40,339 nt of DNA. It comes from Verrucomicrobiales bacterium. GTDB taxonomy: Bacteria > Verrucomicrobiota > Verrucomicrobiia > Limisphaerales > UBA11320. The notes beneath the pieces were generated by a model that was given only the letters and a program-made list of their open reading frames with translations, ran no database searches and was not told the DNA's origin. A program made the position numbers and the translations under genes. Shown here piece after piece: positions 1 through 40,339 of this stretch. Numbering within the stretch: the first letter of the stretch is position 1; every line of letters starts with the position of its first letter. The stretch lies in assembly GCA_016793885.1 (NCBI GenBank), contig JAEUHE010000153.1, positions 1 through 40,339 of the forward strand, written 5' to 3'.

Positions 1-20
1 GCGATTCGGGGGCAGCGCTA

Positions 21-75
21 GTGTAGGGTCCTCGACGTCCGTGGCAGTATGCCACGGACTTAGAGGACACTACAC
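21..75. repeat. Long imperfect hairpin
   Basis: A 55-nt inverted repeat. The inner stem is a perfect 10 bp (GTCCGTGGCA at 37-46 with TGCCACGGAC at 50-59, loop GTA). An outer stem pairs GTGTAG (21-26) and GTCCTC (28-33) with GAGGAC (63-68) and CTACAC (70-75), leaving a 1x1 mismatch and a small internal loop. No T-run follows, so it is not a typical intrinsic terminator. It may be a repeat-family hairpin or the end of an upstream element. The structure is certain; the role is unknown. Confidence 0.7.
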
Positions 76-82
76 CAGCAGG

Positions 83-111
83 CCGTCCGAATGAGGGCCT
101 CATTCGGACGG
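83..111. repeat. Perfect 12-bp-stem hairpin
   Basis: CCGTCCGAATGA (83-94) and TCATTCGGACGG (100-111) form a perfect 12-bp stem around the 5-nt loop GGGCC. It begins 7 bp after the preceding 55-nt hairpin, making a tandem pair of unrelated palindromes. No T-run follows on the plus strand. The remaining 112-286 stretch before the first gene shows no gene and no clear promoter to me. Confidence 0.7.
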
Positions 112-286
112 AATTCCGCCGGGATGATGGTTCCTTTTTCAGAGAACTTTCGCTGCCGCACAGCTCACTCTCACTGCACGTTTTTGATTGCTCTCGGAGG
201 CCCAATTGGGTTTGATATCATCACCCTAACGCTCTGCCCATTAAAGTATTTCAGCGTTTGCGTTGGGTGGACGATTGGATGGATAT

Positions 287-1801
287 ATGTGCCGAAATTG
301 GACATTGAGTGGGTGGTTGGGGATCTGGGCGGCTGGATGCATTGTTACGGGTGGGTTTTCACCCGGTGTGATGCTCGCGGCTCCTGGTCCTCTGCGTCAT
401 GCAGTCGCTCCCGCGGGGGCGGAGCAAAGCATTGCTTATCGGTGGCTGGACATCGCGCAGGAGGCTACCGCGCGCGATGTGGAGCGAAGCTCGCCGCGTC
501 CCACGGTCGTCTCGCGAACCCTGGCCATTTGGGCTACGGCTATGTATGACGCTTGGGCAGCCTACGATGCGGTGGCCGTCGGTTCCCGTCTCGGTGGGAG
601 CCTGCGTCGTCCAGCTCGGGAACGCACCCTGGCCAACAAGGCGAAAGCCATCAGCTACGCCTCGTACTTTGCCTTGCTCTACGTCTACCCTGCCGATAAA
701 GCCTATTTGGACCAGCAGCTTCGCTCCATGGGCTACGATCCCTCGATCCGATCCACGAACTTGAAGACGCCGGAAGGCATTGGGTATAGCGTGGCCGAAG
801 CCCTGGCGAATTACCGTCGCACCGACGGCGCCAACCAGCACGGGGACGAGCCGGGCTGTGATGGGGTGGCCTATTCAGACTATACCTACTACCGGCCGGT
901 CAACCCGTCGGATCGGATTCTGGATCCCGACCGATGGCAGCCGATCACCTTCACGATGCCGGATGGGAGTAAGGTCACCCCTGGCTTTCTGACGCCTCAT
1001 TGGTATCGGGTGAAGCCGTTCGTACTGGTGAGCAGCGATCAGTTTCGTCCGGGGCCGCCGCCCCTCACGACCACGGACAATGCCCGATTGAGGCAGGAGA
1101 CCCAACAGGTGGTGGACTACAATCGCGAGTTGACGCCTCAGCAGAAGGCGATCGTGGAGTTCATGCGCGATGGTCCTCGTTCGACCGGCCAGAGCGGGCA
1201 TTGGCTGCGGTTTGCGCAGGATGTCTCCCGTCGTGACCGTCACACGCTGGATCAGGATGTGAAGCTCTATTTTGTGATCGCCAACGTGGCTATGGACGCC
1301 TTTATCTCCTGCTGGGAGACCAAGCGGTATTACGATTCGTCGCGTCCGTGGACGCTAGTCCGACATTTTTTCAAGGGCCAGACGCTCAAGGGATGGGCGG
1401 GGCCGGATGGAGGAGTCGCCGACATGCCGGCGGAGAACTGGCATCCCTATTCCCCGTATTCCTTCATTACCCCGCCGTTCCCGGGTTATACCAGCGGTCA
1501 CGCGACCGTCAGCGGCGCCTGCAGCAAGGCGCTCGAGTTGTTCACGGGCAGCGACCACCTGGGAGCCATCGAGCTGCGCCGTCACTGCGAGTTGACGGAG
1601 AAGGTGGCGGGCGAAATGGTTTCGCTCGATCTGCCCACCTTTTCATCGACGGCCGATATGGCTGCCCTTTCCCGGGCCTTGGGCGGATACCATATTCCGG
1701 TTGACAACGACGTGGGGCTCAAAGTGGGGCGTGAGATCGCCGTTTGGAGCTGGCCCAAGTATCAGGATTACTTTCGTGGGACCGCAACCGTGCGCCCCTG
1801 A
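287..1801 (+). CDS. Secreted vanadium-dependent haloperoxidase / PAP2-superfamily protein
   Basis: The protein carries the full acid-phosphatase/vanadium-haloperoxidase signature in order: K346-x6-R353-P, S403-G-H405 (in a YTSGHATVSG context) and S462-R-x5-H469. In this superfamily the Lys, the Arg residues and the first His bind phosphate or vanadate, and the last His ligates vanadium. Members either oxidise halides with hydrogen peroxide or act as phosphatases; sequence alone cannot separate the two. I chose ATG 287 over the in-frame TTG at 263 because it puts a hydrophobic export signal (WLGIWAAGCIVTGG) right at the N-terminus, consistent with a periplasmic or extracellular enzyme. About 504 residues, normal for bacterial members of this type. 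It appears to be a single-gene unit. Confidence 0.85.
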   Translation: MCRNWTLSGWLGIWAAGCIVTGGFSPGVMLAAPGPLRHAVAPAGAEQSIAYRWLDIAQEATARDVERSSPRPTVVSRTLAIWATAMYDAWAAYDAVAVGSRLGGSLRRPARERTLANKAKAISYASYFALLYVYPADKAYLDQQLRSMGYDPSIRSTNLKTPEGIGYSVAEALANYRRTDGANQHGDEPGCDGVAYSDYTYYRPVNPSDRILDPDRWQPITFTMPDGSKVTPGFLTPHWYRVKPFVLVSSDQFRPGPPPLTTTDNARLRQETQQVVDYNRELTPQQKAIVEFMRDGPRSTGQSGHWLRFAQDVSRRDRHTLDQDVKLYFVIANVAMDAFISCWETKRYYDSSRPWTLVRHFFKGQTLKGWAGPDGGVADMPAENWHPYSPYSFITPPFPGYTSGHATVSGACSKALELFTGSDHLGAIELRRHCELTEKVAGEMVSLDLPTFSSTADMAALSRALGGYHIPVDNDVGLKVGREIAVWSWPKYQDYFRGTATVRP

Positions 1802-1860
1802 CTCGTTCACTCGGTCGGTAAGTTAACCGTGAGGGACGGTGTGTCACCCAAAGAGCCTAC

Positions 1861-1889
1861 TTGCCCTTATTCATTCTTAACTGCATAAT
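1861..1889 (+). promoter_or_regulatory. Candidate sigma70-type promoter for the LamG-repeat gene
   Basis: TTGCCC (1861-1866) and CATAAT (1884-1889) are separated by exactly 17 bp in an AT-rich patch inside a GC-rich region. The expected start of transcription is near 1896. That lies downstream of the AGAGG (1891-1895) which would serve the GTG at 1902, so the promoter argues for the later ATG at 1962 or 1974. Prediction from consensus only. Confidence 0.5.
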
Positions 1890-1961
1890 AAGAGGATAAT
1901 TGTGAAGGTCTCGGCGTGTAGCCGACATGATCAGCTCAGTCATCAGTGTGTAACCAACCTT

Positions 1962-4900
1962 ATGAACATAGATATGTACTTCCGTTCGCTCAAGCGCGCT
2001 GGCCAGTTGCCGGTCGCTGCGGCTGTGGTTCTGTTCGGTGCGTCGGGGGCTCTGCAGAGCCTTTCGGCAGCCGATGTCACTCTGCCCGCTGGGGCAGCTC
2101 TTCCGGGGTCGACGACTCTAGGGGCTCCGGGGTTTACTTCCCGGCTGGTGGTCGCCCCTGAGGGCACCGTGCTTCAAAATACCCTCTTGCGTGCCTTGCA
2201 GCAGCTCAACGGCACGCTTCAAGACGCTGAAGGTAATCTCGTGGCCAACACCGCAGTTCCCGGCGCGAACGCCAATGGGAGCTACGATGTTGATTTTGTA
2301 GATTTCAGCACCAGCCTGTTCGAGGATCCTTCGATTCAGTGGTGGGGTAATTTTCCCTATGAGATCGTTTTTCCGGGCTTGCCCGAGGGCGCTCCCGCCG
2401 AGATGTTTGCCTCCGAGACAGTGGCTTACCTCCGGCTTTCGGCTGGGACCTACACGATGGGTGTGACTGCCGGTTACGATCGGACTGACAACGTTGACGA
2501 CGACGGCTGGAGACTCTACTGCGGTCCCAATCCGCGCAGCTTCTTCAGTCCGGTGATTGCTGAGTTCCAGCGCACTGGCGCAGCCTTCCCGAACGCCACC
2601 CAGACCCGCGCTGGAAATACGAACGAGTTCAACGTGATCGTGCCGGTTGAAGGCATCTATCCGTTTCGTCTCGTGCACTGGCAGACCAAAGGCTCCACGC
2701 AGTTGGAGTGGTATCTCGTTGAAGCGGCTGGCACTGAATCCGAATTCCGCTATCTGATCAACGATCCGAACATGGGTGCTGGACTGGCTTATCGCAGCGT
2801 GGAGTCCCCCATCGCGACCGGGCCGGCCGTGGTGGAGATCTCTCCGCTCCCCGACTCCTCTGGAGTGCCGCCAACGGCACCGGTGGAAGCGATCATCCAG
2901 GACGGCTTGAGCGCGGTCAATGACGCCTCCATCAAGCTGTATCTGAACAATGGAGCGGTGACTCCTCAGTCCATTCAACGTGATGGCAAGCTGCTCAAGG
3001 TCAAATACACCCCTAATGCCAGCCGAACCGCGGCTGACAATTTGATCCGAATCGAGTTTGCGGATGCGGGCGGCGTTTCCCAGACCAACAGCTGGCGATT
3101 CAGCATCAACCTGAGCGGGGCTCCGCGCACGTTGGTTCGCGGCCAGTGGGACTTCGATCAAGGTAACCTCGGTGCCACGGTTGGCACTGCCCTCGAGTAT
3201 CTCGATGGTCCTTCCGGCCTGACCGCGAGCGGCACCGAGTTCGGCACCACCGCCGACCTCGGAATTCCTGACATCAATGGCGTTCCTGCCCGTGTCATGA
3301 AGGTCCCTGGTGATCGCAAAAAGGAGATCGGCTACAAAATGTTCCACGGCATCGCTCCGAACGGTGGCGGCACCCTGGTCAACCAGTACACGCTGATCAT
3401 GGATGTGTATGTCGATACGACCGGACCCGGCGCTGCCTCGCTCCTGCAGGTTAACTCTCCTAACAACACCGATGACGGCGATTTGTTCTGGCAAGGGAAC
3501 AACTTCGGCCAGGGCAACGGCGGCTACAATGGCACGGGCGCTTTCACAGCGGGCGCTTGGCATCGTATCGTCGCGGCCTATGACGAGGCGGCTAATCCGC
3601 CGGTCGTCACTAAATATGTCGACGGCATTAAGCAGGATGACTGGACGGCGAACCAAGGTTTGGACGCTCCTCGCCGCGCGCTGCGTGACGTCGCAATCCT
3701 CTTCGGAGACGGTGATGAGGACGAGCGTCGGACGATGTTCGTCAACAGCATCCAGATCCGTGAAGGCAAGCTCAGCGATGCTGAGATGGTGCTCCTGGGC
3801 GGGCCTGACGCTGCTGGCATCCCCAGCGAGCTGGATCCCGTCAGCGTGGCCGGTCAATGGGACTTTGAAGCCAAGAACCTGGCTGCGACGGTTGGCAAGC
3901 CGTTGGAGTACTTGGACGGCGCCGATGGTCTGACCAAGGCGGGCACGGAATTCGGTACCACCACTGATCTCGGGATTTCTGACATCGATGGGGTTCCGGC
4001 GAACGTCATGAAGGTCCCGGGCGATCGCAAGAAGGAGATCGGTTACAAGATGTTCCACGGGATCGCCCCGAACGGCGGCGGTACTTTGGTCAATCAGTTC
4101 ACCCTGATCATGGACATCTACGTTGACGTTTCCGGACCCGGAGCGGCGTCCCTCCTGCAGATCAATTCTCCCGACAACACCGACGACGGTGACTTGTTCT
4201 GGCAGGGCGGCAACTTCGGCCAGGGCAACGGCGGCTACAATGGCACCGGTGCCTTTACCGCTGGATCCTGGCATCGTATCGCTGCTGCCTACGACCAAGC
4301 AGCCAATCCTCCCGTGGTCACCAAGTATGTCGACGGCATCAAGCAGGACGACTGGACCGCAAACCAGGGCCTGGATGCTCCTCGTCGCGCTCTCCGCGAT
4401 CTCGCTATTCTCTTCGGGGATGGTGATGAGGACGAACGTCGCACGATGTATGTCAACAGCATCCAGATCCGTCCTGGTAAACTGAGCGACGCGCAGTTGG
4501 CACTGCTTGGTGGGCCTTCCGCCGCCGGCATCCCGCTGGTGCTCCCCCAGAGCAACGTCACCGGCCAATGGGACTTCGATGGCAAGAGTCTGGCTGCGAC
4601 CATCGGCAAGCCCCTGGAATACCTGGACGGGCCTGATGGCCTGACCAAAGCGGGCACCGAGTTCGGCACCACCACCGACCTGGCCGTTGCCGACATCGAC
4701 GGCGTTCCGGCTGACGTCATGAAGGTCCCGGGCGATCGCAAGAAGGAGATCGGTTACAAGATGTTCCACGGGATCGCCCCGAACGGCGGCGGCACCCTGG
4801 TCAATCAGTACACCCTGATCATGGATATCTTCGTCGAGGCTTCGGGGCCTGGCGCTGCCTCCCTCCTGCAGATCAATTCTCCGGACAACACCGACGACGG

Positions 4901-5450
4901 TGACTTGTTCTGGCAGGGCAGTAACTTCGGCCAAGGCAACGGTGGCTACAACGGCACCGGAGCCTTCACAGCTGGTGAATGGCACCGCATCGCGGCTGCC
5001 TACAACGAGGCTGCCACGCCTCCGGTGGTGACCAAGTATGTGGATGGCATCTTCCAGGATGACTGGACGGCCAACCAAGGCTTGGACGCTCCTCGCCGCG
5101 CTCTTCGCAACTTCGCTATCCTCTTCGGCGATGGTGATGAAGACGAACGTCGAACCATGTGGGTAAACTCGATCCAGATCCGTTCTGGAGCCATGAGCAA
5201 GGCCGAGTTGCAGAACTTGGGCGGGCCTTCCGCTGCCGGCATCCCGATCGCTTCGTCTCCGGCCCTCACGGTCCGCAGCTCCGGCGGGGTTACCAAGCTG
5301 TCCTGGCCGACCTGGGCGGTTGGTTATGTCCTGGAGTCCACGACGGATGTGAACAACCCAGACTGGCAGCCAGTTGTTGGTGCGGGTGCTAACTCCGCCT
5401 CTGTGGCGGCGACCGACTCCGTCCGCTTCTTCCGCTTGCGGAAGCTCTAA
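1962..5450 (+). CDS. Large secreted protein with three LamG-like repeats
   Basis: A ~1162-residue exported protein. After a signal peptide (core PVAAAVVLFGASGAL, likely cleavage after SLSA) comes a PA14-like region with WWGNFPYEI and W-x-L-Y-C segments, then an Ig-like segment. Three nearly identical ~237-residue concanavalin/LamG-like units follow, each opening with GQWDF and containing the acidic run GDGDEDERR. The C-terminal tail (GYVLESTTDV...FFRLRKL) is a type I recognise from verrucomicrobial secreted proteins. LamG folds usually bind glycans, so carbohydrate binding or surface display is inferred; no catalytic residues are visible. Start choice is uncertain: ATG 1962 or 1974 fits the signal peptide and promoter, while GTG 1902 has a better ribosome-binding site (AGAGG) but would add an odd Cys/His-rich leader. 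Confidence 0.8.
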   Translation: MNIDMYFRSLKRAGQLPVAAAVVLFGASGALQSLSAADVTLPAGAALPGSTTLGAPGFTSRLVVAPEGTVLQNTLLRALQQLNGTLQDAEGNLVANTAVPGANANGSYDVDFVDFSTSLFEDPSIQWWGNFPYEIVFPGLPEGAPAEMFASETVAYLRLSAGTYTMGVTAGYDRTDNVDDDGWRLYCGPNPRSFFSPVIAEFQRTGAAFPNATQTRAGNTNEFNVIVPVEGIYPFRLVHWQTKGSTQLEWYLVEAAGTESEFRYLINDPNMGAGLAYRSVESPIATGPAVVEISPLPDSSGVPPTAPVEAIIQDGLSAVNDASIKLYLNNGAVTPQSIQRDGKLLKVKYTPNASRTAADNLIRIEFADAGGVSQTNSWRFSINLSGAPRTLVRGQWDFDQGNLGATVGTALEYLDGPSGLTASGTEFGTTADLGIPDINGVPARVMKVPGDRKKEIGYKMFHGIAPNGGGTLVNQYTLIMDVYVDTTGPGAASLLQVNSPNNTDDGDLFWQGNNFGQGNGGYNGTGAFTAGAWHRIVAAYDEAANPPVVTKYVDGIKQDDWTANQGLDAPRRALRDVAILFGDGDEDERRTMFVNSIQIREGKLSDAEMVLLGGPDAAGIPSELDPVSVAGQWDFEAKNLAATVGKPLEYLDGADGLTKAGTEFGTTTDLGISDIDGVPANVMKVPGDRKKEIGYKMFHGIAPNGGGTLVNQFTLIMDIYVDVSGPGAASLLQINSPDNTDDGDLFWQGGNFGQGNGGYNGTGAFTAGSWHRIAAAYDQAANPPVVTKYVDGIKQDDWTANQGLDAPRRALRDLAILFGDGDEDERRTMYVNSIQIRPGKLSDAQLALLGGPSAAGIPLVLPQSNVTGQWDFDGKSLAATIGKPLEYLDGPDGLTKAGTEFGTTTDLAVADIDGVPADVMKVPGDRKKEIGYKMFHGIAPNGGGTLVNQYTLIMDIFVEASGPGAASLLQINSPDNTDDGDLFWQGSNFGQGNGGYNGTGAFTAGEWHRIAAAYNEAATPPVVTKYVDGIFQDDWTANQGLDAPRRALRNFAILFGDGDEDERRTMWVNSIQIRSGAMSKAELQNLGGPSAAGIPIASSPALTVRSSGGVTKLSWPTWAVGYVLESTTDVNNPDWQPVVGAGANSASVAATDSVRFFRLRKL
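3141..5273 (+). repeat. Three in-frame 711-bp direct repeats
   Basis: The sequence for GQWDF recurs at 3141, 3852 and 4563, exactly 711 bp apart (237 codons), giving units 3141-3851, 3852-4562 and 4563-5273. Long stretches are nearly identical in DNA, for instance around the KKEIGYKMFHGIAPNGGG segment. Equal length without indels points to recent tandem duplication or ongoing gene conversion within the gene. Confidence 0.9.
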
Positions 5451-5483
5451 GCGGAAGCGCGAGATCTAGATCTCCTCAAGCCA

Positions 5484-5524
5484 AACCACCCCGATCGGCG
5501 CAAGCCGATCGGGGTGGTTCTTTT
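5484..5524 (+). terminator. Strong intrinsic terminator
   Basis: A perfect 16-bp GC-rich stem (5484-5499 with 5504-5519) closes on a GCAA tetraloop and is followed by CTTTT. It lies 33 bp after the stop of the LamG-repeat gene and 11 bp before the convergent histidine kinase stop. It is preceded by a perfect 14-bp palindrome GAGATCTAGATCTC (5461-5474). The T-run is only on the plus side, so it mainly ends plus-strand transcripts, though the stem may also slow the opposing polymerase. Confidence 0.9.
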
Positions 5525-5534
5525 ACGGCCTCGC

Positions 5535-7628
5535 TCAGGGACTCAGGTGGTGCTGGATCGCCTTGCGGAGATCCGCCTCTTGAAGCGGCTTCGCGATATA
5601 TCCATCCATGCCCGATAACAGGCAGGTTTCCAGGTCTCCGGGCATCGCATTGGCGGTCACTGCTACGATGGGAAGTCTTTTTCGTGCCGGGCGAGGCTCG
5701 TCGCGCGTGCACGTCTCCTCCCACCGGCGGATTTCTCGAGTGGCTTCCGTTCCATCCATCTCGGGCATTTGCCAATCCATGAGCACCAGATCGTAGGCTG
5801 TGGATTTGACGCACTCTACCGCTTCGCGTCCATTGCGAGCGTGGTCGATCTGGAAGCCAAGCTTCTCCAGCAGTTTCTCGGCGAGTCGCCGGTTCAGCCG
5901 GTTGTCATCCGCTACCAACACCCTCAATCCGGATCGGTTGGATGATTCCGAATGCGCAGGATCCTTGCTGGGCTCAGGCTCAGCCGCGGGTGTTGATGCT
6001 GGTGTGAAAGTGGTGGAGATTCTCTGGGACTTCGGTAAGCCGCAGTCCTTCAGGGGAATAGCGAACCAGAATGTGGAGCCATGCCCGACCTCGCTGGTCA
6101 TGCCGATCTCTCCCCCCATGAGTTCCACGAAGCTCTTGCTCATCACGAGGCCCAGGCCCGATCCGCCATGTTGTCGGCTCATCGCTCCATCAAGCTGTTG
6201 AAACTTTCGAAAGAGCGTCGTGCGCTTTTCGGGCGGGATGCCCTGACCGGTATCCGTGACTCGGATCAACAGCTGACCGGTGGCACCCGCGTCGCGTCCT
6301 CCGGCGGCAGAATCACGACGTTCCGCTTCGATGCGAATGCTGCCAGTCTGAGTAAATTTAACCGCGTTGCCCAACAGATTGAGAATCACTTGACGAACCC
6401 TGTAGACATCGCCCTCGGTCACCGGGGGAAGCAGTGGATCGATCCTCACCTGGATTGAGAGGCCCTTTTCTCGCGCCGCTCCGGTCATCGAGGCGACCGC
6501 GTCGTTCACACAGGCGGCAATCGCGTAGGGGGCGGAATCGAGCTTCATCTTGCCGGCTTGGATCTTGGAAAGATCCAGCAGGGTGTCGATGAGCCTGAGC
6601 AGCGTGCGCGCGGACTCTTGGATGATCGATGTGAACTCTTTTTGCTCGCGGTTTTGTGCTGTCTCCAGGAGCAGTGAGGTGAAGCCGACGATGCCGTTCA
6701 GCGGCGTGCGGATCTCATGGCTCATGGTCGCGAGGAACTCGACTTTGATCCGGTTGCCGGAAAGAGCGGCCTCGGTCAACCAGTTGGCCTGGTCTTGCAG
6801 CTTGGAGAGTTGCTGGTCTCTCGTGGAGAGCTGAAGGCGGAGGTGTTTCGTCGTTTCGGCTACCTCCCGGAAAGCCGCCTGGATCCGATGCAGTTCGTCG
6901 CCCGCACCTCCCGTCGGGAGCTTCACCAGGCCTTCCGCAGTGCTTTCCTGAACCTGGTTCTCGATCTGAATCAAGGGCTTCTTCAGCAGGCTTTGGAGGC
7001 CGGCAACGGCGACGACCCAGGCGACCAGGAACCCGGCCCACAAGCGGAGTAACGCCGTCCGGGTTATCGCCCGGGCTTCGGCTTCGTCAGCCATGCTGGA
7101 GACATGGACCTGCAGGGTCCCGTGTGACTGGAGCAGGCCATCCACGCCGTCGACGCCGAATCTGACGGGACCCGTGTAGTGAAACTCATGAAGATCCTTC
7201 ACCCAGTGAGCCTCGGGTTTGCCGGCCGGGGAGCCATCCGCGGCGTCTCTTTCCGACTCCTGTTCAGGGCCTCGGGAGGCAGGGTGGGTAGGCTGGTTGC
7301 GAAATTCGATGACCAGGTCCGGCTCCGGTGGGACTTTCTGAACCAGGCGTATGAGGAGAAGATCCGGTTGCGTCTGCAGGGCATTCACGAGAGGAGCGAG
7401 CTGTTGCCCACTCTCGGCTCTTCGCGCGCCTTCCTGAAGAATTCCGGCGATCCGCTCGACACGTTCGGACAGGGTGGATTGCAGGCGTTGCTGCTCCTCC
7501 CACCAAAAGCCAAGGCTGATCATCACTGCGACGGTAACGCCTGCTCCTAGAAGGAAAAGCGACACCTTGCGGCTGACTGGCATCGAGCGCCAACTCAGCT
7601 TTCCAAGCGCGGATCCACCCCAGGTCAT
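5535..7628 (-). CDS. Hybrid sensor histidine kinase / response regulator
   Basis: A membrane sensor kinase of about 697 residues. Domain order: an N-terminal membrane segment (SLFLLGAGVTVAVMISLGFWW), a periplasmic sensor of about 150 residues, a second membrane segment (AGFLVAWVVAVAGL), a HAMP-like linker and coiled coil, then HisKA with H-box SHEIRTPLN. HATPase follows with N-box LLGNAVKF, DTGQGI and GGSGLGL, and a C-terminal receiver with phospho-acceptor Asp in LVLMDWQMPEMDG and the conserved Lys in AKPL. I moved the start from the longest open frame (7928) to ATG 7628: it has GGGAGAG at good spacing, and it removes the overlap with the divergent DUF1501 gene. The receiver suggests phosphorelay to an unlinked Hpt or regulator; none is adjacent. 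The ligand is unknown. Confidence 0.9.
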   Translation of the reverse strand: MTWGGSALGKLSWRSMPVSRKVSLFLLGAGVTVAVMISLGFWWEEQQRLQSTLSERVERIAGILQEGARRAESGQQLAPLVNALQTQPDLLLIRLVQKVPPEPDLVIEFRNQPTHPASRGPEQESERDAADGSPAGKPEAHWVKDLHEFHYTGPVRFGVDGVDGLLQSHGTLQVHVSSMADEAEARAITRTALLRLWAGFLVAWVVAVAGLQSLLKKPLIQIENQVQESTAEGLVKLPTGGAGDELHRIQAAFREVAETTKHLRLQLSTRDQQLSKLQDQANWLTEAALSGNRIKVEFLATMSHEIRTPLNGIVGFTSLLLETAQNREQKEFTSIIQESARTLLRLIDTLLDLSKIQAGKMKLDSAPYAIAACVNDAVASMTGAAREKGLSIQVRIDPLLPPVTEGDVYRVRQVILNLLGNAVKFTQTGSIRIEAERRDSAAGGRDAGATGQLLIRVTDTGQGIPPEKRTTLFRKFQQLDGAMSRQHGGSGLGLVMSKSFVELMGGEIGMTSEVGHGSTFWFAIPLKDCGLPKSQRISTTFTPASTPAAEPEPSKDPAHSESSNRSGLRVLVADDNRLNRRLAEKLLEKLGFQIDHARNGREAVECVKSTAYDLVLMDWQMPEMDGTEATREIRRWEETCTRDEPRPARKRLPIVAVTANAMPGDLETCLLSGMDGYIAKPLQEADLRKAIQHHLSP

Positions 7629-7747
7629 GTCATCTCTCCCAACTAAGGTATCGGCTGATTTTGAGCCTTCGTGAAGGGCGCTGCCCGAAAACTCGTCAGG
7701 TCCCCATTTACCTTGAGAATCTTGGTTACGCGTGGTTTTCTCTAAGA

Positions 7748-9217
7748 ATGCGTCCGCCTGATGGTTATCTTGATCGACCGGGCCTTCCGTTTGGGCTTTC
7801 GCGGCGTCATTTCCTTCAATCTTCGACCGCCGGGCTGAGTTCGATTGCGCTTTCGTGGCTCCTGACTCGGGAACACGCCCGGGCAGCGACCGCCACCTCC
7901 GGAGTCGGAGGCGCTGCCGGACTGCCACATCATCCCCCTCGGGCGAAGCGGGTCATTCAGATTTTTTGTTGTGGGGGGGTGTCTCACTTGGACACCTTCG
8001 ATTATAAGCCCGAGCTTGCCCGGCTTCACGGAAAGACGTTGGAGGGAAAGGGGGAGAACCTGGGCTTCTTTGGGCAGCCTGGGAAGATCATGCAAAGTCC
8101 CTACGAGTTTCGTCAACATGGCCAGAGCGGGGCGTGGGTCAGCAGTTTGCTCCCCCATTTGGCGTCCTGTGTCGACGATCTGTGCTTTGTCCGCTCGATG
8201 GTGTCCAAGAGCAACAATCACACTCCGGCGACGTTCCAGATGAACAGTGGCTTTACGATGAACGGGTTCCCGAGCATGGGGGCCTGGCTGAGTTACGCAC
8301 TCGGAACGGAGAATGAGAGTTTGCCTACGTTTGTCGTGCTTCCTGATCCCCGCGGCCTGATTGCCGGTGGCTCGATCAATTGGACCTCGGGCTTCTTGCC
8401 GGCGAACCACCAGGGAGTGCCCTTCCGAACGCAGTCCACCGAGCCTATCGCCGATCTGCACACCCCTTCCGCTATAACGCCGTCGCGACGCAAGGCGGAT
8501 ATGGACTTTCTCGCCTCAATGAACCGGGAATTTGCTGAAGAGCATGGTGGTGAGGGAAGTTTTACGGCCCGGTTGCGTGCTTATGAACTCGCGGCCCGCA
8601 TGCAGGTCAGCATTCCGGAAGCCACCGACCTGGATGCCGAGCCTGAGCATATTCGCCGGCTCTACGGCATTGGGGAGGAGGCGAACCGCGGGTTCTCTCG
8701 CAACTGCCTGATGGCGCGGCGGCTTCTCGAGCGGGGGGTGCGGTTCGTCCAAATCTTTAATGGTGGCGCCTTCGGCAGCCCGCGCATCAACTGGGATGGC
8801 CATGAGAATTTGAAGGAGAACCACAACAATCAAGCCGCCACCATGGATCAGCCGGTGGCGGCGTTGATCAAGGATCTGAAGCAACGCGGCATGCTGGACG
8901 ATACGCTCGTTGTCTGGGCCACCGAGTTTGGTCGCGGACCTGCGACACAGGGCATCGATTCTCCGGGACGTGACCATCATCCAACCGCGTTCACCTGCTT
9001 CTTCGCGGGAGCGGGGGTAAAGCCGGGATACCAATATGGCAGGACCGATGAGGTGGGCTACTTTGTGGAGCAGAACCCGGTTACGGTGTATGACTTTCAC
9101 GCGACCATCCTGCATCTGCTGGGGATCAACCACGAAAAGCTGACCTTCTACCACAACGGCATCAATCGAAGACTGACCGACGTTCATGGTCATCCCGTGA
9201 CCGAGATCTTGTCCTGA
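7748..9217 (+). CDS. DUF1501 family protein, Tat-exported
   Basis: A ~489-residue member of the DUF1501 family (alkaline-phosphatase/sulfatase-like fold), abundant in Planctomycetota and Verrucomicrobiota and usually encoded next to a DUF1549/DUF1553 cytochrome. The N-terminus has a twin-arginine signal (SRRHFLQSS followed by a hydrophobic stretch). Family-typical segments include KRVIQIFCCGGVSHLDTFDYKP near the start (18 residues quoted in part), VWATEFGRGP, GRDHHP and TVYDFHATILHLLGI towards the end. ATG 7748 is preferred to TTG-type starts upstream because it places the Tat motif close to the N-terminus. No strong ribosome-binding site is visible. Its usual PSD1 partner is not adjacent; one starts about 1.8 kb downstream with two minus-strand genes in between. 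Substrate unknown. Confidence 0.88.
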   Translation: MRPPDGYLDRPGLPFGLSRRHFLQSSTAGLSSIALSWLLTREHARAATATSGVGGAAGLPHHPPRAKRVIQIFCCGGVSHLDTFDYKPELARLHGKTLEGKGENLGFFGQPGKIMQSPYEFRQHGQSGAWVSSLLPHLASCVDDLCFVRSMVSKSNNHTPATFQMNSGFTMNGFPSMGAWLSYALGTENESLPTFVVLPDPRGLIAGGSINWTSGFLPANHQGVPFRTQSTEPIADLHTPSAITPSRRKADMDFLASMNREFAEEHGGEGSFTARLRAYELAARMQVSIPEATDLDAEPEHIRRLYGIGEEANRGFSRNCLMARRLLERGVRFVQIFNGGAFGSPRINWDGHENLKENHNNQAATMDQPVAALIKDLKQRGMLDDTLVVWATEFGRGPATQGIDSPGRDHHPTAFTCFFAGAGVKPGYQYGRTDEVGYFVEQNPVTVYDFHATILHLLGINHEKLTFYHNGINRRLTDVHGHPVTEILS

Positions 9218-9281
9218 GCAGCCTGCCGTGGCCCTCGCTCCGACACTCGCGATTGGCCGCGCCGCAGGGAGTGGGCCTGGA

Positions 9282-9944
9282 TCAAGCCGATGGTGGAGCG
9301 CCAAAGTGCGCTGCGTGGCTGGCGTAAGCGGCGGCATCCTGCAGCAGGGCATCCAAGGCGGCCGACAGGGGTGCCAGTTTCACCAGGCCGGAGAAAACCG
9401 CACGGTCTCCGATGTTGTTCTCCAAGAGGAAGGTTGGACGTTGGCTCACCTTCAAGTCGTGGAACTCGGCCGTTGATTGTTGGACCCGATCCGCCGTCTC
9501 ACGGGCTTGGGCTCGCTGCAACAAGCAGGACTCGGCCAGGCCCGAGGCCTGGGCGGCGACGGACACCGCCACTTCCCAACGGCCGACTTTTTGTCCCTGA
9601 CGGACCGCTGCCTCCGCCAGTGCCAGTCGCACTCGATCGTCGGCAATTCCCAGGGAGCGAGCCGCCTCGGCAACCAGGTTGGGCACCGGATACCCCTGTC
9701 GATCGGGCTCAAACCATCCTGAGTTCAGCAGGAACGGTGAGCGTACAATCGTCCCGCTGCGCTGGTAAAACCAGTCGCATTGTGCCTTGGATGCGGGGAA
9801 AGCCGAAGGTTCCATGAGCGCCAGTTTCCATTGGAACTCGACCGGCTGGTTTTGGTAAGCGCTCTTAAGCTGCGCCCATGCCGGCTCCGCCCAGTAGCAC
9901 CAGGAGGAGATGACCTCTAAATAATAAGTAACGGTGACTTTCAT
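9282..9944 (-). CDS. DsbA-family (FrnE-like) thioredoxin-fold protein
   Basis: A 220-residue protein resembling the DSBA-like thioredoxin fold (FrnE/2-hydroxychromene-2-carboxylate isomerase group). The N-terminal YYLEVISSWCYWAEPAW matches the beta1-active-site region, with a single Cys in SSWCYW instead of CxxC, as in FrnE-like and isomerase-like members. The late RPTFLLEN segment supplies the expected cis-Pro-like loop. There is no signal peptide, so it is probably cytoplasmic. The start at 9944 is supported by CAGGAGG 8 nt upstream. It follows the SDR gene on the same strand after 85 bp and may share its transcript. Dithiol exchange, glutathione-type chemistry or isomerisation are all possible; the substrate cannot be read from the sequence. 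Confidence 0.75.
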   Translation of the reverse strand: MKVTVTYYLEVISSWCYWAEPAWAQLKSAYQNQPVEFQWKLALMEPSAFPASKAQCDWFYQRSGTIVRSPFLLNSGWFEPDRQGYPVPNLVAEAARSLGIADDRVRLALAEAAVRQGQKVGRWEVAVSVAAQASGLAESCLLQRAQARETADRVQQSTAEFHDLKVSQRPTFLLENNIGDRAVFSGLVKLAPLSAALDALLQDAAAYASHAAHFGAPPSA

Positions 9945-10029
9945 ACGGTATGCCTCCTGACCGAAGCAGGAGTTGGTGGCCGGGTTGAATTGCGTTCGTG
10001 GCGTGGCTGAGACACCTGGGAGCGGCGGA

Positions 10030-10797
10030 TCAGCAGACCGTCAGGCCGCCGTTCACATGGAGCGTCTGCCCGGTGACGAATGACGAGGATGGACTCGCGA
10101 GAAAGACCACGGCGCCGCTCAAATCTTCCGGAACTCCCCACCGATCGACCGGGATAAGGGCGCGATAGCCGTCCTTCTCGGACTGAGGATCATTTTCGTG
10201 GCGTTCCACCGGGATCCACCCGGGTGCGATCATGTTGACGGTGATGCCGGCGGGGGCCAGTTCCGTGGCCAGACTGCGGTGGAAGCCGTTCTGCCCTCCT
10301 TTGGCCGCGACGTAGGCGGTGAAGTTGGGAACCCCGCGCGCGACCACCTCCGACCCGATATTGATGATCCGTCCCCACTTTTGCTGCTTCATGTGAGGCA
10401 GGCAGGCGCGGGTCAGGAGGAACGGGCTCTTGATGAAGAAATCCAGCATGGATTGGTAGAAGGCCCAATCGTATTGCTCGATGGGCTTGTGCGGCTGATC
10501 GCAGGTGGCATTGACGACGAGGATATCCACCGCCCCCAGCTGACGCGAGATCTCCGCGTGCATTCGGTTCACCTCGGCCTCGTTAGTGACATCGGCTCGG
10601 AAGAGCGCACCTTCGCAACCTGCGGCCTTCAGTGCGGCCAGAGCTTCATCGGCCTTCGCCTGGTTGTTGCAATAGTTGAGAGCCACCTTCGCGCCGGCTT
10701 TGCCGAGCGCGATCGCCATTGCCTTTCCGAGACCCTTGCTGCTGCCGGTCACGAGGGCTACTTTGCCTGCCAATGAGAATGATGTGTTGTTGCTCAT
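10030..10797 (-). CDS. Short-chain dehydrogenase/reductase (FabG-like)
   Basis: A classical 255-residue SDR. The cofactor motif TGSSKGLG lies at residues 17-24, NAT replaces the usual NNAG near residue 96, the catalytic Ser is S149 (INIGSE), and Y162-x3-K166 completes the active site. The ending FVTGQTLHVNGGLTV is typical of 3-oxoacyl-ACP reductase-like SDRs. It is an NAD(P)H-dependent oxidoreductase, but neighbours give no fatty-acid context, so a sugar or small-molecule carbonyl is as likely a substrate. The open frame extends far upstream to 11433, but homology starts only at MSNNTSF, so ATG 10797 is used. Likely first gene of a two-gene unit with the DsbA-like gene. Confidence 0.88.
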   Translation of the reverse strand: MSNNTSFSLAGKVALVTGSSKGLGKAMAIALGKAGAKVALNYCNNQAKADEALAALKAAGCEGALFRADVTNEAEVNRMHAEISRQLGAVDILVVNATCDQPHKPIEQYDWAFYQSMLDFFIKSPFLLTRACLPHMKQQKWGRIINIGSEVVARGVPNFTAYVAAKGGQNGFHRSLATELAPAGITVNMIAPGWIPVERHENDPQSEKDGYRALIPVDRWGVPEDLSGAVVFLASPSSSFVTGQTLHVNGGLTVC

Positions 10798-10860
10798 GCC
10801 TTTGAAGCGCAGATTAACGAGGGGGTGAACGACCACCAAGGATTTTGTGGGGCGACACAG

Positions 10861-10951
10861 GTGGCATCGCTGCGCGATGCTCTTGGTTTGTGCGGATCCA
10901 TTCCGGGGATCTTCGATCGCCCGGCTAATCTCTGTGCCCCCCTCGGGGGGC
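10861..10951 (-). repeat. Half copy of the palindromic repeat unit, reverse orientation
   Basis: Begins with GTGGCATCGC-TGCGCGATGC, the terminal hairpin of the 208-bp units found at 30979-32890, then GGGGATC, GATCGCCCGGCTAATCTCTG and a GC hairpin (10936-10942 with 10945-10951). The rest of the unit (hairpins C, B and A) is missing. It lies in the 256-bp gap between the divergent SDR and PSD1 genes, which otherwise shows no gene. Confidence 0.85.
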
Positions 10952-11053
10952 GGGTAGTTTCCACATGCCCACTGGCGGCAGTGGTGATTGGCAGCTGGGG
11001 ACGGACACTCTTTTCTGCTTACAAACGTCCGTCCGGACGCTATTCTTCGTCCC

Positions 11054-14000
11054 GTGAGCCAACGCCGTTCCGAACTGAATCTCGATCCTGCTCGCGGGCA
11101 TTGTCGCGAGAGTTCGGCTGTCCGGGCGGCCAGGTGTCTGGTTGTGCTCCTTGGGGTGCTGGGGCTGGGCCTCATTCGCGTCCCGGTGCAGGCGGCCTCC
11201 GCCTCCTCCGAACTCACCCGCGACGCCCTGCTGATTCTCAAGAACGATTGTTCGGGCTGCCACAACGCGGAAAAGCACAAGGGTGGTTTGGATCTGTCCA
11301 GTCGGGAGGCTTTGCTGAAAGGAGGGGAGGAGGGAGTAGTGGTGAACCCGTCCGACGCTGAGAAGAGTCGACTACTGACCGTTCTGCAAAGCGATGCGGA
11401 TCCGCACATGCCTCCCAAGAAGCAGTTGGACAACGCTCAGATCGCCACGCTCAGCCAATGGGTGCGGGAAGGCCTGACTTGGGATGCGGCGGCCTGGAAC
11501 CAGGAGGACTCTGCACCGGTCGTACGCTTGGACGCCTTGCCGTCCTCCTACCATCCGGTGGGCGCGATCGCACTGTCCCCAGATGGAAAACGTTTGGCGG
11601 TGGGGCACGGTGGCTGGCTTTCCCTCTTTGAAGTGGGACAGACAAACTTCCCGCTGACGGCGTCGGTCGAGGCCCACCAGGATGTGATTCAATCCCTGGC
11701 CTGGAGTCGCGACGGCAGCCGCCTCGCCTCCGGAGGGTTTGGTCGGGTGATTCTATGGAATCCGGCAACCCTGAAGCGCGAGCGGGAGTGGACGAACGGA
11801 ATTCTTGGACGCGTGACGGCCATGGAGTTCGCGCCTGTCGACCCCCGGTTGTGCATCGCTCACGGTATTCAGGGCGGTAACGGTCTGCTGAAGTTGATCT
11901 CCTGGGTGGGGGATGGTCCTACGGTGTCGTGGAAAGCTCACTCGGATACGATTTACGATCTGGAGTACAGTCGGGACGGCCAGCGTCTGGTGACCGCGTC
12001 CGGGGACCGGCTCATCCGGGTCTGGGAGGTGGCGTCGCGGCGAGAGGTTGCCACCCTGGAAGGTCATGTGGCTCAGGTGCTCGCTGTCGCCTTCAACACC
12101 AACGCCACTCAGGTGGCCAGCGGTGGGGCGGACAAGGAGTTGAAGGTGTGGGATGTCGCGACCCGCGAGAAGTTGGTGAACTTGGGCCAGCATACCTCGC
12201 CTCTCTCCGCGTTAGCCTGGACGGGAGAATCCCAGAGGTTGTTTTCGATCCGAGAGGACGGCGCGGTTTTTCGATACACTGACCTGAAAGCTCACAATGG
12301 TGAGCAAAGCTCCGCTACTGGTCAGGAGCGCAAGCTCGGTGATCTGCCGGATGCCGCGGTCTGCCTGGCTGTCTCAGCGGATCAGCAGCGGGTCTTCGTT
12401 GGTAGTCAGGCGGGAAAGGTTCACATCTGGGATGGGGAAGGCAAGGCTCTGGGCGTGCTTGAGCCCCCCTCGGCGAAACCCGCGTTTCTGGGGCATTCGG
12501 CTGGGGGACAACCCTACGTCGCGTCCGCTCCTTCCAAAACCGCTCGGAAGGCCAGCTCACCTGACATCCATCGCGCGACCGGCTCGGGTGAAGGCCAACT
12601 GCCGGTGGTGAGTTTGAAAGCTGCGCCACCGGAAGTCCGACTCACACCCGGGGGATGGCCTCACGGAGTGCTCATCACGGCGGTGGAATCCGATGGCTTC
12701 GAGCGAGACGTCACGACCCAGGCTCGTTTCGTTCGGCCCGTTCAAGCCCCCTTTGAACTGGGAGTCTATGGCGAGTTGCGCGGGGTCAGGCCGGGACGCG
12801 GGACCCTGGTCGCCCACTTCGGCGGTCGCCGTGCCGAGATTGCAGTTGAAGTGGAGTCGCCCAAGAAGACAGCCTCCGCAGCCTCCGGCGGGGAAGCGGT
12901 CAGCTTTGTTCGTGATGTACTTCCTGCCCTGAGCCGAGCCGGTTGCAATGCGGGCGGTTGCCATGCGAAGCCGGAGGGGCAAAACGGGTTTCGCTTGTCC
13001 GTATTCTCCTTTGATCCGCAAGCTGACTACCACGAGATTGTGAAAGAGGCGCACGGACGACGGATTTTTCCATCTGCCCCGGAGCAAAGCCTATTGCTGC
13101 TGAAACCGGCGGGCGGCTTGCCCCACGAAGGCGGCGTGCGCTTCGAGCCAAACTCAGCCACGTATGAACTCTTGGTGCGCTGGATCCGCACCGGAATGAC
13201 TTATCAGACCGAGCAGGAGCCCGCTCTCGCAGGTATTCAGGTCTTCCCCCGGGAGCAGCGCTATCGCAAGGGCTCGTCCCAGCGGCTCTTGGTCCAGGCG
13301 CGCTACAGCGATGGGACGGTGCGCGACGTGACCCGGCTCTCCGCGTTTGTTCCCAACGACAAGGAAATCGTGAAGGTCAACGAGTCTGGTCTCATGGAGA
13401 TTGGGACTCTCACGGGGCAGGGGGTGGTCGTCGCTCGTTACATGGGCTACGTCGCTGATTCCCAGATCTTGGTGCCAGCCGACCATGGCCTCCCGGACGG
13501 TGTCTTTGCCTCCTTGCCACGCCAAAACTTTATCGACGATCACGCCTATGCCGTCTTTCAGCGGCTGGGAATCCTGCCCTCAGAGCCGTGTACGGACCTG
13601 GAATTTCTGCGTCGCGCCAAGTTGGATGCCATCGGGGTGCTGCCGACGCCGGAGGAGGTTCAGCAGTTCACGAAGGATCCGTCGCCGGACAAACGTTCGC
13701 GGCTGATCGATCGGGTGCTGGCAGATCCCGCCTATGCCGACTATTGGGCCAACAAGTGGGCTGATTTGCTGCGGCCGAATCCGGATCGTGTGGGCGTGAA
13801 GAGCATCTTTACTTTGGACCAGTGGCTGCGCGAGAGCTTCCGACAGAACAAGCCTTACGATCAGTTTGTTCGGGAGATTTTGGTGGCGGAGGGAAGCAAC
13901 CATCGCGATGGCCCGGCCGTGGTCTATCGGGACCGACGCGAACCCGCCGATCTGACCACCATGTTCAGCCAGCTCTTCCTGGGAACGCGTTTGGAATGCG

Positions 14001-15007
14001 CTCGCTGTCACCATCACCCCAACGAGAAGTGGGGGCAGGAGGATTTCTACCAGTTCGCTGCGTTTTTTGGACCGTTGAAGCAGAAGGGTGCCGGTCTCTC
14101 GCCGCCCATCTCGGCGGGCACGGAAACCTTCTACTTCGCTCCCGGCGGCGCGGTGAAGCATCCGGTATCGGGCGCGGTGATGGCGCCCCGTCCTCCAGAG
14201 GGTCCGGATCTTCAGTTGCCCGAGAGCCAGGATCCTCGACGTGCGTTGGCTGATTGGCTAACCGCTCCCGGCAATCCCTTTTTTGCCCGGGCGGCTGTCA
14301 ATCGGGTGTGGGCTGCTTTCTTTGGGCGGGGTTTGGTGGAGCCGGTCGATGATTTCCGGATCTCCAATCCGTGCGTTAATCCCGCGCTCCTCTCGGCGTT
14401 GGCTGATGACTTTGTCAAACACGGCTATGATCTGAAGCATCTCATGCGAACGCTGATGAACTCCCGGCTCTACCAGCTCAGCTCGGTTCCACATGAACGG
14501 AATCTTGCTGATACGCGGAACTTCTCGCGCTCCTACCGTCGCCGCCTGCCCGCTGAAGTTCTTTTGGACGCGGTGAATGATGCCACGGGAATTCCGGACA
14601 CCTTTGCCGCGATGCCGCCTGGCACTCGCGCCATGCAGGCCTGGAGCTACAAGATTGATTCCCACTTTCTGGACGCGTTCGGCCGTCCCAACGCCAGCAG
14701 TGATTGCCCCTGCGAGCGTGATTTGCAACTCAGCGTGGTGCAGTCGCTGCATCTCATGAACGCCAAAGGCCTTCAATCGAAGCTTAGTCATCCTGAGGGT
14801 CGGGCGCGTCAACTGGCCGAGAGCGCTCGCTCCCCGGCGGACATTGTGACGGAACTTTATCTGCTCACGCTGAACCGGCCTCCCAATGCCCGGGAACGTC
14901 AGATTGCCTTGGGGGTGTTCGCCGCTCCCGGGGCGTCGCGCCAAACTGCCACCGAAGACATTTTTTGGGCGCTTCTCAATTCGGCGGAGTTTGTCTTTAA
15001 TCACTAG
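11054..15007 (+). CDS. WD40-repeat PSD1 cytochrome (DUF1549/DUF1553)
   Basis: A ~1317-residue exported multidomain protein. After a signal peptide (CLVVLLGVLGLGLI) comes a cytochrome-like domain with CSGCH at residues 66-70. Several WD40 repeats follow (about 160-480; for example LIRVWEV, ELKVWDV, VHIWDG). A second cysteine motif, C631-x4-CH (CNAGGCH), is followed by a Big-like segment (YSDGTVRDVTRLSAF). DUF1549 spans about 825-1000 and contains CARCHHHP at 982, and DUF1553 spans about 1060-1300. The family is typical of PVC bacteria and is thought to act in periplasmic oxidative degradation, with DUF1501 partners; the reaction is not established. I chose GTG 11054 rather than TTG 10988 because it gives a sensible signal peptide. 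The next gene starts 3 bp after the stop. Confidence 0.88.
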   Translation: MSQRRSELNLDPARGHCRESSAVRAARCLVVLLGVLGLGLIRVPVQAASASSELTRDALLILKNDCSGCHNAEKHKGGLDLSSREALLKGGEEGVVVNPSDAEKSRLLTVLQSDADPHMPPKKQLDNAQIATLSQWVREGLTWDAAAWNQEDSAPVVRLDALPSSYHPVGAIALSPDGKRLAVGHGGWLSLFEVGQTNFPLTASVEAHQDVIQSLAWSRDGSRLASGGFGRVILWNPATLKREREWTNGILGRVTAMEFAPVDPRLCIAHGIQGGNGLLKLISWVGDGPTVSWKAHSDTIYDLEYSRDGQRLVTASGDRLIRVWEVASRREVATLEGHVAQVLAVAFNTNATQVASGGADKELKVWDVATREKLVNLGQHTSPLSALAWTGESQRLFSIREDGAVFRYTDLKAHNGEQSSATGQERKLGDLPDAAVCLAVSADQQRVFVGSQAGKVHIWDGEGKALGVLEPPSAKPAFLGHSAGGQPYVASAPSKTARKASSPDIHRATGSGEGQLPVVSLKAAPPEVRLTPGGWPHGVLITAVESDGFERDVTTQARFVRPVQAPFELGVYGELRGVRPGRGTLVAHFGGRRAEIAVEVESPKKTASAASGGEAVSFVRDVLPALSRAGCNAGGCHAKPEGQNGFRLSVFSFDPQADYHEIVKEAHGRRIFPSAPEQSLLLLKPAGGLPHEGGVRFEPNSATYELLVRWIRTGMTYQTEQEPALAGIQVFPREQRYRKGSSQRLLVQARYSDGTVRDVTRLSAFVPNDKEIVKVNESGLMEIGTLTGQGVVVARYMGYVADSQILVPADHGLPDGVFASLPRQNFIDDHAYAVFQRLGILPSEPCTDLEFLRRAKLDAIGVLPTPEEVQQFTKDPSPDKRSRLIDRVLADPAYADYWANKWADLLRPNPDRVGVKSIFTLDQWLRESFRQNKPYDQFVREILVAEGSNHRDGPAVVYRDRREPADLTTMFSQLFLGTRLECARCHHHPNEKWGQEDFYQFAAFFGPLKQKGAGLSPPISAGTETFYFAPGGAVKHPVSGAVMAPRPPEGPDLQLPESQDPRRALADWLTAPGNPFFARAAVNRVWAAFFGRGLVEPVDDFRISNPCVNPALLSALADDFVKHGYDLKHLMRTLMNSRLYQLSSVPHERNLADTRNFSRSYRRRLPAEVLLDAVNDATGIPDTFAAMPPGTRAMQAWSYKIDSHFLDAFGRPNASSDCPCERDLQLSVVQSLHLMNAKGLQSKLSHPEGRARQLAESARSPADIVTELYLLTLNRPPNARERQIALGVFAAPGASRQTATEDIFWALLNSAEFVFNH

Positions 15008-15010
15008 ACC

Positions 15011-15418
15011 ATGGCCGACAATAAACGCATCCGGACCGATGGCGGCGACGCCCTGAGCCACAATCCTTTCGCCGCGTTGACCAGCGCGGGCTTGCCGCCC
15101 GCCCCCGAGACTTCCCCAGAACCTGCCACCGTGCCGCCGGGTGTCGTCAGCAAGCGGGGGATCAAGAACACCAACCGCGGCCGGGTCGATATTGTGCGCG
15201 AGAAGGCGGGTCGCGGAGGCAAGACGGTGACGGTGGTGCGCGGTTTCGTGGGCATAGGCTTGGCGGAAAAGGAGCAATTGGCCAAGGAGATGCAGCGGGC
15301 TTGTGGCACGGGCGGCACCGTCAAGGACGGCACCATTGAGATTCAGGGAGATAAGCGCCCGGAGGTGGCGAAGATTCTTACTGATGCGGGCTTTCGACCG
15401 GTATTCGCCGGAGGGTAA
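15011..15418 (+). CDS. SUI1/YciH family translation factor
   Basis: 135 residues with the eIF1/SUI1 fold in the C-terminal ~85 residues: RGGKTVTVVRGF, LAKEMQRACGTGGTVKDG and IEIQGDKRPEVAKILTDAGF match the family's core strands and the conserved GTGG turn. Bacterial YciH/SUI1 proteins are thought to influence initiation fidelity on the small ribosomal subunit. The N-terminal ~45 residues are Pro/Ala-rich and probably disordered. ATG 15011 comes 3 bp after the PSD1 stop, so the two genes are probably cotranscribed and translationally coupled, an unexpected pairing of a cytoplasmic factor with an exported cytochrome. Confidence 0.88.
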   Translation: MADNKRIRTDGGDALSHNPFAALTSAGLPPAPETSPEPATVPPGVVSKRGIKNTNRGRVDIVREKAGRGGKTVTVVRGFVGIGLAEKEQLAKEMQRACGTGGTVKDGTIEIQGDKRPEVAKILTDAGFRPVFAGG

Positions 15419-15481
15419 CGTTGAAGCTCATTTCCTCAGTGACCCTGGTGAGTCGTCTCCTCAGGCAGGCTGGGTTCATTC

Positions 15482-16531
15482 ATGACTTTTCAAACATCAC
15501 TCGACCCGCTGCTGGCCAGTCCCGCACCCTTGTTGGCCCTGGCCCCGATGCAGGATGTCACCGATCTCCCTTTTTGGAGATTGATGGCCCGCTATGGGGG
15601 ACCTGACCTCTACTACACCGAGTACTTCCGAGTTCATCCCACATCGAATCTAGAGCCCTGGATTCTCGAGTCCATCACTCAGAACCCGACGGGACGCCCC
15701 GCTATCGCGCAAATGATCGGCAACGATGTGCCCTCCTTGGTTCGAAACGCCAAGCAGCTCATGACGCATCCGGTCGCCGGTATCGACCTGAATCTGGGGT
15801 GTCCTGCCCCCGTCGTGTACCGGAAATGCGCCGGGGGCGGGTTGCTGCGGGAGCTGAAGCGGGTCGATGCCATCCTGGAGGCGTTGCGCCAAGCGGTCAC
15901 CACTCGCTTTACGGTCAAGACTCGCATCGGGTTTGACTCCCCCGCCGGGTTCGATGACTTGCTGAGTCTCTTTGCCAAACATCAGATCGATCTGCTGACG
16001 GTTCATGGGCGGACGGTTTATGAAGGTTATCGGAGCGAGGTGCATTACGAGTTCATAACAAAGGCGGTGACTCGTCTGCGCTGTCCGGTGCTTGCTAACG
16101 GAAATATTTACTCCGCAGACAAGGCTGCGCAGGTGTTGCTGAGCACGGGGGCGCGAGGATTAATGATCGGCCGCGCTGCCATACGAAACCCTTGGCTGTT
16201 TGAGCAGATTCGTCGTCACCAACAGGGGGAAGTCCCGGTTCTGCCCACGGGCCGCCAGGTGCTAGGTTACGTGCGGGAGCTCTTCGAGGCTACCCGACCG
16301 GCAGGGATGAGTCCCGAGATCCACGTGGAGAAGATGAAAAAATACACCAACTTTCTGGGTGTCGGGGTGGAGCCGACGGGACAGTTTCTCCATCAGATCC
16401 GGCGAGTCTCCGGGGAAGTTCAGTTTTTCGAGGTGCTCCACCGTTTTCTCGATCACGAAGATCGCATGCCCTTGGATCCCTTTCCGCTGCAATTGGCGGA
16501 ACGAGATCAACTGGCCGGGGAACATCGCTAG
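15482..16531 (+). CDS. tRNA-dihydrouridine synthase
   Basis: A 349-residue flavoprotein of the Dus family, which reduces uridines in the tRNA D-loop with FMN and NADPH. Visible motifs are LAPMQDVTDLPF at the N-terminus, LNLGCPAPVVYRKCAGGGLL with the catalytic Cys, the FMN-binding Lys in TVKTRIGF, DLLTVHGRT, and ANGNI plus GLMIGRAAIRNPWLF near the phosphate-binding end. Length is normal. It lies 63 bp after the SUI1 gene on the same strand and could be in its transcript. Its TAG stop overlaps the opposing gene's TAG in a shared CTAG. The exact Dus subfamily and target position are not assigned. Confidence 0.92.
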   Translation: MTFQTSLDPLLASPAPLLALAPMQDVTDLPFWRLMARYGGPDLYYTEYFRVHPTSNLEPWILESITQNPTGRPAIAQMIGNDVPSLVRNAKQLMTHPVAGIDLNLGCPAPVVYRKCAGGGLLRELKRVDAILEALRQAVTTRFTVKTRIGFDSPAGFDDLLSLFAKHQIDLLTVHGRTVYEGYRSEVHYEFITKAVTRLRCPVLANGNIYSADKAAQVLLSTGARGLMIGRAAIRNPWLFEQIRRHQQGEVPVLPTGRQVLGYVRELFEATRPAGMSPEIHVEKMKKYTNFLGVGVEPTGQFLHQIRRVSGEVQFFEVLHRFLDHEDRMPLDPFPLQLAERDQLAGEHR

Positions 16532-16803
16532 TTGTTGCTCGGAGGGGGAACCGGGCGAAGGCCTACCTCGTGGGCGATGTCGGTAAATTCAGCATGGCTG
16601 ACTTCCTCGAGTTCCTTGCCGCGTGCGCGAAGCTTCTCGTTGATCTTGATGGCTTTTTCCACCATCTCGTCGTGAGTGTCCTTGGTGCCGCCCACCATGG
16701 CGAAGTTCTTCCCGGTGGTTACGCGCTTGTGACCATCCGAGTCGAGCCCCATGCCGAGCAGGAGACTTTTCTTCGTTTTCTTTTTTTCAGGCGATTTCGC
16801 CAT
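16528..16803 (-). CDS. Small conserved-looking hypothetical protein
   Basis: 91 residues with a Lys-rich N-terminus (KSPEKKKTKKS), then GMGLDSDGHKRVTTGKNFAMVGGTKDTHDEM and a predicted helix rich in Glu, Lys and Arg. I do not recognise a named family. There is no signal peptide or membrane segment, so it is probably cytoplasmic. The coding case rests on the charged, helix-compatible composition, a clean ATG, two palindromes and a promoter-like arrangement upstream, and a tail-to-tail arrangement with the Dus gene in which both stops share CTAG. Nucleic-acid binding is conceivable from the basic N-terminus but is only a guess. Confidence 0.7.
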   Translation of the reverse strand: MAKSPEKKKTKKSLLLGMGLDSDGHKRVTTGKNFAMVGGTKDTHDEMVEKAIKINEKLRARGKELEEVSHAEFTDIAHEVGLRPVPPPSNN

Positions 16804-16839
16804 AGCACAAAGGTAGGTTTTACAGAGCAGAAAGCAAGA

Positions 16840-16853
16840 TTCAACCGGTTGAA
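16840..16853 (-). promoter_or_regulatory. Perfect 14-bp palindrome, candidate operator
   Basis: TTCAACCGGTTGAA is a perfect palindrome 37-50 bp upstream of the 91-residue gene. On the minus strand its end merges with a promoter-like TTGAAT, followed after 16 bp by TAAAAC, so a bound dimer would cover the -35 region. The binding protein is unknown. Confidence 0.45.
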
Positions 16854-16868
16854 CCTGCGACTGGGGGG

Positions 16869-16884
16869 GTGATTATTTAATCAC
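16869..16884 (-). promoter_or_regulatory. Second palindrome upstream of the 91-residue gene
   Basis: GTGATTA-TT-TAATCAC pairs 7 bp on each side. It lies 16 bp beyond the 14-bp palindrome, in an AT-rich patch between the small gene and the esterase. It could be an operator half of the same control region or a weak hairpin ending the esterase transcript, although no clear T-run follows. Confidence 0.35.
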
Positions 16885-16953
16885 ACTCGCTCTCTTGTAT
16901 GGATTGGGCTAAAGGCGGAACTTCATACAACAGCTCAAGCCTCACCCAGAACT

Positions 16954-18198
16954 TCAAGGGAGAATGACATGCTCGCTGCTGACTCGAAGTTTAAGCTGAT
17001 TGGTGAGGGAGAGATAGCAGGCGATTGGACGCTCGGCGGGGATTGCTGCGGAAACGACTCCCTTGCCAATGGTTGCGGGGAGGGTCTTCCACTCCCGACC
17101 CTGCCAAGCCCCGGAATCGACGGCGTAGTGGAGTGCTGCTCCGGTCAGTGGGAGCGTGGACCTGACCCGCACGCTGAGAGAATCGCGGGTTTCTCGGACC
17201 GGACCTACCTGGGGCAGGGGGGCGGCGTTTCGGCGAAGGATGTTATCCACAAACTGGTCCACTTCTGGAAACGTCCAGATGTGACCATGAGGCAACTTGA
17301 TCACGACACTCACGGTGCGCAGCGAGCGTCGAACCTTCTGGTAGGACTTCTGGTAACTGTCCAGGGGGTACGCAAAGTCATTAGAACCGTTGAGGAACAG
17401 AATCGGACACTCGGTGCCATCGAGATATTGACCAGGGTCGAACAGACGCAGCCACCGGTCGCGGGACGCTGCGGACTTGCTATCGAGTCGGTTTCGTTTC
17501 CAGACGCTGTTGTCACCCAGGAATCCGCAGCCATAGACAGGTACCGCGACTTTGAGTCGATCATCCAGCCCGGCCACCAGGCAGGTCAGATAGCCGCCCC
17601 AGCTGATCCCGGTGATTCCGATGCGACGCGGGTCGACCTCGGGCAGCGAGGCGAGCAGTGAATGGCCTCGGATGACCGCCGCCACGGCGTGATACGTCCA
17701 CATTTCTCGAGCTTCGTTCTCCTCGAACTCGCGGAACTTTACATCATCATTTTGATCGGGGCCGCCGTCGGCGAGCCTCCCGTTCGGACCGTTGCCGGAC
17801 GTATCCATCGCCAGGGCCACATAGCCACGCTTCGCCCAATACTCGGCCCACTCCTTGAACGCCTTGCCGCCTCCCCCATGAACCAGGAGCATGGCGGGGA
17901 GAGGGCCCTTGCCGGAGGTGGGGCGACCTAGGTAGGCGAAAACCCGGGTTGGCTTTCCCTGAAAAGGCTCGCCGGTGTAATAGACCTCCTGCACCCACTC
18001 GGTTTTCGTCCCTAGCGTGCTCGTGGGTGTTTGACGAAGGCTGCGCAGATCCCATGGACCGGTTCCGTTCCTGGGATTAGCCAAAACGAAGAGGGTTTGA
18101 GCGAGGAGCAGGCACAAGACAAGGATTTGCCGATACGGCCAATGTAGTGGAATCATGCGTGGGAAAAGCTGCCGGATCGACTTCAGTGCGTCCACCAT
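16954..18198 (-). CDS. Exported alpha/beta hydrolase (acetyl-xylan-esterase-like)
   Basis: A 414-residue hydrolase with an N-terminal hydrophobic export segment (ILVLCLLLAQTLFVLA), an oxyanion-region HGGGG, nucleophile elbow GIS199WGG, candidate acid D274 (NGSNDFAYPLD) and catalytic His in LPHGH (304 or 306). The layout resembles dienelactone-hydrolase/AXE1-type esterases seen in polysaccharide-degrading PVC bacteria. Removal of acyl groups from plant or algal glycans is inferred, helped by the sulfatase encoded divergently next door. ATG 18156 (MIPLHWPYRQ) is an alternative start that would shorten the region before the hydrophobic core. Confidence 0.8.
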   Translation of the reverse strand: MVDALKSIRQLFPRMIPLHWPYRQILVLCLLLAQTLFVLANPRNGTGPWDLRSLRQTPTSTLGTKTEWVQEVYYTGEPFQGKPTRVFAYLGRPTSGKGPLPAMLLVHGGGGKAFKEWAEYWAKRGYVALAMDTSGNGPNGRLADGGPDQNDDVKFREFEENEAREMWTYHAVAAVIRGHSLLASLPEVDPRRIGITGISWGGYLTCLVAGLDDRLKVAVPVYGCGFLGDNSVWKRNRLDSKSAASRDRWLRLFDPGQYLDGTECPILFLNGSNDFAYPLDSYQKSYQKVRRSLRTVSVVIKLPHGHIWTFPEVDQFVDNILRRNAAPLPQVGPVRETRDSLSVRVRSTLPLTGAALHYAVDSGAWQGREWKTLPATIGKGVVSAAIPAERPIACYLSLTNQLKLRVSSEHVILP

Positions 18199-18274
18199 GA
18201 AGATGCCACCCCTCGTCGATGACCGTGAAACGGTCCGAGGAGGCTTTTGGCTTTGGTGTCCTGCTCAGAAGCCG

Positions 18275-18361
18275 GTGGCATCGCTGCGCGATGCTGCGTA
18301 TTTTTAACTGTTCCGGGGGTGCGAGCACCCCCGGCTAGATCTCTTCGAACCCTGCGGGTTC
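18275..18361 (-). repeat. Variant copy of the palindromic repeat
   Basis: Starts with the same GTGGCATCGC-TGCGCGATGC hairpin as the other copies, then a 9-bp hairpin CCGGGGGTG/CACCCCCGG (18313-18334), the CTAGATCTCT boundary (compare CTAATCTCT elsewhere), and GAACCC-TGC-GGGTTC (18347-18361). The middle differs from the 224-bp units, so it is a related subfamily. It fills much of the gap between the divergent esterase and sulfatase genes. Confidence 0.75.
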
Positions 18362-18505
18362 TGGACCTGCCGCCAAAGTGAGAAAAGCCGGCGGTGCCCG
18401 CCTTGGGAGGAGGAATCTAAGGCCTCTTGCCAAACTGTGAGGAGGTCACGACATGCGGCGCGAAACGGAATTGATTCCCGGCGGTTCACCCTAGATGCTG
18501 GGCTC

Positions 18506-19972
18506 ATGCGCTACCCAATCCCGAGGAGGTCATCTCCTGCTAGTCCTTGGCTTGTGCTGCTCGTGGGCTTGGCCATCGGCCTTCGTTTTCCGATCCCAGC
18601 CTCTGGCGCTGTTCCGAAGGTTCGGCTGCCCAATATTGTTTTTATTTTGGCGGACGACCTCGGTGGCCGGGACTTGGGTTGCTATGGGAGTCGTTTCCTC
18701 GAGACTCCTCACCTCGATCGACTCGCGTCGCAGGGCCTCCGCTTCACGCGCGCTTATGCGGCGGCCCCGGTCTGTTCGCCCACCCGTGCGGCGCTGCTCA
18801 CGGGCCAGTATCCCGCCCGGCTTCAGATGACCACCTGGCGTGAATCCTCGCAGAACCCGCCGCGCGACCGAAAACTGATTCCGCCTTCCTGCCGCTCCGA
18901 CCTTCCTTTGAATCTGCTTACCTTGGCCGAACTGCTTGGTTCCTCTGGCTACCTCACCGCCCACATCGGGAAGTGGCACTTGGGAGATGCCAGTCACTTT
19001 CCGGAGGCGCAGGGCTTCGATGTTCACCGCGGCGGCAACCATTGGGGAGCCCCCGCTTCCTACTTTTTCCCTTATCGCGGTGCTTTCGATCAAGAAATGC
19101 GCTACATACCTCATCTGGATCTCGGCAAGGAAGGTGAGTATCTGACTGATCGATTGACGGATGAGGCGATTCGCGTCATCGAGAGCGCCAAGGGTCGTCC
19201 CTTCTTTCTGAATCTCTGGCACTATGCTCCCCACACCCCTTTGCAAGCGAAAGCCGCCGACCTCGCTCATTTTCAGAAGAAACTTCCCCCGGATCACGCG
19301 CATCAAAGTCCGGCATACGCGGCGATGGTGAAGAATCTGGATGAAAACATCGGCCGACTACTCCATCGCTTGGACACCTTGGGGCATGGAAGAGACACTC
19401 TCGTGATCTTTACGTCGGACAATGGAGGATACCTGGGGCGCCCCGGGTTGACCGTGACCACGAACTCGCCGCTTCGTTCCGGAAAGGGTTCGCTCTATGA
19501 GGGAGGCGTCAGCGTGCCGCTCATCTGCCGTTGGCCCGGGGTGACTCCCCCCGGAACCGAGTGTGAAGCGCCTGTGATTTCGATGGACTTGTTTGCGACC
19601 CTCTTGGAAGCGGGGCAGGTACCCGTCGAACGAACCCAAGGCCAGGTTGCCGACGGAACCAGCCTGATCCCTCTCTTAAAAGACCCCGCTGCCACCTTTG
19701 CGCGTGGGGCGCTGTTCTGGCATTATCCTCACTACTACAACACCACGACTCCCGTGGGGGCGGTGATGGATCGTGATTGGAAGTTGTTAGAATACTTTGA
19801 GGAGGGTCGTATCGAACTTTACCACCTCGCTCGAGATCCAGGTGAGAGCCGGAACATGGCGGACGTGTTGCCGGAGAAGGCCGATGAGCTTCGGCTTCGA
19901 TTGTCGGACTGGCGGAAGCAGATGAAGGCGCAAATGCCGCAGCCAAATCCCCATCCCGCTGCGTCCCCCTGA
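18506..19972 (+). CDS. Exported sulfatase
   Basis: A ~488-residue type I sulfatase. The signal peptide core is WLVLLVGLAIGL. Metal-binding D50-D51 lie in FILADDLGG, C90 in C-S-P-T-R is the residue converted to formylglycine, and GKWHLG and FTSDNGGY are further active-site segments. These enzymes hydrolyse sulfate esters, often on algal or mucin glycans. I prefer ATG 18506 to the GTG at 18437 because it yields a compact signal peptide. The formylglycine-generating enzyme it needs is not in this window. Divergent from the esterase, consistent with a small glycan-processing cluster, but no glycoside hydrolase is nearby. Confidence 0.92.
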   Translation: MRYPIPRRSSPASPWLVLLVGLAIGLRFPIPASGAVPKVRLPNIVFILADDLGGRDLGCYGSRFLETPHLDRLASQGLRFTRAYAAAPVCSPTRAALLTGQYPARLQMTTWRESSQNPPRDRKLIPPSCRSDLPLNLLTLAELLGSSGYLTAHIGKWHLGDASHFPEAQGFDVHRGGNHWGAPASYFFPYRGAFDQEMRYIPHLDLGKEGEYLTDRLTDEAIRVIESAKGRPFFLNLWHYAPHTPLQAKAADLAHFQKKLPPDHAHQSPAYAAMVKNLDENIGRLLHRLDTLGHGRDTLVIFTSDNGGYLGRPGLTVTTNSPLRSGKGSLYEGGVSVPLICRWPGVTPPGTECEAPVISMDLFATLLEAGQVPVERTQGQVADGTSLIPLLKDPAATFARGALFWHYPHYYNTTTPVGAVMDRDWKLLEYFEEGRIELYHLARDPGESRNMADVLPEKADELRLRLSDWRKQMKAQMPQPNPHPAASP

Positions 19973-19981
19973 AAGCCGGGC

Positions 19982-20344
19982 TCAGTCCTCCGCCCATTGG
20001 TTGGCGATGAGGCTGCACGCTTGAACCACGTTCAGTCCCAGTTGCTCCGCGCGATCGAGCACTTCCTGGGACTCGGTTCCCGGATTCAGCCACAACTCGT
20101 TGCAGCCCTTCGCTGCAATGTCGGCAAGAAGCTTGAGGAGGATGGGAGGAGCGACATAGACGCTGACCAGATCAGGCCGGACGGGAATATCGAGAATGGA
20201 TCGGAAGGCGGGCAAGCCTTCGATGGCTCCTTCCTTGGGGTTGATTGGAAAGACCTGGTAGCCCCGCTTCTGATACGCTCTCACGGCCTTGTTGCCAAAT
20301 TTTTGTCGTTCGTTCGAAGCGCCGATCACAGCTACCGTTTTCAT
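19982..20344 (-). CDS. CoA-binding (YccU-like) Rossmann protein
   Basis: A 120-residue single-domain protein of the CoA-binding_2 type. It opens with KTVAVIGASNERQKFGNKA, a Rossmann nucleotide loop, then YQVFPINPK, an interior AP-PILLKLL segment and the late ELWLNPGTES followed by VVQACSLI. Length and motif order match the family. It binds CoA or acyl-CoA in relatives, but the physiological role is not known. It converges on the sulfatase with a 9-bp gap. Confidence 0.87.
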   Translation of the reverse strand: MKTVAVIGASNERQKFGNKAVRAYQKRGYQVFPINPKEGAIEGLPAFRSILDIPVRPDLVSVYVAPPILLKLLADIAAKGCNELWLNPGTESQEVLDRAEQLGLNVVQACSLIANQWAED

Positions 20345-20410
20345 GGCCTGACCCTACTTCCGAACCAGGCAGGGTGACAGCCTGAATTGTGATTTCCTGG
20401 GGTCTAACGC

Positions 20411-20438
20411 TTGCTCCATCCCAGCGGCCTGCTAGTAT
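20411..20438 (+). promoter_or_regulatory. Candidate sigma70-type promoter
   Basis: TTGCTC (20411-20416) and TAGTAT (20433-20438) with a 16-bp spacer. The -10 box ends 13 bp before the ATG at 20451, so the leader would be only about 6 nt and no ribosome-binding site is visible. The transcript may be close to leaderless. Prediction from consensus only. Confidence 0.4.
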
Positions 20439-20450
20439 TCGTCAGTTCCT

Positions 20451-21767
20451 ATGAAAGCACTTGTGTACCTTCTTGGAGTGTCAGCGATTTTCACCACAGG
20501 TCTTGCCTTTGGCGGTTCTGGCTCTTCTGAGGGCGACGAATACTCTCAGATACTTTTGCGGTATGGGAAGATCCATACGATCGCCGGTCGCGGGCAGGTG
20601 GACAGCAACGGGGGAAACGACTGGCAGGAAAGTTTCGAAGGAGGACCCGCTCGCGAGGCCGAGCTCTCTGAAGCGCACAACGCACAGGCGGATGTGTTTG
20701 GGCGAATCTATATCGTGGACAAGGATTCCCATGCAGTTCGTTGTGTTCTTCCCGATGGTACTATTCATCGCGTGGCTGGCACCAACACCGCTGGCGATGG
20801 AGGCGACGAACCCCAACCTGGAACCGACTGTGCGTTGAGTTCTCCGAACGGGCTTCATGTGTTGCCGGATGGGACCTGCTTCATTTTCGACACGAACAAT
20901 CGTAAGATCCGTCGATTAATGCCGACTGGGCAGATCGAGACCCTCTTCCGGGACCCTGGAGCCTCGCTCGTCGGTCGTGGTCTGTGGGCCGATGCCGAGG
21001 GCACTCTGGTCTACTATGCCAGCGGTTCTGAGGTGCGAGTGTGGACTCCCGAAGCGGGAAGCCGCGTGCTGGCGGACGGATTCAGTGGAGGGCTGGCAAA
21101 TCTGACGGTTGATCCGTCTGGACGACCGGTCGTTGCCGACCGTAGCGCGCACACGGTGTTTCGGATCGAAAGCGATGGATCGAAAGTGCGACTCGCGGGG
21201 AACGGTACCTCAACTGGCGGCGGAGACGGAGAGTTGGCTGTGGAGACTGGTTTAGAGGAGGTCCGTGGTGTGGCGTTTGTTCCCTCGGGGGGCTTCTTTG
21301 TCTGCACTCACCGCGGAAGCGATGTGTGGTTCGTTGATTCCCAGGGGATCGTTCACCTCTTCATCAACGGAGTGCGCAACTCTGATCCTTTAGCGGGAGA
21401 AGGCACAGTCGCCAGCGCATCGGGGGTAAAGCTTTCCGAAGTGCGTGCTATCAATGTCACTCCCGCGGGCGATCTGATCATCACCCAGAGCGATGAGAGC
21501 ACGGTCCGCATTGTGGAAAACCTCTGCCCTTTTGGGGGAGGCTCGCTCAAACTACGCCTGGAGAATGGCGTGCCGAAGGTGGAATGGTCGACGAGTTGGG
21601 ATGGCGTGCGACTGCAGATCAATCCCAGGCTTTCCGAGACCGGCTGGGAAACTGTCGCCGCCAGCGCAGCCGCAGCAAGGTCTTATGAGTGGTTAGGCGG
21701 CTCGACTGGGGGTGTGGGAATAAGCTTTTTTCGGCTGGCGGCTGCAGCTCGGTGGCCCGCTCCCTAG
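20451..21767 (+). CDS. Secreted NHL-like beta-propeller protein
   Basis: 438 residues with a signal peptide (ALVYLLGVSAIFTTGLAFG). The body carries repeated NHL-type blades: I-x-x-VAGT/IAGRG openings, DVFGRIYIVDKDSHAVR, GLHVLPDGTCFIFDTNNRKIRR and DPSGRPVVADRSAHTVFRI. The C-terminal part (about 360-438) resembles the tail of other verrucomicrobial secreted proteins, with W-S-T-S-W and SFFRLAA near the end. Such propellers mostly mediate binding, and no catalytic residues are visible. It ends tail-to-tail with the degenerate HtrA-like gene, both stops sharing CTAG. Confidence 0.75.
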   Translation: MKALVYLLGVSAIFTTGLAFGGSGSSEGDEYSQILLRYGKIHTIAGRGQVDSNGGNDWQESFEGGPAREAELSEAHNAQADVFGRIYIVDKDSHAVRCVLPDGTIHRVAGTNTAGDGGDEPQPGTDCALSSPNGLHVLPDGTCFIFDTNNRKIRRLMPTGQIETLFRDPGASLVGRGLWADAEGTLVYYASGSEVRVWTPEAGSRVLADGFSGGLANLTVDPSGRPVVADRSAHTVFRIESDGSKVRLAGNGTSTGGGDGELAVETGLEEVRGVAFVPSGGFFVCTHRGSDVWFVDSQGIVHLFINGVRNSDPLAGEGTVASASGVKLSEVRAINVTPAGDLIITQSDESTVRIVENLCPFGGGSLKLRLENGVPKVEWSTSWDGVRLQINPRLSETGWETVAASAAAARSYEWLGGSTGGVGISFFRLAAAARWPAP

Positions 21768-22855
21768 GGCTTCTTCTTTCGCCGCTGCCCTGTGTGCTTC
21801 GCCTTAAGTTGGTCGGAAATTCGCCGCGCCACATCGCTGGTCAGGGCATAGGTCGCAACCCGTCCCGCACGAGCGATATTCAATCCTACCGCCTTGCCTT
21901 CCAGATCGAGCAACGGTCCGCCACACATCCAGGGTTTCAGAACGGTGTCATGTTGAATAGCTAACTCGAATCCTTGCGACCGATCGCTTGGGGCGCCGCC
22001 CATGCGGTCAATGCGATCGGTGGAGTCATCCTCATCGCCCTTGGCCCGCATGAGCGAGACCGTGGTTTCAAACTCCTGATTGTCGCGCTGGACCTTCAAA
22101 TCGACCTTCTGACCCTCACGAAACTCGCGCAGCCTCCGCACGAGTTCGGGGCCTTCGTTAACCGGGATCTGATTGACCGCCAGGATCTGGTCGCCTGGTT
22201 TAAGCCCCGCTTGCTGGGCTCCGAGGCCTTCCATCACCGAATCGATTTTGGTCGAGGCACCGTTGCGGGCCAGATGGATTCCTATGAGCGCGCGCGCATG
22301 GCGGATGCGACGAGGCGCCACGCTGACAATGCCGATCGCTTGGGGCGTCTCTGCGGTGCCCGGAGTGACAACCCATTGTCCGACGGCCACGCGTCCAGAT
22401 GCCCATTCCACCGGCTTGAGATGGCGAGCATCCACTTTGACCAGCGCTACGTCGTTCTCGACCTCCGAGCCAAGGATCTCCGCCGCGACCTCCTTGCCGT
22501 TCGACAGCCAAGCCGTCAGTTTTCCGGGATGAAGCTCGCTGGCCTTGGTCAGCACCAAACCACTGGCGTCGACCACCGCGCCCAGCGCAACGGTTTTGCC
22601 GTCGATCTCTAGCTTCACGACCGAATTCCGACGGGCTTGTGAAAGATCGGCGAGCGCGTTCAAGGTTTCCTCTCCACTCTTGTATTGTGCTCTCGGCAAG
22701 CGGTCTGGATCCGAACGCCGTGACTCCTGAGCCGATACCCCGGAGGTGAACAGGCATGCGGCGAACAGGACGACCAGACGAAGGCACTCCACGGTGAACC
22801 GCGAGTGGTCGAGTCGGGAGGTCGAGGGACGGGGAGAGAAGAGAAGCGTCATCAT
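21764..22855 (-). CDS. Degenerate HtrA-like protein with PDZ inserted in the protease fold
   Basis: 363 residues with a signal peptide (LVVLFAACLFTSGVSA). Residues ~75-185 align with the first part of an HtrA protease domain (GAVVDASGLVLTKASEL, ENDVALVKVDA), ~190-270 form a PDZ (QQAGLKPGDQILAVNQ), and ~295-350 return to the protease fold (PWMCGGPLLDLEGKAVGLN). The PDZ is therefore nested inside the trypsin-like domain instead of following it. The His position reads S106 and the nucleophile position C311, while Asp D135 is retained. It is probably not a normal serine protease; a cysteine peptidase, adaptor or regulator are possible. It overlaps the upstream intact homologue by 4 bp (ATGA), implying coupled translation. 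Confidence 0.78.
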   Translation of the reverse strand: MMTLLFSPRPSTSRLDHSRFTVECLRLVVLFAACLFTSGVSAQESRRSDPDRLPRAQYKSGEETLNALADLSQARRNSVVKLEIDGKTVALGAVVDASGLVLTKASELHPGKLTAWLSNGKEVAAEILGSEVENDVALVKVDARHLKPVEWASGRVAVGQWVVTPGTAETPQAIGIVSVAPRRIRHARALIGIHLARNGASTKIDSVMEGLGAQQAGLKPGDQILAVNQIPVNEGPELVRRLREFREGQKVDLKVQRDNQEFETTVSLMRAKGDEDDSTDRIDRMGGAPSDRSQGFELAIQHDTVLKPWMCGGPLLDLEGKAVGLNIARAGRVATYALTSDVARRISDQLKAKHTGQRRKKKP

Positions 22856-23931
22856 CGTTGGTTCCTATCGGCTACTTGAACAGTGATGATCTTGTCGACG
22901 GCGTCCCTTTTGACTTTAAGACGGAGCTCCGATCCTATTTTGGAGTCGCGCACGAGCCGGCGGTAACCCTCCGCTCCTTCGACCTCGGATTCGTTGATGC
23001 TCAGAACGACGTCGCCGACCTGCAGACCCGCCTTAAAGGCTGGTCCACGCTCATCAACCACCTCAATGCGGCAGCCCGGGTTCGCGTCCACTCCCCGAGT
23101 TCCGAGCCAGGGCCGGGGAGCCGAGTCCTCACTTCCCCACGACTCTCCCTTGAGCAGACGTTCCCAGTCCTCGCGGAAGGCGGCAATGGGAACGTGGTAG
23201 TTCTCGGCGGTCGAATTGCGGACGTAGGTATGGATTCCCATGACGCGGCCCTTCATGTCGAGCAGGGGACCGCCGGAGTCTCCGGCGGTGATGGTGCAAT
23301 CGCTTTGGAGCGTTCGGGCATTGCTCCGAATGACCCGGCCAAGCCTTACCACAAGTGAGCGATCCGGATCCCAGCCGCCGGGGTGTCCGAGGGTCAAAGC
23401 CCAGTCGCCCGGTTTGGCTTCCAGGGCGGGGGCTGGTTCTAGGTGCGGCCAGGGTCCCGCGTCGGTAATCCGCATCATCCCGGCATCGAGTTCGTGGTCC
23501 GTGCCAAGGGTCTTGCCTCTGGCTTTTTTCCCATTGGCAAAGATGAAACGGACCTCCCGCCCCGGGCGATCGCCGACATGGGCAGCGCTGAGGACAAGAC
23601 CGTCAGGACTGACGATCACCCCGCTTCCCACCGTGTCACCGATCTGAATTGCCACGACTGCCGGTGTTACTTTGGGGAGCAGCGCCTTGATGTGATCTTC
23701 GATCGCTCGCAAATCGGCGAGAGATTGGGGGGTGGTCTTCGAAAGGGCACTGGGCAACGTCTCACCACTGGTTCGGACAGTGGAGTCCAGGAGCATGGCT
23801 GAAGCGAGGACGGCCGGTGCCATCCGGCGCACTGCCGATAAACCCAGACGAATTGCCGGTGGAAAGATGTCCCAGCTGCCGTTCATGCTGTCACTGTATT
23901 GCAACTCGGTAATGGTGCAATGATCAAACAT
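22852..23931 (-). CDS. HtrA/Deg-like trypsin-PDZ serine protease
   Basis: 359 residues with an intact triad: H118 (LSAAHVGD), D149 (HELDAGMM) and S219 (AGDSGGPLLD), followed by one PDZ domain at about 275-355 (FKAGLQVGDVVLSINE). Members degrade or sense misfolded envelope proteins. The hydrophobic segment MAPAVLASAMLL near residue 37 looks like the export signal, so the true start may be ATG 23886 or later; none has a good ribosome-binding site. It is the upstream member of a two-gene unit with the degenerate homologue, suggesting an active protease and non-catalytic partner working together in the periplasm. Confidence 0.85.
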   Translation of the reverse strand: MFDHCTITELQYSDSMNGSWDIFPPAIRLGLSAVRRMAPAVLASAMLLDSTVRTSGETLPSALSKTTPQSLADLRAIEDHIKALLPKVTPAVVAIQIGDTVGSGVIVSPDGLVLSAAHVGDRPGREVRFIFANGKKARGKTLGTDHELDAGMMRITDAGPWPHLEPAPALEAKPGDWALTLGHPGGWDPDRSLVVRLGRVIRSNARTLQSDCTITAGDSGGPLLDMKGRVMGIHTYVRNSTAENYHVPIAAFREDWERLLKGESWGSEDSAPRPWLGTRGVDANPGCRIEVVDERGPAFKAGLQVGDVVLSINESEVEGAEGYRRLVRDSKIGSELRLKVKRDAVDKIITVQVADRNQR

Positions 23932-23988
23932 GCGGTTTCACTCTTGGGATTGTCCTAATCTACGGTGGCGTTAACCACGTTTCATCTT

Positions 23989-24759
23989 ATGAGGAATAGC
24001 TCCCTTCGACGGCAGGCTGGGTTTACGTTGGTCGATCTGGTCATGGTTCTCTGCATGACCGCCTTGTTGGTGACGGTCTACCTGTTCATCAAGCCACCGC
24101 CGAACCGACGCCACGTCGGTCACACCCGGATTCGCTGCGTTAACAATTTGAAGCAGATTGGACTGGCCTATCGTATCTGGTCGAACGATCACGAGGAGAG
24201 GTTTCCCTGGGAGCTACCTCAGGCAAAGGGGGGCACTGTTCCGAACGCTGGGCAGGTCGGTATGGACTATGGAGAATTGACTCATGCCTTCCTGGCGCTC
24301 TCCAACGAGTTGACAGTCCCAAAAATTCTCGTTTGTCCTGCGGACCAGAAAATAAGGGCGGATGGGTTCGACGTCACTGCTTCGATCCCCTTCGGTGGTC
24401 CTGGCCTCCGTAATTCGTCATCGAATCTAAGCTATTTGGCGGGGTGGGATGCGAATGAAACCCTCCCGCAAACCATTCTTGTCGGTGATCCCAACTTTGT
24501 GGATGCGCTTCCGACCGGAGAGGGCGATGCCGGGGTGAGCGGAAGGGTAAAATCGTTCAGTATCGCTCAAGCAGGGAGGACATCGGTGGTTGAGAAAGGC
24601 GTGAAGTGGAACACCGCCTTGCACAATGGAATGGGGAATCTCGGATTATCGGACGGCAGCGCGCACCAGGTCAGCACGCCTCAGTTGAGCACGATGCTGG
24701 CCTCGGCGGTGACCGCTACCAATCGGCTCAGGGCGCGAGTGGTGGTCCCTCAACCGTGA
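23989..24759 (+). CDS. Type II pseudopilin-like protein with H-X9-DG motif
   Basis: About 256 residues. The N-terminus has a prepilin-type signal: RRQAG then FTLVDLVMVLCMTALLV, with cleavage expected between G and F. The fifth mature residue is D rather than the usual E. After the helix comes CVNNLKQIGLAYRIWSNDH, typical of this PVC family, and near the end H-x9-DG is exact (HNGMGNLGLSDG). Such proteins are exported by type II/IV pilus-like machinery and are highly multiplied in Planctomycetota and Verrucomicrobiota; the individual role is unknown. ATG 23989 is chosen because it puts the signal near the N-terminus; GTG 23965 is an alternative. Confidence 0.8.
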   Translation: MRNSSLRRQAGFTLVDLVMVLCMTALLVTVYLFIKPPPNRRHVGHTRIRCVNNLKQIGLAYRIWSNDHEERFPWELPQAKGGTVPNAGQVGMDYGELTHAFLALSNELTVPKILVCPADQKIRADGFDVTASIPFGGPGLRNSSSNLSYLAGWDANETLPQTILVGDPNFVDALPTGEGDAGVSGRVKSFSIAQAGRTSVVEKGVKWNTALHNGMGNLGLSDGSAHQVSTPQLSTMLASAVTATNRLRARVVVPQP

Positions 24760-24912
24760 GGGAGGTCGGGGTTTGGATCGGGTGGCACACGCATCTGGGG
24801 GTGTTATCTTTGGAAACTGAACGGGAGGTCTACGTGAGGCGTTGACCCACGGTTTCGGGTGCAACAACCGCGCCCCCATCGCAGGGGCGGCTATCCCTCC
24901 AGGCTCCAAGGC

Positions 24913-25134
24913 GTGGCATCGCTGCGCGATGCTCCTGGTTTTGGGGAACGTTTCCGGGGATCTTCGATCGCCCGGCTAATCTTTGTGACCCCACTCCGGG
25001 GTCGGGCGTTCGCCATTACCCTCTGTCGGCGGTCAACCCGGCAGGGTTGCCTGAGATTAGCCGGTGGTCGACGTCTCGCGTCGACCACCGGGTTCGGGTT
25101 CCAAAAACCCCGCACCCCCGCAGGGGCGTGCCAC
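24913..25134 (-). repeat. Full-length solitary copy of the palindromic unit, inverted
   Basis: The unit runs GTGGCATCGC-TGCGCGATGC (hairpin F), GGGGATC, CCGGCTAATCT, a GACCCC/GGGGTC hairpin (D), CAACCC-GGCA-GGGTTG (C), GAGATTAGCCGG, the long GGTGGTCGACG/CGTCGACCACC hairpin (B), a distal GCACCCC/GGGGCGTG hairpin (A) and ends GTGCCAC. Order and outer GTGGCA/TGCCAC ends match the units at 30979-32890 in reverse orientation. It accounts for most of the 387-bp gap between the pseudopilin gene and the heme fusion gene; the rest (24760-24912) shows only another GCCCC/GGGGC hairpin. Confidence 0.9.
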
Positions 25135-25146
25135 CTCCTCCCGCCG

Positions 25147-28100
25147 TCACCGCTTCGGCGGGGATCCAACTAGTGGCTGCGTGCTTCGGAGGTAGGCGAA
25201 TAAATCCCGCACCTCCTCATCCTTGAGGTTCTCCAGCAGCCCTTCCGGCATTAGCGACATGCCGGCCGGTTTGAGCTCCAGGATGTCTTTTCGACTGAGA
25301 GCCACATTCTGTCCGTCCAGCCCTCGCAGTACCACGGTCTGGGAGTCTTGCTCGACCAGAAATCCGCTGAGGGATCGTTCATCACGGGTCTCAATAGTGT
25401 AGTTTTCGTAGCCCTCGCGAACCTCGGCATTGGGGTTGACGATGCTTAACAGCATGCTCTCCAGATCGTCGCGCTTGTAGGTCGTCAGATCGGGGCCCAC
25501 CTCGGCTCCCAAGGTGAACAACTTGTGGCAGGCTCCGCAGTTGTTCTGAAACAAGGTTCGGCCATTGTAGGGGTCCCCGTTCCCGGCGCGGATGACCTGA
25601 TCCAAATGTTTGATCTTCTGCTCCATGCCCGCCGTGGTGGCAGCTCCGGTGCTGGGCCAAGTGGCGTCCATCACCGACTGCAGTTCCGCGTTTCGGTGTT
25701 GCCGCATTTTCCGAACGACGTTCAAGGGAACCTGCTCCGCCTTCACGCTCGGGCCTGACCACCCACTCTTCTTGCCCTGCACGGCCTTGGCAAACTGCAG
25801 CGACCAGTTGGCTCGACTGCTCAGCAGCGCATGTGCCGAGGCCTGCGCTTCGCGACCGAGTCGAGGGTACAGGCCGATGACCGCATCGGCGATCTCCGCC
25901 TGGTCGTACTGCTGGAGGGCATTGATGGTGGCCTGACGGATGACGTCGTTTCCAGGCGAACCGCGCAACACCCGGATCAGCGCCTCCGCTCCGCCGTTCA
26001 CCTTGATCTCGCTGAGGGTCCCCAGGATTTCCAGCTGAGCGTTTTGCGGGGTGTATTCCTCGGTCAGTCGTTGAAGCGCGCGTTGGATGGCACGGGCATC
26101 CTGTTGCCGGATGCCCAGGGTGAGGGACCCGACTCCGTGACGGGCCATCGCTCGTACCAGCTCGTCCGGCATGCCGATGAGGGGACGGCCCTTGAAGGCG
26201 GTCTCAAAGCCAGTCATCAAACGACGGCTTTGTTCGAGTCCGGGGGAGAGGTTGAAGAGTCGCGCGCACGCCAGCAGATCCTTGCGGGTGCCGGCTTGCG
26301 CGAAGCGTCGCATGGTGCGCTCGAGCAGGTGGGTTTGGCTGAGGGGCTGCGTCCAAAAATCGGTGTTCTCGAACAGGGCAATCACCTCGTCGCGATGAGC
26401 TTCACATTGCGCCTCGATGGCCCACCAGATGAGCAGGGGTTGGCGATTGTCCGTCGTGTCCACGTCGTGTCGGACCAGCTCTCGCACCAGGCTCAGGCTG
26501 TCCTTGGCCGGGAGCCTCTTGGCCGAAGCGGCGAGTTGGTTGCGGACTTCCAGATCAGGTTCCTGGCCAGCCAGGCGCACAAGTCGCACTGCCATGCCGG
26601 GAGAAACCTCCCTGCGATCGGCCAGGAGCCGCACCGTCCACGCACGTACTTGTGGATGGGCGCTCTTGAGCAGGGTCTCCGCCAAGGCGTCAGTGAACCC
26701 GCCTGCTTGATAGATGCCCCACAAGCATTCGAGCGCGAACTGGCCATCCTCCGAGTCCAACCCTTGCTTGAGCAAAGGTTGGATCGCGGCTTCCTTGCGA
26801 TCCGACAGCAAGCGCTGACCGGTCTGACGAACCCAGCGATTCGGAGAAGCGAGCAATGATACCGTCTCAGGGACGCTGAGCTTCGACAGGTCTTTGGCGG
26901 GGGTTGCTTTGGTTCCTCGGCCCTTGAGTCGGTAGATCCGGCCATTGGCGGCGTCCATCTTCCCCTCGTGGTTCCGGAAGTGATTGACCTGCATGTCATA
27001 CCAATCACACACGTAGAGGGCACCATCCGGCCCGGCTTTGATGTCCACCGGACGGAACCAGCGGTCGTCGCTGGTCACAGGCCGGCCGAGGTCTTTGGTG
27101 CGGAAGGAGGAACCATCCCGGCTGATTTCGCTTTCGACGATGCGTCCTTGAAGCGGTTCCACCCCGAATAGCTTTCCCTGATAGCGGGCTGGCAGCCCGG
27201 CCCCCTCGTAGATGACGAAGGTGTGGGTGAATCGCGGGACGCTGTGATGCGGCATGGCCGGGAAGTATCCATAAGCGTAGGGGTTCGAGAGAGGGCCGTG
27301 CTTCTCGAATCCCTTTTGGAGATATCCCCCCTGCACATAGTGGAATCCCCGCGTATCGCCGCCGTTGTGACCGGAGAAAATCCGGCCCTGACTGTCCAAT
27401 TCGCAGCCGAAGGCGTTGCCACCTCCTTCACAGAATACCTCGTACACCCGCCGCTCGGGATGGTAACGCCAGATGTTCTGGCCCTGGGAGTAGATCGGTT
27501 TGGAGTTGAGGGGGCGTCCATCCGCTCCGTTCACTTGGATGTTGGCGGTCACGGTGCTCCCTTGCGCGCCGTAGAGCCATCCGTCCGGTCCCCAGCGCAG
27601 GGAATTGGCGACCGCATGGGTATCCTCCAATCCGAATCCGGCGAGCCGAACCTCGGGATCGCCATCGGGGACGTCGTCTTGGTTGGCGTCGGGGTAGAAG
27701 AGGAGATAGGGAGGATTCAGGACCCACACGCCTCCTCGTCCTCGCTCCACCGCAGTGGTGATATTGAGGCCGTCCACGAACGTGGCATGTTTATCGAAGG
27801 TACCATCCCCGTTGGTGTCTTCGTGAATAGAAATCCGATCCATTCCCTTGTAATGGTGAGGAGGGGGAGGAGGAACTTTGTCATACACATTGCGCCAAAC
27901 GCTGTCATGGCTGAGCAGTTTGAGGCCGGCGGGCGAGGGGTATTGACGGTACTCCACGACCCATAGGCGTCCGCGCTCATCGAAGTTCAAGAAGACCGGT
28001 TGGCGGATCTCGGGCTCCGCGAGCACCTGCTCCCATTCGAGGTCGTCGGCCACTTTGAATCGTTTGGCCGCCTCGGCCGGCGAGAGGGCGGGAGCGTTCG

Positions 28101-29790
28101 CCTCCTGGGGAAGATCAAGACTTGGGGTGGAGGATGGGGCGGGCCGGGTGGCGGCGGGTGAGGCCGCTGCCGCCGACTGCACGGGTGCCGATGCCGGCTT
28201 GGGTTTCGGCTCCGCTGATTTCGCTTCGGCCGGGGGAATGAAGTCTCCCATTGCCCAGAGCAGTCCATTCATCAGGAGCCGACGAAAAGCAGGGATCTCA
28301 AAGTCGGCCGGGTTGCCCAGGGAAGTGTAGAAGACGCGCCGATCCTGGGCCGTGTTTACCCAAGCGACCGGTTCCGTTTCCGGCCGTCCCTCCACCCGGC
28401 CTTCCATGAGACTCACAACACTTGGGGCGAGGGAGCGATACTTATAGAGATGGGAAGTGACCGAAAAAGCGCCGCTCGGGACGCCAGTCAATACGGGATG
28501 GGATGCCAGGGCGGGGATCGGTTGAACCAGGGTGGGGGAGTCTTTGGGCGGTTTGTTGTTGTAGTGACCTTGGTAATCGGCTCCGAGGATTTCGTCGTCG
28601 AAGCCAGCCCAGCTTTCGTAGGCGTCACTGGCCGGCTTGGCGTCGAAGCCATGGCTCGCCGTTCGAATCCCGACGATCGGCTTTCCCGCGGCGACGTGGT
28701 CGCGAATCAGCTGCATCATCCGCTTCGAGGGGGTCCTTCGCCGAGTGCTCAGCAACAGAGCATCGGCTTGTGCAATGGCTTCCACATTCGAGAAGTTCGA
28801 ATCCCCCTCCTGGGTGGCAGCGCTCACCAGAACGCTGGAATAGCCGCGCCATTCCAGTTCTTTCTTCAAGAAGGCAGGGAGAGTCTGCTCGGTATGATAT
28901 TCGTTTTCTCCCGTGATGACCGCGATGGTCTTACGACGGTCGCCTTGAAATCGGAAGGGGGCTCCCCCAATGAAGTCGGTGCTGGTGATGCTGGCGCACC
29001 AATATTTTTCAATGTGTTCACAGATCAGTTCGGTGCCGACGAAGTGGGACACGAACGGACGTTTGCGATGGTGGTACATCGAGTCGGTCATGTCGCGCAT
29101 CAGGACGACGTTTTGCCCCTGAGCCACCATTTGGCGGATGGCAAACGGACGTCCGAGCACGCACATGTTCTCATGCACGCCCATGACAATGACATTGGTG
29201 ATCCCCCGTTGGCGCATCAGGTAGAACGCTTCGGCCGAATCCGTGATGGCATCCCCATCCATGATCTCAAGCGTAGCGTGCTGTCGCGTCCACGCTCGAT
29301 AGCCCGGGCAATCGGGACATCCGTCGCAGCCTTCATCCGAGTCATCGATCGGGAGCGGAGGTTCTTTCGCGCCTTGCAGGGAGCACCAACCCTGAAGCGG
29401 AACCTTCGTCTCCACCTTGGGGGCGGATTGAGCGAGCTTCCGTCCCGGGTGATCTTGGTAGAATCCCATGGTGTCGCTGGGGCAATGGATAATGAACACG
29501 CCCTGGTCGCGCGCGGACTTGACCACCCGGTTCATGACCGGCGCGAGTTCGCCCACCCGCTCAGTGGCGTCGGGACACCAGTGTTTGTCCCACATGTCGC
29601 AAATCACGAGAGCTGTCCGTTTCGCATCCCACTGCACCTGCTGGTGCTGAACTCGGAACTCCCCGCTTCCCGGGCTGGTTTCCGCTCGGGAGCGGGTGTT
29701 TAACTGCAGCGAGCCTGCCTGGGCCACAGACACCGCAGAAAGTCCGCCGACCAGGAGCAGGGTGCGGAAGACGGCTCGTAAAATGCGCAT
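25147..29790 (-). CDS. Isochorismatase-ThuA-dehydrogenase-HEAT-cytochrome c fusion
   Basis: About 1547 residues, exported (signal ILRAVFRTLLLVGGLSAVSVAQA). An isochorismatase-like cysteine hydrolase region (about 35-290) has VICDMWDKHWC and candidate nucleophile C210 in ENMCVLG. A ThuA-like region (about 300-540) begins KTIAVITGENEYH, followed by a Pro/Ala-rich linker. A glucose/sorbosone-dehydrogenase-like propeller of the PVC membrane-bound dehydrogenase type spans about 600-1010, then HEAT-like repeats to about 1370. The PVC heme-binding domain has CGACH at 1418. ThuA, dehydrogenase and cytochrome parts occur together in PVC proteins thought to oxidise sugars; the extra hydrolase is unusual. 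ATG 29790, 13 bp after the preceding gene, is preferred to the upstream TTG 29874, which would overlap it. Operonic with the Gfo/Idh/MocA gene. Confidence 0.85.
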   Translation of the reverse strand: MRILRAVFRTLLLVGGLSAVSVAQAGSLQLNTRSRAETSPGSGEFRVQHQQVQWDAKRTALVICDMWDKHWCPDATERVGELAPVMNRVVKSARDQGVFIIHCPSDTMGFYQDHPGRKLAQSAPKVETKVPLQGWCSLQGAKEPPLPIDDSDEGCDGCPDCPGYRAWTRQHATLEIMDGDAITDSAEAFYLMRQRGITNVIVMGVHENMCVLGRPFAIRQMVAQGQNVVLMRDMTDSMYHHRKRPFVSHFVGTELICEHIEKYWCASITSTDFIGGAPFRFQGDRRKTIAVITGENEYHTEQTLPAFLKKELEWRGYSSVLVSAATQEGDSNFSNVEAIAQADALLLSTRRRTPSKRMMQLIRDHVAAGKPIVGIRTASHGFDAKPASDAYESWAGFDDEILGADYQGHYNNKPPKDSPTLVQPIPALASHPVLTGVPSGAFSVTSHLYKYRSLAPSVVSLMEGRVEGRPETEPVAWVNTAQDRRVFYTSLGNPADFEIPAFRRLLMNGLLWAMGDFIPPAEAKSAEPKPKPASAPVQSAAAASPAATRPAPSSTPSLDLPQEANAPALSPAEAAKRFKVADDLEWEQVLAEPEIRQPVFLNFDERGRLWVVEYRQYPSPAGLKLLSHDSVWRNVYDKVPPPPPHHYKGMDRISIHEDTNGDGTFDKHATFVDGLNITTAVERGRGGVWVLNPPYLLFYPDANQDDVPDGDPEVRLAGFGLEDTHAVANSLRWGPDGWLYGAQGSTVTANIQVNGADGRPLNSKPIYSQGQNIWRYHPERRVYEVFCEGGGNAFGCELDSQGRIFSGHNGGDTRGFHYVQGGYLQKGFEKHGPLSNPYAYGYFPAMPHHSVPRFTHTFVIYEGAGLPARYQGKLFGVEPLQGRIVESEISRDGSSFRTKDLGRPVTSDDRWFRPVDIKAGPDGALYVCDWYDMQVNHFRNHEGKMDAANGRIYRLKGRGTKATPAKDLSKLSVPETVSLLASPNRWVRQTGQRLLSDRKEAAIQPLLKQGLDSEDGQFALECLWGIYQAGGFTDALAETLLKSAHPQVRAWTVRLLADRREVSPGMAVRLVRLAGQEPDLEVRNQLAASAKRLPAKDSLSLVRELVRHDVDTTDNRQPLLIWWAIEAQCEAHRDEVIALFENTDFWTQPLSQTHLLERTMRRFAQAGTRKDLLACARLFNLSPGLEQSRRLMTGFETAFKGRPLIGMPDELVRAMARHGVGSLTLGIRQQDARAIQRALQRLTEEYTPQNAQLEILGTLSEIKVNGGAEALIRVLRGSPGNDVIRQATINALQQYDQAEIADAVIGLYPRLGREAQASAHALLSSRANWSLQFAKAVQGKKSGWSGPSVKAEQVPLNVVRKMRQHRNAELQSVMDATWPSTGAATTAGMEQKIKHLDQVIRAGNGDPYNGRTLFQNNCGACHKLFTLGAEVGPDLTTYKRDDLESMLLSIVNPNAEVREGYENYTIETRDERSLSGFLVEQDSQTVVLRGLDGQNVALSRKDILELKPAGMSLMPEGLLENLKDEEVRDLFAYLRSTQPLVGSPPKR

Positions 29791-29803
29791 GGGTAATGGG
29801 AGG

Positions 29804-30835
29804 TTAGTTGATGGCCTGGATCTGACGCGACGAAACCGAGTTTTCTTCAGCCTCACAGATTTCAAGGGCGACAATTCCTTCCTCAGCGGTGACCCGGCTC
29901 AAGGGCTGGTTCTCCCGAATGCAGTCGACAATATGTTGGATCTCACCGGCATAGCCATCGGGACCCTCGGGGTTCAAGACTTGGGGCTCCCGGCCAACTT
30001 CAAATAGCTTTAAGGCCTGCGCTCCCCGGGAGAGATCGTAGTCAGCGGTGGCTTTCTCGAAAATGACCGTGTAGGCCATGTTGAATCCGAAGCCGGGAGT
30101 CATCGCCCAGCTGCCCTCGGCTGAGACTTGGGGGCCGGCGAACGTGTCGTATTGGTATTGGGTGAGAACATGATCGATCGCGCCACTGACCTTGGAGAAC
30201 CCGGTCGAGAAGACCGAGCGGGGGCGTCCGAAGCAGTAATGAACGAAATCCACATCATGGATATGGAGGTCAAAGAGAGCCCCACCCGATTTTTGGCCAT
30301 CGAGGAAGCTGCTCTGGCCCCATCCTGGGGGCTGGGCCACGCGACGGAAGTGCGCGCTTTGGACTTTGCCATAGCGTTTCTGGTCGATGGTCTGCTTGAG
30401 CCAATTCCAAGTGGGGAAGAACCGCAGGCACATGGCGGGCATGAGCAGTCGGTTGTTTCGCCGGGCGACATCCACCATTTCACGGGCTTGGGCGGAGGTG
30501 CGGGCCAGGGGTTTTTCGCACAACACATGTTTGCCGGCCTCGAGCGCGGCGATGACGAGGTCGTAGTGCGCGTGGGTTGGTGCGCAGATGTCGACAAGAT
30601 GTAGATGGGGATCGCTGAGGAACACCTTGGGATCGCGGTGGGTTTGGACTCCCGTCATGTCCCATCGCAGCACCTCCTGTCCCGGCATGTTACCCGCGAC
30701 CGACGAGAAATCGCCATCCAGATGTTTACCGCTGGGATTGCACAGCGACGTGACCTGAGCCCCTGTGACACTCTTCAACGCCTTGAGATGCGTTGCCGCC
30801 ATATAACCTAACCCGATGACACCTACGTTGATCAT
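29804..30835 (-). CDS. Gfo/Idh/MocA family oxidoreductase
   Basis: 343 residues. The N-terminal Rossmann domain has VGVIGLGYMAATHLKAL, the family hallmark EKPL lies in HVLCEKPLART, and the C-terminal domain has the H-x-x-D catalytic pattern in DLHIHDVDF. These NAD(P)-dependent enzymes oxidise or reduce sugars and inositols and are heavily expanded in Verrucomicrobiota. No export signal is visible. It is the first gene of a two-gene unit with the heme fusion protein 13 bp downstream, suggesting a shared sugar-oxidation pathway split between cytoplasm and periplasm; the substrate is not identifiable. Confidence 0.9.
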   Translation of the reverse strand: MINVGVIGLGYMAATHLKALKSVTGAQVTSLCNPSGKHLDGDFSSVAGNMPGQEVLRWDMTGVQTHRDPKVFLSDPHLHLVDICAPTHAHYDLVIAALEAGKHVLCEKPLARTSAQAREMVDVARRNNRLLMPAMCLRFFPTWNWLKQTIDQKRYGKVQSAHFRRVAQPPGWGQSSFLDGQKSGGALFDLHIHDVDFVHYCFGRPRSVFSTGFSKVSGAIDHVLTQYQYDTFAGPQVSAEGSWAMTPGFGFNMAYTVIFEKATADYDLSRGAQALKLFEVGREPQVLNPEGPDGYAGEIQHIVDCIRENQPLSRVTAEEGIVALEICEAEENSVSSRQIQAIN

Positions 30836-30978
30836 CTGGACATTAAAGAGGTTTTTTGGGGCGGAGGGAAGAGGGGATACGGGGGGAAGGATTTTAGATT
30901 TGCGATTTTGGATTTTGGATTATTCCGAGTGACGGCGTTGAACGATGAGGGGAGCAATTGGTTTTGTTGGAGAAAGGA
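30836..30978. other. Intergenic region with GATTTTG heptamer tract
   Basis: No gene. Purine-rich GGGGAAG-type sequence is followed by a tandem heptamer tract (30890-30922): GATTTTA, GATTTGC, GATTTTG, GATTTTG and a partial GATTA. The repeat array begins at 30979. The tract may act as a promoter-proximal AT-rich element for the Gfo/Idh/MocA gene, but I see no convincing -35/-10 pair. Confidence 0.6.
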
Positions 30979-31186
30979 GGTGGCACCCCTCAGGGGTGCG
31001 GGGTTATTGGGCCGGGAACCGGTGGTCGATGCGAGGCATCGACCACCGGCTAATCTCTGGCAACCCTGCCGGGTTTGACTGGAAGCTGCGGGGTTTCGAC
31101 CCCCGCGGGGTCGTAGAGATTAGCCGGGCGATCGCAGATCCCCGGAACCGATCCGCAGAATGCGGAGCATCGCGCAGCGATGCCAC
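30979..31186 (+). repeat. Palindromic unit 1 (type I-like)
   Basis: Contains A (GCACCCC/GGGGTGC), B as a perfect 14-bp stem (31019-31032 with 31036-31049, loop GAG), the GGCTAATCTCT/AGAGATTAGCC outer stem enclosing hairpins C and D, the GATC-GCA-GATC motif, E (CCGCA-GAA-TGCGG) and F (GCATCGC-GCA-GCGATGC). The linker between C and D is a diverged form of type I, so this copy is older or less homogenised than units 3-6. Confidence 0.9.
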
Positions 31187-31202
31187 GCGTTGGGCTGGTG
31201 AA

Positions 31203-31410
31203 GGTGGCACCCCATCCGGGGTGCGGTGTTGTGGGGCCGTGAACCGGTGGTCTATGCAAGGCATCGACCACCGGCTAAGCTCTGGCAACCCTGCCGGGTT
31301 GACGTGAAGCGGTCCGGCCTCGACCCCCGCGGGGTCGTAGAGATTAGCCGGGTGATCGCAGATCCCCGGAACCCACGCGCAAAACCCAGAGCATCGCGCA
31401 GCGATGCCAC
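31203..31410 (+). repeat. Palindromic unit 2 (type II)
   Basis: Same order of hairpins, with the type II linker (GTGAAGCGGTCCGGCCTC). Hairpin B has a mismatch (GGTCTATGC against GCATCGACC), the boundary reads CTAAGCTCT instead of CTAATCTCT, and hairpin E is lost (AACCCACGCGCAAAACCC). It ends 150 bp before the transposase start. Confidence 0.9.
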
Positions 31411-31560
31411 GACGTGCGGGGAGTATAGCGCCCGCAATCTACCTCAAAACAGGATCGCTTTCGCCATTGCTTTCCTGCCCTGGCTCGCCAAATTTCGGCC
31501 CCGGGAGACGGTTAAGGAGCCGAACCCCATTCAATCAACATTCATGATTAGAGAATTCGT

Positions 31561-32004
31561 ATGCCTTCAATCTATCTGAGTCTTCACTGCCACGTCGTTT
31601 TTTCCACTAAACATCGGGCTCGGCTCATCACACCAGATTGGCGAGATGGGTTTCATCGATACATGGGTGGGACGATTCGGGGCCTGGGAGCGATCCCTGA
31701 GAGCATTGGGGGCGTGGAGGATCATGTGCACGTGCTGCTCGGGCTCCGAGCCACGCACGGGTTGTCCGATTTCATGCGCGAGTTGAAGAAGGCCACATCC
31801 GTCTGGGCCGTGAAGAAACACGATGACACCTTTGGATGGCAGGATGGGTATGCGGCATTCAGTGTCAGCTACACCCACCTTCCGAGTGTCAAAACGTACA
31901 TCGAAAACCAGGTGGAGCATCACCGCCATTGTACCTTCGGAGATGAATTGAAGCGATTGATGGAGAAAAACGGTGTGCAGTTCGACCCGCAAGATCTGGA
32001 GTAA
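31561..32004 (+). CDS. IS200-like / REP-associated Y1 HUH transposase
   Basis: 147 residues, a single Y1_Tnp domain. The opening LHCHVVFSTKHRARL is typical. The metal-binding HUH is H55-V-H57 (EDHVHVLLGL), and the nucleophile is probably Y113 in KTYIENQVEHH with Q117 nearby. These enzymes cut and join single-stranded DNA at hairpin-marked sites; RAYT members are single-copy chromosomal genes linked to REP repeats. The ATG is at 31561; only a weak AGAG lies upstream, with TAAGGAG farther away (31512-31518). Unit 3 starts 7 bp after the stop, so the transcript probably runs into the array. Domain length is complete and the catalytic residues are intact, so it may be active. No TnpB partner. Confidence 0.9.
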   Translation: MPSIYLSLHCHVVFSTKHRARLITPDWRDGFHRYMGGTIRGLGAIPESIGGVEDHVHVLLGLRATHGLSDFMRELKKATSVWAVKKHDDTFGWQDGYAAFSVSYTHLPSVKTYIENQVEHHRHCTFGDELKRLMEKNGVQFDPQDLE

Positions 32005-32011
32005 CCGCGGA

Positions 32012-32218
32012 GTGGCACACCCTTCGGGGTGCGGTGCTTTGGGGCCAGGAACCGGTGGTCTACGCGGGGCGTTGACCACCGGCTAATCTCTGGCAACCCT
32101 GCCGGGTTGACCGGAAGCGGCGGGTCCTCGACCCCCGCGGGGTCGCAGAGATTAGCCGGGCGATCGCAGATCCCCGGAACCGATCCGCAGAATGCGGAGC
32201 ATCGCGCAGCGATGCCAC
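32012..32218 (+). repeat. Palindromic unit 3 (type I)
   Basis: Begins 7 bp after the transposase stop. It has the type I linker CCGGAAGCGGCGGGTCCTC. Its hairpin A is imperfect (GCACACCC against GGGGTGC) and the B loop is shifted (CTACGC-GGG-GCGTTG). With unit 4 it makes the first downstream dimer. Confidence 0.9.
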
Positions 32219-32234
32219 GAGTCGGGACGGGTGA

Positions 32235-32442
32235 GGTGGCACCCCATCCGGGGTGCGGCATTGGGGGGGCATGAACCGGAGGTCTACGCGAGGCGTCGAC
32301 CTCCGGCTAATCTCTGGCAACCCTAGCGGGTTGACGTGAAACGGTCCGGCCTCGACCCCCGCGGGGTCGCAGAGATTAGCCGGGTGATCGCAGATCCCCG
32401 GAACCGATCCGCAGAATGCGGAGCATCGCGCAGCGATGCCAC
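32235..32442 (+). repeat. Palindromic unit 4 (type II)
   Basis: Type II linker (CGTGAAACGGTCCGGCCTC) and an altered C hairpin (CAACCC-TAGC-GGGTTG). The B stem is changed on both arms (CCGGAGGTC and GACCTCCGG), a compensatory change that keeps pairing. The 16-bp spacer to unit 5 is GGGTCGGGACGGGTGA. Confidence 0.9.
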
Positions 32443-32458
32443 GGGTCGGGACGGGTGA

Positions 32459-32666
32459 GGTGGCACCCCATCCGGGGTGCAATGCCGTGGGGCCGCGAAC
32501 CGGTGATCGATGCGAGGCATCGACCACCGGCTAATCTCTGGCAACCCTGCCGGGTTGACCGGAAGCGGCGGGTCCTCGACCCCCGCGGGGTCGTAGAGAT
32601 TAGCCGGGCGATCGCAGATCCCCGGAACCAATCCGCAGAATGCGGAGCATCGCGCAGCGATGCCAC
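32459..32666 (+). repeat. Palindromic unit 5 (type I)
   Basis: Nearly the same as unit 3 from hairpin C onwards. Hairpin A is perfect (GCACCCC 32463-32469 with GGGGTGC 32474-32480). B has one mismatch in 14 bp (32500-32513 with 32517-32530). First half of the second downstream dimer. Confidence 0.9.
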
Positions 32667-32682
32667 GAGTCGGGACGGGTGA

Positions 32683-32890
32683 GGTGGCACCCCATCCGGG
32701 GTGCGGCATTGGGGGGGCATGAACCGGTGGTCGATGCGAGGCGTCGACCTCCGGCTGATCTCTGGCAACCCTAGCGGGTTGACGTGAAACGGTCCGGCCT
32801 CGACCCCCGCGGGGTCGCAGAGATTAGCCGGGCGATCGCAGATCCCCGGAACCGATCCGCAGAATGCGGAGCATCGCGCAGCGATGCCAC
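32683..32890 (+). repeat. Palindromic unit 6 (type II)
   Basis: Closely similar to unit 4, including TAGC in the C loop, GGGGGGGCATGAACCGG before B and the type II linker. It ends 14 bp before the stop of the convergent ABC permease gene, so the array may also affect the 3' end of that transcript. Confidence 0.9.
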
Positions 32891-32903
32891 GTCCCGGGAC
32901 GAT

Positions 32904-35642
32904 CTAACGTGAACCCGCCAGGATATTCCCTAGAAGCCGCGGCCTCGACGAAGGGGCCAACAATCCCTGGTCGCCCGTCCCGAACGGCGATTCGAATCGC
33001 CAGGCCCACAGGCTGCCATCGCCCGCCAACGTGAGGATTTCCCTCCCCACAGAAGCGAGCGCCACCCAATCGGAATGAATTCCCACCTGCTTCGCCTTGG
33101 CTGATTCGGGTGCTTCGACCGGCGATTTGGGAAAACGCCATTTCCACAGAGTTCCATCCGCTCTCAACGAAATCAAGGTCCCTCGGTCTCCTCCGCTAGC
33201 GACATCGATCCAATGGCTTTTCGTCTCCCCATCGATGGGAATGTTCGCTGGCTTGTAACTCCACCGGCGGCCATTGTGGGAACTTTGCCACGCCGCCACA
33301 ATCTCGAGTTGTCCATTGGGTTGGATGCCCACCTTAAAGGGTCCGGTTGGGTCGGACTCGCTCCAGGCAGTGGTGTGTCGCGGGGCGCGGCCCGAATCCA
33401 GGTAAAACGCCCGGCCCAGTTCCGTCGTGTCGTCGAGTTTGATCCGATCCGCCATCGGTGGGTTCTCATGGGGGTGAACCCAGGCGCTTCCATCCTTTCT
33501 TAGCAGCTGAAACCCGTAACCCCAGCCTTCGGAGGTCTTGCGAAGGTCGGTCCAATCCTGGTGAGCTGATATTTCCGACGGCACTTCGTGCGACAGACCT
33601 TGGTATTCACGGACCGCTCCGAGCTTGGCTTTCTGCCAAACCCACAACGTCCCATTGGACGCAAGAAGCAGGACCCCCGATCGATACGGGACGGCCTGCT
33701 TCCAATCGCGGTCCTTCCCAAAGCGGACCATTCGAACAGGGGCACTCGGGTGGGGTTGCGTGGATCGGGCTGAAGTATGCTGCAGTTGCGGCTCCGCGGA
33801 TACCCAGAGCGAACCATCCTTTTGGATCCCCACCACGTCGAGAGCGGCATGCACGACCTGGGCCCAGTTACTGCCCCCGACGGGGAGAATCGGCTGGGTC
33901 AGCGATCCCACCACGTAGTGCCCGAAGTAACGATCCCATAGCTTTGGAAGGGGCGTCTCGTGATTGGCGCTCCAGCTGCGGCCATCAGCCGCAGTGAACG
34001 TCAGAGCGCGCCACTGAGCGTCGATTTGAATGTTCTCCTCGATCTTGAATTGTGCCGTTCCGTGCGGGTTCTCGAGCGGGGTTATTCGTTCCCAGGCTCG
34101 ATGATAGATCAAGGAACTCAGCGCGATGGAGCCGACCAAGGCGACCCCCAGGGTAAGGCCGTTCCTCTTCCAGAGTTCCGGTCCGACCTCCACGCGATAA
34201 GAATTGCGCACACTGCGCCACCACATCGATGCCACCAGGGTGCTCACGATCAGGATGACTGCCAGCGGGCTGCGAATGGCGTCTAGCATCCAGGGAGCAG
34301 GCTGGTATGCCAACGCCAAGCTCATCGCCAACGCCATCAACAGGCAGAAGGCGGTGGTTGATACGGCATGCATGACCGATCGGCTCATGGATGACGCGAA
34401 AACGGAAAGCGTCAGAAGTCCCAAAGAAACCAAGGCCAACTCCACCAACGGCTCGGGATGGAACGGAAGGGACTGAACACCTTGGGCAAAGAGGAGTGCC
34501 CAACGGGAGAAACCTCCCTCGCTTTCCAATTGTGCCCTCTCTTGAATCAAGCTCATTGGGTCGAAGCGTGACTCGGAGAAGAGTTGGTTCCGCTCCAGGG
34601 CGATCGGAAGAATGCTGCCTGCCAGGAGGGTGATGACCACCATCACGATAACCTTGATCGCGACTTGAGTGGATCGGGGGTAGGGCAGGGTGAGCTGGCT
34701 TTCCCAAGTGCCGAGGCGACGCTCCTCGGAAATCATGTGGCACCCCATTAGGACCGGGAGCACCAGCCAGCTCACCCAGTAGTAGGTACAGGCCAGCTCC
34801 GCGGTGGCATTGCGGCTGAGATCGATCGAGGACCGCAGAGCGATTACTGCGAGATGTGCCACCAGGTTCCATGGGATGAAGGTTAGGAATCCGCGGTGCA
34901 TCCGCAGCTCCTTGCACCAGAGTGTCATCCCAGGGCGTCGATGGCAAAATTCAGCGAACCACGCTGGGAGTCTGGGGCCAGGTTTGCTAGCATCGATCAT
35001 CGTGATCACCTCCAGGGGCGATCCTCGGTGCTCCAGCCGCAGAAAGAGCCGGAAGGCTGACGACAGACATGCAACCACATAGACGGCGAGCAGGGCGGTT
35101 ACATACGCCTCCGAATTGGTGACCCGGCCCTCCAGAAAACTTTCACTGAACATGATTGGGACGGTGGGCCCTAACGCTGCAATCCAGAAGGCGGTGATGG
35201 TGGATCGGGTGATCAGGATCGCCCAAAGCCCGCCGGAAAGTAACGCTGCTGCCAGTAGCGGAGTCCTGACCTGCAGCGCTGCCAGCTCGGCTGGGGTGTG
35301 GTTTACGGTGAAGTGAAATTGGAAAACCTGCCACCAGCCCCACCACAGCAGCATGGTGAAACACGCCAGGAGCAAAGCCTTGAGTCCCCAGACCCGCGCT
35401 CGAGAGATGGGCTGGCTGAGGAACTGGCCAATCATGTTCGGAGAGATTTCGCGTCCGAATGCGCCTATGACCATCAGGATGGCGAGAATGGGGCAGACCA
35501 TCATCAAGGGAATGCCAACCAACCCAAAACTCACTCCTTGGCCAAACTGCCGCGGTACCAGCTTAACGAGGAGAAGCAGGACGACGATGAGCACCACGTT
35601 GGGCAGCAGCATCCTGACTTCCTTGCGGATCCATGGGCTCAT
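32904..35642 (-). CDS. ABC-2 type permease with C-terminal RCC1-like domain
   Basis: 912 residues. The first ~540 residues hold about a dozen hydrophobic segments (for example NVVLIVVLLLLVKLV, IPLMMVCPILAILMVIGAFG, VIVMVVITLLAGSILPIAL), arranged like two ABC-2 halves, with the cytoplasmic-looking ISEERRLGTWESQL before the later helices. The last ~370 residues are soluble and repeat short motifs of RCC1/propeller type: KDGSLWVS, SNGTLWVWQ, KDGSAWVH, ADGTLWKWRF and GDGSLWAWRF. This part probably lies outside the membrane. The start overlaps the ATPase stop by 4 bp (ATGA). It probably forms an exporter with that ATPase; the propeller may bind a partner or substrate. I know of no standard transporter with this tail. 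Confidence 0.83.
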   Translation of the reverse strand: MSPWIRKEVRMLLPNVVLIVVLLLLVKLVPRQFGQGVSFGLVGIPLMMVCPILAILMVIGAFGREISPNMIGQFLSQPISRARVWGLKALLLACFTMLLWWGWWQVFQFHFTVNHTPAELAALQVRTPLLAAALLSGGLWAILITRSTITAFWIAALGPTVPIMFSESFLEGRVTNSEAYVTALLAVYVVACLSSAFRLFLRLEHRGSPLEVITMIDASKPGPRLPAWFAEFCHRRPGMTLWCKELRMHRGFLTFIPWNLVAHLAVIALRSSIDLSRNATAELACTYYWVSWLVLPVLMGCHMISEERRLGTWESQLTLPYPRSTQVAIKVIVMVVITLLAGSILPIALERNQLFSESRFDPMSLIQERAQLESEGGFSRWALLFAQGVQSLPFHPEPLVELALVSLGLLTLSVFASSMSRSVMHAVSTTAFCLLMALAMSLALAYQPAPWMLDAIRSPLAVILIVSTLVASMWWRSVRNSYRVEVGPELWKRNGLTLGVALVGSIALSSLIYHRAWERITPLENPHGTAQFKIEENIQIDAQWRALTFTAADGRSWSANHETPLPKLWDRYFGHYVVGSLTQPILPVGGSNWAQVVHAALDVVGIQKDGSLWVSAEPQLQHTSARSTQPHPSAPVRMVRFGKDRDWKQAVPYRSGVLLLASNGTLWVWQKAKLGAVREYQGLSHEVPSEISAHQDWTDLRKTSEGWGYGFQLLRKDGSAWVHPHENPPMADRIKLDDTTELGRAFYLDSGRAPRHTTAWSESDPTGPFKVGIQPNGQLEIVAAWQSSHNGRRWSYKPANIPIDGETKSHWIDVASGGDRGTLISLRADGTLWKWRFPKSPVEAPESAKAKQVGIHSDWVALASVGREILTLAGDGSLWAWRFESPFGTGDQGLLAPSSRPRLLGNILAGSR

Positions 35643-36547
35643 GCGTGGGCCTTCCTCAGGTTTTGGGACGCGACGAAGATTTCTTCCAGCGTCAGGGATT
35701 CACTGCGGAGTTCCTCGGTTTTCATGGACTTCAGCTGAGCCATCAATCGATCAGGATTCCGGTTGGTTAAGATCTGCGCCTCTCGTCCGTTCTGGGTTAT
35801 CTGCAGCACCTCGCTGAGCTGCAAGGTTTCGGGAACTTCCTGGAACCGAACGCTGATTCGTCGGAACTGCTCGCGCGCGGCGTCGGCTTCCATGCTGAGA
35901 AGTTCCTTGCCCTGATCGATAATCGTGAATTCATCGATCAAGCCTTCGAATTCGGAAATGAGGTGAGTCGACACAAATACCGTCCGGTTCTCTGGATCGC
36001 CGGATTGATAGGCTCCGATAACCGTTTGAATGAATTCGCGTCGCACGATGGGATCCAAACCGGAGGTGGGCTCATCAAGGACTAACAGCTCGGGTTCGGG
36101 AGCGATGGCGGTGATGAGGGCCAGCTGGGTGCGCTGCCCTTTCGACATCGAATTCGCTTTCTGCTTCTCCGTGAGGCCGAATCGTTGGAGTAGATCGGCC
36201 TCGATGTCTCGATTCCAATGACTGCGAAACGACGCATAGTAGTCGAGCGTTTCTCGCACCGACATCCACGGGTAAAAGGCGACTGCATCGGGGACATAGG
36301 ACAATCGGGACTTCACCCCGACCTCGTCGCGCTGGGGATCCAACCCGAAGACCCTTACGCTGCCGCCGAGAGGCCGGAGCAGATTGAGCAGGCATTTGAT
36401 GGTGGTGGTTTTGCCGGCTCCATTCCGGCCAAAAAATCCATAGCAGCGCCCTGGTTGGACGCGCAGGTTTAGCCCGCACACGGCATCCTGTTTGCCGTAG
36501 CGTTGAGTCAGATCCTTGATTTCGATGGCGGGTGGCGAGGTGCTCAT
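35639..36547 (-). CDS. ABC transporter ATP-binding protein
   Basis: 302 residues with Walker A G40-RNGAGKTT, signature MSKGQRTQLAL (degenerate from LSGGQ), Walker B LLVLDEPTSGLDP and the H-loop STHLI. The C-terminal ~90 residues form the extension common in drug or lantibiotic-type exporters. It overlaps the GntR regulator upstream and the permease downstream by 4 bp each, so the three are translated in one coupled operon. The arrangement resembles YtrA-YtrB systems, which respond to envelope-active antibiotics in Firmicutes; the substrate here is unknown. Confidence 0.93.
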   Translation of the reverse strand: MSTSPPAIEIKDLTQRYGKQDAVCGLNLRVQPGRCYGFFGRNGAGKTTTIKCLLNLLRPLGGSVRVFGLDPQRDEVGVKSRLSYVPDAVAFYPWMSVRETLDYYASFRSHWNRDIEADLLQRFGLTEKQKANSMSKGQRTQLALITAIAPEPELLVLDEPTSGLDPIVRREFIQTVIGAYQSGDPENRTVFVSTHLISEFEGLIDEFTIIDQGKELLSMEADAAREQFRRISVRFQEVPETLQLSEVLQITQNGREAQILTNRNPDRLMAQLKSMKTEELRSESLTLEEIFVASQNLRKAHA

Positions 36548-36981
36548 ACGTTGCGTTTCGTTGCCGGTTTGGGGGATGGCTGTTCCTCGGTGGGAAGTGC
36601 TTTGTCACGAAAGTATTCCAGCCGCTCGGCCACCAGCTTCAGGAACTGTTCTTCGGTGACCTGGAGGTGATGAGCGGTGACGACCGCCTCGTCGATTTCC
36701 TTGATCAGCAGCTTGTCGCGGACGTTCTTGGTGAATGGGCTATTGCCGGATTTCAGGAAGCACCCACGGCCGGGAATGTTCTCCACGATGCCCTGGGCCT
36801 CCAGTTCGGTGTAGGCTTTGGCTATGGTGTTGCGGTTGATCCTCAGTTCCTCCGAAAGCGGTCGGATCCCAGGAAGGGCTTCCCCCGGTCGCAGTTTGCC
36901 GGAGGCCGCCGCATACCGGATCTGGTCCACCAACTGAAGGTAGACCGGCTTACCCGTGGAGAAATCGATCTGGATATACAT
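36544..36981 (-). CDS. GntR-family (YtrA subfamily) transcriptional regulator
   Basis: About 145 residues. The N-terminal winged helix-turn-helix reads PVYLQLVDQIRYAAASGKL, LPGIRPLSEELRINRNTIAKAY and GIVENIPGRGCFL, followed by a short helical tail of ~65 residues instead of a large ligand domain, as in YtrA regulators linked to ABC operons. I chose ATG 36981 (MYIQIDFSTGKPVY), which matches the usual family start; the alternative ATG 36996 lies inside the operator palindrome and upstream of the predicted transcription start. It likely represses its own operon. Confidence 0.87.
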   Translation of the reverse strand: MYIQIDFSTGKPVYLQLVDQIRYAAASGKLRPGEALPGIRPLSEELRINRNTIAKAYTELEAQGIVENIPGRGCFLKSGNSPFTKNVRDKLLIKEIDEAVVTAHHLQVTEEQFLKLVAERLEYFRDKALPTEEQPSPKPATKRNV

Positions 36982-36990
36982 ACTGTCTAC

Positions 36991-37028
36991 TGTCATACAC
37001 CACTATGACACCTGGGTTGGGTTGTCAA
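36991..37028 (-). promoter_or_regulatory. Operator-promoter of the GntR-ABC operon
   Basis: TGTCATA (36991-36997) and TATGACA (37004-37010) form a perfect 7-bp inverted repeat with a 6-bp spacer. On the minus strand a consensus TTGACA lies at 37023-37028 and a weak -10 CATAGT at 37002-37007, with 15-bp spacing. The palindrome overlaps the -10 box, which is what an autorepressor would use. The predicted transcript would start near 36995, leaving a short leader before ATG 36981. Confidence 0.6.
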
Positions 37029-37080
37029 GGGGGAGTTTCTTGGGCGGCTCGTCATTGTAATCGGTCTCGGGTGGCGGGTG

Positions 37081-37175
37081 GTGGGCAGTGGGCAGTGGGC
37101 AGTGGGCAGTGGGGGTCAGTTGTCAGTTGTCAGTGGTCAGTGGTCAGTGGTCAGTGGTCAGTGGTCAGTGGTCAG
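37081..37175. repeat. Heptanucleotide tandem repeat
   Basis: Four copies of GTGGGCA, then two of TCAGTTG and six of TCAGTGG in strict 7-bp register, ending in a partial TCAG. The region 36997-37209 holds no gene; it lies between the GntR operon promoter and the mnmE stop. Such a tract is prone to slippage, and its length probably varies among strains. Confidence 0.92.
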
Positions 37176-37209
37176 AACTCCTCACTCCTCCCTCATCCCT
37201 CGCTCCCCG

Positions 37210-38577
37210 CTACTTCCCAATACAGAACTGACTGAAAATCGAATCGAGCAAATCCTCGGTGGTGGTTTTTCCGACGATTTCGCCGACGGCATTGGTCGCG
37301 ATGTGCAACTCCATGGCTACCACCTCTAACGTCAGGTGGCCCGCCAATGACTCCGCCGCCGCTTGAGTCGCTTGCCGCGCGCGACGCAGCGCCTCCTGAT
37401 GGCGTGCGTTGATCGTGACCTGCAGCATTTCCGAGCTCAGTTCTCCGCTCCACGACAGATCCTTAATAGTGTCGCGGAGTTGCTCGAGGCCGGCCCCCGT
37501 GCAACAACTCGTCTCAACCACCCGATGCGGATGCGAGGGCAGGGTGAGCTGCGATGGAAGATCCGACTTGTTGCAGATCACGATCACTTTGCGTTTGGCC
37601 AGCGCCTGGAGCTGCTGCGCGTCCTCGGGATGCAACGGCTCCGAGCGATCGAATACCTGCAGGATGAGTTCGGCGGCGGACAGACTTTCACGGCTTCGTC
37701 GGATTCCCTCCTGCTCCACCAGATCCTCTGATTCGCGCAGCCCGGCGGTGTCGATAAAGACGACGGGGATCCCGCGGACGTTGGCGGTTTCCTCGATGGT
37801 ATCGCGCGTCGTTCCTGCGATGGGGGATACGATCGCGCGATTACGTCCGAGCAGCTCGTTCAGCAGGCTCGACTTGCCCGAGTTGGGGCGTCCGACGATG
37901 GCCGCCCGGATGCCGCGCCGCAGGAGCTGACCTTCGTTGGCGGTGCGCAGCAGCCTGTCCATGAATTCCACCGCCTCTTGCAGACGCTGAAGCAGTTGGG
38001 TGTGAGTGTCGGGCGCGATGTCCTCGTCCGGAAAGTCGATATGAGCTTCGACATGAGCCAAGGTTTTCATCAGCGCATCGCGAAGAGTGTTGATGCGCTG
38101 GGAGAGTTTACCTTCGAGTTGCTCGTTGGCGGCGCTGAGCGCCAGCTCCGTGCGCGCGTGAATGATGTCCGCGACGGCTTCGGCTTGCGCGAGGTCGATC
38201 CGCCCGTTGAGAAACGCGCGACGGGTGAATTCGCCCGGCTCCGCAGGCCGTGCCCCGGACGCCAGGATCGCCTGAAGCACTTGTTGGGTCGCCACGATCC
38301 CGCCATGGCACGACATCTCCACGACATCCTCTCGAGTGAAGGTCCGAGGCGCGCGGAACACGGTCAGGAGAACTTCGTCGATGGGCTTCCCGCGCCAGCA
38401 GGCATGCCCGTAATGGACGGTGTGGGACGCTGCCTCAGACGGTTTCCAATCGGGCTTGCGGACGGCGACAAAACACTGGCTGGCTACCTCGAATGCGGTT
38501 GGCCCGGAGATACGAATGACCGCAAGTCCGCCTTCACCCAGCGGTGTGGCGATAGCGGCAATGGTGTCGGTCAGCAT
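37210..38577 (-). CDS. mnmE: tRNA modification GTPase MnmE
   Basis: 455 residues, complete. The N-terminal folate-binding region starts DTIAAIATPLGEGGLAVIRISG and includes the conserved PGEFTRRAFLNGR. The inserted G domain has G1 GRPNSGKSS, G2/K-loop GTTRDTIEE, G3 DTAGL and G4 NKSD. The C-terminus ends in FCIGK, the invariant motif with the functional Cys. With MnmG it builds the cmnm5/nm5 modification on wobble U34 of certain tRNAs; mnmG is not in this window. It follows a small gene on the same strand by 37 bp and probably shares its transcript. Confidence 0.97.
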   Translation of the reverse strand: MLTDTIAAIATPLGEGGLAVIRISGPTAFEVASQCFVAVRKPDWKPSEAASHTVHYGHACWRGKPIDEVLLTVFRAPRTFTREDVVEMSCHGGIVATQQVLQAILASGARPAEPGEFTRRAFLNGRIDLAQAEAVADIIHARTELALSAANEQLEGKLSQRINTLRDALMKTLAHVEAHIDFPDEDIAPDTHTQLLQRLQEAVEFMDRLLRTANEGQLLRRGIRAAIVGRPNSGKSSLLNELLGRNRAIVSPIAGTTRDTIEETANVRGIPVVFIDTAGLRESEDLVEQEGIRRSRESLSAAELILQVFDRSEPLHPEDAQQLQALAKRKVIVICNKSDLPSQLTLPSHPHRVVETSCCTGAGLEQLRDTIKDLSWSGELSSEMLQVTINARHQEALRRARQATQAAAESLAGHLTLEVVAMELHIATNAVGEIVGKTTTEDLLDSIFSQFCIGK

Positions 38578-38614
38578 GGCGCGGATCCAGGTGGTTTCGG
38601 GTGAGGGCCTTGAG

Positions 38615-38869
38615 TCACACGTGACGACAGTTGCCCGGCTGATTCTCTGCGTCCTGCCCTTGCAGGTGCATGCGGGCTTTTTGGTAGCTCTTTTTGTGCA
38701 GGTAATGGAGCAGGTTGGGATCGGTCGTCGGGGGAAGTGTCCGGGTCAGCTGATCGATACGTTCGAACAACGGGAGCAGATTGGGCTTGGGATTGGAGGA
38801 AGCCATCCGGGCGATCGCGCCTTCCAGTTCGAGAAGGGCATCCAGAATTTGCTGCTGTGTCTCAGTCAT
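38615..38869 (-). CDS. Small hypothetical protein upstream of mnmE
   Basis: 84 residues from ATG 38869 (a GTG at 38905 would add 12 residues). The sequence begins with a helix (ETQQQILDALLELEGAIARM), followed by a helical middle and HYLHKKSYQKARMHLQG near the end. I do not recognise a family. It is cytoplasmic, charged and shows no membrane segment. It lies 37 bp upstream of mnmE on the same strand and shares a divergent 89-bp promoter region with the Tm-1-like gene. The helix pattern may support dimerisation; no function is proposed. Confidence 0.65.
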   Translation of the reverse strand: MTETQQQILDALLELEGAIARMASSNPKPNLLPLFERIDQLTRTLPPTTDPNLLHYLHKKSYQKARMHLQGQDAENQPGNCRHV

Positions 38870-38958
38870 GGGAGGACTCTGCCTGAGGAGCGACGTCGGA
38901 TCCACTCGATTTCAGTGGTCCCTGATCCGGCTCGCGAGTAAGGTCGTCCCAGACTCCT

Positions 38959-40182
38959 ATGGCGATTATTGCTTTGATCGGAACGATGGATACCAAGGGC
39001 GACGAGTTCGCGTTCGTCGCCCAGCGGATTCACGAGCGTGGGCATCGCACCCTGGTGATTGATGTGGGAACTTTGGAGCCGCCTAAGCTGGCACCGGACA
39101 TCAGCCGGGAGGAGGTGGCGCTGGCTGCGGGAGTGGACCTGGCCGGGCTGGTCGCCCGCAAGGACCGAGGCGAGTGCGTGGCTGCGATGGCGAAGGGTGC
39201 CCCGGCTGTGCTGGCGCGTCTCGTGGCTCAAGGGAGGATCGATGGTGTCATCTCCCTGGGCGGAGGCGGCGGCACGGCCATCGGCACTGCCGCCATGCGA
39301 GCGCTGCCCATCGGCTTTCCCAAAGTGATGGTGAGCACCTTGGCGGGTGGCAACGTGACGCCCTACGTCGGCGCCAAGGATATTGTGATGATCCCCAGCA
39401 TCGTTGATGTGGCGGGGATCAATCGCATCTCGCGTCAGATCCTAACCCGTGCTGCCGGCGCGATCTGCGGCATGGCCGAGGTCAAGGTTCCCGCCGGCCA
39501 GGATCGTCCCTTGATCGCCGCCAGTCAGTTTGGGAATACCACTGCCTGTGTGGATCAGGCTCGCCGCATCCTGGAGACGGCCGGCTTTGAGGTGATGGTG
39601 TTCCATGCCACCGGCGTGGGCGGGAGGACCATGGAGGCGCTGATCGAATCCGGCATGTTTGAGGGCGTTCTCGACATCACCACCACCGAATGGGCCGATG
39701 AGCTGGTGGGCGGCATCCTCGGTGCCGGTCCGACTCGACTCGAAGCCGCCGCTCGGAAGGGGGTTCCGGCCATCGTGACCCCGGGCTGTTTGGACATGGT
39801 GAACTTTGGGCCGCCGGAGACCGTTCCGGCCAAGTTTAAGGGGCGAAACTTCTATCAGCATAATCCGCAGGTCACTTTAATGCGCACGACCCCGGAGGAG
39901 GCGGAGCAATTAGGCAGGATTCTGGCCGAGAAGATCAACTTGTCCACCGCACCGGTGACAGTCTTGCTGCCGCTGAAAGCCATCAGTGTCATCAGCGCCC
40001 CCGGCAAACCGTTTCATGATGCAGCCGCCGACGCGGCGCTGTTCGGTAGCCTCAAGCGATCGCTCCGGAAGGACATTCCGGTGATCGAGATGGATTGCGA
40101 GATTAACGATCCGGCCTTCGCGGAGGCATGTGCGCGGACTCTGCTTGCGAGCCTGAAGCCCAAGTCGAGCGTGCAAGGGTAG
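38959..40182 (+). CDS. Tm-1-like ATP-binding / UPF0261 family protein
   Basis: 407 residues matching the UPF0261 (Tm-1-like) family. The N-terminus is IALIGTMDTKGDEF, followed by GVISLGGGGGTAIGTAAMRALPIGFPKVMVST (glycine-rich nucleotide loop), TPYVGAKDIVMIPSIVDVAGIN, and in the second domain FGNTT, FHATGVGGRTMEALIESG and a C-terminal segment ending near FHDAAADAALF. The plant homologue Tm-1 binds a viral replication protein with ATP; bacterial members have no agreed role, and some lie near catabolic operons. Length is normal and the gene is complete. It is divergent from the small gene and mnmE. Confidence 0.9.
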   Translation: MAIIALIGTMDTKGDEFAFVAQRIHERGHRTLVIDVGTLEPPKLAPDISREEVALAAGVDLAGLVARKDRGECVAAMAKGAPAVLARLVAQGRIDGVISLGGGGGTAIGTAAMRALPIGFPKVMVSTLAGGNVTPYVGAKDIVMIPSIVDVAGINRISRQILTRAAGAICGMAEVKVPAGQDRPLIAASQFGNTTACVDQARRILETAGFEVMVFHATGVGGRTMEALIESGMFEGVLDITTTEWADELVGGILGAGPTRLEAAARKGVPAIVTPGCLDMVNFGPPETVPAKFKGRNFYQHNPQVTLMRTTPEEAEQLGRILAEKINLSTAPVTVLLPLKAISVISAPGKPFHDAAADAALFGSLKRSLRKDIPVIEMDCEINDPAFAEACARTLLASLKPKSSVQG

Positions 40183-40185
40183 AAG

Positions 40186-40216
40186 CCTCGAACCCGTAGG
40201 GTTCAAAGAAATTAGC
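40186..40216 (-). repeat. Fragment of the palindromic repeat family
   Basis: GAACCC-GTA-GGGTTC (40190-40204) followed by AAATTAGCC corresponds to hairpin C and the boundary AGATTAGCC of the repeat units, closest to the variant at 18275-18361. It lies just after the Tm-1-like gene. The hairpin could also help end that transcript, but the T-run (TTTTTT about 40 bp on) is too far for a standard terminator. Confidence 0.6.
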
Positions 40217-40253
40217 CAACAGCTGAGGTGAACCAATCAAGGTATTTTTTAGG

Positions 40254-40339
40254 TTAGGCCGCCATTTCTTGAGCGATCTGGCGAGCGCGTTTTGCGATGG
40301 GAGCTTTGCGTTGTTCGAGCTGTTTTAGATACAACTCAT
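40254..40339 (-). CDS. C-terminal fragment of an unknown gene running off the edge
   Basis: On the minus strand an open frame enters from the right edge and stops at TAA (40254-40256). The visible ~27 residues end KRARQIAQEMAA and are basic, helical and Ala/Gln-rich. This is too short to identify; a transposase or DNA-binding tail is possible but unsupported. The reading frame could also be chance. Confidence 0.35.
   Translation of the reverse strand, partial: ELYLKQLEQRKAPIAKRARQIAQEMAA

Follow-up and report, generated by a model that had tools for sequence, protein, structure and literature searches.

A subclass 1.2 Y1 transposase gene and its three-hairpin repeats in a Verrucomicrobiales contig: a probable REPtron-like element

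Introduction

A gene for a Y1/HUH transposase lies inside an array of large, hairpin-rich repeats on a Verrucomicrobiales contig, of which we analysed a stretch of 40,339 nucleotides (the window). The locus raises the question of whether enzyme and repeats belong to one system and, if they do, how that system relates to REP/RAYT pairs, IS200/IS605 elements and TIRtrons, or whether a mobile gene came to rest among repeats that have nothing to do with it.

Results

The transposase gene lies between the dimers of a repeat array

The features of the window are listed below; R1 is a covariance model described in the next section, and the strand of each R1 match is given in parentheses.

10861..10953, minus strand: solitary half-unit (monomer), 85% identity
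18272..18358, minus strand: solitary diverged half-unit, 78% identity
24912..25137, minus strand: solitary diverged unit copy, intergenic, 6 kb from the array, 76% identity; R1 25034-25129(+)
30980..31186, no strand: unit 1, linker X, inverted pair of three-hairpin elements; R1 30983-31076(-), 31097-31183(+)
31204..31410, no strand: unit 2, linker Y, its right half being the upstream terminal repeat of tnpA; R1 31207-31301(-), 31321-31407(+)
31561..32004, plus strand: tnpA, Y1/HUH transposase, 147 aa; Pfam Y1_Tnp 5.8e-20, 72 bits
32012..32218, no strand: unit 3, linker X, its left half, 7 bp past the tnpA stop, being the downstream terminal repeat; R1 32015-32109(-), 32129-32215(+)
32236..32442, no strand: unit 4, linker Y; R1 32239-32333(-), 32353-32439(+)
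32460..32666, no strand: unit 5, linker X; R1 32463-32557(-), 32577-32663(+)
32684..32890, no strand: unit 6, linker Y, the last; R1 32687-32781(-), 32801-32887(+)

Six units of ~224 bp, all in one orientation, start at 30980, 31204, 32012, 32236, 32460 and 32684, with start-to-start spacings of 224, 808, 224, 224 and 224. The array occupies a gap bounded by two minus-strand genes, and unit 6 precedes the stop, at 32904, of the next of them. In the downstream part of the array, Tandem Repeats Finder scored a period of 448 (94% matches, score 1606) above a period of 224 (88% matches, score 1395), and we therefore take the 448-bp dimer to be real. Upstream of the gene the linkers are X then Y, and downstream they run X, Y, X, Y; the Y-linker units after the gene are 97.6% identical to each other. 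The alternation of linkers, together with the 448-bp period, places tnpA between dimers. The original prediction had described an intact Y1 transposase, two same-orientation units before it and four after, two alternating linker types forming ~448-bp dimers with the gene between them, and a third unit 7 bp after the stop; each part of that description was borne out. A single unit folds much more stably than dinucleotide shuffles, with a z-score of -4.9 as DNA and -4.6 as RNA. Elsewhere in the window, at 37081-37175, the 7-mer GTGGTCA is repeated in tandem in about 13 copies.

The basic repeat is a half-unit with three covarying hairpins

The 224-bp unit had been predicted to be the basic element. 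We found instead that it consists of two inverted halves of like architecture, and that the basic element is the half-unit, placed as a terminal inverted repeat. It is ~95 nt long and has its three hairpins in the order A, B, C; a linker of ~12 nt, with AG as its last two bases, separates A from B, and a spacer of ~22 nt separates B from C. Read inward from either end, a window unit runs through hairpin C, spacer, hairpin B, CTAATCTCT, hairpin A and linker, followed by the mirror image. Hairpin C of the window units is GCACCCC..GGGGTGC or GCATCGC..GCGATGC, and hairpin B has CCGG at its start and at its end. The upstream terminal repeat stands 150 bp from the tnpA start codon, where ~10 bp is usual elsewhere. 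The most fitting reading of the array is a stack of inverted pairs, one of which has tnpA in its short centre.

We aligned 45 half-units, picked partly for clear hairpins. In this alignment (A3) 94.8% of cells were paired and 156 double changes occurred, as against at most 52% and 32 with slid partners. Because hairpins had been selected for in A3, independent support for them comes from the inverted-repeat test described below and from held-out loci. The covariance model R1 was made from A3 and applied to loci outside the building set, where 150 hits showed 98.3% pairing and 487 double changes in the fitted alignment. R1 also detected all 12 of the 12 half-units of the window array.

At the two bases before hairpin B, the held-out hits carry A in 147/150 and G in 145/150 cases, and the other linker positions vary. 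A pyrimidine-A-T pattern or a similar one recurs ~5 bases past hairpin A and likewise past hairpin C, and is a candidate cleavage site. A classical REP is a single hairpin of 20-50 nt whose 5' foot carries GT[AG]G. Like REPs, the repeat studied here has a short tag whose last two bases are AG at the 5' foot of a hairpin, presumably the one recognised. It differs in spanning three covarying hairpins over ~95 nt and in its tag, which reads NAG, in the window TTAG, instead of GT[AG]G; only the AG is near-invariant. GTGG/CCAC at the outer ends of the window units was also considered as a REP tag and rejected: GTGG is found at hairpin C in the window and relatives do not keep it, in contrast to the AG before hairpin B.

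The enzyme fits TnpA-Y1 subclass 1.2

The tnpA gene is intact and encodes a single Y1_Tnp domain with the motifs EDHVH, GWQ and YIENQVEHH. H55, H57, Y115, Q119, H122 and H123 are unchanged across 14 relatives, and the closest relatives of solved structure are transposases of the IS200/IS605 type. The only NCBIfam model that the protein matched over cut-off was transpos_IS200 (56.6, cut-off 55); REP_Tyr_transpos, the RAYT model, gave no match over cut-off. A new type of REP/RAYT system had been suggested in the original prediction. Its core, that enzyme and large structured unit belong together, is strongly supported by flanking position, orientation and genome-wide co-occurrence, as reported below. 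The enzyme calls for a correction, since its sequence is not that of a RAYT, given its Y---Q--HH signature in place of the Y---NP motif of RAYTs, its match to the IS200 model and its lack of a match to the RAYT one.

The motifs DH[IV]H (DHVH in the window), WQ and Y---Q--HH, together with a length of ~148 aa, describe subclass 1.2 of the TnpA-Y1 transposases (Quentin et al. 2018; table in PMC6006769). Judged by motif and length, the window enzyme belongs to this subclass, which it also resembles in its low copy number and in having 147 aa compared with a median of 148. Insertion sequences of subclass 1.1 (IS200/IS605, for example IS608 and ISDra2) have the same Y1 HUH core, the closest solved structures and hairpins near their ends. 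We rejected this identity for the locus, however, since near-identical multi-copy elements were not found here and the ends are long, symmetric, inverted and three-hairpinned.

The genome from which the window comes has two subclass 1.2 genes, which are 37% identical. The second (L021, contig C14: 50721-54062) has its own three-hairpin array of different sequence. No element was found alongside the class 2 Y1 genes of the same genome.

Three-hairpin repeats flank subclass 1.2 genes in several phyla

In genomes of the same order, most of the subclass 1.2 genes examined are flanked by inverted repeats of ~90-130 bp whose sequences are wholly different and whose design is alike. A broad TnpA alignment offered no stretch with the conservation that a scan requires; with a narrower one, a scan of public genomes gave 80 loci, 77 of them with enough flank. 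The 80 loci span Verrucomicrobia, Planctomycetes, Acidobacteria, Lentisphaerae, Armatimonadetes, Bacteroidetes and others. An inverted repeat (score of at least 40, within 350 bp, folding not used) lay near the gene at 59/77 subclass 1.2 loci, compared with 1/177 random places in the same loci.

With R1, an element was found no more than 300 bp from tnpA in 55/57 held-out loci, and on both sides of the gene in 33. Element density in the held-out loci was 1.50 per kb within 1 kb of the gene and 0.031 per kb beyond, a 48-fold difference. The nearest elements pointed hairpin C towards the gene in 78 cases and in the opposite direction in 10 (n = 88, held-out loci); in G019, tnpA is placed between hairpins A and not C. 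Subclass 1.2 had been published without REPs and mostly from Cyanobacteria and Bacteroidetes (PMC6006769). Unlike the published members, those described here have three-hairpin repeats alongside and occur in Verrucomicrobia, Planctomycetes and Acidobacteria, among others.

Element and enzyme co-occur in genomes

The original prediction had suggested searching related genomes for both unit and transposase, and the two do co-occur: among 145 near-complete genomes across the phylum, 18 had both, 5 the enzyme only, 4 the element only and 118 neither (p = 5e-15). Within the order (58 genomes), at least 10 elements were present in 26/34 genomes with the enzyme, as opposed to 5/24 without it (p = 4e-5). 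Elements were absent from genomes with only short IS200-type genes (G099, G129 and others), of which there were up to twelve copies, and the link is therefore specific to subclass 1.2. Elements with no detectable enzyme were found in four to six genomes of the phylum set and in five of the order set. Units in genomes that lack the transposase had been named in advance as what could break the link; such genomes exist as a minority, 4/122 of the enzyme-lacking genomes of the phylum set.

These data bear on the idea that an ordinary IS200/IS605 insertion landed by chance in a tandem repeat, with gene and array unrelated. NCBIfam does label the protein IS200/IS605, and it is a single-domain protein of IS size. 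Chance landing is nonetheless contradicted by the co-occurrence and held-out tests, since the association recurs in 55/57 loci. Genomes with many true IS200-type copies and no elements count against it as well, as do the two subclass 1.2 genes of the window's own genome, diverged as they are and each among its own three-hairpin repeats. We consider it extremely unlikely. Instead, the locus most likely represents a REPtron-like system in which a TnpA-Y1 enzyme of subclass 1.2 is paired with a longer, three-hairpin repeat of a new type. In sequence the enzyme falls outside the RAYTs, and the repeat differs from a canonical REP.

A separate observation was made in G017 (L202-L205), which has no detectable subclass 1.2 enzyme and in which same-orientation units with the motif ATTAGCCGG lie 278-613 bp apart.

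Acido-Lenti-1 RNA coincides with one half of the element

The Rfam family RF01687 (Acido-Lenti-1) coincides exactly with the A-B half of the element, on the opposite strand; in the second array of the window's own genome and in relatives it covers positions 2-47. It scored over the gathering threshold in related arrays, including the second system of the window's own genome (L021), and was found at tnpA-flanking copies in L105, L155, L161 and L021 and at a dispersed copy in L172. In the own genome, at least 11 of the 17 strong RF01687 hits compared lay at positions 2-47 of the R1 hits listed. RF01687 did not match the window array at E<=1; the copies there are diverged. In the phylum set, RF01687 was present in 20/23 enzyme genomes and in 6/122 others, and 22/23 enzyme genomes had an element by either R1 or RF01687.

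Acido-Lenti-1 was listed as a likely RNA, with no function given, by Weinberg et al. 2010 (PMC2864571), and according to a 2026 paper little is known about it and it may regulate protease genes (PMC13298647). Our search of the open-access literature found no paper linking either subclass 1.2 or Acido-Lenti-1 to such repeats. In Rfam, RF01687 is treated as a 46-nt RNA gene; in our data the same stretch makes up the A-B half of a DNA repeat that is longer and adjoins a transposase gene. Acido-Lenti-1 thus seems to belong to a mobile DNA element, which would explain a family that has been an orphan since 2010 and catalogued as non-coding RNA.

The repeats could still act mainly as RNA, as hairpin-array transcripts, sRNA or 3'-end structures, with the enzyme link a by-product of their spread. 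The Rfam entry and the listing by Weinberg et al. (PMC2864571), a stable RNA fold and the intergenic position of the copies fit such a role. Inverted pairs on both sides of tnpA, however, put the structure on both strands, element-bearing genomes mostly have the enzyme too, and the pairing patterns would serve single-stranded DNA equally. We regard a mainly RNA role as quite improbable and favour a DNA element recognised by the enzyme.

A contig of a Verrucomicrobiaceae MAG (L088 21-2999) carries a tRNA gene cluster around a GOLLD RNA, 7 kb from a transposase.

Inverted pairs are dispersed through genomes

In the window's own genome (8.7 Mb), the motif AGAGATTAGCCGG had 152 matches with at most one mismatch, compared with 7 for the reversed motif. 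Several of the copies form inverted pairs in which hairpin A is on the outside. No clear target duplication was seen at these pairs and none around tnpA-bearing copies; apart from one 10-bp match in L020, neither set exceeded chance.

In G041, a genome of a different family, inverted pairs of ~208 bp with sharp ends are scattered throughout. The ends of family 1 run nine bases past hairpin A, and GTATnTGTT lies beyond hairpin A. Its borders (L167-L186) carry 9-bp direct repeats: identity was 0.647 at the exact offset compared with 0.319 for mismatched flanks, and 8/17 copies matched at 8-9 of 9 positions, as did 1.1% of mismatched flanks. Insertions in G041 are often within host palindromes, and elements can be nested, one repeat family being inserted into hairpin B of another (L226, C121: 2767-3560). 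The sites examined at which element ends had no partner ~208 bp away turned out to be nested elements, pairs of a related kind or matches by chance, with no other transposase gene.

The known IS200/IS605 reaction produces no target duplications. Since the standard reaction would not make the 9-bp repeats, this family may have been moved by another enzyme or by an unfamiliar route. By one such account the pairs would be MITEs belonging to an unrelated DDE transposase, one that duplicates 9 bp of its target, and TnpA would be a passenger or a domesticated gene within them. The direct repeats and exact ends of family 1 are what this account predicts, and the frequent insertion into host palindromes agrees with it. 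Yet the same architecture is found on the borders of subclass 1.2 TnpA genes in many genomes, despite quite different sequences, the phylum-wide co-occurrence is with TnpA, and the family 1 end sites examined bounded paired elements only (one with a nested element) and no other transposase gene. We judge a DDE origin unlikely. It is similarly doubtful that the subclass 1.2 enzyme itself moves the three-hairpin inverted-repeat elements while duplicating ~9 bp of palindromic targets, with the orphan Rfam RNA as its recognition site; if it did, the ~9-bp duplication would be a transposition mode new for single-strand Y1 transposases.

Under the REPtron-like reading, the dispersed inverted pairs look like REPIN/MITE derivatives. 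Some dispersed copies in G019 (L235, L242) contain an internally deleted tnpA, in which the ATG is fused to the last codons to leave ~20 codons (MAQVFLNKYGVKYNQANVWD-stop), and this remnant ties the dispersed copies to the enzyme gene.

A proposed mechanism and its relation to known systems

We consider it probable that the window holds a REPtron-like element, composed of a subclass 1.2 Y1 (HUH, IS200-related) transposase and its cognate ~95-nt three-hairpin repeat, that works as follows. A TnpA dimer would bind the folded module on exposed single-stranded DNA, for example on the lagging-strand template. The near-invariant AG just 5' of hairpin B would act as a guide, by analogy with the similarly placed last two bases of GTAG in classical REPs, which influence the choice of cleavage site (PMC8266576). 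TnpA would then cut near the module, and inverted pairs that lack the gene may be mobilised in trans as REPIN/MITE-like elements.

Such a system resembles REP/RAYT (TnpA_REP class 2, for example in E. coli) in that a Y1 gene is bordered by dispersed hairpin repeats, with inverted pairs and tandem arrays, and in its low-copy, diverged enzyme; the enzyme and repeat differ as described above. TIRYTs and TIRtrons (De Nocera et al. 2013, PMC3733652) likewise combine Y1 genes with long inverted flanking repeats and dispersed copies, and some TIRtron repeats are self-complementary or form dispersed dimeric families (PMC3733652). Their enzymes, however, are mostly of subclass 2.1 with a C-terminal HTH, and their repeats were described as diverse, without a three-hairpin architecture. 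We rejected this type for the window TnpA, which consists of Y1_Tnp alone. If the proposed reading is right, a transposase subclass published as REP-free gains a cognate repeat of conserved and testable architecture. Because enzyme and repeat are both intermediate between IS200 and classical REP/RAYT, the origin of REP-like elements from IS200-like ancestors also becomes testable.

The 224-bp array would consist of such pairs in head-to-tail order on both sides of the enzyme gene, grown as a 448-bp dimer, plausibly via slippage, unequal recombination or rolling-circle copying. Arrays adjoining tnpA were also found in L155 (period ~222 bp) and G032 C46, and with this recurrence, local amplification beside the enzyme gene seems to be part of the system's life.
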